64,000 nucleotides of DNA. It comes from Ashinkailepas kermadecensis. Its lineage: Eukaryota; Arthropoda; Thecostraca; Neolepadidae. Under the pieces are notes generated by a model. It had not been told where the DNA came from, made no database searches, and saw only the letters and a list, made by a program, of their open reading frames with translations. The stretch covers positions 1,986,001 through 2,050,000 of the forward strand of contig JAOTOM010005185.1 in the NCBI GenBank assembly GCA_034440615.1, in the 5' to 3' direction. Shown here piece after piece: positions 1-64,000 of the stretch (position 1 is the first letter of the stretch; each line of letters begins with the position of its first letter). A program made the translations under genes and the position numbers.

Positions 1-1555
1 ACACTAACACCACCTGCCCTGCTCCTCGCTACTGTCGTGTGTTCGATACTAACACCACCTGCTCTGCTCCCCGCTACTGCCGTGTGTTCGACACTTACAC
101 CACCTGCTCTGCTCCCTGCTACTGCCGTGTGTTCGACACTAACACCACCTGCTCTGCTCCCCTCTACTATCGTGTGTTCGACACTCACACCACCAGCCCT
201 GCTCCTCGCTACTGCCGTGTGCTCGACTCTAACACTACCTGCTCTGCTCCCCGCTACTGCCGTTTGTTCGACACTAACACCACTTGCCCTGTTCCCTGCT
301 ACTGCCGTGTGTTCAACACCACCTGCTCTGCTCCCCACTACTATCGTGTGTTCGACACTAACACCACCTGCTCTGCTCCCCACTACTATCGTGTGTTCGA
401 CACTAACACCACCTGCCCTGTTCCTCGCTACTGCCGTGTGTTCGACACAAACACCACATGCCTTGCTCCCCGCTATTGCCGTGTGTTCGACACTAACACC
501 ACCTGCCCTGCTCCTCGCTACTCTGCCGTGTGTTCGACACTAACACCACCTGCCCTGCTCCCCGCTACTGCCGTGTGTTCGACACTAACGCCACCTGCCC
601 TGCTCCCCGCTACTGCCGTGTGTTCGACACTAACGCCACCTGCCCTGCTCCCCGCTACTGCCGTGTGTTCGACACTAACGTCACCTGCCCTGCTCCCCGC
701 TACTGCCGTGTGTTCGACACTAACGCCACCTGCCCTGCTCCCCGCTACTGCCGTGTGTTCGACACTAACGCCACCTGCCCTGCTCCTCGCTACTCTGCCG
801 TGTGTTCGACACTAACACCACCTGCCCTGCTCCTCGCTACTCTGCCGTGTGTTCGACACTAACACCACCTGCCCTGCTCCTCGCCACTGCCGTGTGTTCG
901 ACACTAACGCCACCTGCCCTGTTCCTCGCTACTCTGCCGTGTGTTCGACACTAACACCACCTGCCCTGCTCCCCACTATTTCCGTGTGTTCGACACTAAC
1001 ACCACCTGCCCTACTCCTCGCTACTCTGCCGTGTGTTCGACACTAACACCACCTGCCCTGTTCCTCGCTACTCTGCCGTGTGTTCGACACTAACACCACC
1101 TGCCCTGTTCCTCGCTACTGCCGTGTGTTCGACACTAACACCACCTGCCCTGTTCCTCGCTACTGCCGTGTGTTCGACACTAACACCACCTGCCCTGCTC
1201 CTCGCTACTCTGCCGTGTGTTAGACACTAACACCACCTGCCCTGCTCCTCGCTACTGCCGTGTGTTCGACACTAACACCATCTGCCCTGTTCCTCGCTAT
1301 TGCCGTGTGTTCGACACTAACGCCACCTGCCCTGCTCCTCGCTACTCTGCCGTGTGTTCGACACTAACACCACCTGCTCTACTCCTCGCTACTGCCGTGT
1401 GTTCGACACTAACACCACCTGCTCTGCTCCCCGCTACTGCCGTGTGTTCGACACTAACACCACCTGCCCTGCTCCCCGCTACTGCCGTGTGTTCGACACT
1501 AACACCACCTGCCCTGCTCCTCGCTACTCTGCCGTGTGTTCGACACTAACACCGA
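1..1555. repeat. 45/47-bp minisatellite array, about 34 copies
   Basis: Tandem units spaced 45 bp, each with GTTCGACACTAACACCACCT followed by a CT-rich half. A 47-bp variant reads CTACTCTGCC in place of CTACTGCC. The array already runs at base 1, so its true left end lies outside the window, and it stops near 1555. Because 45 is a multiple of 3, two 15-residue reading registers stay open; the 47-bp units switch between them. I read this as non-coding satellite DNA. Confidence 0.95.
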
Positions 1556-2035
1556 GTGTAGCGCATAGCATGTATCATGCATCCAGCGGGCTCCGCCAGC
1601 CGTCCAAGTTATGGTAATCGGTGTGTATGACCCGGGGCGGCCCGGACTGGACGAGTCGTGCAGGCAACTGCATTCAGCACCTATGCTCTGAATAAAGCTG
1701 CTCCGACACGGAATACTTCGGGTATGCACCAGCAGCGTACCCAAGACGTAATAAAGTGGAGATAACGCGCAAGGATAAACAGGCATCCGGGACTGGTATT
1801 TGACCGTCAGCCAGCCTGAAGTCTGAAAGTAGCCGGGAGAAATGTATATTTCCATCGCAATAGCAGGTGTTGATTGATCAATGAGGCACCAACCGGCCAC
1901 GCTGGTGACACAGTCTTACCCAGCACCTCAGCTGCCTTCCCCTGTCTGCACCCAGACCCGCAGTCATCTTCCTCTATCTGTGCCCAGCACCTATGCTCTG
2001 AGGGGAGGTGTACCCGCACCGAACACACCACAATG
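1556..2035. other. unassigned, mixed composition
   Basis: Single-copy sequence between two arrays. I see no gene, RNA or mobile-element signal. Confidence 0.5.
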
Positions 2036-2348
2036 GATATGGACTGTAGTGGTCACATCATCCCTCTTCCCCAGACCGGACCGGCCCCACACCTACGGCA
2101 GATATGGACTGTACTGGTCACACTCTGCCCCAGACCGGACCGGCCCCACACCTACGACAGATATGGACTGTACTGGTCACACTCTTCCCCAGACCGGACC
2201 GGTCCCACATATACAGTAGGTGCAGAATGCACTGGCCACATCATCCCTCTGCCCCAGACCGGACCGGCCCCACATATACAGTAGGTCTGGACTGTAGTGG
2301 TCACATCATCCCTCTACCCCAGACTGGACCGGCCCCACATCTACAATG
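2036..2348. repeat. 59-65-bp tandem repeat, 5 copies
   Basis: Five imperfect units built on TGGACTGTAGTGGTCACA and CCCCAGACCGGACCGGCCCC. Unit length alternates between about 59 and 65 bp through a 6-bp indel in the ATCATCCCT part. The last unit is the most diverged. Confidence 0.9.
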
Positions 2349-3384
2349 GGCCAGGCCTCAGTTGTTAGTTCATCTCTGCCAGTTCTCCCATCGGTGGCCA
2401 ATTGCCCATCAGGTAGGTAGGACGTCTCCCCCAGACGGAAGTACGTCTCCCGTGTGGCTTGTGGCGCTTCATCACGCGTGAAGACGGCGACACCAGGCAC
2501 GTTCGCAGTGCCACTGCAGGGTTCATTGCTCCCGCAGTTGGCGCGGGGGCCGGCAAGCACCGCACCCTCTGCCTCTGATTGGGTGCTCGTGGCCGAGCAG
2601 CATGCTACCCGATAGATCATGCAATCCAACACCGACTGGAGGAATTAAGTGAAGTGATGTGAATTGAAATGACGTGAAGTGAAGTGATGTGGACCGATCT
2701 ACCGACCGAACGGGGAGGGGAGGAGCACGGAGCGCCATCCGCTGAACAGCGGCCAACATTGGCCAGGCAATATCTAGGCCGTTGAGACGAACTGCTGGGA
2801 ACTAGACGGCTCCGCCCCTACCCACCAGTCACTGGCTACGCCCACAGCAGCTATAAATCCCGAGCAAGCCGAGTTGGCGCTCCAGGAGCGCCGGCAGCCG
2901 AACCTCGGACATCCGCCGGAAGCCGGCTCACGCGGCTGACCGGCTGTTGCAGACGGTCGCCGATGCACGCGGAGCAACGTTCGGACAGCACTTACTGCGC
3001 GAATGCATCAGTGTGCATCAGTGATGACAGTTTTTGCAGACCGGTGACCCATCGTGGCTACTGATCGGTGCAGATTTGTTCACACCACTGCGGTTGTGCG
3101 CTGTCGCCTGCTACATCGGCGCCCCGGTGTCGGTGTCACAACACGTGCCTCCCACCCTGCGCCTGAGGCCGGTCTGAGGGCGTTCGATGGGCGCGACTGG
3201 TGCGGGTCCGACTTCACAGCCGCACCACGGGCGGGCACCAACACCAATACGGATGCCGACGGGCCGGGCCGCGGTTCACAGCCACGCGGCGTCGACACGA
3301 CGAGCGCCGACGTCCGCACGCGTCCTGCGCCGGTCCGTATCTCAACATCCGGCCGGGCACAGTCACATGTCATCACGTCCACTG
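2349..3384. other. unassigned region with a weak promoter-like box
   Basis: A short GTGAAGTGA-rich simple repeat lies near 2645-2695. A TATAAA box stands alone at 2852-2857 in GC-rich sequence. The longest non-repetitive frame nearby (about 3054-3659, plus) begins at GTG rather than ATG and resembles nothing I know, so I do not call a gene. Confidence 0.4.
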
Positions 3385-3415
3385 CACGTGGCCACGTGTG
3401 CCACGTGACCACGTG
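3385..3415. promoter_or_regulatory. cluster of four CACGTG E-boxes
   Basis: CACGTG occurs at 3385, 3393, 3402 and 3410, spaced 8, 9 and 8 bp, so four perfect bHLH-type E-boxes fall within 31 bp. Regulatory function is inference. The sequence is also locally palindromic, so it may simply be a short tandem duplication. Confidence 0.45.
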
Positions 3416-6400
3416 CTCCGCACGAGAGCACATCAAGCGGCCTCGACGTGGCGAGGCCGCTGCCGCTCGACGTCCGCTCAACGCCGAATGTCATCCAACT
3501 GACACATTTATCCATCAGTTTTCAAAGGCGAGGCAGCTGGGTCCACATCGGCCGTCGTCAGATGGGGTGATGGAGCGTCTGCGACCGCCGCCGGACGGCG
3601 AGCGATCGGCGCCGGGGACTCCGACGGAGAAATTCACCGGCCGGAACGCCTTCCGGTAGACGAAACGTCGACCGAGGCGGAACCACGCTGTGTTCCACTT
3701 GGATTAGCTACGATTACGAGCACGGGAACTTCACTGGTTGCATAGCAGTCGCAAGCGTCCAGCAATTGCTTCGGGTGATGGCGACAACACCAACATATGC
3801 ACGGATGACACGCGTAGCTCCCGAAGCTTCTAGGAGGCAGGTATGATGGGGTCATGCTAATTGTGTCGCTGTGTAGCCAGGCGCAGTGGACGTCACGAAC
3901 AGTGTTCCACATGAGGGGAGTTGTAACAGCGAGACGACTTGGCAACCTTCCAACACTGTCCGTTCGGCTGCGTGTAATTGATTTGTTGGCTGGTTATTTG
4001 GGATCCGAGACGTCCCATCTGTATTCCTTTCCTCCCCTCCCACACACCGATCGACTGGTCTTATTCCTTGCTGTGTATGTCGTAATAATATTCCAACCAG
4101 CATCCAACACCAACACCAACAGCATCCAACAGCATCCAACATGATGAATTCAGACACTGAAGTGGACACGATAGACCTCCTCACAATGCTCTCGAACCTC
4201 AAGTTAGCAAATGGTAACATTCATTTGAGATACTTGGTCTAAGCTGAATAGAACAAAAATAGAGGAATATTATTTACACGGCTGGAAATCAACAGCACGT
4301 TGGAATGAAAGTAAAATACCTCGTCACTGACACATCAGTGGTGGATAAGCCATAAGCGCCAATATTAACGAACAAGTGGTGGTAAAGTAGCATGATATGC
4401 GCGCCATTGAGCGCTACTTTGCTATCAGAGCTATTACCCTCCACGAGTCTGGCAATGGTATGGTAAGTGCGCTTATATCCACACCAGACAAACTCGTTGC
4501 TTTATAACGACCAAATTGGAGTATGTTACCCATCTAATCGAATGGTGCCGTAATGGTGTTTTAAAATGTCTTGCAATATCGTATTGTTTACTCTGCCGTG
4601 GTTGGTGTAGTGCTGTGCCACATATCCGGCGATCGTGTGACTCAAAGAGCACACTTTTATCACAAGAGCAGGAATATTTTGGGTAGAAGCTCATTTGGAA
4701 GTAACAAACCTTCCTCTGTACTTCAGAACTAAATCTGCTCCCAAAACATGTTTTGTCAACAAAACATGACACACATGAAGCATTGGCATGACTGCCAATG
4801 CAACTGAAGGACCTCCCTGTTGGCGAAGACGCTCTTCACACTATCCCATGCCATTCATGTCAAAATGAGATTACAAATTAGAAGCCGCTGGACAATTGTC
4901 GACCAACAAGTTACTAGTCGGTTAATGAAATGTGGATGCACGAGCCCCACCAGCTTTGCTGACGTAAACAAAGCAGATAGGCGTTCGCGGCTCACGTGAC
5001 CTGTGCGAAGAAAGTGGGCACTATGGTATGTCTAATGGTTCTGCCTTGGTCACTACGACGGATGAAATGTATTCACAGTTGAATTGTAGTTGCCTGAATC
5101 TAAAGCTTTGTATTTAGCTAGCAGCCGATGTTAATGAAACAGCGAGAAGGCAGTACCAACAAATTTCATCATTTCTTTGCACTTTTTAACTTATAATAAA
5201 CGCGTCCGATCCGATCCAATAAGCAAATCCTTCCATGTGTTGGGGGCCCAAAACTGCTCGGCGAGGACGCGAACATTCAAAAATTGACATCGTAAGCATT
5301 TTCTTAGCCAAATAATAGTAATTTTCACTGACTTCCTCAATGGTTTGGAGTATCGATTCCAGACATTAACTCAACTTTTTTTAAACAAAAAGTTCGGACG
5401 TACCTACCATTGAACCAAGCACCACACGTGGTGGTCCAAAATCGGGTTTGCGACGCTTAAAATAACGACGCGAATGCACAGCCCCAATGCATTTATCAGC
5501 TTCAGTACACAAACATGGCCGACACCTGGTGGCTGGTAGCAAACCGTCAAGAACAGACATTCGGCAGGCTTTATTCTTATTTATTTGTTATTATTGTTAT
5601 GTTTTGGTAAAGCAAGTAAGGGTAACTGGCCTACCCGCGAGCTTGGGATGCATGGTTTCCGATCAAATATCAAGAGACCATCCTGGGACGGTCATGAAGT
5701 GGTTCCTACTGCCTCAGTATCACTGTTCGTCACGAGACGTGGACTTTACATCGCTAATTAAACACAACTGTGAGACAAACGACAAATGGCACGCCGGTCC
5801 ATGCATTAAAAAGCGACGCTCATTAAGCCAACCCACCAGCCGCATGGCAATTGTGGTCAAACAGCCGCCGAGGGCCGTGCATCGCTCCTGACTGTGACCT
5901 TGGCGTTCCGGGCTGGCCGCTCTTGCCGGGGGAAGGGAGGGGTGGGGTGGGGTGGCACAACCCGCGTGTGTTCCGTGTGCCACGTGGACGACGTGACATG
6001 CAGTCCCCGCTTCCCTCGGTGGTCACGTGCGAGTGGTGTCCGACAGAGGGGATCACGTGTCAAGGTCGGACCAGCGCATGACTGGCGATCGTGATGTGAC
6101 CGGCCCTCGGACAGTGCACCGCGCGGAATTACCACCGCTCCCGCCACACCCCTGCCGCGAGGGTCAAGCGGCGCTGACCTCTCACACACCGACGGCAGCG
6201 GCGCAGCTGGAGGTGCTCACGGTTACAGCGGGCGCACGCGCTCATTTCCGGAAGAGTGGACCATTTAGCATTTGCAGGGGGAGGGGGTAGCGTTGACGTT
6301 CACAATATACTTTGATTGATTTTGGGAGAACGATCCGCTCAGGCCTTGTCCTCGTCAGCAGGTTGTTCGACGGTGGCCGTGGATGACCTGGCCTCAAAAT

Positions 6401-7199
6401 GTTCACAAGATATGTAAAATGCAAGTGGGAAACGTATGCCAAATTTCGGCGCGCTGCCACACGGTGTTTTCTTTTCACCATTCGCAAAGAACCTTAGAGA
6501 GGAGCCGTACAAGGACCCTCCCCGAGTCGGGGCGGATTAAGCACGATATGGTTGTACAGGGGAGGGACGTGGCGCATCAACAGCAGTAGCTATGTATCAG
6601 TATTGTTGAACATTTCTGGCGTGTTGTCAGCACTGGTATATGATCAGCAGTGCGCTTTACACGCTAACTGCAGGGCAACAATCCTGCAGTTGACTGTCTG
6701 CCCCCCCCCCCCTCCCCAATCAGCTCCAGTAATGATGAATGGAGCACACTGGCGGGCCCGGTTTATTTCAAACCGACTCAAGCCTGACGAAAAAAAATAC
6801 ATTATGGCTAGCTGCTCTCCATTCCTCTCATCCCAATCACATCTACAGCCAAAAACACCTTGGCGAAGGACCTGCATCAGTTGCATATCCAAGAAGTAAC
6901 ATCTTAGCAAATATTTCCGAAAAACATGCCCAATTTACAGAGCCCGCTAGTATCGGCAAGACACACGTAATCAGTTTACGTTCAGCAAGGATAGCAACTC
7001 CCAGATTCAGGACTACGTAGACCAGCGCAAGGACGAACAACGATCTTATCATTGGTACGGTAAAAGTTTTTTTTTTAAAATAAGTGGACCGGTATGAGTG
7101 TTTGTGATCCATGAAGCTCTGGTCGAGGTGGCTTCAAACCAAAATAACTAACTAAATAGACAAGTATGAGATCAAGATGACGTCGGCTGCACGTGGATC
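3416..7199. other. unassigned non-coding region
   Basis: AT-richer sequence from about 4230 to 5480 with no convincing gene. Two small hairpins sit close together: a 9-bp stem with TCAA loop at 4747-4768 and a 9-bp stem with TGAC loop at 4780-4801. A run of 12 C lies at 6701-6712. Open frames here are short and unrecognised. The right part overlaps a possible degenerate retroelement end at 7111-7157. Confidence 0.5.
7111..7157 (+). mobile_element. possible degenerate retroelement 3' end
   Basis: A short hairpin (GAAGC at 7113-7117, GCTTC at 7131-7135) is followed by AAACC and then AAAATAACTAACTAA. This matches the architecture of the 3' module of the retrotransposon at 27754-28854: hairpin, short A/C linker, AAATAACTAAC tail. 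The stem sequence is different but still paired. I find no target-site duplication, so this is a weak call. Confidence 0.25.
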
Positions 7200-7276
7200 C
7201 GTATTGACGTCATCGTGGGTTCGCGGTGACCTCAGCGTGGCTACGCGGTGACCCCAGCGTGGTTCCGCAGTGACGT
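7200..7276. repeat. 22-bp tandem repeat, about 3.5 copies
   Basis: Units of the form TGACCCCAGCGTGGTTCCGC and variants; TGACGTCA-like ends occur at both edges. Confidence 0.75.
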
Positions 7277-8008
7277 CAGACCGACATACCGAGCACGCAA
7301 CACGGCCCTGACCGTGGGGCAGGCAGCGGCGCCGCACATCAGTTCCGATATGGGCGTGGAATCACGCGGGCCGGTCATGATCGAGCCGCCGGAGTAGCCC
7401 GCGGGACATGCGCGGCCAGTGGAATGTTCCGTGCGCAACCAATACGTGATTAATGGGCACCTGTGACCCTACCAAGGTACTGAGGTCAGGCACAGGTCGG
7501 AATTGTGCACGGCAACCAGATTGTTCGAAAATTGTTTGCGAAAGAAACAAAGGGTTCTTGACATGATGTGCTTGCTCACACGTGAAGCACACAGATCACA
7601 ACCACAGCGCGAAGTCACTTAAATATTAATTTTAGCACATGTCTGCACGCGGTACAGATCCGTGCGGGTGCGGCCTCTGACCAAGGCGTCGTCAGCCACG
7701 GAAGTGGATCGCCAGCTCATGCCGAACTCACGAGCACGGCGGAGGGTCCGCCAACTACGAGTGCCGTCACTTTACGAGTGTGTGGCGTGCATGTGGTGGG
7801 GTACCTGGTGTGCCCACCACATGCAAGTGCCTCGCCGCGTACCTCCACAAATCGAGCGATATACACATGTTGCACTACGAGTGGAATAGCACACAGCAGC
7901 ACTGTGCTCCGACTGCACGCACCCTGCGCCAGGAATATATCGTGCCTACGAACTGCACATTCCCGGCTTCCAACTGAGCGTTGTAGAACGAGGGTGTACG
8001 GTACCGAT
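7277..8008. other. unassigned
   Basis: No gene or mobile-element signal seen. Short open frames overlap on both strands without recognisable content. Confidence 0.45.
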
Positions 8009-8530
8009 GGTACATCATACTGAGGGTACACCGTACTGAGGGTGTCCCACACTGAGGATACACAGCACCGAGGGTACACCGTACTGAGGGCACACCGTAC
8101 TGAGGGTACACCGTACTGAGGGTACACCGTACTGAGGGTACCCCATACTGAGGTTACCCCATACTGAGAGTACATCATACTGAGGATACACCGTACTGAG
8201 GGTACCCCATATTGAGGATACACCGTACTGAGGGTACCCCATACTGAGGTTACCCCATACTGAGAGTACCCCATACTGAGGATACACCGTACTGAGGGTA
8301 CCCCATACTGAGGGTACACCGTACTGAGGGTGTCCCACACCGAGGATACACAGCACCGAGGGTACACCGTACTGAGAGTACACCGCACTGAGGGTACACC
8401 GTACTGAGGGTACCCCATACTGAGGTTACCCCATGCTGAGGTTACCCCATACTGAGGGTACACCGCACTGAGGGTACACCGTACTGAGGGTACACCGTAC
8501 TGAAGGCACACCGCACCGAAGGTACATCGC
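8009..8530. repeat. 16-bp minisatellite, about 33 copies
   Basis: Units alternate between TGAGGGTACACCGTAC and TGAGGGTACCCCATAC, with some GGTT variants. The 16-bp period produces a long minus-strand open frame that is repeat-derived and not a protein. Confidence 0.95.
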
Positions 8531-9091
8531 ACTAGGAACTGATGATGGTCAGTCGGTGGTAGTTCTTCGCGAGTACACCGTCAGTACAATGCTACAACGT
8601 AGCATGAGTTTATAGAATATCATCAGACCGAATACAGCTGTTACACCAATAATACGTGAAATCCACCTTGAGATGCCTCCATAGCTATATACCGATTTGA
8701 ACACCGTATGCCAGTGACCAATCGGCAGCCGCCCCGGTCTGAACCATTTGGTCTGTGATCGAGCGATCAGATCTACCGACCTCCCATTTCGCTTTTGAAG
8801 AGTCTCGAACGTCACCAGAAGATACATGGCAGACGTGTGACGGGTGAAGAGAAGCGGCAAAATCCGACCCCACCCAATACCCGGCCAACCACAGCGGCAC
8901 CCCCCCTCCCTGATTCCCCGGAACTAACGGTGGGAATTAGCTGAGCAACAATTGCGCGTCACTTTTTTCAGTGTCGCTCTTGCACACCTGTGAGAACGGT
9001 ACCTAATCCAGCAGCCGATGAGTTTTGATGGCAGGAGTTCGGCTTATTCGGGTGTAAAATTTAGAAACATGAGAGAATTCGTGCCGGCTGT
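8531..9091. other. unassigned
   Basis: Single-copy sequence. I see no supported feature. Confidence 0.45.
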
Positions 9092-9323
9092 GCGAAGTGA
9101 TGGTGTGCAGAGGATCAAAATGCCGAGGTGTGCATGATGTCTGGCTGAGCGATGTGATGTGGTGGTGTGCAGGAGACCAATGTGCCGAGGTGTGCATGGT
9201 GTCCGGCTGAGCGATGTGATAATGTGCAGAGGATCAATGTGTCGAGGTGTGCTTGATGTCCGGTTGTGAGATGTGATGATGTCCAGAGGATCAATGTGCC
9301 GAGGTGTGCATGATGTCCCGCTG
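9092..9323. repeat. 58-59-bp tandem repeat, 4 copies
   Basis: Units carry GTGCCGAGGTGTGCATGATG and GATGTGATG motifs. The fourth unit abuts a candidate exon on the minus strand. Confidence 0.85.
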
Positions 9324-9590
9324 TAAATGACAGCTGCATGGCTCATTGCAAAACCAGAACGCTGTTTCTGATTGTGGTGGAGCAAAACTACCAGCCGCAA
9401 TTGCAGCGCTGCTGCACTGTTCACGGGTGAAACAGCGTTCGACCATGTCGGTGGTCTGACCAATGTAGCGATCCGGAGCTGATGAGGAAACATGGTTTCT
9501 CACCGAATCGCACGTACATCGCGTGACATCCACAGGCATTTCCGAGTCCACGAATGAGCCAGCATATGTGGTCGTCGACGTCGAAGCACG
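9324..9590 (-). CDS. candidate cysteine-rich exon (low confidence)
   Basis: An open minus-strand frame of about 89 codons without repeats. It starts right after a TAG at 9593-9591 that could serve as a splice acceptor AG. The translated stretch has two close cysteines near its start (C-x-C), two in the middle five residues apart, and a C-x3-C-x-C cluster near the end, a composition typical of small extracellular domains. The spacing does not fit the Ly6, EGF or C-type lectin patterns I know, so I name no family. The frame runs into the neighbouring 59-bp array at its 3' side, and I see no strong donor. It could be a real exon, a decayed one or chance. Confidence 0.2.
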
Positions 9591-10842
9591 CTACACACGC
9601 TTCAACCCGGTAGACTCTTCATTGTTATACAGCGTCTTTGGGAAAAACCTCCTTAATTCGACCCCATCTACCTACTCACCATTCATCCAAGCCCCCCAAC
9701 CACACATCATCTCAGCACCCACCCACACTCGTCCACGAACCCACACACAATTCATCCACGCATCCAGAACACATACACCGCTCCCCTCCCGCACAAGCAG
9801 AGCATGGAATGCTCCCCAACAAACACACCTGCCTCCACAAACAAGGCTAGCTTTGCATGCCGGCCGTCGACCGCTGACCGGCCGGGAAGCCATCTCAGCC
9901 ACCGCGGCATATCTCAGCAGGCCCAGAGCTGACCACGCCCCGCTGCCCAACGCCGACCAATCAATCACCAACGCCCACGGCCCTGATCGGCACCTCCGAT
10001 CGAAGCGGGAGGTGCCGGATTACACCACGGTGTTCTGCACATTGGAGCGGCCTCCGCCGGCTCCGCCGCCGACACCGGCGCAGTCCGGTCGTGCCAGGTC
10101 GCGAACAAGACGAATCGCAGCAGCCGGGCTTTGTTTGCACGCGCTCCATCACCGCAGCGAAAGTCTAACTGGGCCACAACTAACCCGAGCGCGACACGAG
10201 CGGCCAACAGCAAACACGATTCTGGGTTAGACAAACGTCGCGGGCGGGCGATTGCGACCCCGGCTGATACATACGGCCGCCGCGGTGGAGGGCACCTGCC
10301 GTCTCCCCCCCCCCGCCCCCCCCCCCTCCAGTGTTCAAATAATGATCTTCGTTAGATGCGAGGTGTCAAAATAAGCACAGTAAGATGTAGAAATTCGCCA
10401 TGGTAAAAGTGTACTTACAGGTGCACCACTTCGTGTATTTTGAAAGTTACGTAATATGGTCACACCTATGTTCACGATAACGGCTTAAAAAAATACACTA
10501 TAAGGTGACATTGTACAACACACCACATCCCTTCACCTGGAATTCCGCTACGACACGAACATCTGGTAACATCTGGTAACTTACGAGATGTCCGCGTATC
10601 GAGAACTGTGATGGTAAGCATGGCCATGATACTTGTAAACAAGATACGGTTAGACATGAGGCATGAAGACTGCACAAAGATCAAGAAGGACGATGTCGTC
10701 ACATCTCTAGGAAAGATGTCGATTCAGTGTTCAGGAGGTGGTATGTTCCGCCTTAGTTCACGAATAATTTACCACTGCCCTCCCCACACCTTCTCCCTTG
10801 GGTGAATGTCGCCCCGGACAACGGGGCTCGGTCTTAGTGAGC
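9591..10842. other. unassigned; CA-rich and poly-C tracts
   Basis: A CCACACA/CATCCA-rich stretch lies at about 9660-9800. A split poly-C tract sits at 10305-10326 (10 C, one G, 11 C). The 235-codon plus-strand open frame (9523-10230) starts at GTG, is compositionally biased, and is not accepted as a gene. Confidence 0.45.
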
Positions 10843-11097
10843 CCAGTACGTCGCCCAGTACATCGCCCAGTCGCTCAGTCACCCAGTCGCTCAGTACGCC
10901 CTGTCGCTCAGTACGTCGTTCAATCACTCAGTCGCCCAGTACATCGCTCAGTCACTCAGTCGCTAGCCGTTCATTCACCCAGTCGCTCAGTCACCCAGTC
11001 GCCCAGTGCGTCGCTCAGTCACTCAGTCGCTAGCCGTTCATTCACCCAGTCGCTCAGTCACCCAGTCGCCCAGTGCGTCGCTCAGTCACTCAGTGCG
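10843..11097. repeat. CAGTCGCTCAGT-type tandem repeat with higher-order duplication
   Basis: Short CAGT-containing units of 8-12 bp, with a block of about 65 bp (containing CGCTAGCCGTTCATTCACCC) duplicated almost perfectly at about 10955-11020 and 11020-11090. Confidence 0.85.
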
Positions 11098-11172
11098 CCC
11101 GGTAGTTGCTGATGCCAGGACGACGCCGGATATCAGGCTACCAGTCACGGCAGGACGGTAGCATTGTGGGTA

Positions 11173-11229
11173 ATTGATGGACTATGTGGGCTTAAGGGCG
11201 CACGAACTGCTAGCGGTTATCTAGCTTCG
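11173..11229 (-). mobile_element. retroelement 3'-end fragment, 57 bp
   Basis: On the minus strand it has the GCGCCCTTAAGCCCA core of the 3' module but lacks the well-paired 5' half of the hairpin. The direct repeat TTGTGGGTA flanks it at 11164-11172 and 11230-11238. The repeat is only 9 bp, so this insertion is less certain than the 17616 and 55310 copies. Confidence 0.5.
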
Positions 11230-11414
11230 TTGTGGGTAGCAGGATGTCGTGCTGGATGGCGGAATACCGCCTCAACGACAAGAAACCGTCACGAACGCAC
11301 GGCCTCCCTTTTAATGACGCACCGCCATACATAACTGGACATCAACAGCACACAATGTGAATTGCAGGGAGCAACACAACAGCAGGATCCCTCACAGCCC
11401 ACAGACAACACACT

Positions 11415-11612
11415 GTAGGGGACAACACGCTATCGCCACGCGACCAGCTACCACCAGGAGGGGACAACACGCTATCGCCACGCGACCAGCTACCACCAGG
11501 AGGGGACAACACACGCGACCAGCTACCACCAGGAGGGGACAACACGCTATCGCCACGCGACCAGCTACCACCAGGAGGGGACAACACGCTATCGCCACGC
11601 GACCAGCTACCA
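11415..11612. repeat. 42-bp minisatellite, 5 copies
   Basis: Units contain GGGGACAACACGCTATCGCC and CGCGACCAGCTACCACCAGG. The third unit has lost 9 bp (CTATCGCCA part) and is 33 bp long. Confidence 0.9.
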
Positions 11613-12990
11613 CGACAAACGTCTCCGCCGCCGCACTTTAAGGACCCCACTTAAGATTAACTGAGAAAGTGTCGGCAGAGCTCCCATCAGCACGCACAGC
11701 ACTACTCTGGATGGTGGGATATCGGCCATGCCGACACGACACCACTCAGCTATGCAGAGCACCGCTTTGGCAGAACGCAAACATCGTCACGTATGCAAGA
11801 GCAACGCACTTGCGCACATGGCTAGGCCCGCCCATCCGGGCGGCGTATCTTGGTGTAGGCAATGATTCACAGACGGCACGGCATTCACAGACGGCATCAT
11901 GCACACCTTGGCTTTGCATCGCGACTCACGTGCCTCTCAAGTGCATGTATTTATCGCGCTTAACCAATTATTCCACCAAACGCGAGCGATATGCTGAAAT
12001 AAAATGGAAGGAGGTCACGCCACAACTCTACCAGTTCTCTTTGGATGTTGCTAGTGGCTTGTGACGCTTTACGTGGCCATGTGCATGCGCAGACGAGCAG
12101 CCATGACCCCCGGATAACTGCATGTCGAATAAGCAAATAATACAGAAACCGATAAACATCAAAACCGGTATTTCGATTTTGGTAGGTTTCCAAGACACCT
12201 CTGAAGGTTTGTTCTTCCCATGTTGGCTGGACGAAACGGGCTGGCTTGTTGACGTAAACAGATAGACAGAATACCTTCCGAATCAAAACACTGTACATTG
12301 AATACGGCTGGAAGGAATTAATCAACTTGGATACAGAAATCAACCATGAACAGCAAAGCAACAAAAATCAATGCTATGGCCGATTCTTGTAGCGTACTTT
12401 GCTTATAAATACCATTCCAGGTTCTTCTTGTGATTTTTAAACACCTTGTTCTCAAAGTCTACCACGAGTCATTATACAGAACCGTTCAAAGTTATAACAA
12501 CCTAGGACGCTTCATAGCGTGCGAATATCATCGAAGTAACCGTACGTTTTCCCGTTTTCACGACCACAAAAACTCGATCGAGACTGTGGGTTCTCTCAGC
12601 ACCAGGTAGGTGGCAGACATCGTCAAGTTCGGGTGCAATGCTACGTTTGGCGCTCACCGATAACAAATGATCCCGGCGCATGTGTTATCTTGGTTTTGGC
12701 ATCAGAACACGATCAAAGTATAGCTGGCAATACAGGAGTGAGAAGATAAGGTGTGAAGATGGTCTCGTGCTGGTGACCTGAGAAACGCTCCAGACCCAGA
12801 CTTCTCGTTAGAGAGTGAGAACCAGCGAGCATAATTATAGGTCTTGGCCAAAGCAGGCACGATATATTGGTTGAAGCTGAGAGAACATACCAGATTAGGT
12901 GTACGCACTGGCCATAATGTCTCCACTACGTTCTACAGGTAAGCAGATGTCTGTTTGTACCGTGACACGCAGGACCACGGGGACACGAGA
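11613..12990. other. unassigned
   Basis: AT-richer from about 12100 to 12900. No gene, RNA or mobile element recognised. Confidence 0.45.
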
Positions 12991-13195
12991 CCGGACAGAC
13001 GGCATGGACACTACGCCAGGAGGCACACTCCATGTGACGAGTGACTCGTCCAGACGGACGGCATGGACACCACGCCAGCAGGCACACTCCATGTGACGAG
13101 TGACTTCTGTCCGGACGGACGGCATGGACACTACGCCAGGAGGCACACTCCATGTGACGAGTGACAGCTGTCCAGACGGACGGCATGGACACTTC
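12991..13195. repeat. about 61-bp tandem repeat, about 3.5 copies
   Basis: Units contain CGGACGGCATGGACACTACG and AGGCACACTCCATGTGACGA. Confidence 0.85.
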
Positions 13196-13247
13196 GGACG
13201 GACGAGGCGGAACACTCGCTCGACGTTCAGCCACCGTCACTCAGCAC

Positions 13248-13563
13248 CACACCGCCGTCAGCCTGATCCCTCGGCACCGCCGTCAGCCTGATCCCTCGGC
13301 ACCGCCGTCAGCCGGATCCCTCGGCACCGCCGTCAGCCTGATCCCTCAGCGCCGCCGTCAGCCTGATCCCTCGGCACCGCCGTCAGCCTGATCCCTCAGC
13401 ACCGCCGTCATCCTGATCCCTCGGCACCGCCGTCAGCCTGATCCCTCGGCACCGCCGTCAGCCTGATCCCTCGGCACCGCCGTCAGCCTGATCCCTCAGC
13501 ACCGCCGTCATCCTGATCCCTCGGCACCGCCGTCAGCCTGATCCCTCGGCACCGCCGTCAGCC
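13248..13563. repeat. 25-bp minisatellite, about 12 copies
   Basis: Units are close copies of GCCTGATCCCTCGGCACCGC plus CGTCA, with few substitutions (CATCCTGA and CTCAGC variants), suggesting recent homogenisation. Confidence 0.95.
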
Positions 13564-13748
13564 GGTTGTGGTTGTTTTCCGCGACATTGAGGTGCGGCTG
13601 CGGCCAGCAGATCCATTCATCGATCTGCAGCCGACTGACCAGCCACACCGCGAGTATGGTGGTGGTAGAGGGGGGGGGGGCACCATACTCGTAGCCGATC
13701 CTCACGGACGACATTCCAGGGCGCAGGAAAGAGGCCCTGTTGGCGGGC

Positions 13749-13789
13749 AGGAAACTGCCGCCGGACCGGCGAGCAGGCGGCAGTTTCCT
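13749..13789. repeat. perfect 14-bp inverted repeat (hairpin)
   Basis: AGGAAACTGCCGCC at 13749-13762 and its exact complement at 13776-13789 enclose a 13-nt GC-rich loop. The flanks carry a GGCGGGC direct repeat. It could extrude as a cruciform or form an RNA hairpin; no function is evident. Confidence 0.8.
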
Positions 13790-13875
13790 GGTGGCGGGCC
13801 GGCCTGCGGCGGCGGGATTTATTTGAACGAATCAAGCCGCGACGGAACTGGGTGGGTGAGCCATCGCTGTAACTA

Positions 13876-14402
13876 CCGACCACAGCTGCCGACAACAGCT
13901 GGTTCAGGCTGAGTGTGAGTGAGAGTGTGAGTGTCAGCCCGTGGCGTGGTCCTCACAGCTGCCGACCACAGCTGGTTCAGGCTGAGTGTGAGTGAGAGTG
14001 TGAGTGTCAGCCCGTGGCGTGGTCCTCACAGCTGCCGACCACAGCTGGCTCAGCCTGAGTGTGAGCCACTGCTGGTGGTATGGCCGCCGCAGCTGCCGAC
14101 CACAGCTGCCGACCACAGCTGGCTCAGCCTGAGTGTGAGCCACTGCTGGTGGTATGGCCGCCGCAGCTGCCGACAACAGCTGCCGACCACAGCTGGCTCA
14201 GCCTGAGTGTGAGCCACTGCCGGTGGTATGACCGCCGCAGCTACCGACCACAGCTGCCGACCACAGCTGGCTCAGCCTGAGGGTGAGCCACTGCCGGTGG
14301 TATGGCCGCCGCAGCTGCCGACCACAGCTGCCGACCACAGCTGGCTCAGCCTGAGTGTGAGCCACTGTCGGTGGTATGGCCGCCGCAGCTGCCGACCACG
14401 GC
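13876..14402. repeat. composite 65/74-bp tandem repeat, about 8 units
   Basis: Two subfamilies share CCGACCACAGCTGG and CCTGAGTGTGAG. The first (to about 14040) has GAGAGTGTGAGTGTCAGCCC; the second (from about 14040) has GCCACTGCTGGTGGTATGGC. The change of subfamily is abrupt. Confidence 0.85.
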
Positions 14403-14691
14403 CGGATCAGCCTGCACCGCACCGCGGGCCGGCCGGCATCGAGTCGGTGTGTGCATATCGAGTCGGTGTGCACACTGCACAGGTGCACGCTGCGGTGTGC
14501 ATATTGCAAACGTACACAGTATGGCCGCCGTGCAGTGCGTGAATGGCGCCGTACATGACTCAGTATGACTCAGTATGACTCCCTGGAGGGGCAGCGGTGA
14601 CGTCGCTGCGGTGACGGACGCTGGAGGTAACTTCCAGCGGATGTTCTCAATTGGAGCAGCACAATATCACGAAAACATCATAACATCACGG

Positions 14692-15092
14692 TTTCAACCG
14701 GACAAAACGGGCTGAGGGGAATACTATGGGTTCAGGTCAATTGTTTGCATGCAGCGTCATACACGTAACGTTTCATTTAAAAAACAAACATACACGAGGA
14801 AGATATAGGTAGTGGAATTGATGAATATCAGCACTAGTCTCTCCATGGCACAAATATAATCACACCTTGGCAAGACATCGAGTTCCAACGACAAGGTGGA
14901 AGTCGATGCTTTGCCATGATGTGATTGCATTTGTGCCATGGAGGGATTCGGATTTCGTGGTTATATTCATCGATTCTTATACCCATATCTTCCTCATATA
15001 TGTTTGTTTCTGAAACGGAACATTACTCGTATGATGTTGCATCAAAATAATTGACCTGAACCCATATTTCCCTGAACCGTTTTGCCTGGCTG
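14692..15092. repeat. about 400-bp imperfect palindrome (foldback element)
   Basis: The left arm (about 14692-14887) and right arm (about 14897-15092) are inverted copies around a 9-nt spacer centred near 14892. Matching blocks include GGTTCAGGTCAATT, AAACAAACATA, GAGGAAGATAT and CCATGGCACAAAT, each with its complement in the other arm. The arms carry substitutions and small indels, so this is an old structure. It has no transposase frame and no obvious target-site duplication. It may be a snapback MITE or the result of an inverted duplication; a transcript would form a long double-stranded hairpin. Confidence 0.75.
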
Positions 15093-15344
15093 ACACTCTC
15101 GCACTTGCCATTGCGACATCCCTGCACACGGTAATACTGGGAAACTGTGTCTGTGTGGAAACCAATCCCATCGCCTTCATACCAAAACCTGCCGATTTCT
15201 TGCACCAACAAATGATAAGCGATCACGACTATAGCGCGCCACAACCAGCTGACATTAATCGCACCCACCGTGGCCAGTGTGCTATGTGCGCTGTGCAACA
15301 TGCATCCCCGGCCATATCTGCCGGCCACCCGTCGCCCAATGTCG

Positions 15345-15535
15345 AGCCGAGTCACACCCCCTGTTACATCAGGTCACCGGACGAGGCAAGGTCGACCCGA
15401 GCCACACCTGTGTCGCATCAGGTCACCGGACGAGGAAAGGTCGACCCGAGCCACACCCCTGTCACATCAGGTTCTAGGACGAGGAAATGTCGACCCGAGC
15501 CACACCCCGTGCCACACCAGGTCATCGGTCGAGGC
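15345..15535. repeat. about 49-bp tandem repeat, 4 copies
   Basis: Units contain GAGGAAAGGTCGACCCGAGC and CACATCAGGTCACCGGACGA. Confidence 0.85.
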
Positions 15536-15540
15536 CGTGT

Positions 15541-17600
15541 AGCGTACAAAACCCATGAGCCAGGCACAAGAGCTGAGGCGACCACGTGGCGCCTTTTATC
15601 TGCGCCATGTTTCCGTCCGCCGCCAGGGCCTGTGACTCACCGTGTTTGCACAGTGCACGCCACCGATGGCGAACTCAGCGGTGCAGAGGAAACGACGGCG
15701 TCCAGCACACACCTCAACGTTGCAATCGCCGGATTGCAACGAAAAGATAGTTCGGTTTGTGGAGGCACGTGTTGATGCTTTGTAGCAGTTCGGTCTCGGC
15801 CACGGAAAATACGTCAGAAGGCTGGTAGGTCATGGCCATCAGAAGGCAGAACGCTGGTAGGTCAGGTCATGGCAGGAGTTGAAACCTATTATTTCAATGC
15901 AACGGCTATGGCTCTATTGTGTCTCGCAGTGGGCAGTGAAGTTGCGGACCCACCAACGGACGCAAGCTGCAATGGAGACTGGTCCGATTAGGTACAAGGA
16001 TAACAGAGGCTGCCGCCCGTTCGGGTCGCAAAACACGTTACTTGAATAATGGTAATACACGTCCAATTTGGTGAATCAAAAGAACCATTACATAAATAAT
16101 ATAATAGTAAAGAACTAGCACAAGAAAGGCATTGCATGTTATTAATGAGTAGAGCAAATAAAGCAAAATAGAGATGGTTACTGGTATCAAATATGGAGGT
16201 CAGTACTGTCGAGGGACCACTTGCCGTAGCTCGGCTTCCAAATGATGTATCCTTCAGCGTTACAAATTCCTAATCAAACAGCCCCAGCCTCTGAGTTGCA
16301 ATACAAATCGGCAGGCAGAATGTCCGCAGTAAGGCCCACATATCTATACAGGGTCCTGTGTCGTCATTACCACCATCCGAAGCTTACCGCCCGTGTAAGT
16401 TCCGTGAAAACAGCGATACGGCCGGTAAAAGGCTGGTAAAAGGCTGGTAACAGCGATACGGCCGGTAAAAGCTGCGATGCGTTCGTAGGAAAGAACGCTC
16501 AACGCTCGAAACGGTCCATCTTCGATCGGAGCTCCCAAAGCCGTCGAAATACCGACGTGAGTTCGGCAGTAACCAACAGCTGACTGGGTGCCACAGTTGA
16601 CCTGCTGTGCCATCTCGACCTGCGCCGACCTCTACTGCGGCTGCCTCACCGCACGCAGCCGACAAATCTGTGCCACCGCCTGCACCGCTCCGGCCTGGTC
16701 GGACCCACCGGTGACGTTGTGGTCGACGCCTCGACGGCAGCCTGGTCCACGCCCTGCAGCGACAACCACATGGTCTCCGGAGAAAACACCTTCCGGCACA
16801 CGCATGACGCCCTGAGGCGGACGACTCACGACCGAGTCGACATCATAGCATAGCGAGAATTATGCTTACGCTCATCAAACCACAGGTGGAGCTATGTGAA
16901 GGAGACGGCGCTGCGTGCCGAATGCTTGTCTACAACGGCACGTTCGTCTCTTCCAAGAGGATCGCCGCAACGTGTTCCTGGTTGGAAACAAATTTTCTAT
17001 TTAGCTTTTCATGCAAGCACAACACATTTTGCCTACTTAGGTGAAAGCTAATTTGGGATGTGTCTGTCATCCATGGCGGTGGAGACGATCATACTTGTCG
17101 ATCACCACTGCATCTGTCAGCACAAACTGCTTGATACCCTCTCACAAATCTCTTCCAGTCTCTCCCTGGAGAACGATGTGTCGAGATGCGGCGGCGGCGG
17201 CGGCGACGCAAGACACCGCGTCGCCGGAAGTAAGTCACGTGGACGAGTGTCGGCCGGACCACACGACCCACACGCAACAGATGGCCGCCTGGCGGCCAAA
17301 TACGGAACTGCGGTGCGCTTTGGCGCGCCATGGGAGGTAGCCAGTTGCTTCAAACGAAAGTAAAAATTGGCGTATAGTCGGGCCCAGTATATGTGTGGAA
17401 GCAATTCACGGATGACGGCAATGCCACTTGCCTCACACGCAACTACGGTTGGTATCAGGCTGAGACTTCCCATGGCTCCGCCGCCCAGCACAAGCGATGG
17501 TCAGCCACATGGTTGCACATGGTTGCCACATGGTCAGCCACATGGCACAGCCACAGCCACAGCCACAGCCACACGAGGGTAGATCCCGTCCCCACATCAT
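15541..17600. other. unassigned; one uncertain open frame
   Basis: A small duplication (AGCGATACGGCCGGTAAAA) lies near 16412-16470, and a simple CCACAG repeat near 17550-17577. An 89-codon plus-strand frame (16584-16853) without ATG start has protein-like composition but no recognisable domain. AT-rich at about 16030-16250. Confidence 0.4.
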
Positions 17601-17615
17601 GTTGGCAGCATTTGG

Positions 17616-17667
17616 TTGGTTGTTGGAGATTAGGGGCGCGGCGACTGCGTCGGTCATGCGGCGCCCA
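17616..17667 (-). mobile_element. 52-bp hairpin-only retroelement insertion with 15-bp target-site duplication
   Basis: Read on the minus strand it is the 3' module of the local non-LTR element and nothing else: TGGGCGC, GAC, a 7-nt loop, GTC, GCGCCC, then a short tail ending CAACAACCAA. Direct repeats GTTGGCAGCATTTGG (17601-17615) and GTTGGCGGCATTTGG (17668-17682) flank it with one mismatch. The insertion is complete between the repeats, so its 5' end lies at the base of the hairpin. Confidence 0.8.
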
Positions 17668-17682
17668 GTTGGCGGCATTTGG

Positions 17683-18461
17683 AAAAAAATGCGCATGGAT
17701 GTTAGATTGAAGAGCATACCTATAAAGCCTTACTCTAACAAAATTTGGTATTGGCAAGACGTCCAGTACGCAGCATTGGACGGTTAGCTATGCCGGCCCA
17801 TGTTGTCGGCTATCCGACATGAATTATGCTTTCATATTTTAAGAATGGACGGCAGAAACCTTCATACTCGAGTCGTGGCGGCCTGTAAAGTAAATGATTA
17901 TAGCTTGGTTCGATTCAATTCAGCCCATGCCTTCTGCTTTCGATAAAATGTTCGTTCACTTTACGACCATGAGTGTGATAACTCGCCAGACATAATTGGC
18001 TACCTCCGAAGTATTCGCACACTAAAATAGTTTCAACAAGCATCGCTAAAGCATCCATTAAAATCGGCGCGCGGCATTCGCCCACGTACGCAATCAGCAA
18101 AATCAAGGTCAGCCACCTAATCGGCACTTCCGCCACCAACGAAGGCGGCAACTCGGTGGCGCAAGCACGGCACACCTCGCCGCGCACATGTAGCCACCGC
18201 CGTCCGGAGACCCGGAGACCGGGAGACGGCAGACCGAAGTGGCACGCCGCTCACCTACTGCCGGCTTCATCTGAGCGGCGCACGCGTGACGACTCCATTC
18301 GGCCTGGCAGTGTCGGCGCCGTTTGGACGCGTTCAATTGCCGCCGTCTGCCGGGCGCGGCGCTAACCTCAATCGGCGCACAAAAAGCCGCCGCCAGGCCG
18401 CACAAAGCGAGACGCCGCCGCAGTCGGCGACCGCTGAAGCCGCGACCGGCGGTCAGGTCGG
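17683..18461. other. unassigned; GC-rich from 18100
   Basis: The right half is CpG-rich. No supported gene. Confidence 0.4.
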
Positions 18462-18908
18462 CTCGCCATGCCGCTCAGAGCGCAGGCTCGTGCCGCCCTG
18501 AGCAGCCAGACGATCGGCCGGAGACAGGTGCCCGGCTCACCACGCCGTTCAGAGCACAGGCTCGTGCCGCCCTGAGCAGCCAGACGATCGGCCGGAGAGA
18601 GGTGCCCGGCTCACCACGCCGTTCAGAGCGCAGGCTCGTGCCGCCCTGAGCAGCCAGACGATCGGTCGGAGAGAGGTACCCGGCTCGCCATGCCGCTCAG
18701 AGCACAGGCTCGTGCCGCCCTGCAGCCAGACAATCGGCCGGAGAGAGGTGTCCGGCTCACCACGCCGTTCAGAGCACAGGCTCGTGCCGCCCTGAGCAGC
18801 CAGACGATCGGCCGGAGAGAGGTGCCCGGCTCACCACGCCGTTCAGAGCACAAGCTCGTGCCGCCCTGAGCAGCCAGACGATCGGCCGGAGAGAGGTGCC
18901 CGGCGATG
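18462..18908. repeat. 74-bp minisatellite, about 6 copies
   Basis: Units contain AGGCTCGTGCCGCCCTGAGC and CAGACGATCGGCCGGAGAGA. One unit has lost 3-4 bp (GAGC) near 18720. Confidence 0.9.
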
Positions 18909-19466
18909 GCGACTTCGCGCCGCGCGCGTGCGCGAGCGGCTCCGACGAGGCGCACCAATACCAGGCATAGGGCAACGCCGGCCAACGTCGAGTAGGTCTA
19001 CAACTGGTGCCGAGAGAATACGCGCAGCTTCGCGACGACTGGCACAGCCGCCCCAACGCCAGTGAATCGTTCGGCCACAGCGTGCTGTCAACGAAACGCG
19101 AGCGACTTTCCTTCTCAGCGGCGGCTCGCCTACTGATTCTGGCGCACGACGATTGTATCAAAGAAATCGCGGATGGATGTTAAATCCCACCATCCAGGCG
19201 GCCATCGGATAGCCTTCTGGTGAGATCCACGGTGGCCGCGGAAGCAGTGAAGCTGCGCGACCTCGGCCGGCCGCCCTCAATAAATTGGCGCGCGGGATCG
19301 CCGGGCAGCTGTTTTCACTGACGAGCCAGACTCCGCAATTATAACGTCAAATGAGTCGGCGGGAGAAGCTGTGCGTGCCAGCAGCTGTGTCCGGCATCGA
19401 TGACCGGTGGCCAGTCATTTCCCTCCTTCTGCAGCCGAACAACACAGAGGAAGAGCTGCCGCGCAG
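18909..19466. other. unassigned GC-rich sequence
   Basis: No gene or mobile element recognised. Confidence 0.4.
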
Positions 19467-19500
19467 ACGGACGGACGGACGGACGGACGGACAGACGGAC
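19467..19500. repeat. ACGG tetranucleotide microsatellite
   Basis: About eight units of ACGG, the last ones interrupted by ACAG. Confidence 0.9.
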
Positions 19501-19915
19501 GACTTGCAAGCACAGAGCACACGGAGAGTTGTTCCGATGAGCCGACCACGGAATCATATGTTGGCTAACCCGATGCTCCCAAGGAGTAATTCCGGAGATC
19601 TAATGAGACGCGGACGTTCACAGATCAGATGTTAAATAATGATGGGGTTAAGCTTAACGCTGAGCTAGATGGAGCGACAGTATACCCGAGGAACATGCGT
19701 GTGTCCGTGTATCACTGTTGGACTCGGTCCAATATCTTTTCCTCCTGAGTCCAGGGTATGACGGCAACGGCCGATCTCACTGTGAATTCACCTGCTTCAA
19801 ATGTCCTTCCGAGCCTCGCGCATGGCGGTACAGACAGACGTCACTACTTACTCACTTGTTGCTCCGAATGGTCAACCTTCCAACTTAGATGCGTGTGGGC
19901 CCGAAGCCGAGCTAG

Positions 19916-20173
19916 CTCTCTGACCTCAGCTGTTCCGTCTCCAGATATCGGCAGATCCGACAGTCTCTGACCACAGCTGTACCAGTTCCGTCTCCAGATC
20001 TCAGCAGACCCAACCATCTCTGACCACAGCTGTACCAGTTCCATCTCCAGATCGAGCAGATCGAACAGTCTCTGACCAGCTGTACCAGCTCAGTCTCCAG
20101 ATCTCAGCAGATCTGACCACCTCTGACCACAGCTGTACCAGTTCCGTCTCCAGATCTCAGTAGATCCGACAAT
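19916..20173. repeat. about 57-60-bp tandem repeat, 4-5 copies
   Basis: Units contain TCTGACCACAGCTGTACCAG and TCCGTCTCCAGATCTCAGCA, with short indels. Confidence 0.85.
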
Positions 20174-20763
20174 TTATGACGAGCCGAAGGTGCTTCGCCA
20201 GAACGACAGTCATTCATACGCACCGGCACGAAAGTAACAGCACAATCGGACAGGCCATCGCAATTATAACCCATATGACGGCTATTGTGACGCGCTGACG
20301 GTAATTAGGGCGCACCAGACCGTCACTGAGTGGCAAACTACCCACGAGGGCCGGACGCGAGTGAAAACTAAACGGCGAGCGTGGCCAAGAGGTCAGCTCG
20401 GAGATCGGGCAGGGAGGAGAGGAGACTGATGCAAACATACACATGGAATTGCGCACCGTAACGTCCTGACCAACTGCACTCCGGCTCGGGGCACACATCA
20501 CAGTTTGCCTGCGCGATATCTTACTGGGCACACCTCGCTGGACGATCAGGACCCGCTCCCGGGGGTTACGAGGGTCTGGGTCATCGGTAGATCCACCCAG
20601 AGGCGCGGCAACCGTCGTCTCGGGTCGTGACCAGGGAGGTCGCCGTCGCATTTCCGTCCGCTCGCCGATCCAAGCGGCACCGCACTTCCCTGGTGTTCGG
20701 GCCGCCAGTCTGGTCTGATCAGACCACCTGCATCTCACCAGGTGACCACGGCTCGGCCAAATC
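20174..20763. other. unassigned; contains a membrane-helix-like open segment
   Basis: A minus-strand segment (20309-20238) reads as a hydrophobic stretch, R-Q-R-V then a tryptophan and an A-C-P end, resembling transmembrane helix 4 of a class A GPCR. The flanking frame does not look coding, so I do not call an exon. Confidence 0.3.
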
Positions 20764-20930
20764 TTGGGTTATTTTACCACGCAATCGACTGCTAGGTCAT
20801 ATGGTGTCGCCAACCTCCCACGCCGATTGGTCGCGGGTGAACTCGGTAATCCCTCCGGTTGTGGGATTGGAACCCGCAAACCTGTGATCAAGAGTCCAAC
20901 ATCCTACCGACTGAGCTGCCGCGTCCCCGA
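20764..20930 (-). mobile_element. tRNA-Lys-derived SINE, 167 bp, with 12-bp target-site duplication
   Basis: On the minus strand the 5' part is a tRNA-like head: box A region AGCTCAGTCGGTAG, anticodon region GGACTCTTGATC with CTT in the tRNA-Lys position, and box B region GGGTTCCAATCCCAC. The anticodon stem has mismatches, so it is not a functional tRNA gene. A body of about 50 nt follows, then a tail with CATATGACCTAGCAGTCGAT and TAAAATAACCCAA. CTCGGCCAAATC repeats exactly at 20752-20763 and 20931-20942, marking target-primed insertion. The tail shares the blocks ATATGACCTA and CAGTCGAT with the LINE 3' hairpin copy at 55310, so the SINE probably borrows that LINE's reverse transcriptase. 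RNA polymerase III would transcribe it from the internal A and B boxes. Confidence 0.8.
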
Positions 20931-20942
20931 CTCGGCCAAATC

Positions 20943-21469
20943 AACTGGCGCCGTCCGTCGGCACCTGCGAACTACTGGCGCACCTGCGACACTGCCGGCG
21001 CACCTGTGGCACTCCTGGCGCACATGTGACCGTCTGCCGGCGGGCGGCGCGCTCAGCACCGACAGCTGACCAGGTCGGGTCGCCACCGACGACCCTCCGA
21101 CGGTCCGACAGACCGACGGCCTGCCTCGCACACCGCGCCGGACACCGCGCGCGCGTGTGTGTACTTAGAAACCTGCCACCAATGAACGGTAGAGGTGACT
21201 AACGGACTAACGGTGTAAGTCGGTAGAAACCAGTTGCCGGCCCGTAAGTCGGTGCCGACGCTGTTTGGATAACAGTGACGACCCGAATAGCTCGCCAAAC
21301 ACGCGGACCGAGCGGCGGAGGCGTCTCCGCGCCACGACGACGGAAGCGCGCGGAATGACGTCGATGCTGAGCTCCCAGCGTCAGCACGGCCTCGGGCCAC
21401 ACGCGTGACGGATTGCCGGTAAATACACACCAATTCCGAGGGAGATTGGAGACGGCCCTGAGGCAGGCC
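20943..21469. other. unassigned GC-rich sequence
   Basis: A GGCGCACCTGTG-like short repeat lies near 20965-21030 (cactggcgcacctg motifs). No gene seen. Confidence 0.4.
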
Positions 21470-21722
21470 GACGACGGGTAACGCCGGGCCAGCCGTGTCA
21501 TAGGTGACGACGGGTAACGCCGGGCCAGCTGTGTCGTAGGTGACGACGGGTAACGCCGGGCCAGCCGTGTCATAGGTGACGACGGGTAACGCCGGGCCAG
21601 CCGTGCCATAGGTGACGACGGGTAACGCCGGGCCAGCCGTGTCATAGGTGACGACGGGTAACGCCGGGCCAGCCGTGCCATAGGTGACGACGGGTAACGC
21701 CGGGCCAGCCGTGCCATAGGTG
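21470..21722. repeat. 36-bp minisatellite, 7 copies
   Basis: Units are near-identical copies of GGTGACGACGGGTAACGCCG plus GGCCAGCCGTGTCATA. The 36-bp period keeps a minus-strand frame open; it is not treated as a gene. Confidence 0.95.
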
Positions 21723-22012
21723 ACGATGGGGTGGATGGGGAAGGACAGTAGGACAGTGTGGCGCGTGGAGTCATGTCACAGGTAACGCAGACGGGGAGGA
21801 CACGGGTAGTCATGTCACAGGTCACGATGGGGGAGGGTGGGGACATCAAAGGCAACCATGCCGTGGGAGTAACATTGAGAGGGGACATGGATGAATGTGC
21901 TACGGTTCAGCTGCTAAGGTACAAAAAAAGTGTCTTACTTCGCAAAATCGTCCCCGACTTAATATTTGTGATAGATCGGAGGACACGTCTCGAATTTCGG
22001 CGCAATGTGTCA

Positions 22013-22165
22013 CCCGTATGTATGACCTGTATGTATGACCTGTATGTATGACCTGTATGTATGACATGTATGTATGACCTGTATGTATGACCTGTATGTA
22101 TGACCTGTATGTATGACCTGCATGTATGACCTGTATGTATGACCTGTATGTATGACCTGTATGTA
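22013..22165. repeat. 13-bp minisatellite, about 11 copies
   Basis: Units are TGACCTGTATGTA with few variants. Confidence 0.95.
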
Positions 22166-22299
22166 TGCGCAATGTGTGACCTGTATGTTGGATACGTTTG
22201 TAGATAAATTACCATACACCGTGCAAAGAACAAGTCAGGTTGTTGGGAATCATACAAATAAACAACGGATGTATGGCTCTACTAGCACTGTTGTGCTCT

Positions 22300-22640
22300 A
22301 TGACATTGCTGTACACTGTGGCATTGCTGTGTGGCACTGCTGGCACTGCTGTGCTGTATGATATTGTTGTACATTGCTGTATGGTTCTGCTGGCACTGCT
22401 GTACTGTATGATATTGTTGTACATTGCTCTGATATTGTTGTACATTGCTGTATGGTTCTGCTGGCACTGCTGTGCTGTATGATATTGTTGTACATTGCTC
22501 TGATATTGTTGTACATTGCTGTATGGTTCTGCTGGCACTGCTGTACTGTATGATATTGTTGTACATTGCTCTGATATTGTTGTACATTGCTGTATGGTTC
22601 TGCTGGCACTGCTGTGCTGTATGACACTGCTGGACACTGC
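22300..22640. repeat. TTGTACATTGCTGTATGG-type tandem repeat with higher-order units
   Basis: GATATTGTTGTACATTGCT and GTTCTGCTGGCACTGCTGT modules alternate. A compound unit of roughly 80-85 bp repeats about three times. Confidence 0.85.
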
Positions 22641-22797
22641 TGTTGGCATCTGACGTCTGTCCAGGCGCGTGTCGCAAGAAAACATGGGCTTTTCCTGCAG
22701 GAGTGTAAGGTGAAGACAGGACGAGTGCAGCACCCTCCGCCAATCGCAGTAGCACACACCAGTACACCAGCGACCTGCCCCAGTGACTGCAGCACCA

Positions 22798-23055
22798 GTG
22801 GCCAGCACCAGTGACCAGCGCTAGTGACCAGCGCCAGTAACCAGCACCAGTGACCAGCACCAGTGACTGCAGCATCAGTGACCAGCGCCAGTGATCAGCG
22901 CCAGTGACCAGCACCAGTGACCAGCACCAGTGACCAGCACCAGTGACCAGCGCCAGTGACCAGCGCCAGTGGCCAGCACCAGTGACCAGCACCAGTGACT
23001 GCAGTGCCAGTGACCAGCACCAGTGACTGCAGCACCAGTGGCCAGCACCAGTGAC
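22798..23055. repeat. 13-bp minisatellite, about 20 copies
   Basis: Units are CCAGCACCAGTGA with CCAGCGCCAGTGA and CTGCAGCACCAGTGA variants. It lies inside the putative intron just downstream of the exon at 23090-23661. Confidence 0.95.
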
Positions 23056-23089
23056 ACGGGCGGTGACGTCCGACGCCGACGCGACTCAC

Positions 23090-23661
23090 CTCTTCCTCCG
23101 TCCATTTCGTCGTCGGTCGACCTGTAGCCGTCCTGTCGGTGGCCGGCCGGCGGCGGTCGGCGGCCGCTGACGTCGCGCCAGCGCCTGTCGTCCCGCTGGG
23201 AGAGCGTCAGCCGCCGTCTGAAGCACCTGTCGGGCGCGCCGCGGCGGCGCGACGCAGACTTTGGCACGCGGTTCGTGTGTTTGGCACTGAGCTGCAGCAG
23301 CCGCAGCGAGCACTGGCAGTCGCTGTCGTGGACGCTGCTCCACGAGGCGGACGACGCGACGTCCGACGGCGCGTCCGAGGCGACCGCGGCGCTGTCGTCG
23401 GGCCGCGACGACGGCAGCGAGCGGGGACTGGGCTCGGCGTCCCACGAGTAGGCCGAGCTGAGGCTGGTCTCCGGGCCGGCGGTCGTCAGCGGCTGGTCGG
23501 CGCCGGCGGCCGGCGCGCGCCACGTGCTCGGCGGGTCGCCGCCGGCGTCGCTGTGGTAGTCCGAGGTCAGGCTGAGCGGCCAGCCGCCCGCCGGGCTGGC
23601 GCACGTGCGACTGGCGCCCGCCGGACTGGCGCACGGTCGACTGGCGCCGCCCCACACCGAC
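23090..23661 (-). CDS. candidate internal protein-coding exon, function unknown
   Basis: On the minus strand a frame of 190 codons is bounded by consensus splice sites. The acceptor is CTTTTGCCCGGCAG, with exon base 1 at 23661. The donor is GGAAGAG then GTGAGT, with the last exon base at 23090. The exon is 572 nt, enters with one base of a split codon and leaves with one base, so skipping it would shift the frame. The peptide has no repeats. Its first half is rich in S, A, P and D, with a tryptophan-aspartate segment mid-way. Its second half is basic, with a C-x-C near residue 107 and several R-rich stretches. I recognise no domain; the composition suggests a disordered linker of a larger intracellular protein. 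No neighbouring exons are identified within the window. Other frames are also open here because the DNA is very GC-rich, so the splice sites are the main evidence. Confidence 0.45.
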
Positions 23662-24411
23662 CTGCCGGGCAAAAGTCGACGGTCAGCGGCCAGTGATGTG
23701 GCACCATGTGGAGTCCAACAGGCCTGAGTCGCGTCAATGTGATAATATGACTTCAATGCGGGACAACTTACTACTGCATCCATGCTCCACCATGCGACGC
23801 ATAGCCGAACAAACGAGCTAAACAGGGTAAAGTACAGCATTAATCATGGAGTGAAACTGTTTTGGTATTCAGACTTACAACTCAGACTAGATCGGGAGAG
23901 CCAAAACAACAAAGATAAGATTCCAACTAAACTTCGGACAATGTCCCAGACAGCGATGCACAAAAGCACAAGTTATCCAGTTGGGTTCAAAATTCCCTCA
24001 CAACAGTCCGCCCTGGGGCGAGGCCACAGCCGTATTGACACGGGCTGACACCGACTCCGACACAGCGCGGACCCATCTCACTCTGACCGGCCGTGTCCGT
24101 CTACGGCCGTAATCAGTGCGCTTCCGATCCCGCAGATAGCCCGCGCAGTCACGACGGCCGATAATGACGCAAAAACCCGCCCCGTAATCGCCCTTGTGGT
24201 GGGCGACAGGTCACCGCCGGGTCACGTGCAGAGCGTCAACACAGACCGCGCAAGCGGCCAGCGTCTGTCATACAGACGTAAAGATATGTCACGACTGACG
24301 CGACAAACGGCGTGTTTGACCTTGCAGGTCGACATTCCGACCCAGCCCTCTGCCGTCGGCCAGATAAGGACACGGCGAGCGGGGCTCCAGAGTCGGCGGC
24401 GTGTTATCGTG
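23662..24411. other. unassigned, possibly intronic
   Basis: Upstream of the candidate exon on the minus strand. No further exon recognised. Confidence 0.4.
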
Positions 24412-24540
24412 TAGCGGACTGCTGCGCATAGCCACCTGCTGCGTGTGGCGGACTGCTGCGTGTAGCAGACTGCTGCGTGTAGCAGACTGCTGCATGTAGC
24501 GGACTGCTGTGTGTAGCCGACTGCTGCGTGTAGCAGACTG
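24412..24540. repeat. 17-bp minisatellite, about 7-8 copies
   Basis: Units are GACTGCTGCGTGTAGCA with GCAT, GTGT and GCGCATAGCC variants. Confidence 0.9.
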
Positions 24541-24596
24541 GTGGTGGTGGATTTGTGCTTTAGGGCGCGTCGACTGCATTGGTCATTTTGCGCCCA
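24541..24596 (-). mobile_element. retroelement 3' hairpin module
   Basis: Minus strand: TGGGCGC, AAAAT, GAC, CAATGCA, GTC, GAC, GCGCCC, then TAAAGCACAAAT and a CCACCACCAC tail. The hairpin geometry is the same as in the copies at 17616 and 55310. It is inserted at the edge of the 17-bp array. GCAGACTGG occurs on both sides but is not adjacent, so I do not claim a target-site duplication. Confidence 0.65.
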
Positions 24597-25039
24597 TGTG
24601 TAGTGGCTGGCAGACTGGCGCACTGTGCGGCTGGCAGAGTTCGGATCCACACAGCGCAGCAGAGAATGTCTGGCTGGCGGAATATGGTGTCTCCACAACA
24701 GCTGACCCATGCACTAAGTGTCGTATGTATCTGGAACTGCAACACGTTCCTCGCTGCCAACTCGAACTCGCAGAGCCAGATTTATACCAAGAGTTGCGGC
24801 ATGTGTGCATCAGGCTACATTGTTGGATGTGCTAGTAAGGTCAAGACAACGCAGAAATATCGGAGCACTTGCACAAGCATAGGTTTCTCAGACAGCCCAT
24901 CAAAACGTCCAGAACTGAGACACTAACATGACGTTTGTATGAATGTACATGCTCACTTCGCCACACCGTTCACATACAAAACGCGAGTACCGCACAATGG
25001 GAGTGTAGCCGCCCAGCCGACTCCACTTATCCAGCCTGC

Positions 25040-25307
25040 AGTATCAACCGTGGGATGTCATGCTACAGCTGCAGCCACAGCTGACCCCCCCCGTCCAGCC
25101 TGCAGTATCAGCCGTGGGGTGCCATGCTACAGCTACAGCCACAGCTGACCCCCCCCCCCCTCCAGCTTGCAGTATCAGCCATAGGGTGCCATGCTACAGC
25201 TACAGCCACAGCTGACCCCCCCCCCTCCAGCTTGCAGTATCAGCCCTGGGGTGCCATGCTACAGCTACAGCCACAGCCACAGCTGACCCCCATCCCGCAG
25301 TGTCAGC
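25040..25307. repeat. about 61-bp tandem repeat with poly-C, 4 copies
   Basis: Units contain GCAGTATCAGCCGTGGGGTG and GCTACAGCTACAGCCACAGC. Poly-C runs of 8, 12 and 10 separate them. The array is a diverged relative of the 57-bp array that follows. Confidence 0.85.
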
Positions 25308-26455
25308 CGTCGGGTGTCGTGTCGTGCCACAGCCACTGCCGCCTCTACAGCCTGCAGTATCGGCCGTCGGGTGTCGTGTCGTGCCACAGCCACTGCCGCC
25401 TCTACAGCCTGCAGTATCGGCCGTCGGGTGTCGTGTCGTGCCACAGCCACTGCCACCTCTACAGCCTGCAGTATCGGCCGTCGGGTGTCGTGTCGTGCCA
25501 CAGCCACTGCCGCCTCTACAGCCTGCAGTATCGGCCGTCGGGTGTCGTGTCGTGCCACAGCCACTGCCGCCTCTACAGCCTGCAGTATCGGCCGTCGGGT
25601 GTCGTGTCGTGCCACAGCCACTGCCGCCTCTACAGCCTGCAGTATCGGCCGTCGAGTGTCGTGTCGTGCCACAGCCACTGCCACCTCTACAGCCTGCAGT
25701 ATCAGCCGTCGGGTGTCGTGTCGTGCCACAGCCACTGCCACCTCTACAGCCTGCAGTATCAGCCGTCGGGTGTCGTGCCGTGCCACAGCCACTGCCACCT
25801 CTACAGCCTGCAGTATCAGCCGTCGGGTGTCGTGTCGTGCCACAGCCACTGCCACCTCTACAGCCTGCAGTATCAGCCGTCGGGTGTCGTGCCGTGCCAC
25901 AGCCACTGCCACCTCTACAGCCTGCAGTATCGGCCGTCGGGTGTCGTGTCGTGCCACAGCCACTGCCACCTCTACAGCCTGCAGTATCGGCCATCGGGTG
26001 TCGTGTCGTGCCACAGCCACTGCCGCCTCTACAGCCTGCAGTATCGGCCGTCGGGTGTCGTGTCGTGTCGTGCCACAGCCACTGCCGCCTCTACAGCCCG
26101 CAGTATCGGCCGTCGGGTGTCGTGTCGTGTCGTGCCACAGCCACTGCCGCCTCTACAGCCTGCAGTATCGGCCATCGGGTGTCGTGTCGTGCCACAGCCA
26201 CTGCCGCCTCTACAGCCTGCAGTATCGGCCGTCGGGTGTCGTGTCGTGCCACAGCCACTGCCGCCTCTACAGCCTGCAGTATCGGCCGTCGGGTGTCGTG
26301 TCGTGTCGTGCCACAGCCACTGCCGCCTCTACAGCCCGCAGTATCGGCCGTCGGGTGTCGTGTCGTGTCGTGCCACAGCCACTGCCGCCTCTACAGCCTG
26401 CAGTATCGGCCGTCGGGTGTCGTGTCGTGTCGTGCCACAGCCACTGCCGGTTGTA
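25308..26455. repeat. 57/62-bp minisatellite, about 20 copies
   Basis: Units are close copies containing GCCGTCGGGTGTCGTGTCGT and CCTCTACAGCCTGCAGTATC. From about 26055 a 62-bp variant with an extra GTGTC appears. All three forward frames and two reverse frames stay open through most of the array, giving frames of up to 472 codons that I reject as genes. Confidence 0.95.
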
Positions 26456-26807
26456 GAGGCGGCAGTATCAGCTGTCGGATGTCGTGCCTTGTTGCATCAG
26501 CCATGGCCGGGACACTGTTCTACCGCGGCGACCAGACGATAAGATAGTGCCGGATAGTGCACACAATGGGAGAGGCGCTGTCGGCGGACAGACACGCTGT
26601 GGCCCCTGGACCAGCTGATCAGATGCTGACCCCTACACCGGCTGTGCTGTCACGGCCGTGGGTCCGGCGGCAAGCCACCAGCATCCGCGTGTGGGTCACA
26701 GCCAGAAAGGGGCCCACAAATGTGGAGAATATTCAATGTCAGTTATCAGCCCCACCTTTGCTTGTTAATGTATCCACAAAAACCGGTGAAACCGGCCCAA
26801 CCCTGAA
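26456..26807. other. unassigned
   Basis: Short single-copy stretch between the 57-bp array and a MITE. No gene seen. Confidence 0.4.
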
Positions 26808-27105
26808 CTGAGGACAATTTCACTAACATCACAAGCTGTGTATTTACACTGAATTTGGTGTGAATACACCTTTAGATATTCTTCAAGTATTACCCCTCAC
26901 GCTTTCTTTATATTAACAAGGTATTTAATTCACCATGAGCTGACTGCCAACTAGCTGTTGGTGACTTAAATATTATATGATATTAAAATAAGTAGTGAAA
27001 TGAGTCTTATTAAAATAAGCCGAATTAAATATATTATCTAAAGGTGTATTCACACCAAATTCAATGTGAATACACCGATTGTGATGTTTGTGAAATTGGC
27101 CTCAG
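26808..27105. mobile_element. MITE-like element, 298 bp, with 71-bp terminal inverted repeats
   Basis: The left arm 26808-26878 and right arm 27035-27105 are inverted copies with about 6 mismatches in 71. The ends read CTGAGG(A/C)CAATTTCAC and the inner ends read GTGAATACACCTTTAGATA. The interior is AT-rich and non-coding. I see no clear target-site duplication, so the superfamily is undetermined. It contrasts sharply with the GC-rich array to its left. Confidence 0.75.
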
Positions 27106-27739
27106 ATTACACTACTTTTACGGGAAGCTGTTACGGGATGGCTCCACAGTGCCGCGCACTAGTTGACAGGAAGGGAGGGGGTGCATGTTCTCCTCCCCCT
27201 GAGATCTCGAAAACTAACGCGGCAACTTTCTCAAGGAAAATGGACAATTTCCTGTGATGAGGTCTACTTCTCTGTAAGATAAAATTATGAAAATTGTCAT
27301 AAGAACCAATGCAGGTTTAAGTCATGGAACTTTGGAGACCCATCCGCTTGTATATTTCGCCACCGATTTTATACTTGGCACCATTCCACAGCCAATGAAA
27401 CACTCCTTAAGTTCAGGCGAGAACATATTGATTTTCAAACACCACAGGCGAGTTCACGCACACGCAATTTGAGATATATTTTAGGATGGTTACTTTCCTA
27501 ATGGTAGCTCCAATTTCAAAGCTTGTATTGTTCTAAGCAACAATAATGACATGGAGGACATGACGTAAAAGTAACATACTTTCATAATGGCGGCATCAGC
27601 GAATCTAAAAATAGAGGTAATGAAATATACATAATGGTGATGCAATATTCATATTATTGCAAGTTCCATGATACACACATTGACGCCTTATTTGGATCCA
27701 TTGCAGACGACCACCCCATACAGGAAAATTGTCTGCATA
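27106..27739. other. unassigned AT-rich sequence
   Basis: No gene recognised. The right edge is the target site of the retrotransposon insertion that follows. Confidence 0.45.
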
Positions 27740-27753
27740 GGTGCAGTCAGAGA

Positions 27754-28854
27754 TTGATTGATTGATTATTGGGGTTTTAGGGTGCGTCAACCCCAGTGGG
27801 TTATATTGCACCCATAACAAGCTTGTTTAATCACACATCAGATTGCCACATATGAAGAGCGCTTAACAGAGCAAATATGTGGAAGCAAATTATCAGCTAG
27901 GAATGTGTGTATATTACTTCAAATCCTATATCTGCAAGGAAGCACAAAACCGCTCTGTTGTGTATAAATCTGGAATAGTTTCCCAACAAATCGTCCAACT
28001 TCAGAGTATTAGAATCACATCCGAAGTGACGCCTACGTTCTTCCGTATATGCTGGGCACGCCACCAGCACATGGTGCACAGTTAGCGCGGCATTACACCT
28101 CATACATTTCGGCCTTTCTTGCCCGCACAATAAATACCTATGTGTGGCTAGCGTTTGGCCAATTCTGAGTCGACAGATGGCCACCTCGTCCCTTCTAGTT
28201 TGGCTGAAGGAGGAGGGCCACAGCGCTATATGTGGTTTGATTTGCTTTAATTTGTTGAACTCTATTTGGTCCCATCTGCCCTGCCACTGTCTGATAATAA
28301 ATGATGAGATAATTGGATAGTGGTCACTGGCTCGAAGTGGGAGCACGAGTCTATTTGGTGCTTGTGCTGCACGCCTTGCAGCCTGATCGGCCAGCTCGTT
28401 ACCACGTATTCCGACATGTGCTGGGATCCAGCAAAGTGTTACTTGTTTTCCCATGTGATGTATCGAAGGAAGTTGAGATAAAATGTATCGTACAATGACA
28501 TGCCGCTGGTTAAAACTGCGCAAGGCCAAAAGACTGCTCAGAGAATCGGTCGAAATAGCATGTGTATCCTCGTCGTCGACTTCGATGTATGAAAGGGTTT
28601 TGCTGATGGCTGTCAACTCGGCAGTAAAGACCGTGGCGTGTGGCGGCAGGGAAAAAGAACTTGTGGTCGATCCCCTAACGAAAGCACTACCCACGCCTGT
28701 GTCTGTCTTTGAACCATCTGTGTATGTGACGATGTAACCGTGATATGCTGAAGAAATGAGCTCTAATGTACGTGATAGTAGTTCCTCTTTTGTCACATCT
28801 TGTTTTCTCTGGACAGCGAGGGAAATGTCAATGAAGGGGGAGACCAGTTCCCAC
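27754..28854 (-). mobile_element. 5'-truncated non-LTR retrotransposon, 1.1 kb, with 14-bp target-site duplication
   Basis: GGTGCAGTCAGAGA repeats exactly at 27740-27753 and 28855-28868. Between them, on the minus strand, lie the C-terminal part of a reverse-transcriptase polyprotein (frame open from the 5' junction to a TAG at 27899-27897), about 80 nt of 3' UTR, a hairpin with outer stem GGGTGC/GCACCC, and a short tail of AATC repeats against the left duplication. The endonuclease and reverse transcriptase domains are missing by 5' truncation. Intact frame and exact duplication suggest a recent insertion. RNase H plus the CCHC motif point to the I/Jockey/R1 assemblage of arthropod non-LTR elements; the exact clade cannot be decided without the reverse transcriptase. 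Confidence 0.9.
27897..28854 (-). CDS. RNase H and CCHC C-terminal fragment of a non-LTR retrotransposon polyprotein (partial)
   Basis: About 319 codons, open from the 5' junction of the insertion to its TAG. There is no ATG at the start: the first in-frame start-like codon is a GTG at 28796, so the peptide is a truncated piece that is not expected to be made on its own. Residues below count from that GTG. The RNase H motifs are in order: YTDGSK with Asp27, AEL with Glu60, ISTDS with Asp84, and WIPAHVGIRGNELAD with His127 and Asp137, so all catalytic positions are present. In retrotransposons this domain removes RNA from the RNA-DNA hybrid. Downstream, Cys231, Cys234, His242 and Cys247 form C-x2-C-x7-H-x4-C, the nucleic-acid-binding knuckle usual at the end of such proteins. 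No stop or frameshift interrupts it. Confidence 0.9.
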
Positions 28855-28868
28855 GGTGCAGTCAGAGA

Positions 28869-29690
28869 CTTTAGGATGGGTTGGGCAGGTAATCCTCACA
28901 GCTCGATATATACGCAGAACAAACTAGCTCAGCGTTAAACAATGAATAACCAAGACAGAGCGTTCCCTGCAAAAACGTTCCCATGGTGCCACCATTGACA
29001 GTACATACAGTATGCAACATTCCAAGTTGTTAAACGTTTCTCTAAAAATTTCAGGCAGCAGCCAAGTGCCTGAAATGTATGCGATTTGATGTGAAGTTTG
29101 GAAAATATACCTCACTATTTTAGCCGTGCCTGGAACCGTCATTGAACAACTCCAACAAACAAGAATTTCCATAAAGGAAATTCCATCCAGGGCAATTATT
29201 GCCGACGTAACTGTTGAAAAACGCGATGTGACGATAAGGAATAATGCAACTGAAGGTATATTCACGTATTTGCAGAGCAAAGTGTGCAATGCAGCTCCAT
29301 CCCGATAACAAAGACGTTCAAATATTGGTATACTTGGTAGGTTCAGCTTAGTACTGATAGCTGATAATTCTCAATACTGATCAAACATCGAATCCTGCAG
29401 AGTAAGTCTATCATTTCCGTCATCAGCCAGCTAGATAAGATATACTGCACAAGGATATTGCATGCTTTTAGCGTGCACATTGCATGCTTTTACCGTGCTG
29501 AGGTGTAACTCAAATACATTCACGAACTACAAGAACCGCTCTACTCAAATAGCCCTACCTGAAAAGGCTGAACAACCCATTGGTAGCTGCACATGTTCGG
29601 CATGAAGAGCCAAAGATAAGATGGACGCGTCGCAAACGGACCTGACGATAGGCCACATCTGGCACACCCACGACACACATAACCCGTGCA
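28869..29690. other. unassigned AT-richer sequence
   Basis: No gene or repeat recognised. A short direct repeat, TTGCATGCTTTT, occurs twice near 29457-29493. Confidence 0.45.
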
Positions 29691-29697
29691 CGTGAAC

Positions 29698-29772
29698 ACC
29701 AACACCGTCAGCACCGTCAGCAGTGTCAGCGGTGTCAGCACAGTCAGCACGGTCAGCAACGTCAGCACGGCC
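29698..29772. repeat. 9-bp GTCAGCACC-type tandem repeat, about 8 copies
   Basis: Units are GTCAGCACC/GTCAGCACG with substitutions. The 9-bp period gives a leucine/threonine-rich minus-strand frame that is repeat-derived. Confidence 0.85.
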
Positions 29773-29859
29773 GACGACCCCCTGGTGCCGCGTGTGAGGC
29801 ATGGTCTGCAGGGTGCGAGGTGCACAACAGTGTAGCAGGCACGCTCCTGACTAGCGCGA

Positions 29860-30015
29860 GTGGTGATTCAGTTGGACCCCAGAGTAGCAGGAGTGGTGAA
29901 TGAGTTGGACCCAAGAGTAGCAGGAGCGGTGATTGGGTTTGACTCCTGGGAGCAGGAGTGACGACTGGGTCGAACTCCTGAGCAGCAAGAGTGGCGATTG
30001 GGTCAGACTGTGAGG
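29860..30015. repeat. about 33-bp tandem repeat, 4-5 copies
   Basis: Units contain AGCAGGAGTGGTGAATGAGT and TGGACCC/TCGAACTCC variants. Confidence 0.8.
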
Positions 30016-31664
30016 AGCTGATCGGTGGTAATTACATACACCGCGCTGCCATATCGCGGGCCGGACTGACTCTATTGTCCGTCTGACTGATCCGGCCATC
30101 CCGACCCACAAAAACCCACGGTAAAGAGCCGGCGATGATCGCATCGCACGCACTCCACACGCGCGGGATGTGAGAAAAGAAAGCGGGGACGGGCGGCGGC
30201 ACGCACAAAGGGCAGCTACGGGCCGGCCCGATCATCTCGGCCACCGGAGGCCGGGTGCGCGCTGGCGGAAAAAAGCGCGCCAACCGCTGGCTGTCGGTCG
30301 GTCGGTCGGTCGGTGCGGGCAGTGGCGCCCGGGCGGCGGACGTACCGGCTCGGATGCAGATCGCGCCGCGATCGACGGACGCGCATCGCAGCCGGCACAA
30401 TGGAGAAACGCCGGCCGCGCGGCGATCTGACGCCACGATGGCGGACCGCCCGGCTCGTTCACACGCCACGACCGCCGCCGACCGCGACCTGACGCGACCC
30501 GGGCGTGACCTGGCTGGGCCGGCGGCGTACCTCAGCGTGACGGGCGGCGCGGAGGCAGCTGCCACGGACCGGCACCGGACACGACTGACCGGCCGACAGT
30601 CGCGCGCGCTGCACAGCGCACAACAGAACCCGTTCCTGGTCTCACGGCCGCCGGCTGCCGGTGGGCCGGCCGCCGTAGGTGGCGCAGGAATGCACCGACA
30701 GCACCGACAGCACAGACAGCACCTCAACCTTCCCCCCCACCGTCCGCCGGGACGACCCCAGGCGCGACCGCACAGATCCACCGGCACCACCGTCCGCAGT
30801 GACCTGCCGATTGTGGGCGCAGCTGCAGTGACCTCGCCCCCTTTGTGCGGCGGTGTGACGGTGACTCGGAGATTCGAATCGGCGCCGCAGCCAGTTGGCC
30901 GCGCCACGAGAGACGAATCCTCCAGTCCTCCAGCGAGTGGTGAATCACCGCGGGCGGTAATCACCAGTCATCTCCGCCACTGAGAATGCATCGCATGATC
31001 GGGCCCGGCTGCACACCGGCAAGGTCCGGCAAGGTCGAGTGGTGCAGGTCGGCCGGACCGGCAGCCGCGGGCGGGTCACAGCCCCCACCCGTGGCTCCAC
31101 TGCAGGCATGCGGAGGCACGTCTGCCATCGCTGGACGGGTTGAGCCACCGCGGCGGTTCCGTGCCGCCGCATTGGAACGGGCCTCATCACGAGCGCGCAG
31201 TTGCCAGTCAGCCTCCCACGTCGTTACCTGTCATCCCGTGGGATGGTGAGTCAGGAAACCCGCTTCCAACTGGTTGGTGATGGGAGCAAATTCACGCTCT
31301 TCCTATTCTTCATTGACACCCTCGGGTTTGAACACTTATAAGGGTTATATAAATGGCATTGAAATAATGTGCTCTCAATGGAATGATTCAGAATTTGAAG
31401 AAATCTTCAAATTTAAGCAATTATTTCTACATCGGCAAATGATGGGTCTTGCTCCCCTGTGCACGTACGCCGATATTCCGCAAGGCGACTGACGAGCATG
31501 CGAAGCGCATATGGCCGGCCAGGTGGCACACCACAGCCCACAATCACGGCGAAAGTCAGGGATGAGAACCTCCGGCAGCCGCCAGGCGAACGCGCGTACC
31601 CGGGGGCCTATACAATATACCCGGCCGTTGCGCCGCACCTCTTCCCGGCACGCCGTCCGGCAGG
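30016..31664. other. GC- and CpG-rich unassigned region
   Basis: Very GC-rich from about 30160 to 31250, with long overlapping open frames on both strands (up to 310 codons, minus). Their R/A/P/C-rich composition and simultaneous opening on both strands fit base composition rather than protein. It could hold a CpG-rich promoter or first exon; I see no start or splice site good enough to call. A GGTC microsatellite lies near 30295-30312. Confidence 0.4.
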
Positions 31665-33180
31665 TGCCGTCCGTGGACGGTCAGTGGACGGTCGGCCAGG
31701 TGCCGTCTGGAGTCCGAGTCAGTGGACGGTCGGCCAGGTGCCGTCTGGAGTCCGAGTCAGTGGACGGTCGGCCAGGTGCCGTCTGGAGTCCGAGTCAGTG
31801 GACGGTCGGCCAGGTGCCGTCTGGAGTCCGCGTCAGTGGACGGTCGGCCAGGTGCCGTCTGGAGTCCGCGTCAGTGGACGGTCAGTGGACGGTCAGTGGA
31901 CGGTCAGTGGACGGTCGGCCAGGTGCCGTCTGGAGTCCGCGTCAGTGGACGGTCGGCCAGGTGCCGTCTGGAGTCCGCGTCAGTGGACGGTCGGCCAGGT
32001 GCCGTGTTGGGTCTGGAGTCCGAGTCAGTGGACGGTCGGCCAGGTGCCGTCCGGAGTCCGCGTCAGTGGACGGTCGGCCAGGTGCCGTCCGGAGTCCGCG
32101 TCAGTGGACGGTCGGCCAGGTGCCGTCTGGAGTCCGAGTCAGTGGACGGTCGGCCAGGTGCCGTCCGGAGTCCGCGTCAGTGGACGGTCGGCCAGGTGCC
32201 GTCTGGAGTCCGAGTCAGTGGACGGTCGGCCAGGTGCCGTCTGGAGTCCGAGTCAGTGGACGGTCGGCCAGGTGCCGTCTGGAGTCCGCGTCAGTGGACG
32301 GTCGGCCAGGTGCCGTCTGGAGTCCGCGTCAGTGGACGGTCGGCCAGGTGCCGTCCGGAGTCCGCGTCAGTGGACGGTCGGCCAGGTGCCGTCTGGAGTC
32401 CGAGTCAGTGGACGGTCGGCCAGGTGCCGTCTGGAGTCCGAGTCAGTGGACGGTCGGCCAGGTGCCGTCTGGAGTCCGCGTCAGTGGACGGTCGGCCAGG
32501 TGCCGTCTGGAGTCCGCGTCAGTGGACGGTCGGCCAGGTGCCGTCTGGAGTCCGAGTCAGTGGACGGTCGGCCAGGTGCCGTCTGGAGTCCGCGTCAGTG
32601 GACGGTCGGCCAGGTGCCGTCTGGAGTCCGAGTCAGTGGACGGTCGGCCAGGTGCCGTCTGGAGTCCGAGTCAGTGGACGGTCGGCCAGGTGCCGTCTGG
32701 AGTCCGAGTCAGTGGACGGTCGACCAGGTGCCGTCTGGAGTCCGAGTCAGTGGACGGTCGGCCAGGTGCCGTCTGGAGTCCGAGTCAGTGGACGGTCGAC
32801 CAGGTGCCGTCTGGAGTCCGAGTCAGTGGACGGTCGACCAGGTGCCGTCTGGAGTCCGAGTCAGTGGACGGTCGGCCAGGTGCCGTCTGGAGTCCGAGTC
32901 AGTGGACGGTCGGCCAGGTGCCGTCTGGAGTCCGACGTCAGTGGACGGTCGGCCAGGTGCCGTCTGGAGTCCGCGTCAGTGGACGGTCGGCCAGGTGCCG
33001 TCTGGAGTCCGAGTCAGTGGACGGTCGGCCAGGTGCCGTCTGGAGTCCGAGTCAGTGGACGGTCGGCCAGGTGCCGTCTGGAGTCCGAGTCAGTGGACGG
33101 TCGGCCAGGTGCCGTCCGGAGTCCGCGTCAGTGGACGGTCGGCGAGGTGCCGTCCGAACTCCGAGTCAGTGGACGGTCGG
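31665..33180. repeat. 38-bp minisatellite, about 40 copies
   Basis: Near-identical units of GTCAGTGGACGGTCGGCCAG plus GTGCCGTCTGGAGTCCGA. Variants are CGAG/CGCG, TCTGG/TCCGG and GGCC/GACC. A 12-bp subunit (GTCAGTGGACGG) is repeated four times at about 31870-31917. The unit has no stop in any forward frame; as 38 is not a multiple of 3, three overlapping open frames of 554-622 codons result. These are not treated as genes. Confidence 0.97.
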
Positions 33181-34803
33181 CAGCTGCGGGGCAGCGCCAG
33201 CGGAGAGCCCGGCACCAGCCAGGTGCCAAGTCGGACCCTCAGCACGACCGTTTCGGCCCGCCCCGGCGGCACGCACGCGCCGTGCACCGCAACTCCCTCC
33301 ATCCGTCGCTGGTCACATTAGTCACTGCGGGGCCGGCCCCTTCACCGGCACGGCACGCTCGCGTCGGGTGGGTGCCTGATGAATGACTGGCCGGCCGGCC
33401 GGCCGACAGCACCACGACCACCGCCGCCATGGTAGGCTGTGTCGACACCCGGCTGGCGGCCACTACAGCGGACATCATTTGTCACTGATCAAGGGGAGCT
33501 GGCCAATGGCCAACGCTATCAAATTGTATAAATTATTGATACATTTCCATCTCATGTCCATATTTTCCATGTCTATCGGAGATGCCAACAAGCGACAGAT
33601 CGAAAAGCAGTGCGGGAGCAGGGAGCATGACCCTTGGATTCCCCCTAACTACACAATGGGAGTACATTCATGCGGATGTTCTGCGTCTTCGGATAATGTT
33701 GAAGTGGTCTCCCTTCTACAGTAGCACGTTGGTTCGTGCGACTTTTTTGTTACTGCTTTTTGCTTAACTTAACTTTTTTTTGATAATTGGCAGTGGACGA
33801 AGACTGACTCCGTACCTGGATGGTGAGAGCTACTTTCTATGGGTATGGTAATAAGACAGCATCCACTGGGACCAGGTGCGGTGGTTCAGGGGGACGCCAG
33901 TGCCAGGTCGTCGAGAACAAATCTCCGCCATTCATTTGTGAGCGATACCGGTGACGACCAGCGTTCTGAAGTGTTCCATAAAGTGGTTCGGTAGGACTAT
34001 TTAAAGCTTGTTTAGGTTCCGATACCGTACGCATTTGGCATTCTGCATAGGAAGGCTCATACTATATGCACGTAACGGTATTTCATTTTTTGACACCACT
34101 GTGCGTGATATTTTACGTGTTTTTATGCTTACGCGAAGCTCAGCTTCTGGCACACAACAGGCTTTTCCGATTGTGTGGATCCATTAGTAACCGGAGAACT
34201 GCTTCGGCGATATCGGCGATATCGGCGATATCCCCAATAGTTTATACGCGTGCATCAGCAGAAAAGTATGTCGCTAGTTGGCTAAGAGGGAGCACTTAAG
34301 CCAAAGGTCACCCGACCGAAACAGAGCCACCAGGTGGTCCCGTCACCGCGGTGGCACTCGCCGGCGCTACCGGTCGTCATTAAAAGTGCCGCGATTGATC
34401 TGGTGTGCCGCGTCAGATTCTGATGCATCGACAGACAGCGGCGCCCATCAGCGTGGCGCCGGTTTCTGAGACGAGGCGCACCATCTCCAACTCGCAGTCG
34501 ACCATCGGCATTCAGCGTTTCCGTCGCTCCGTCTCCGTCTCAAGCGGGCACTCTCAATGAAGCCAGCAGCGCCCGGTGCTGGTGCCGGTGGCGCGACGCG
34601 CGATCACACGCAGCCACATCAACACACCCGGGAACGGGCTGTTCGCCGCTCTGATCTGATCGTCGCACACTCCGTGCCGACCAGATCGGGCGCGTACCAA
34701 CCGTTCGTGGCTCCGCCGCAGAACGGGCCTCTTTCCTGGCGGAGGGGTCGTCGTACGCGTGCGGGGCCGGCGCCCGCTCCCGCGCGCGAGGGCACGTCTT
34801 ACG
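33181..34803. other. unassigned
   Basis: AT-richer at 33480-34300, GC-rich after that. A short CGGCGATAT triplication lies at about 34204-34232. No gene supported. Confidence 0.4.
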
Positions 34804-35048
34804 CAGTGGCGTCGCCAGGCTTTGGCGCGGCGCCGGGGGCTACAGCTGTTTGAGGAGGGATTTCGTTCCGGACGGAATTATGACGGGGCATCTTCGGTTT
34901 AGCAAAATCGTTGAGCCGGAGGAGGGATGCGATACACCCGCCCAGGTCCCTGCTTTGTCTCTGGACTAAGACCGCGTGGAGGGAAACGCCGCACCTCGTC
35001 CGTAGGGAGAATACAGCCCCCCCCCCGCCTTCGGTAGCGACGCCCCTG
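34804..35048. mobile_element. possible hAT-type MITE, 245 bp
   Basis: The left end reads CAGTGGCGTCGCCAGG; the right end, on the minus strand, reads CAGGGGCGTCGCTACC. These CAG-starting inverted ends with GGCGT resemble hAT-superfamily termini. The 8-bp flanks, GTCTTACG and GTCCCACC, agree at 5 of 8 positions, which would fit a decayed 8-bp target duplication. The interior is non-coding and includes a poly-C run. Confidence 0.4.
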
Positions 35049-35810
35049 GTCCCACCGTGCCAGGTGTGCCGGACTGAATGACAAACACGTCATAATTCCG
35101 TCCGGGGATTATGTCATACGTCACGTCATAATTCCGTGTTTGCCTGCCGGATTTGCCGCCCGTTGGAGGTAACAATGGAGGTACGGGTGAATTCCGGTGC
35201 ATATTCTCTCGATCCTGGTCAACCCTCACAAGTAAAGGCGATTGCTTCAGCTACGACATGCGCACAAGGCTGGCTTGCGGTTGGTGCTGATCTCGACAGG
35301 AGTTCCGGGCTCATTATCGGTGCCATGCACACCGCTGGCGTAGGCCATGCAGGGTGGTGCTCTGGGTCACAGGGACCCTGCCCGGAGCATCAGGAGAAAC
35401 ATATGCTGTCAGAATACGCCTGTGCCCTGGTTTTAAGGCGTGGAAATCACTGTGCGTGCCTTTCACCCTACACTTCATATTCAGCGCCGGTGATTTCGCA
35501 GTCAGCCGGACGAGGCACGAACGCCGCGATATCTCTGGCGAGGTCGGCACCTCACCAACTACCTGACGTATGGGGTCACCACCTGTCCACGATCAGACAT
35601 GGAGTCAGTGACCTTTGACCAGTGGCCGGCAGTCGAGCCTGACGTTGCCCGTGCACTATCCAGCATGGATCTCCCCACTCACCCCAGCAAAAACACTCGG
35701 GCGTCGGCGGGTACCCTGATTCCACCAGCTGCCATGTTTGAGTCCGGCTAGCCTGGGGATCATGGAATAACCGGTTGGAGCACCAGTGTGTATAGAGCAG
35801 ATCATTCGAC
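35049..35810. other. unassigned
   Basis: GTCATAATTCCGT occurs twice (near 35088 and 35123) and in inverted form near 34873 inside the MITE candidate. Open frames at 35136-35618 are unrecognised. Confidence 0.4.
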
Positions 35811-36358
35811 GGCGATACAGATGACGGCTGCCTCCTCCTGTCCGGCTGGTCTCCCGCGATACAGACTACGGCTGCCTCCTCCAGCCCGCTGGTCTCCCGC
35901 GATACAGACGACGGCTGCCTCCTCCTGTCCGCTGGTCTCCCGTGATACAGACTACGGCTGCCTTCCTCCTGTCCGCTGGTTTCCCTTGATACAGATGACG
36001 GCTGCCTCCTCCTGCCCGCTGGTTTCCCTTGATACAGATGACGGCTGCCTCCTCCTGTCCGCTGGTCTCCCGCGATACAGACTACGGCTGCCTCCTCCTG
36101 TCCGCTGGTCTCCCGTGATACAGATGACGGCTGCCTCCTCCTGTCCGCTGGTCTCTCGCGATACAGACTACGGCTGCCTCCTCCTGTCCGCTGGTCTCCC
36201 GTGATACAGACTACGGCTTCCTCCTCCTGTCCGCTGGTCTCTCGCGATACAGACTACGGCTGCCTCCTCCCGTCCGGCTGGTCTCCCGCGATACAGATGA
36301 CGGCTGCCTTCCTCCTGTCCGCTGGTCTCCCGCGATACAGACTACGGCTGCCTCCCCC
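35811..36358. repeat. about 42-bp minisatellite, 13 copies
   Basis: Units contain GATACAGACTACGGCTGCCT and CCTCCTGTCCGCTGGTCTCC. ACTACGG and ATGACGG variants alternate. Confidence 0.93.
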
Positions 36359-36564
36359 GGCTCGTTGGCTTCAGTCTGCCGGCAGACACTGCTGTGCGCC
36401 GGTCTTGGTCTGCCTGCAGCCGCCTCTGGTGTCCCAGCGAGTGATTCAGTTCCCGCCATTGTATGCTCGGACACGCCCTTCGCGAGCGCGAGGCGGTGGG
36501 TCGTGGCGGCCGGCCGTCACTCCTGCCACAGCTGACCCGACCGTCGCTCCTAACACAGCTGACC

Positions 36565-36822
36565 CGACCGTCGTGCGTCTGTGTTGACCCGACCGCCGTG
36601 TGTCTGTGCTGACCCGACCGTCACGTGTCTGTGCTGACCCGACCGTCGTGCGTCTGTGCTAGCCCGACCGTCACGTGTATGTGCTGACCCGACCGTCACG
36701 TGTCTGTGCTGACTCGACCGTCACGTGTCTGTGCTGACCCGACCGTCACGTGTCTGTGCTGACCCGACCGTCACGTGTCTGTGCTGACCCGACCGTCACG
36801 TGTCTGTGCTGACCCGACCGTC
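36565..36822. repeat. 25-bp minisatellite, about 10-11 copies
   Basis: Units are GTCTGTGCTGACCCGACCGT plus CACGT, so most units also carry an ACGTGT junction. Confidence 0.93.
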
Positions 36823-37096
36823 ACCGACTGGAACGCCTATGTCCAGCCACCAACTGCCTGATGGATGGATTGGCGGCCGCGGCATTGTCGGGCGCCAGCG
36901 CCGCGCGTGCCTGTCAGAAAACGCCGCCGGCGCCACGGCATCGCAATGCATTTAGTCCAAATGTGTCCGTGGACATGATGGGAACTGGGATTCCTTTCGC
37001 TCCGACCACCACCGACACAGCCGGTGGCGGTGGCGGAGCGGTCGTCTGCGCCGCCGCCGCCGCCGCACGCGCCACCCGGACACGGATACAGCAGCA
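36823..37096. other. unassigned; ATG-started open frame, not accepted
   Basis: A plus-strand frame with a real ATG (36861) runs about 75 codons of A/P-rich sequence before entering the 40-bp repeat. No domain is recognisable. Confidence 0.3.
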
Positions 37097-37220
37097 CGCC
37101 GGGAGATACGCCACCACCTCGCAGCCCTCCCTCTCACGCCGGGAGATACGCCACCACCTCGCAGCCCTCCCTCTCACGTCGGGAGATACGCCACCACCTC
37201 GCAGCCCTCCCTCTCACGCT
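37097..37220. repeat. 40-bp tandem repeat, 3 copies
   Basis: Near-identical units of CGCCGGGAGATACGCCACCA plus CCTCGCAGCCCTCCCTCTCA. Confidence 0.93.
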
Positions 37221-38100
37221 CCGCCCCGGGCCCGACACGATCAATCCGTTCGTCTGGTGCACCACCGCTGGCGCTGGCGCCACAACGTCAGCTGGCGTCA
37301 GCTGGCCTCAGCTGCCACAGGCCGGCCCCCGATGGTACAAAGGCCGGTCACGAGCGGCTGATGGGGGCCAGGGCGGGGTGGGCACCTCATGACCGGCGGC
37401 GGCTGGGGGCCCTGCACCGCTGCCGGCCGCCATGACGCCAGTGCACGAGCGCCGCTTCAAGGGCGCCGCTGCGTCCGGCAGTAAAACGGAAAGCGGACCT
37501 GGCGGTGTGGCGAGGTCGGTGTGCAGTCGGCACAACGGTACAACAATCGCCGGCGTCGGCCGGTCGACGGACGGACACTCGACCACTGCGGCGTGAGTCA
37601 GACTCGGAGCGCCGGGTCAGCAGCGCCGCCGCCGCCGACACACGGCCGCAACAAGTGCTCGTACTCAGCTGTGAACTGTGAGGCAGCCCGGCCACGTCAC
37701 AAGTTTTACTGGTTTTACATTGGTCAAGTAAGGTAGCATCTCATGGCGCTTGTGACACTAGATGAAAAGGTACTCCATGCAATCAAACAATGCCTGATTT
37801 TTGCGGTCATTACAGATGCATCGAACGGAACATGAGGTACATATCGACGACAATGCACCACATTGACATCAATAATCAGCAACAAATCAGGGAACGTTCG
37901 GTGCATATGTTTGAATTTTAGCTGCGAATACATACATGCGAATACATTCGTGGGTGTTTACAGCTCCTGGATCCCATACGGGGACTGCTGCAGACAGTTG
38001 GCACTGTGCTATCAGTTAAAAGTGCCACGGGAAGAAGCATGAACCTTCAAGTTGGACATGAAATCCAGACGCTCACTGATGACGATGACTCGAGTTGTGG
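37221..38100. other. unassigned
   Basis: GC-rich to about 37680, then AT-richer. No gene recognised. Confidence 0.4.
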
Positions 38101-38133
38101 CGCGCGTCGACTACTAGTGTCATTTTGGGCCCA
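38101..38133 (-). mobile_element. degenerate retroelement 3' hairpin
   Basis: Minus strand: TGGGCCC, AAAAT, GAC, ACTAGTA, GTC, GAC, GCGCG. The spacing matches the 24541 and 55310 copies, but the tail is lost. It lies 130 bp from a better copy of the same module. Confidence 0.5.
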
Positions 38134-38260
38134 GAACTGTGTTCAAAGGTAGCGTACAATTATATCATGGTAACCAGATATCGGTCCTCAGGAACGGCGG
38201 TATATCACGTCAAAACTTATGTCTCCAGATGCCGCGACCTCAGAGTCGTAGTCTAGTAGC

Positions 38261-38328
38261 TTTGATTGATTGATTGATTGATTATTTGGGTTTAAGGGCG
38301 CGCCGACTACAGGGTTATTTGACGCCCA
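38261..38328 (-). mobile_element. retroelement 3' hairpin module with AATC tail
   Basis: Minus strand: TGGGCGT, CAAAT, AAC, CCTGTA, GTC, GGC, GCGCCC, TTAAACCCAAATAATC and further AATC units. It is the closest relative of the 27754 element's tail. Possible flanking repeats share GTAGTCTA and GTAGC with a 4-bp indel (38248-38260 and 38330-38346), so a target-site duplication is plausible but unproven. Confidence 0.65.
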
Positions 38329-38696
38329 TGTAGTCTATCCAGTAGCGTACGCAAAGAAGCGTCGGCGTTAGCTCGTCTGAAAACCTCGCGGTGCAGTGGT
38401 TCCAACAATAAACAACCTGCCAAACCCTGATACACAGCAAACGGGCCAGAACAACATGGGCATAAGGTCGGTCACCTCCAGTTGCATCACTGCGTCCGTC
38501 ACTGAAGCCGCATCAGCGTAAGCTTCCGAAACGATCAGCTTGCGCTCCGGAAAGTTCCGCCGGCAGGGGACCAGTGGGCGAGGACACTGCTCCCGAAACG
38601 ATCAGCTTACGCTCCAGAAACTTCCGCCGGCGGGCACCAGCGGGTGAGACCACTGCCGGAGCTGCTCAGCCCACTGTTCATCCATGCAGCTGGCCG

Positions 38697-39394
38697 ACCT
38701 GGTCAGTACCAGGGGCGATCCAAATTACGAGCAGCTACAGCGGGCTGATCAGCACCATGGGCGGGCCATGTCAGCGGCAGCTTTGGGGAGCTTATCAGCA
38801 CCAGGAGTGGTCTATACTACCAGCAGCTATGGGGAGGTGACCAGAGCCAGGGGCGGTCTATATTACCATGTATGTCATATAGCTGGAGCTGGTCAGCACC
38901 AGGGTCTATCTATATTACCATGTAGGTAATATAGCTGGAGCTGGTCAGCACCAGGGGATATCTATATTACCATTTAGGTAATATAGCTGGAGCTGGTCAG
39001 CATCAGGGGCTGTCTAGATTACCATGTTGGTAATATAGCTGGAGCTGGTCAGCACCAGGGGCTGTCTATATTACCATGTAGGTAATATAGCTGGAGATGG
39101 TCAGCACCAGGGGCTGTCTAGATTACCATGTAGGTAATATAGCTGGAGCTGGTCAGCACCAGGGGCTGTTTATATTACCATGTAGGTAATATAGCTGGAG
39201 CTGGTCAGCACCAGGGTCTGTCTATATTACCATGTACGTAATATAGCTGGAGCTGGTCAGCACCAGGGGCGGTCTATATTACCATGTATGTCATATAGCT
39301 GGAGCTGGTCAGCACCAGGGTCTATCTATATTACCATGTAGGTAATATAGCTGGAGCTGGTCAGCACCAGGGGCGGTCTATTTTACCAGCAGCT
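38697..39394. repeat. 52-bp minisatellite with an internal palindrome, about 13 copies
   Basis: The regular part (from about 38885) has 52-bp units with GGTCAGCACCAGGGGCTGTC and the inverted repeat ATATTACC-ATGTA-GGTAATAT, then AGCTGGAGCT. The first units are more diverged. Most units keep the palindrome; several variants change one arm (TATGTCATAT). Confidence 0.93.
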
Positions 39395-39944
39395 ACGGTC
39401 GTGGAATGTCATGGCCGGGAATGGATGCGTTTGAAATCTTGGATTTTGAGAGGCACGTTCTTAGGTACTCCAGGTCGGACAGGACAATTTGTTATGTTTC
39501 TGGTCCCATCCCCCCAAAATACACTTCATTTTATACAATCTAACCAGTTCCGGGCATGTTTATAGAAGATAAATGTATTATAATTACATTTTATTTTGCT
39601 TATCGTCCACACGCAGAGCATTTCCCACGTTCACACACACAGTGTCAACACATGCCTAAAATTTCCCACCCACACACACACACAACCGAAAAAAACGGAA
39701 ACACCAAACAAGTCCATCCCGGACGTGAACGGAGCCAATATACATCTGGGATACAAGACCACACACACACTCGCTGACTTCTCTGGACCGTGAGGGTCAA
39801 CTACTGCCTGACCTTCGCAGTCAGGCAGCAGATGAATTTCAATGGTTTCGCTTGAGAGCTCGTCCGAGAGCCGAGAGCCGGGAGCCCGGAGCCGGCCACC
39901 AAAGCGGTCAGCCCTGCGACAGCGTTACCCTGCACGGAGCCGAC
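39395..39944. other. unassigned; CACA microsatellite
   Basis: ACAC-rich stretches lie near 39630-39690. No gene recognised. Confidence 0.4.
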
Positions 39945-40505
39945 AGCGCTCCACTGACATAACAGGACAGATCACGGCCGGCGCGGAGCCGACTCCCACG
40001 ACAGCGCTCCGCTGACAAAACAGGACAGGTCACGTCCGGCGCGGAGGCGACTCCCACGACAGCGCTCCGCTGACAAAACAGGACAGGTCACGTCCGGCGC
40101 GGAGCCGACTCCCACGACAGCGCTCCGCTGACAAAACAGGACAGGTCACGTCCGGGGTGGAGGCGACTCCCACGACAACGCTCCGCTGACAAAACAGGAC
40201 AGGTCACGTCCGGCGCGGAGCCGACTCCCACGACAGCGCTCCGCTGACAAAACAGGACAGGTCACGGCCGGCGCGGAGCCGACTCCCACGACAGCGCTCC
40301 GCTGACAAAACAGGACAGGTCACGTCCGGCGCGGAGCCGACTCCCACGACAGCGCTCTGCTGACAAAACAGGACAGGTCACGTCCGGCGCGGAGGCGACT
40401 CTTACGACAACGCTCCGCTGACAAAACAGGACAGGTCACGTCCGGCGCGGAGGCGACTCTTACGACAACGCTCCGCTGACAAAACAGGACAGGTCACGTC
40501 CGGCG
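39945..40505. repeat. 58-bp minisatellite, about 9.5 copies
   Basis: Units contain ACAAAACAGGACAGGTCACG, TCCGGCGCGGAGCCGACTCC and CACGACAGCGCTCCGCTG. The last two units share an ACTCTTACGACAA variant, a sign of recent local duplication. Confidence 0.95.
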
Positions 40506-42394
40506 CGCGAGAGAGCCAGAGCGCCGACACAAAAACGGGCCGACCCGCTGGAGACGCGTGGGAGCCTCCCAGCGGGAACGACACAGGCGGAACAACAGGG
40601 ACACGGCGACGGCCAGACGGGGGTGGACAGCAAGCAGGCAGGCCAGGCGTGACACGAGGAGTCTCACCCAACAGACACAATGCACGGACAGTGTCTCAGC
40701 TCTGGCCGGGAGCCGACACTCACCGATACTTCACGGATCAGAACGATCCACACCTGTGGCGATGCTGCCCCACGTGTGAGGTTAGTGGAGCGATTTCGAC
40801 CCGTTTGTCACTCGTCCGACGCGAGTTTCTCCAGTTTTCCTTCTGTTGATAGTTGCCCGACGTGTCCGTGGTCAGCCACACGGACACGGGGGGGCGACGG
40901 GTGTCGGGGGGGCTTTTGTGGCCACAGGACGATATTGCCCTGTCCGTGGTCCGCTCCCTCCGCACCGGCCATATCGATGGGCTGGTTACCGTTCCTTCCC
41001 ACACACACGGGTTTTAAAATAGTTTATATTAAGATAAAGCGAAAAATGCTTTATCTTTTAAAATAGTTTATATTAAGATAAAGCGAAAAAAAACTACTTC
41101 AGATTATTTCACTAGGTCAAAGCCTCCACTGACATGCTGAGAGAGGGGTGGGTCCCCTAATCGAGTATGGCACCCCAGTCAGTGATCATTCCCCAGTGAC
41201 TCAACGGCATTGAAAGGCTGAGGAGGAGGGAGGGGGGGGGGTCGTTTGGACGATGGGCCCCGCAACCGCCAGTCGAAGTTCTCTACACGAGGCTCTGCAC
41301 TGGATCAGCTGGCTGGCCAGCATTGACAGCATGTCGGCCGGTGACATCTGCCGGCACCGACCGCGGAGGTCGTCCGGCGTCTGCTGTGAAGACGGGCACA
41401 CTCATCAGCCGCCGAGAAACCTCCTCCCACGCTAACGAGACGGCTCGACGTCCAAACACGGCGCCGCCCGACGGCCATCGCCTCCGTCAGCCTCCGTCAG
41501 CCTCCGTCAGTCACGCAAATCGAACTTCAAATTAGCCATCAACTAGTCAGGCCGACCGTCTGGATTGAAGTGACGTTCACACGCACCGTCGTAGCATGGC
41601 GCAGTCGAAAGGAACGCGTTTCGAAACGGTGTTTCTCCACGCTTGCTTACGTTCCGTTGCTGTTTGAACACAAATAACGAGGTTACCGTGATTCACGGAT
41701 AGTGGACGCTATCAAGTAGATCAGAGCGTGATACAAGATTAAATGTTGATTGGCAACCTCATCTGACCCTCGCTTGTGGGAGAGAAGCGCAGCAACATCC
41801 GGGAGATGGCTCGGAGCGCCTCATCAACGTCTGTTCCCGCTGTTGTTTTTCTTTCGATTTCACAAAACCTTGCCGCCGTGAACGGCGGAAGGCGATCTCA
41901 TCGACGGACATGCCGGAGCTTCCAGAACAAATCGGAGCACACGAATGTCGCCCATGAGTGAGAAAATGTGCTTTCCCGTGACAAAAACGTAGTAGCATGG
42001 TCAACTTTATATGTTCCAAACCTTGTCGATTTCTGCGGGCACCATTTCCTGGGATGTACTGGAGGACGGCCCATCGATGCCGAAGGCCGCACGTGCACAG
42101 CCCCCCCCCCCGTCACCGCGAATCCATCCTGACCACAGCTGTCCGTGCAATCTGACGCCACCCGGACCGCAGCTGCTGCGGCTCGACTCACGACCCGACG
42201 ACCCAGCCACTGCGACTTGAGCCGGACGCGACCCCGACCACAGCCGCTGGCAGTCGAGCCTGACCGCCGCCACCACAGCTGGCCGTCCAGCCAGCATCGC
42301 ATCGCGGCCGCAAAAACGCGCCCAGTCGACAAACGTCAGCCTACAGCTTACAGCCTACAGCCTACAGCGCGTCGGCAACCCAACGCGACGCCGG
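40506..42394. other. unassigned; a 44-bp direct duplication
   Basis: An AT-rich block (TTTTAAAATAGTTTATATTA then AGATAAAGCGAAAAA) is duplicated at 41012-41046 and 41056-41090, with TGCTTTATC between, which can pair with GATAAAGC. CCTCCGTCAG is triplicated near 41486-41512. Poly-C of 11 lies at 42101-42111. No gene is supported. Confidence 0.5.
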
Positions 42395-42780
42395 GGCACC
42401 GAGCACCAGGACAAGGAACACCATGGGGCACGGTGTGACAGGACACCGAGCGACAGAACACGGAACACCAGGGCACGGTGCGAAGGCACCAGGGCGACAC
42501 ACGGAACGACCAGGGTGACGGTGTGACAGGACACCGAGCGACAGAACACGGAACACCAGGGCACGGTGCGATAGGACACCGGGCGCCGAGGCACCGAGCG
42601 ACAGGTCACGGAGCGACAGGACACTGAGTGACAGGACACGGAGCGACAGGACACGGAGCGACAGGGCACGGAGCACCAGGACACGGAACACCAGGGCACG
42701 GTGCGACAGGACACGGAGCGCCAGGGCACCAAGCGACAGGGCAGGCAGCGACAGGACACGGAACACCGGGACACGGCGCG
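42395..42780. repeat. 15-bp GCGACAGGACACGGA-type tandem repeat
   Basis: Degenerate 15-bp units. A compound block (containing GACAGGACACCGAGCGACAG and AACACGGAACACCAGGGCAC) occurs twice near 42435-42480 and 42524-42570. The 15-bp period yields long open frames on both strands that are not genes. Confidence 0.85.
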
Positions 42781-45009
42781 CCGCGGCCGAGCCGCGCGTC
42801 GAGCCGCAAACCCGACGCCCGCCGGCCATCCGCTACCGGCGCACCGCGAACGCCGCAAAAAAACGCCAGAGGGCGCTCAGTTGACGGCGAGGGGCCCGGG
42901 AAGTGGGTCCTGGCCACCGCCACTGTGACGGACTCTCGCGGTCGGCGATTTCACGCGTCGGATCCGCCCGAGGGCATCACGGTCGACGACTCGCGTGGCG
43001 CGGTTCGTCGCTGGTTGGCAGTTACACGACAGGTGCGGCACACCGCCCAGCAGACCGGCTGTACTGTGCGTGGGCTTGCACCATGCAGCAGGGCTAGGGA
43101 AAGAGAGGGGGGAAATGTGGCATTCTGAAGCATACCATGTTGATTGCCGCCTTCTTACCTAGTAGTAAAAAAGGTAAATCAAATTGTGACATCATAGTTT
43201 GAATTTCCCAATAAAAATATACATCAGAAACGAAGAAAATAAGGTATTATCAAATCCCAAAAATGTGCCTATTTAAGCATTCCATACATAGTACAAATAA
43301 TTGTATATATTTTGTAACGGTATAGACAGGACATGTGGCAGCCACGTGACTGCTGCTCACAATTAAACACACTGTTCATCCCTCCACGAGAAGAGCCACG
43401 AGCCACGAGCCACGGCAGCCCCTCCCCCCCCCCTCCTCCCATTCCGGCTGGTGGGTGTATCTGCCACGTGCCGCGCAGTGGCACCTTCATTACGACAGGG
43501 TGGGGCGCACACGTCGACTCCGCCCCGCGCACTAACGGCGCATTGTGCGCGCGACACTCAATACGCCGCGCGTGTGCCGGCCAATGCACGCCTAATGACA
43601 ACAACGCCTAATGGAAACAACGTCTAATGGCAACAACGCCTATCTCATCCGACAGGGGTCTCTGTCGCCCCCACCCCTCTCCTTCCTCTCGATGGGAGAG
43701 TGCCGGACATTGCAGGCCTTCCTGTGTAATCCTCCCGGGATGATGCTGCGGGAGATAGCCTTGGATATGCTCTAGAGGGCTGTAAACAAAGGGCTTAAGC
43801 CGCACGGCGGTCGCAGCGGTCGCAGCGGTCGCTGTCGCGATAGTCGGCAGCGGAGTGTGCACATTGTCCTCGGCAGTCCACTCCGAGGCGTGGAATCGGA
43901 GAAGTGGAAGTGGACGACAAAATATCACCACGGCATCGGTGGTGGTCATCAGTGGTCCGGAGCTAAATATGCATTAGTCATTTTGCTCAAACATCGACTG
44001 TACCGAGTATGCATATCAGAATCCTTCCCACATTGCGTGCTCGTTTCGTATCACGTCACAGGTGCTCGCATTACGATTTGTTGTCGGGCGTGACGTTGAA
44101 AGTGTGACGAAACATCTCATCAAGCGGCCATAATATTTTGTTGTCTGTGGTCTCGATTTGTACCGGCCACACGATGACCTCTCGTGAGATATCAAGCACG
44201 GCGAGCTTATACTGACACTGCATGGTTTTGAGCTACTGAAACCATGGCTGATGAAAGCAGGCTGGGCAAAAGTAGCGCTACCCGACTTATCGCTTAACAT
44301 GCCATACCATCGACCCTAAGAGCTTTGACCACTTGGCTGCGAGGTAGTAAAACATGCTGGCATTATTCCAAACTAAAGTTTGTCTAATTCTGTGTTACAC
44401 CTATGTAACAAATAGCCTTGGCCATGAAATAGCCTCGGCCATGAAATTATATCCCAACCGCCTTACTTCCAATTGAAGAAAAAAAAGTTGGACGCCAACT
44501 GTGAACTAAATGCCTCAACCCCAGCTCATTCCTCCTACCTAGCTCTATCTATATATTCGCCACCTTTGATGACGTACTAGTACCTTGCTGCATACTGCAC
44601 CAATGATCAACAATGAAAAGCACACTGATAATGAAATATGGTGCTCGCTCTTAAAGACAAGCAACTTAGGTTCCACAGTTAAATGTCGTGATAGTAAATG
44701 AAATGCTTAGCCGATTTAATCACCCGATGCCTTTTCAACCGGTTAAAATCAAGTTCCAGACGAAGGAACGACCAATGCTAGCTGATATTGCTTTTCGCCA
44801 GCCTTGCGACAGGCCTCGTCAGTCATCTGATGCTCGGGCAGCTGACTCTGGTAAACGCCCACCCACAAAACACACACCCACACACACCACGCGAACCAGA
44901 AACCTGTGCGGGCGGTGGCGATCTGGGAACACAGCCACCGTGACCGAGCGTGCAAATGCACCGAAGACGCGTGCAAATGCGCCGCGCCGCCACCCCACTT
45001 TCCCCGACG
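42781..45009. other. unassigned
   Basis: GC-rich to about 43080, then AT-rich non-coding sequence (43130-43330 and 44330-44700). CGCCTAATG-AACAA units of 20 bp repeat three times at about 43586-43640. No gene supported. Confidence 0.4.
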
Positions 45010-46640
45010 GCTGGGATCGGCTGTCCGGCCGGCCAGACAGTCGGCGCGGGTTGACACCGACGGCTGGGATCGGCTGTCCGGCCGGCCAGACACTCGGCGC
45101 GGGTCGACACCGACTGCTGGGATCGGCTGTCCGGCCGGCCAGACAGTCGGCGCGGGTCGACACCGACTGCTGGCATCGGCTGTCCGGCCGGCCAGACACT
45201 CGGCGCGGGTCGACACCGACGCTGGGATCGGCTGCCCGGCCGGCCAGACAGTCGGCGCGGGTCGACACCGACTGCTGGGATCGGCTGTCCAACCTGCCAG
45301 ACAGTCGGCGCGGGTCGACACCGACGGCTGGGATCGGCTGTCCGGCCGGCCAGACACTCGGCGCGGGTCGACACCGCTGCTGGCATCGGCTGTCCGGCCG
45401 GCCAGACAGTCGGCGCGGGTCGCACCGACTGCTGGGATCGGCTGCCCGGCCGGCCAGACAGTCGGCGCGGGTCGACACCGACTGCTGGCATCGGCTGTCC
45501 GGCCGGCCGACATCGGCGCGGATCGACACCGACTGCTGGCATCGGCTGTCCAACCTGCCAGACAGTCGGCGCGGGTCGACACCGACTGCTGGGATCGGCT
45601 GTCCGGCCGGCCAGACAGTCGGCGCGGGTCGACACCGACTGCTGGGATCGGCTGTCCGGCCGGCCAGACAGTCGGCGCGGGTCGACACCGACTGCTGGGA
45701 TCGGCTGTCCGGCCGGCCAGACAGTCGGCGCGGGTCGACACCGACTGCTGGGATCGGCTGTCCAACCTGCCAGACAGTCGGCGCGGGTCGACACCGACTG
45801 CTGGGATCGGCTGTCCAACCTGCCAGACAGTCGGCGCGGGTCGACACCGACTGCTGGGATCGGCTGTCCGGCCGGCCAGACAGTCGGCGCGGGTCGACAC
45901 CGACTGCTGGGATCGGCTGTCCAACCTGCCAGACAGTCGGCGCGGGTCGACACCGACGGCTGGCATCGGCTGTCCGGCCGGCCAGACAGTCGGCGCGGGT
46001 CGACACCGACTGCTGGCATCGGCTGTCCAACCTGCCAGACAGTCGGCGCGGGTCGACACCGACTGCTGGCATCGGCTGTCCAACCTGCCAGACAGTCGGC
46101 GCGGGTCGACACCGACTGCTGGCATCGGCGTCCAACCTGCCAGACAGTCGGCGCGGGTCGACACCGACGGCTGGGATCGGCTGTCCGGCCGGCCAGACAC
46201 TCGGGCGGGTCGACACCGACGGCTGGGATCGGCTGCCCGGCCGGCCAGACAGTCGGCGCGGGTCGACACCGACTGCTGGGATCGGCTGTCCAACCTGCCA
46301 GACAGTCGGCGCGGGTCGACACCGACGGCTGGGATCGGCTGTCCGGCCGGCCAGACACTCGGCGCGGGTCGACACCGACTGCTGGGATCGGCTGTCCGGC
46401 CGGCCAGACACTCGGCGCGGGTTGACACCGACTGCTGGGATCGGCTGTCCAACCTGCCAGACAGTCGGCGCGGGTCGACACCGACTGCTGGGATCGGCTG
46501 TCCGGCCGGCCAGACACTCGGCGCGGGTCGACACCGACTGCTGGGATCGGCTGTCCAACCTGCCAGACAGTCGGCGCGGGTCGACACCGACTGCTGGGAT
46601 CGGCTGTCCGGCCGGCCAGACAGTCGGCGCGGATCGACAC
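45010..46640. repeat. 53-bp minisatellite, about 31 copies
   Basis: Units contain GGGATCGGCTGTCCGGCCGG and AGTCGGCGCGGGTCGACACC. Main variants are GGCCGGCCAG versus AACCTGCCAG, CTGCTGG versus CGGCTGG, and single-base losses. Variant types are interspersed rather than clustered. Five of six frames are open across the array, giving frames of 595-670 codons that are not genes. Confidence 0.97.
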
Positions 46641-46690
46641 CGACGGAGACAGCGGCGCTTCCGATGGGACCGTGTGAAAAGGCAGTGGGT

Positions 46691-47649
46691 TAGCAACTGA
46701 GGAGGGTGGAGGAGTAGCTGCGCGCCCCTGTCAACTTTGGATCAGTTTTAGCGATAACCCCGCGCGCCATGGACATCGCGTGGCACGAAAAGACTGCATA
46801 ATGGCAGCACCACCCGAACTCTGCGATCATTTCCGTAATTATAGAGAATTACTAAACAGGATAGCTACCGTCCGGTAGGGAAATGTAGCACAAAACTGAA
46901 GGCACGTAACACCTTGTCCTTGGGGATTATCAGAGTGGGAACAACCGGTCGGTGAGAGTACTGAGCAGACGCCAAAATGTACATGTGTTGCAGGTCCACA
47001 TCCGTGGCTGCCGTTACCAGATGGAGTGGCGCCGGCGCCATTATCGCACCACGTGACAGCGTTCATCTCGACAATGATCTTCATGTACTATCAGCGGCTA
47101 CCGAAGCCACAGACACGCCAACGATGTTCCGCCGACCATTGATAACCATTAATAACGCCCAGATTGTGTGGTAGCAGCTGAGGAGGGTGGAGGAGTAGCT
47201 GCGCGCCCTGTCAACTTTGGATCAGTTTTAGCGATAACCCCGCGCGCCATGGACATCGCGTGGCACGAAAAGACTGCATAATGGCAGCACCACCCGAACT
47301 CTGCGATCATTTCCGTAATTATAGAGAATTACTAAACAGGATAGCTACCGTCCGGTAGGGAAATGTAGCACAAAACTGAAGGCACGTAACACCTTGTCCT
47401 TGGGGATTATCAGAGTGGGAACAACCGGTCGGTGGGAGTACTGAGCAGACGCCAAAATGTACATGCCGTTGCAGGTCAGAAATCCGTCGGCTGCCGTTGA
47501 CCAGATGGAGTGGCGCCGGCGCCATTATCGCACCACGTGACAGCGTTCATCTCGACAATGATCTTCATGTACTATCAGCGGCTACCGAAGCCACAGACAC
47601 GCCAACGAGTTTCGCCGACCATTGATAACCATTAATAACGCCCAGATTG
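46691..47649. repeat. tandem duplication of a roughly 480-bp block, 2 copies
   Basis: Copy 1 is 46691-47166 and copy 2 is 47172-47649. Both run from TAGCA(A/G)CTGAGGAGGG to AATAACGCCCAGATTG with only scattered differences, mostly around 46980-47030 and its partner near 47465-47505. The block is non-coding and shows no terminal inverted repeats. It may be the start of a longer satellite or a segmental duplication. Confidence 0.92.
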
Positions 47650-49089
47650 CGTTAATAGGCGAGCGTTGAGATTAACTTAGTATATGGGTACACCTTGTGC
47701 GAACATGCAGCATACGGCTACAGTGCATCACAGTACAGCATACGGCTGGCTCGAGAACAACTTGTGCCAACATTATTCTGCCTTGGACCGATGTAAGCCG
47801 ATTGACTCCCATGTATTTTTGCCGAGGACTTATAAACGATCACGACGGCGAAGCGCCACCGAAAAGGGCGCCCGAGCCGAAAATTACGCCCCACCAACAT
47901 CGCTCACGGCCGCAATTTCAGCCAGAGTAACCAGGTAATTATGGTATTATAGCCTTCTGGTATTCTGTGGCAGGCTCAGGAATTTGGCCGCAGCGCCAAC
48001 GCCGCCGACAGGACTACAACGGGACTACGACACTACGACACGACTACAACACGATTATGACAGCACTACGACAGGGCTATAGGACTACGACAGGACTACC
48101 ACATGACTAAGACATGACCACGGCAGGACTATTCAGGAGGCCCACAGTAGGTATCATTACCTTGGCAACAGTCAGAGGGGCAACTTCAGTAGCTACCTGA
48201 CGACCTCTCTAACTATATGTATTTATTCAAACCAACTGCTGTTCGACGTCAGACCGATAGACATACTACTCAAGTACGACGAAAGGTCTAACCTGCTACC
48301 AAACGACGAAATGTCGCTCCCGCTAGCAAACGTCGAAATGTCTGACTTGCTGCCGGGTTCACGGCCAGCCAGTGTCAGGGATCACGTGGATCACCCAGCA
48401 GAGTCGATGCATGCGTCCGCCACCTCGACTGAACACCTACCAACTGCCGGCGGGTTCATCGAATCGACTACACATCGCGTTCGATGAACCAACTCCTGCA
48501 CTGTCCACTCGTCTGCTGATTCATCGGCACGGCCTGAGCGCCCGCTTGGCTCCTCTGACGGTCTGTCCGGCCAGACCGTCGCCCGTCCTACCGGGGCGCA
48601 CGCGGCCGCCCATCGCTGACGCAAATCGGCCCGACCCGGCCCGGCCCGACCCGTCAGTCAGGGTCGTCAGGACCATCAGGCGAGCCGGCCGACACGGTGC
48701 CGACCTTGACTCTGACACGCCGCAGCTGGCGCGCGCTGACTGACAGCACGCGGCCACCTTGTGACGGCGTGGTGACGTCACCACCGACGGAACGGACGCC
48801 GGGAGAGACTTCAAACTGCGTGACGCCACGCTCGGGCGGGCGGGCGGGCGCCGGCGCGCCGGTGACCGCGGGCGCGGCGCTCTCCGCGCCAGCCGAGTGT
48901 GGTCAAAGTCAGACGCTCACTCGACTCAATGCGACACTGACGCATTGTCGCGGGCATTTCCGCCGTCGACGCTTCAGACATCACGTGGGATGCTCCGGTC
49001 GTCACGCGTTTGCAGCGGGTACGACAACCCGGCGGGGACGAGCTGCGCGCCGGACGAGTTCGTCCGGCGGCCACCCACCGGTCGCCGGG
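47650..49089. other. unassigned
   Basis: A degenerate GACTACGACA-type simple repeat lies at 48010-48120. GC-rich from 48500. No gene supported. Confidence 0.4.
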
Positions 49090-49300
49090 TCGGTCACCTA
49101 TCAGTGTCGCCGCAGGTCACCTATCAGTGTCGCGAATATAGTCCGAGGAATTTTTAAGTTTGTTAGTTTTTGTGTCGACGCAGGTCACCTATCAGTGTCG
49201 ACGCAGGTCACCTATCAGTGTCGCCACACGTCACCTATCAGTGTCGCTGCAGGTCACCTATCAGTGTCGCCGCAGGTCACCCATCAGTGTCGACGCAGGA
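49090..49300. repeat. 23-bp minisatellite, about 8 copies, interrupted
   Basis: Units are GTCACCTATCAGTGTCGCCG plus CAG. A 45-bp AT-rich insert (about 49135-49178) splits the array. A CACCGGCCGGTGTCCGATGA pair follows at 49300-49345. Confidence 0.88.
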
Positions 49301-49434
49301 CGCCGGCCGGTGTCCGATGAGCACCGGCCGGTGTCCGATGAGCACCGGCCCCGGTGGGCCGTCCGGCTCGGCGGCGATTCAGACGCCGAGTTTTGGTTGG
49401 TCGTGCATCTCGAGTGTGCTCGAAGGTCGTTTGG

Positions 49435-49490
49435 TTAGTTAGTTGTTTGGGCTTTAGGACGTCTCGACTACCGCGGTCGTACCGCGCCCA
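49435..49490 (-). mobile_element. retroelement 3' hairpin module
   Basis: Minus strand: TGGGCGC, GGTAC, GAC, CGCGGTA, GTC, GAG, ACGTCC, TAAAGCCCAAACAACTAAC. Inner stem GAC/GTC and loop length match the other copies; the outer stem keeps pairing through one G-T wobble. No target-site duplication found. Confidence 0.65.
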
Positions 49491-50964
49491 CCCCAACACC
49501 GCCTGAAATGCATCAACTGTGTGCGCCCTGGTGAGTGGCTAATCAAAACCACTCGTCAAGTGAATTGATATAATGGTGGCAAGGGTGGTTTCTGACAAAT
49601 TTGTTCGTGTTCCCATTATGTTTGCCGGATCTTGCCATAGACGCTGTGTTCCCAATACTATGGATTCTAAACAATTGGATGGATGGATTCTAAAGAAAAA
49701 TACCCAGCTAACCAACCCGGCTAAGCCATAGTTTAAACAAAATTAACAGATTCAGTTGTGAAATGCAATTTCTCCCAGAGCGCACGTGATCCGGAACAAA
49801 CTGCACGTGTTAGTCACTGGATACCTGGTCCATCCGGCGGGCGGGCATCGCTTTGTGACGTCACAGTCTGGGAGGAGTGGCTGGTGGTCGCTGCCGCGTC
49901 ACAGTCACCGCACTGGTGGTACGCCACACAGACGTATCGCAGTTTCCGCCGCGAATCCCAGATGCAAATCGGCTCCGCACGACGCCACCGTCTGCAGAGG
50001 AACTTCGTCCGTTTTGGGGTCACAGCTCTGAGCGTCAACCTTGAACCGCGCGATATTACATTCGATCATTGCAACAATGGCTAACACGGATGTAATGATC
50101 CGAGGATAGCGTCACGACAGGACTTGAAGCCATCGCCTCCAATGTCGACAGTGGATATGATTCCACCCTCTTTTCAAAAATCCTTCACCCGTTTTGCATA
50201 ATATTTGCACCTGTTTTGCATAATTCTCGACGGCTTATAACGCTACATAAATATTTTCGAGTCCTGCAAACAATCACATGTGAAGCTTGCGGTCGCATGT
50301 TGATACCGCAACGCGCAGTGGTGCGCGCTTCGACGACCTAAAAAACACATGCACAATGCTGAAGCCAGCATTGTTGCAGCTCCTCTGCGATACAGGCACG
50401 TATCGCGGCGGAGCCTGTATGCTTCTGGGACGTGTTTGAAACAAAGCTTTCCCGCACACGTGAGCGGTCAGCAGCCAATCAGCGTTACAGGAATCACCAT
50501 CCCACGCATAACGAGTTCGGCGGGGGCCCAGCAGAGCACTTCCGAACACGGCAAGCACTTCACCGAACACAATCTTAGGTAGAATCGCGGTGTTCCACAA
50601 ATACATAATGGCCACCTGGAATATGAATCAGGTAAAAATGGTCTGATGCATCATAAACTATGGAATGCAGGTTGCAAATAAGATTATAATCTCAGCTTGC
50701 ACAACTTGGTGAGCGTGACGTTAACCATCCAACTGTCGCCCGATGCTTTAGTTCATATGCGCTTGGTGTATGTGTAGTCTTAGTGAATATCAGCGAAGAG
50801 AATAATCCATTGCGCTTGTTGTTGAAGGAAGTGATTGTTCTGTGAACGCCTTCAATGGTCCATGTGGTTCAAGCCGAGTGCGCCTCCCGCTTTCGTTTTC
50901 CAGTATCCCTAGCACACACCTCACAACACATACCTTCTAAATCAGCCAGACTGTCTGTGATGGC
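49491..50964. other. unassigned AT-richer sequence
   Basis: No gene, RNA or mobile element recognised. Confidence 0.45.
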
Positions 50965-52222
50965 TGGCGGTGCCCCAGACCCTCATTGCGCGCTGGCCGA
51001 CCGTATCCCCCTCCTCAGGCATTCACTGTGAGCTCGCCAACCGTGCCCCCCCCCCTCCTCCTCAGGCAGTCACTATGAGCTCACAGACCGTGTCCCACCT
51101 CTTCAAACACCCACTGTGAGCTCGCCGACGATGTCCCCCTCACTCAGGCACTCGCCGTGAGCTCGCCCACCATGTCCACCCTCCTCAGGCACTCGCTGTG
51201 AGCTCGCCCACCGTATCCCCCTCCTCAGGCATTCACTGCGAGCTCGCCGACCGTACCCCCTCCCCTCCTCCTCAGGCACTCACTATGAGCTCACAGACCG
51301 TGTCCCACCTCTTCAAACACCCACTGTGAGCTCGCCGACGATGTCCCCCTCACTCAGGCACTCGCCGTGAGCTCGCCCACCATGTCCCACCCTCCTCAGG
51401 CACTCGCTGTGAGCTCGCCCACCGTATCCCCCTCCTCAGGCATTCACTGCGAGCTCGCCGACCGTCCCCTCCCCCCCGCCGCCTCCTCAGGCACTCACTA
51501 TGAGCTCGCAAACCGTGTCCCCCTCCTCAGGCATTCACTGCGAGCTCGCCGACCGTCCCCCCCGCCGCCTCCTCAGGCACTCACTATGAGCTCGCAAACC
51601 GTGTCCCCCCTCCTCAGGCATTCACTGCGAGCTCGCCGACCGTGCCGCCCTCCCCTCATCAGGCACTCACTGTGAGCTCGCCCACCGTGTCTCCCCCTCC
51701 CCTCCTCAGGCACTCGCTGTGAGCTCGTCCACCGTGTCTACCCCTCCTCAAACACTCATTGTGAGCTCGCCGACGATGTCCCCCTCCTTAAACACTCATT
51801 GTGAGCTCGCCGACGATGTCCTCCTCCTCCAGGCACTCGCTGTGAGTTCGCCGACCGTGTCTCCGCTCCTCAGGCACTGACTGTGAGCTCGTCCACCGTG
51901 TCTCCCCCTCCTCAGACACTCATTGTGAGCTCGCCTACCATGTCCCCCTCAGACACTTACTGTGAGCTCGCCGACCGTGTCCCCCTCCTCAGGCACTCAC
52001 TATGAGCTCGCAGACCGTGTCCCCATCCCCTCCTCAGGCACTCACTGTGAGCTCGCCCACCGTGCCCCCCTCCCCTCATCAGCCACTCACTGTGAGCTGG
52101 CCCACCGTGTCCCCCTTCCTCAGGCACTCACTATGAGCTCGCCACCGTGTCCCCCTCTTCAGGCACTCACCATGAGCTCGCAGACCGTGCCCCCTCCCCT
52201 CCTCAGCCACTCACTGTGAGCT
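50965..52222. repeat. about 40-bp minisatellite with higher-order repeats, about 30 copies
   Basis: Units contain GTGAGCTCGCCGACCGTGTC and CCCCTCCTCAGGCACTCACT with variable C/T tracts. Larger blocks are repeated: the segment with TTCAAACACCCACTGTGAGC and CGACGATGTCCCCCTCACTC occurs near 51090-51180 and again near 51312-51400. Confidence 0.92.
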
Positions 52223-52434
52223 GGCCGGCGGCCGACGGTGGAGGGCCAGGTGTCGGCGGCTCAGTCGGCGCCGCAGCTGGTGCCAGAGATGCCACGCCAG
52301 ACGCTGGTGACGCGGCCGCGGGCGGAGCCGCAGGCGGCGCGACGGTCTCCCAGTGACGTCAGAGGCAGCGCGACACCACCGCTGCAGAGCCCGGTCCAGC
52401 TCCTGGAGCACAGCAGGCACGTCACGGTCACGGT

Positions 52435-53165
52435 CACGGCCGCAAATCACACAGAACACACCCAGGTCACGGCGGCAATCACACAGAACACACCCAGGTC
52501 ACGGCGGCAATCACACAGAACACACCCAGGTCACAGCGGCAATCACACAGAACACACCCAGGTCACAGCGGCAATCACACAGAACACACCCAGGTCACGG
52601 CGGCAATCACACAGAACACACCCAGGTCACGGCGGCAATCATACAGAACACACCCAGGTCACGGCGGCAATCATACAGAACACACCCAGGTCATGGCGGC
52701 AATCATACAGAACACACCCAGGTCACAGCGACAATTACATATAACACACCCAGATAAAAGCGACAATCATACAGAACACACCCAGGTCATGGCGGCAATC
52801 ATACAGAACACACCCAGGTCATGGAGGCAACCATACAGAACACACCCAGGTCATGGCGGCAATCCTACGGAACACACCCAGGTCATGGCGGCAATCATAC
52901 AGAACACACCCAGGTCATGGCGGCAATCATACAGAACACACCCGGGTCACAGCGACAATTACATATAACACACCCAGATAAAAGCGACAATCATACAGAA
53001 CTCACCCAGGTCACGGCGACAACCACACAGAACACACTCCAGTCGCGGAGACAATCATACGAGCACACCCAGGCCACGGCAACAATCATACAGAACACAT
53101 CCGTAACGACGACAATCATACGCAATACACTTGTCACGGCGACAATCATACTTAACACACTGGTC
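52435..53165. repeat. 32-bp minisatellite with higher-order repeats, about 22 copies
   Basis: Units are AATCACACAGAACACACCCA plus GGTCACGGCGGC. A compound block containing ACAATTACATATAACACACC occurs at about 52730 and 52955. Units decay toward the right edge. Confidence 0.93.
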
Positions 53166-54404
53166 ACGACAACCGTAGGACAGGAACACCATCGTCAGGA
53201 TGGTGAAAATGGTGTGAATATTAATGAAATGAGCATACGAAAGACGCAGCAGCCACACTGCAATCAAAATTCAAGGCGAGCATAGTCTGTAATATAACGT
53301 CAGTCACACATTTTTAGATGTCCTAAACATCTTCCAATAATCGACTAGGGGTCGAGAAGACGCTGGTGTCGCACCGACCAGAGGATAGTCTTAGAGCGGA
53401 GGAAAAAGGAGGCCAACGATGCATATTTGTTGTTGTTAGAACATCAAATAGTGATTGACTCCTAGAAGTGCTGAAGAGCTAAAGCACTATGATTTCGAAA
53501 TGATGGCACGAACCTTGTCGTGCAGCATCGTGAGCACAATTCATCTTTCGTCCGTGCAGTAAGAATCTTTTCAGCGGTCATACTTGTGTCATAAGCGAGC
53601 TTGCGACAGCAACACACGCTGGAAAACATTGCATTGTTCCGAACTTTCGAGCTGCCAAAGCAAGGATCGCCGGCTATACCTGGCATTTATCAGATCTGAA
53701 TAACACGTGCAACGGCTGCGCGGCAAAAAAAGAAACAAAACGGAACGGTCAGAGTTGACATCAGGCGACTGGGATTGCTGCTGACTGCATCACACCACCA
53801 GAGCCAGACAAACAAACAGCAGATGGTGGCTTGACCAGCCAAGTAGCAGTGTGGACACCGCGTCGCGTTTGACGCAACCAGGTTGGCACACGGTTAATCG
53901 CGCTCGACCGCGGCCTCGCGCCAGGAGCGCCACCACCGTCTCTGTCTCCGACCGCACCGCGCAAAAAGTGCCGCCGCCCCCGCAGCGTCCATCAGTGTCC
54001 GATCCAAGGCCCGCAGCGGCCACCTCCGCCGATAACATCGCCGCCCGACGGAGGGCCGTCGGGCGGCATATCAAGCAGGGGAGCACGGCGACGGGCCGTG
54101 GCCCTGCTCCAGCTACGGCCGCGACCAGGTGACGTCACGCTCCTGGCGCGTCACATCGCGTCCACCACTGGTCGCCAATACACTGAAGCAGTCCGCTTCC
54201 GGTAAGTCGCATGCACGGATACAGGAATGTTGTGCGCTATGGTGTGTGCGGAATGGCTCCCAACACGAGGTACGAGTCAGTGGATGCTCGTTTTACAACG
54301 ATCAGGACCGCCGCCGAACGGCTGGCTCTTCAACGAGTCGTGCAGCTACACCACCTGATGAGGTCACGACCATCAGACGAACCAACTTTTACAGATGTAC
54401 GGCA
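53166..54404. other. unassigned
   Basis: AT-richer at 53270-53760, GC-rich at 53840-54130. No gene supported. Confidence 0.4.
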
Positions 54405-54615
54405 TGTGAGGTCAGCACCACCAGGTGAGTCACCGCTCCCAGGCGTACACCAGGCCAGGTCAGGACCACCAGACGATTCACTGCTCCCAGGTGTACACCA
54501 GGTGAGGTCAGGACGACCAGGTGAGTCACCGCTCTCAGGTGTACGCCAGGTAAGGTCAGGACCACCAGGTGAGCCATTGCGCCCATGTGTACACCAGATG
54601 AGGCCCCACCAGACG
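54405..54615. repeat. about 47-bp tandem repeat, 4-5 copies
   Basis: Units contain GGTGAGGTCAGGACCACCAG and GTGAGTCACCGCTCCCAGGT. Confidence 0.85.
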
Positions 54616-54790
54616 AGTTCTCACCACCAGACACACGCTCCCGGGGTTCTCTGGCAGTCCAGTAACGGCGCCGCCTGCAGGCAGCGGTCGGTTCGCGTGC
54701 CGAGTCGGCAATTAATTACTGCCGTAATGGCACGGCGTCGGCGCCGCATTTGGCGCGATCTCCTCAACTGGCGCGACGGCATTGGGCTGA

Positions 54791-55012
54791 CCTGAGGCAG
54801 CCGCGACCTGAGGAAGCCCGCGACCTGAGTCAGCTGGCGACCTGAGGAAGCTGGCGACCTGAGGGAGCCGGCGACCTGAGGAAGCCCGCGACCTGAGGAA
54901 GCCCGCGACCTGAGTCAGCTGGCGACCTGAGGAAGCTGGCGACCTGAGGAAGCCGGCGACCTGAGGAAGCCCGCGACCTGAGGAAGCTGGCGACCTGAGG
55001 AAGCCGGTGACC
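54791..55012. repeat. 17-bp minisatellite, about 13 copies
   Basis: Units are GCGACCTGAGGAAGCCC, GCGACCTGAGGAAGCTG and GCGACCTGAGTCAGCTG, arranged in an alternating order that itself repeats. Confidence 0.93.
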
Positions 55013-55309
55013 TGGGTGACCTGGGTGACCTGCTGGAGTGCTCGTTGTGTAACTGTCCGGTGAATCAGTGGAGATGGTGCAATTCACTTTGCATCACAGC
55101 TTCAGTGATTGGGATCTCGACAGAGACCACGTTCAGTGCAGACAGCGTGAACACGTCTGCCGCGTATAGGGGGGGGGGGGTGCACAGCCAGCCAGCAAGC
55201 CAGTCGTAGTTTGTCAACGTTACTGCTTGGGAACTGCACGAAGGCTAACGGTAGGCTTTCCTACTCAATAAATGAACCAGGACATCATCAGTGTAGCGCA
55301 GTCCAATAG

Positions 55310-55360
55310 TTAGTTATTTGGGCTTTAGGGCGCATCGACTGTATAGGTCATATAGCGCCC
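55310..55360 (-). mobile_element. 51-bp hairpin-only retroelement insertion with exact 14-bp target-site duplication
   Basis: GCGCAGTCCAATAG occurs exactly at 55296-55309 and 55361-55374. The 51 bp between them read, on the minus strand, GGGCGC, TATAT, GAC, CTATACA, GTC, GAT, GCGCCC, then TAAAGCCCAAATAACTAA. The whole insertion is therefore the 3' hairpin and tail of the local LINE/SINE pair, starting exactly at the first base of the outer stem. Confidence 0.88.
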
Positions 55361-55374
55361 GCGCAGTCCAATAG

Positions 55375-56049
55375 CTCCAGTCAAAGTAAAGATAAGAGGA
55401 TTGCGCATTCACTAAGATACAGCTTCAATCTATCCTACAACGGAACTTCAGTCAGACTGTCACAGCCAGACTCAGCGCGCGACAAAACGTGCCATGGGTG
55501 TAACAGGCTACATGACAAGAACGGCGGCCCTCCCACCAGCTTCATACAATTATACCATGAGCCCCGTGGTGATTCATGACAAGAAATGACTTCAGAACAA
55601 CCCTGCCAATTTCAGACCGCGTGCTACATCGCGATACCGCTTACATGGTTACAAACACAAAGGTTCATGGCAGGTGTAAACATCACACCACGACGCCACG
55701 TAATCTTCTATAAACGTTCGAAGCCAGTAATCACAATCACACACCCAGTCAGCCGCGATGTGGTCAGGTAGCCGGCGACGCACCATCCTGACGCTCCGAG
55801 CGTACTCCTCCGCCATTCCCAGGGGAGAAACTCTTCCGTGCGGCGGCGCCCGCCCCGCATCACGCACGCGCATGCAACACATGTTTATTCAATGCGGCAG
55901 TGTGCTTGGCGCGAACAGCCGGAACGGAAAGCGGCGGCGCGGCGGGGTTTACGAGAGGCGTTGGCGGCGGAAATGGCGGCTCGGACGCCGTCGCCGCTGG
56001 CCCCGACCAGGTGAGGTGGCTCTGTGGCCTGCGGACGACGCCTGACCAC
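55375..56049. other. unassigned
   Basis: GC-rich from 55760. No gene supported. Poly-G of 12 lies just upstream at 55169-55180. Confidence 0.4.
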
Positions 56050-56275
56050 CCACCCGCGCCAGGTGGCCGGGGCCACGGCGCCGGCACACCACGTGACCGG
56101 TGACGTCGCCTGACCACGCGGCGCCCTGTGGCCGGGGCCACGGCGCCGGCACACCACGTGACCTGTGACGTCGCCTGACCACGCGGCGCCCTGTGGCCAG
56201 GGCCACGGCGCCGGCACACCACGTGACCGGTGACGTCGCCTGACCACGCGGCGCCCGGTGGCCGTGGTCACTGTC
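56050..56275. repeat. about 65-bp tandem repeat with E-box and CRE-like motifs, 3-4 copies
   Basis: Units contain GGCCACGGCGCCGGCACACC, ACGTGACCGGTGACGTCGCC and TGACCACGCGGCGCCC. Each copy brings CACGTG and GTGACGTCG close together. Regulatory meaning is inference. Confidence 0.88.
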
Positions 56276-56921
56276 GGGCAGTACGCAATCCCTGGCAGGT
56301 CACACCGGGACACACGGGTCGAGACAGAACGCAGCACATGATTCACATCGGCACCAGCTCACCCAATGCAGCCGGATATTACCTCACCACAGCAACACTC
56401 GAGTCAACAGGACTATCCTTCGTCCATCTTGGCGTAACCACTCTAGCAGCCGTTCTCTGATATCGAAGTTATACGGCACGCCGGTGGCTCAGGTTGAAAC
56501 CAGTCGTCGTCACAGAGGACCGTTGGCTGGCAAAGCGGTGTTTCGTCGCAACAACGTGAATAAAAATGAAGGCTTATTTATTCGGTCAACACAGGAGCCC
56601 AACGTCGGGGGTGGCGATCGAATCCCCTAGCCAAAACGAAGGTAGCGATTAGCCTGAGACATACACCATATATGTTAAACGCAAAATACAGTGTTGGTCC
56701 CATCCCAAGGCCCAGCACGGATACATCCGACTCCAAAAAGTACTTGTCAGCCATATGAGAGGGAAACAATTGCGCATTTTATTTCATGTAAAACAGCTGG
56801 AACACGATTTGCATTTGCTTACAGATTTAGTAATTGATGCAAATTTTGGCGCATCATCCCCCATGCCGTTAGACCACTTGTCACGATAGCTGGCTAGGTT
56901 GCTGTAGAGCTAGCCATAGAG
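56276..56921. other. unassigned
   Basis: No gene, RNA or mobile element recognised. Confidence 0.4.
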
Positions 56922-56979
56922 TTCCCTGCAAGCATAAACACCGACATTGTTTAGGCTTGCAGGGAAGCCTAAACAATGT
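56922..56979. repeat. two overlapping, mutually exclusive hairpins
   Basis: Hairpin 1 is a perfect 15-bp stem, 56944-56958 (ACATTGTTTAGGCTT) with 56965-56979, loop GCAGGG. Hairpin 2 pairs TTCCCTGCAAGC (56922-56933) with GCTTGCAGGGAA (56955-56966). They share bases 56955-56966, so only one can form at a time. Confidence 0.8.
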
Positions 56980-57139
56980 AGGTGGGTATGGGAGGGGGAG
57001 GCTAACAAAAGTATACCACCTTTCATTAGAGTTAACCACATGACATGGAACTAGCATCCAGTGTGCTAATGTCAGCGGCAATCACGGTCGGAGGTGCAAC
57101 GCGAGGCTGATAAGCGTAGTGGCCATTAACGCACACCTT

Positions 57140-57168
57140 CGATGCGCCCTAAAGCCCTAATAACTAAC
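57140..57168 (+). mobile_element. 29-bp retroelement tail insertion with exact 13-bp target-site duplication
   Basis: TAACGCACACCTT occurs exactly at 57127-57139 and 57169-57181. The 29 bp between are the 3' half of the hairpin and the tail: CGATGCGCCC, TAAAGCCC, TAATAACTAAC. The 5' half of the hairpin is missing, so truncation fell in the loop region. It is the only clear copy on the plus strand. Confidence 0.8.
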
Positions 57169-57181
57169 TAACGCACACCTT

Positions 57182-57696
57182 ACTGTGCTGACGATCTGTT
57201 TACTACCAGATGCCATCCAATAGCCAACGGCTGCTCCAACGCCCGGCGCAGTCGGCTGCGGTTTCTACGAAGCCGTATTGTCGGATTCGTCTGCGTTTGG
57301 TACAACGGGCTGACGTCGAGTATGAGGTCACACACGAGGTCACACACACGAGAACGCGCGATGCCGCTGTCGACAAGCAGCAGTGACGGACACCAGATAC
57401 TCCAGAACCCCCCACCCCCGTGAGCACGCCCAAACCGGCTATCTCCCTCCCTATTTCCAATCGATTATATTCTAGCATCAGTGTTCCCCGAAGCCGTGCC
57501 ACAGTGTACATCCATCACTCTCCGTAGACCTGAATGGTCTGTAAGCGGACAGGCGATTGTCGTCCTCCCTATGCACAACGTCCATATGGGTGTTCCACGA
57601 GACAGGTCCCATATCTGACAGCGCAGCTCCAATGGCACATACACTCGCTGTGTGGATCGCCAAATAAGCGCCGCATAGCTGCGTCTGATGCCGTGC
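57182..57696. other. unassigned
   Basis: No gene recognised. GAGGTCACACAC is duplicated near 57324-57350. Confidence 0.4.
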
Positions 57697-57803
57697 GTAT
57701 CCGGCCGTGCGGAGATCAGGCCGTGCGGAGATCAGGCCGTGCGGAGATCAGGCCGTGCGGAGATCAGGCCGTGAGGAGATCAGGCCGTGCTGAGATCAGG
57801 CCC
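57697..57803. repeat. 16-bp minisatellite, about 6-7 copies
   Basis: Units are GCCGTGCGGAGATCAG. Confidence 0.93.
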
Positions 57804-57984
57804 GGCTCTCCGTCGGTATGGCGAGAGTGGCAGTCATCCATCAAACAACGTCCTGAGCGGTGCACGCCGTGCAGTGCACAATGCACACGGAGAGGACGCA
57901 CTGTGCACACGTGACGCTGCAGCGAGGGGAGGGGGGGAGGTGCGCTCTACGCGTGCATCTTTACCCAGCACTGCTGGCGGATGC

Positions 57985-58465
57985 TTCGCGGTGGTGGTGT
58001 CTGGTGGCGATGTCTGGTGGTGGTGTCTGGTGGTGGTGTCTGGTGGTGGTGTCTGGTGGTGGTGTCTGGTGGTGGCGTCTGGTGGTGGTGTCTGGTGGTG
58101 GTGTCTGGTGGTGGTGTCTGGTGGTGGTGTCTGGTGGTGGTGGTGTCTGGTGGTGGTGGCATCTGGTGGCGGTGTCTGGTGGTGGTGTCTGGTGGTGGTG
58201 TCTGGTGGTGGTGTCTGGTGGTGGTGTCTGGTGGTGGTGTCTGGTGGTGGCGTCTGGTGGTGGTGTCTGGTGGTGGTGTCTGGTGGTGGTGTCTGGTGGT
58301 GGTGTCTGGTGGTGGTGTCTGGTGGTGGCGTCTGGTGGTGGTGTCTGGTGGTGGTGTCTGGTGGCGATGTCTGGTGGTGGTGGCGTCTGGTGGTGGTGTC
58401 TGGTGGCGGTGTCTGGTGGTGGTGTCTGGTGGTGGTGTCTGGTGGTGGTGTCTGGTAGTGGGGTC
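57985..58465. repeat. 13-bp TCTGGTGGTGGTG minisatellite, about 36 copies
   Basis: Units are TCTGGTGGTGGTG with GGCG and GATG variants and a few 16-bp units. The plus strand is strongly G-rich with GG runs, so it could form two-layer G-quadruplexes. Long frames on both strands are repeat-derived. Confidence 0.95.
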
Positions 58466-59067
58466 TGGTGTGACGCCACGGTGTCGTGGCTCTACGCCAA
58501 CACATGGTTCACGGCGCCGCTCCACGGTCCAGTGCCCCCCCGCCCCAACAGCTCGGCCGGTCTTCCTGGCCTGGCCAGACATGCTTCACGTGGCTCACGC
58601 GCTCCTAGTCGTCGAATACGATCACGTGGGTGACCTGTGTCGTCACCGATTCGGCCCCATACTAAGCAGGTCAGCTGGCTGATGGACCAATACGGTCGGG
58701 ACGCAGCGGAGGGGGGGGGGGCACTACGTCGCGGCATCGGCAGGACGTCGAGCACCGGCTTCAATTGTATTGCTGATTTGGAATTCCCTGGGCGCATGTT
58801 AGGCTGAAGTACAGTCCACGCAACAAGTTCTGCTTCGTGTAGAACCTGATAAAAAGGCTGATAAAGGCTGCCCCAGCACACATTCGAATAAAGTGCACTA
58901 TTTCTGACGGTTCGCGGTGCAGTCAGTGGCGTGCTGTGTGCCACACGGACACACGCTGTCGCTTGTCAACAGTGTGTCGACCGTCGCCCTATATCTGTCC
59001 ATCGTTCAACACCACGCGGTGCGTACGACGCGGTCCGGCCAGCCGCTGGTGACAGCGCACCGCCGCA
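58466..59067. other. unassigned
   Basis: Poly-G of about 12 lies near 58710-58721. No gene supported. Confidence 0.4.
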
Positions 59068-59690
59068 CCTCGCCACGGACCACCTGACCACGTGCGGCAC
59101 CGCCACACCTCGCCACAGACCACCTGACCACGTGCAGCACCGCCACACCTCGCCACAGACCACCTGACCACGTGCGGCACCGCCACACCTCGCCACAGAC
59201 CACCTGACCACGTGCGGCACCGCCACACCTCGCCACAGACCACCTGACCACGTGCAGCACCTCGCTACACACCACCTGACCACGTGAGACACCGCCACAC
59301 CTCGCCACAGACCACCTGACCACGTGAGACACCGCCACACCTCGCCACAGACCACCTGACCACGTGAGACACCGCCACACCTCGTCACAGACCACCTGAC
59401 CACGTGCAGCACCTCGCCACAGACCACCTGACCACGTGCGGCACCGCCACACCTCGCCACAGACCACCTGACCACGTGCGGCACCGCCACACCTCGTCAC
59501 AGACCACCTGACCACGTGCAGCACCGCCACACCTCGCCACAGACCATCTGACCACGTGAGACACCGCCACACCTCGCCACAGACCACCTGACCACGTGAG
59601 GCACCGCCACACCTCGTCACAGACCACCTGACCACGTGCAGCACCGCCGCACCTCGCCACAGACCACCTGGTCACATGCGGTACCGCTGC
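59068..59690. repeat. 40-bp minisatellite carrying E-boxes, about 15 copies
   Basis: Units are CGCCACACCTCGCCACAGAC plus CACCTGACCACGTGCGGCAC. Nearly every unit therefore has a CACCTG and a CACGTG E-box 4 bp apart. Two units lack the first 10 bp. Open minus-strand frames are repeat-derived. Confidence 0.95.
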
Positions 59691-59794
59691 CCTGGTGACA
59701 GCCGCTGGACAGGATTTAAAATGAATTCCTAATTGAATATATTAAAAATAGGGTGGATAAATATTAATGTCCAAAAAATGTATCGGCAGGTAGG

Positions 59795-59893
59795 TCATCG
59801 GAAAGTGAGTGACAGGTGAGTGACAAGTGAGCGACATGTGAGCAGCAGGTGAGGGGCAGGTGAGCGACAGGTGAGCGGCAAATGAGCGGCCGG
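59795..59893. repeat. about 10-bp GACAGGTGAG tandem repeat, about 9 copies
   Basis: Degenerate units GACAGGTGAG, GACAAGTGAG, GGCAGGTGAG and similar. Confidence 0.8.
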
Positions 59894-60504
59894 TCTGAAG
59901 GTGGTCACAACGCATCAGCCGACGATTTGCGCGTGAGGAGAGGACAAGAGTAGATTTGATTAAAAAGCAGACAAATTTGAAAGAACGCTTTGAGAGAACA
60001 TGTTTCCTTCCATAGGGTATTTTGTCAGTCCACGTCGGATGTCAATGCATTATGACCTGTCAATGTCAATGCATCGTCGTGAAATATTTACACAGATGCC
60101 TTTGAAATAATCACAAACTGAGAAAACGCCAGGTTGTGTCTCGTCACCGAAGTTTTTGGGAAATCGCCCATTTGAAATATTCAACAGTGTGCAAGGACTG
60201 TGAAGGCGGACATGGGTGGCTCCAGTCGGCAGGTACCGTCTGCTGCGGCGAGCTCCCAAGCACGGCGAGCTCCAAGTATTCCCAGGCACGGTGCGCTCCA
60301 AGTATAGGTGCGCCCGGCCCGGGTGAGGCAGGTGAGACAATCCTAAATTTGACAACCCCACACGGTCCGCGGCAAAAACTAGATTCGTTATCTGGCCGGC
60401 GTGATTACACGACGGAAGGCATGATCATCGGCAGTCATAAGATGATCATCCAATTTGCCGGACAACGAAAACACGACGCCGACCGATGATTTGTGGAGAG
60501 GCTG
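59894..60504. other. unassigned
   Basis: AT-richer non-coding sequence. AGCACGGCGAGCTCC-like units repeat near 60250-60305. No gene seen. Confidence 0.4.
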
Positions 60505-60680
60505 GGATATGATGCCGTCAGGGGTCAGGTCTGGGGCAGACGGAAATCAACGGGACGAGCAGAGAGGATGCCATCAGGGGTCAAACCTGGGACACGCGAG
60601 TCAATGGGAGGAGCGGAGAGGATGTCGTGAGGTGTTAGACCTGGGGCAGGCGAAAATGAACGGGAGGAGTGGAGAGGCAG
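60505..60680. repeat. about 56-bp tandem repeat, 3 copies
   Basis: Units contain GAGAGGATGCCATCAGGGGT and CTGGGGCAGACGGAAATCAA with many substitutions. Confidence 0.75.
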
Positions 60681-63115
60681 CGGAGATGAGGAAAGACGAG
60701 CCGGAAGTAGGTGAGGGCTGGAGCAAATAATCGTCATCAAATGAACGGAATAACGAAACCACAACAGATGGCGACGACAGAAGATTGACGAAAATACAAA
60801 CCGGCATACTATTCACGATAGCAAGAGAACAAGAATTTGGAGATAAAAATTACTACTCACGTGGGGAAGAGCAGCAGAGAACAGGCAGCAAGTCGAAAGC
60901 GTGGGCACCAGAAAACCTCGTCAGTTACGCAGCAGCGCCCGGCGATGGCGTGATAGGTCACGCCATCAAATCAGGAGATAACCCAGCCATATCAATTACC
61001 ACTATCAGCGGCTTTATTGAGTCAATTTAATTTGGCTGGTGATATTGCCCCGCACACCCGTGGCCGGCACCGGGGAGAGGGCGGCGCGGCCGGCGCGGAC
61101 CGCGCGCCCCGCGGATCAACCGATGATGGGAGATGGGAAACACGGCGGGGGACGCGCAATTAGGCCTGTCCAAGAGCTGCGGGCTGTGCGTGCCGCGGGT
61201 CGTCTAACGATCCCCGAGCAGGCTGACCCCACGGCCCGACCTGACCGGGCCGCGCCTGACGCGTCAGAGGTCACACAGCGTGCTCGGTGCGTGACCTGAG
61301 CAATTGGTAATGGCAGTCAGATGATTGTCGGAGGGTGATTCACGGACACGGCAGGCTCCACGGGACGGACCATGAATTTCAAAGCGGTCGGCGACCGCGC
61401 GCACAGCCTGCCGCACATAACTCCGAGGCGCGACACACGGCGCGGGGACACCTCGGCCGGCGCCCGTGGCATTCCGGCTGACCCGGATCCCGGCGCGCGA
61501 CGCCCGCGGCGGCAGTTGCGACCCCTGGTGGGAGTGTCGCGCCGGCGCCACGGCAGACAGCCGCCGGGCTCGGTCCCGCCGCCGGGCACGAGCGGCCCGC
61601 CGCTGCCTCGCCGCGCGACATCGCACCGCAGCGGGAACTCATTACCGCCGACGGCGCGCCGGGTTAACGGCCGGGTTAACGGCCGAGTTAACGAGAGCGA
61701 TCGAGCCCGCGGCATTCAGGTCCGGGGGACACCGGTCAGCACGCTGGCCGACCGGCCGGAGGCGCGCCGGGTCAGGTCACCACCGGTCACTGCATGTGCT
61801 GCGGGGTGTAGCATGACACAGGACGCGCTTAAAGCGACTATTTGCGTCACTCCAGGTCGCTGAAGGTCATTCGAGGGATTTTCTGGTAAAATGTTAATTA
61901 CACTATTTTATATTCCAAACACATGCTTCCAGATATGGCAGCGGAACGAATCAGTCGGAGTCCGGAGTCTCCTACTCATAAGTTGTGTTGCCAATATTTA
62001 TTGCTTTGGAGGTGTGAGCATGTCGGGAGTATCAGGTATTGATCTGGACACGTGGTTGAAACCTACGAAGCATATTTTGAAGTTATTTCATTCATTGTAG
62101 CCCTGGGAAGGTGTTGTCCATTCATATTCCTATCGTATTCCTATCCTATTGTTTTATTGTATTTCGTGTTGGTTTAGCCATAACAACTAATATTATAATC
62201 CGCCAATCATACGCCGAGCTCGTAAAGATGAGCATAGTCGCCACATAAATGAACAAACATATCGCTAAGTGCTGGCATTCGCACGTTTGATTCTTCTGAC
62301 TTCAGCAACGTCGCAGTGAAAAGCTACTTTGTTATTGAAAGTGTTTAAAGAATTACGATTACTTCTCACCGTTACTTGATACTCAGCATTACACCAGGCC
62401 TGTCCGCTCCACCTTGCTCCTGGCCGTGCGAGACTTGAGAGCAAAAACCCGCCGCAAACCCGGCTACTCCCAATGCATGATAGAAAGGTCACGTCAAACA
62501 GCGACCACAGTGCTGGACTCTATCGGATCAACGGCCTGACCTTCCGGCAGAACCACACACCTCCCTCCCCTCTGGTGCATGCCCAGCCACCTCCGTAATC
62601 AGCTCAGATGTTCAGCACAACATCAGCCCGTCCCCAGCAGACCACTCGCAGCTCGGATCAGGCCGCTGGTTCGGTCAGGGGATCCATCAGGTCAGAGCGG
62701 GTCACCCGACCGGCCAGCGGACTGCCCGCTGCGTTCCCACCGCCTACCAGCTGGACGGCCGGACCGCATGAATACGCCACCCAGGCCCGTCAATGGCCAG
62801 CAACGGACGCCGATCAATTTATTTGATGTTTATATCTGTGTTTATTGCCAGCGTACACGCCACTCTCTATGCGAACAGTCCATCCCTCTTCGTTACGGCA
62901 ACTCGCTGGTGAGCTTTTTTGCCGTCACTGAGTTCGTCGCCAGCCGTAAATACGCAGGGACAGTTATAACGGCGCTGATTTCGCTCGGTTCATCGCGAGT
63001 ACAAAACACCCACGAGGTGACAAACAACAGGAGCACCAGACAAAACGGTACCTCCCCGAGAGCGGCGGCGGCAGGCGTGGGTCACCTGCCCACGCCGCCA
63101 CGCAAGGGCCGCGGC
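60681..63115. other. unassigned; GC-rich 61040-61810
   Basis: A CpG-rich block (61040-61810) has overlapping long frames on both strands. GGGTTAACGGCC-like units of 13 bp repeat three times near 61660-61695. AT-richer from 61870 to 62560. No gene supported. Confidence 0.4.
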
Positions 63116-63245
63116 AACAGCAGCCACAGCAGCGACAGCAAATACTGCGGGACAACAGCGACAGCAGCGACAGCAAATACTGCGGCACAGCAGCGACAGC
63201 AGCGACGACGGCGGCGGCACCAGTGACAGCAGTGACAGCAGCGAC
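63116..63245. repeat. CAGCGACAG-type simple repeat
   Basis: AGCAGCGACAGC units of 9-12 bp with AAATACTGCGG(G/C)ACA inserts duplicated twice. Confidence 0.8.
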
Positions 63246-63424
63246 CGCAGGGACAGTGTCGCCGCGGGGCGTGCAGCGTGACCTGGTGACACCGCCTGGC
63301 GATCCGGGCCGCGACGCCCGTGGCGATGTGACCTCGTCCCGCCGACCCACCTCCCTCGACCCAGACGGTCCCCAGCCGACAATGGCCCGGCGTGAGACGA
63401 CACGGGACGCGCGGCCGCCCGGCT

Positions 63425-63585
63425 GTGGTCAATGTGTCGGGTGAGTCGGCTGTGGTCAATGTGTCGGGTGGTCGGCTGTGGTCAATGTGTCGGGTGAGTC
63501 GGCTGTGGTCAATGTGTCGGGTAGTGGTGTGTTCAATTGTCGGGTGAGTCGGCTGTGGTCAATGTGTCGGGTGAGTCCGGAGTCA
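63425..63585. repeat. about 27-bp minisatellite, 6 copies
   Basis: Units are GTCGGCTGTGGTCAATGTGT plus CGGGTGA. One unit is shortened to GTGTTCAATTGTCGGGTGA. Confidence 0.9.
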
Positions 63586-63689
63586 GGAGAACACGGCTGA
63601 CGCGCCGCTGGGTCTGCACCCTGGCGGCTGTCGGGAGGCTCTGTGTGGCGGCGCGTGTGGTGACGGGCGGCTGTGTGGCGCGTCACATA

Positions 63690-64000
63690 CCTGCCGCCAC
63701 AGCTGCTGACCGATGCCAGGCCATGGCCAGCGATGACCAGCCCCCGCCGCCACACACCTGCTGACCGATGCCCGGCCATGGCCAGCGATGACCAGCCCCG
63801 CCGCCACACACCTGCCGCCACAGCTACTGACCGATGCCAGGCCATGGCCAGCGATGACCAGCCCCGCCGCCCACACCTGCTGACCGATGCCCGGCCATGG
63901 CCAGCGATGACCACCGCGCCACAGCTGCTGACTATGCCCGGCCATGGCCAGCGATGACCACCCGCCGCCACACACCTGCCGCCACAGCTGCTGACCGATG
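63690..64000. repeat. about 50-60-bp minisatellite, at least 5 copies, cut by the window end
   Basis: Units contain GCCGCCACAGCTGCTGACCG, ATGCCAGGCCATGGCCAGCG and ATGACCAGCCCCGCCGCCAC, with indels. The array continues past base 64000. Confidence 0.92.

Follow-up and report, generated by a model that had tools for sequence, protein, structure and literature searches.

The 51 bp at positions 55310..55360 of the window (the whole 64-kb stretch of DNA analysed) are a retro-insertion, read on the minus strand, that consists of only a 3′ hairpin and its tail; its origin by target-primed reverse transcription (TPRT) by a LINE is well supported. We incline, with somewhat more belief than doubt, to the view that the LINE recognises its own RNA by the folded 3′ end, and that elongation commonly goes no further than the hairpin. 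Insertions of the LINE in this genome are often confined to its last 50-60 letters, a hairpin with its tail, and the most frequent end of the copies lies at the hairpin or 1–2 letters past it, which hints at a fixed checkpoint in LINE copying. The 5′ truncation of LINEs is usually ascribed to incomplete reverse transcription with no fixed end point. In this natural collection of insertions a single end, just past the 3′ structure, is preferred, and early TPRT elongation (or the integrity of the template) thus becomes directly testable with a short RNA. Such copies may also give rise to insertions of ~50 bp, which repeat finders could overlook.

The insertion in the window and its parent LINE

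The first-pass annotation described an exact 14-bp duplication around the 51 bp, and this is borne out. The sequence GCGCAGTCCAATAG is found exactly twice in the window, at 55296..55309 and 55361..55374, and two matches with up to one mismatch occurred in 0/100 dinucleotide shuffles of the window. A chance repeat as the origin of the flanking 14-mers is ruled out by these shuffles, by the z-score of the fold and by the shuffled flank pairs given below. On the minus strand the 51 bp comprise a 33-nt hairpin (55328..55360; outer stem GGGCGC/GCGCCC, inner stem GAC/GTC, and a loop), assigned from its fold, the hairpin model and pair counts, followed by an 18-nt tail TAAAGCCCAAATAACTAA (55310..55327) with a CTAA-type repeat end. 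The genome contains 4060 exact matches to this 18-mer, and none to its reversed control. The 51 nt have a predicted fold of −14.9 kcal/mol (z −3.36), equalled in 0/200 shuffles; the hairpin with two flanking bases gives z −2.55 (2/200 shuffles), and one sister copy −2.37 (5/200). The hairpin scores 73.3 bits against the hairpin model R1, the training set of which includes this copy.

The model has eight matches at E < 0.01 in the window, five of them in the training alignment, and it also matched unsought copies in the flanks of other loci. A 29-bp insertion at 57140..57168 (plus strand) is reduced to the tail and 3′ half of a related hairpin, between exact 13-bp duplications TAACGCACACCTT (57127-57139 and 57169-57181). 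Older copies lie on the minus strand. That at 17620..17666 is hairpin-only, with one T before the stem and a 15-bp duplication with one mismatch. The copy at 38282..38327, found as a hairpin match, has a TCAA tail and AT before the stem and is probably hairpin-only; its duplication, which contains an indel, was seen by eye only, and none was called by script. A further hairpin match at 24549..24595 adjoins a minisatellite and has no assigned duplication. Minisatellite arrays are very numerous in the window (1-64000), with 124 Tandem Repeats Finder rows including overlaps, some arrays exceeding 1.5 kb.

The hairpin and tail had been attributed to the local LINE, and this attribution fails. The window's own LINE is represented on the minus strand by the 3′ part of ORF2 (27897..28895; RNase H domain, PF00075, 5.2e-12) and by a 3′ end at 27766..27813 where the hairpin is homologous but has the stem GGGTGC/GCACCC and a TCAA tail; it therefore belongs to a different family. 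The parent family is present, for example, in the sampled locus L044; there the same hairpin and tail form the end of an element that codes for an endonuclease and a reverse transcriptase. Upstream of the hairpin (L044:335-381) are separate open frames matching endonuclease (PF14529/PF03372), reverse transcriptase (PF00078) and RNase H (PF00075). Since the RNase H lies downstream of the reverse transcriptase, we take this LINE to be a candidate I-superfamily-like element. Its reverse transcriptase has homologues in 871 proteins, and the best 120 of the 871 are mostly without a name.

The target-site duplications of the insertions are variable in sequence and the 3′ tail is intact, as in TPRT by LINEs. 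An empty site is available for one sister copy, a hairpin-only insert of 52 bp with a 16-bp duplication that lies inside a repeat (L055). Three paralogues of that repeat (L047, L060 and L068) are identical over 80 bp, with a single 16-mer and no insert, and two more (L056 and L062) have the same empty site with one base different. These five empty paralogues indicate that the sister copy arose by insertion with duplication.

Where the copies end

The assembly (907.7 Mb in 4689 contigs) was searched with the window locus, and the best 40 of 596 first-look candidates were scored. This gave 40 places with the hairpin and tail, and one weaker relative. Alignment begins at the exact stem base in 38/40 of these best-scored copies, the exceptions being the window locus itself and L005, where the match begins earlier. 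Twenty-six of the 40, including the window copy, are hairpin-only: their LINE sequence goes no further than the stem base, and a duplication was called by script for every one. The least clean of the 26 are L020 (nested in the CTAA tail of another copy), L024 (one mismatch) and L036 (five bases between stem and duplication). In the remaining 14 (13 independent, as L016 and L035 have common flanks) the LINE sequence continues. Their 5′ ends lie 14, 17, 17, 149, 191, 297, 333, 463, 478, 916 and 1903 nt upstream relative to the L044 LINE, and in three further copies at least 1498, 1995 and 1999 nt upstream, these being lower limits set by the length of sequence retrieved; the 333-nt copy (L004) has a further piece past an interruption. 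The long copies are thus scattered over ~2 kb, with no cluster comparable to that at the stem base.

A second sample was drawn without regard to likeness. For the 27-mer GATGCGCCCTAAAGCCCAAATAACTAA there are 595 matches in the genome (reversed control 0), and the first 71 in contig order were taken, made up of 30 loci, 40 short stretches and C1384 (the long copy L039). Two other multicopy repeats, the L046 and L047 groups, carry hairpin-only insertions, which account for 37/70 sampled copies (20 + 17). Counting each repeat-borne insertion once and restoring three filter-merged LINE copies leaves 35 independent insertions, or 36 with L039, and these were assigned to classes by reading of the sequences. 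Sixteen of the 36 start at the stem base, 14 of them with duplications (one with a mismatch); of the other two, L085 has a gapped duplication and for L058 none was found. Starts at +1 to +5 with shared bases account for 2/36 (L076 and L090), and 8/36 are long or unresolved, L054 and L079 being the least certain. In a further 10/36 the end lies within the hairpin. Seven of these start in the 5′ arm or just within it; among them L063 and L074 lack a duplication, and L091 has extra bases. The other three start in the loop or 3′ arm (L059, a 30-bp insert; L077, 25 bp; and L089, without duplication). Ends inside the hairpin with duplications are found in L059, L065, L077, L106 and L113 as well as at 57140 in the window, and the inserts of L077, L059, L113 and L106 measure 25-48 bp. 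The insertions are thus not a single fixed unit, since some are truncated inside the hairpin and others are long. Within LINE family D only 3/11 sampled insertions are at the stem base, by reading. Another copy (L011:2326-2363) starts inside the 5′ arm and lacks a normal tail, having GCCC and then Cs, with a 13-bp duplication.

Genome-wide, the exact family-A hairpin 30-mer occurs 141 times, preceded by TAT in 63 and by GTTAT in 48 (reversed controls 0). The five LINE bases GTTAT before the stem are therefore lacking in 93/141 exact hairpins, as counted copies with kinship included; we estimate from the few per cent divergence among long copies that mutation of these five bases would hide ~8. 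GTTAT is present in 34 of the first 100 of the 141, and in 12/30 that also have the exact tail. Of 69 copies in which the 3′ half and tail are exact, 39 have no exact 5′ half, for which mutation, subfamily or truncation are alike possible. The excess of breaks at the stem base over variable 5′ truncation that had been proposed is upheld by the two samples and by this count (26/40, 16/36 and 93/141).

Junctions were analysed in 95 matches, from several families and including the window, to a 20-nt hairpin-end motif with up to four substitutions. A duplication scored at 9 bp or more accompanies 59/95, compared with 5/468 shuffled flank pairs, and in 45 of the 59 the duplication has its edge at −5..+1, compared with 2/468 shuffled flank pairs; as one repeat-borne insertion is represented by two variants, the 45 reduce to 43. 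Most of the long copies are among the 36 motif matches without duplication. The base at −1 is T in 33/36 and that at −2 is A in 20/25, and T is found at −3 in only 2/10, where the LINE has GTTAT. In 34 junctions with bases before the stem, the number matching the LINE is 2 nt (n = 17), 1 nt (n = 13), 3 nt (n = 1) or none (n = 3). From these matches it follows that the end of copying is fairly sharp and lies 1-2 nt outside the stem, the usual edge being one or two templated bases (T or AT) within a pile-up that spans 0-5 nt. The insertion at 55310..55360 does start at the first base of the stem, as originally described, but in most stem-base sisters T or AT of the LINE intervenes. Untemplated bases are present at 14/34 junctions, or 11/31 if L073, L087 and window position 11182 (shifted or degenerate stem) are left aside. 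One hairpin copy (L037:179-243) has a loop ~18 nt longer, with a 9-bp duplication.

A hairpin common to the LINE and a tRNA-Val SINE

Judged from its sequence variation, the hairpin is an RNA structure that is common, in altered letters, to the LINE and a tRNA-Val-derived SINE. SINE loci include L009:3044-3197, L022:2486-2638, L036, L042, L045, L048 and L054, together with others, and ARAGORN identified the head as tRNA-Val(CAC) in 5/7 loci scanned. The 3′ hairpin of the SINE has the stem CGACGC/GTGTCG, a compensatory version of that of the LINE. The head is kept in 19/21 SINE rows, the other two being tandem units in L038, and hairpin-only forms number 0/21. In L038:3240-3431 there are three tandem units of ~74 bp of the SINE 3′ end, joined through the CCAA tail.

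Pair counts were made on two alignments. That of the hairpin with no SINE rows (A1) gave a weak result; the observed values were reached by 15 (percentage paired), 42 (pairs), 7 (two-sided cells), 250 (further pair types) and 14 (score) of 500 shuffles. The corresponding numbers for 12 LINE and six SINE rows together (A2) were 0, 6, 0, 471 and 0. Four pairs in A2 change on both sides (6/500 shuffles), in 14 cells (0/500), 12 of the 14 coming from one SINE family and so representing few independent events.

The bases beyond the stem are also complementary. In all 12 LINE rows the stem is preceded by GTTAT and the tail contains ATAAC or ATAAT; 6/6 SINE rows have ATTGG and CCAAT at the corresponding places. 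The predicted outer helix, GUUAU/AUAAC in the LINE or AUUGG/CCAAU in the SINE, forms part of the minimum-energy fold of 8/12 LINE and 5/5 SINE rows, and is absent from the predicted fold of L018, L015, L023 and the window LINE. Its covariation was left out of the pair counts because the register slides. Note that the mini inserts end inside this predicted helix.

LINEs of the stringent type, which need a 3′ stem-loop common to SINEs, are known from UnaL2 and ZfL2-1/ZfL2-2, as described in the accessible part of PMC4176376. The likeness lies in a 3′-terminal stem-loop with a simple tail, in a SINE with a similar 3′ structure, and in the presumed recognition of the stem-loop by the LINE protein (PMC4176376). 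In the present genome a LINE and a tRNA-Val SINE have the fold in common, in altered letters, and this SINE would be a candidate partner of the LINE. By contrast, ZfL2-1 and ZfL2-2 are of the L2 clade, whereas the present LINE has an RNase H after the reverse transcriptase, and inserts reduced to stem-loop and tail, as found here, are not described for UnaL2 or ZfL2-1/ZfL2-2 in that part of PMC4176376. The SINE found here is an example of the tRNA-derived SINEs with a LINE-like 3′ end, which have the same hairpin architecture and a repeated tail; the hairpin-only inserts differ from them in having no tRNA head.

Possible origins of the hairpin-only insertions

The first-pass annotation proposed two routes, a stall of the enzyme after the hairpin or a tiny hairpin RNA as template; either may apply, and the first is closer to the scheme that we prefer. 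In this scheme the LINE enzyme would nick the target and prime on the CTAA tail. The tail and hairpin would then be copied, elongation commonly failing past the 3′ recognition module (an ‘abortive’ TPRT), and the short cDNA would be joined to the other target strand, in some cases together with a few untemplated bases. In a minority, copying would pass the checkpoint and extend by hundreds to thousands of nucleotides. Where ends inside the hairpin are accompanied by duplications, they suggest that an intact fold was being copied and that the enzyme often came to an early stop, since a template that has to fold for recognition should otherwise not yield them. Four observations count against a stop of the enzyme: the sharp edge, the untemplated bases (as from template run-off), the retention of the SINE heads, and the 3/11 of family D. 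The heads kept in 19/21 SINE rows indicate that the hairpin by itself is not a stop for all enzymes in this genome.

Copies of LINEs truncated at the 5′ end, with untemplated bases or microhomology at the 5′ junction, are reviewed in PMC2881922, and in the accessible part of that review they resemble the present insertions in lacking the 5′ part and keeping the 3′ end. They differ in that truncation here is concentrated within a few bases of the 3′ hairpin and not spread. Our search of the literature, from which subscription papers were mostly absent, returned no paper recognisable as reporting hairpin-only LINE inserts or a preferred end just past the stem-loop.

The sharp edge and untemplated bases, together with the copying of full SINE RNAs, suggest that the template may itself end at the edge of the hairpin. 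Cleavage or trimming of the LINE RNA might proceed from its 5′ side as far as the 3′ structure bound by the enzyme, and the LINE enzyme would then copy the remainder to the very end, which we regard as a real but tentative alternative. The predicted RNA would be a ~50-nt hairpin and tail from A(−2) or U(−1), starting AUGGGCGC and ending in the CUAA tail. The edge at −1/−2 with untemplated bases beyond it is as expected for such a template; the GUUAU of 12/12 LINE rows has its U-A step exactly at the edge, and copying is complete for short SINE RNAs, whose hairpin is similar. However, the 10/36 ends inside the hairpin would require templates without the recognised fold. A more specific proposal, that a discrete ~50-nt RNA cut between GUU and AU in the conserved outer helix serves the LINE enzyme regularly and very productively as a template, we consider rather doubtful; if true, the hairpin fragment would be the commonest retrotransposed form of the LINE.

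It is improbable that hairpin and tail are a self-standing non-autonomous element, i.e. a minimal SINE transcribed from its own copies. The high share of hairpin-only copies, and the existence of several hairpin variants as hairpin-only inserts, would fit such an element. Yet inspection of the 51 bp by eye revealed no recognisable promoter, no Rfam family matched in 55000-57500, and the C and T forms of one variable loop site are both found in hairpin-only and in LINE-continuing copies. Nothing in the analysis pointed to self-propagation of the 51-bp unit.

Copying might instead proceed further and the cDNA fold into its own hairpin; repair enzymes acting while the second strand is attached would then cut or re-prime at the hairpin base. 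Such a fold would be open to the cDNA, and an edge at its base would be consistent with this, but the ends inside the hairpin would be left unexplained, and we judge this route very improbable. Ordinary random 5′ truncation with a coincidental start at the stem base is scarcely credible: truncations elsewhere do occur, but its simple form is contradicted by a length distribution in which an interval of a few bases holds 26 of the 40 best-scored copies and 16 of the 36 independent insertions, while the long copies extend over ~2 kb, and by the 93 of 141 exact hairpins that lack GTTAT.
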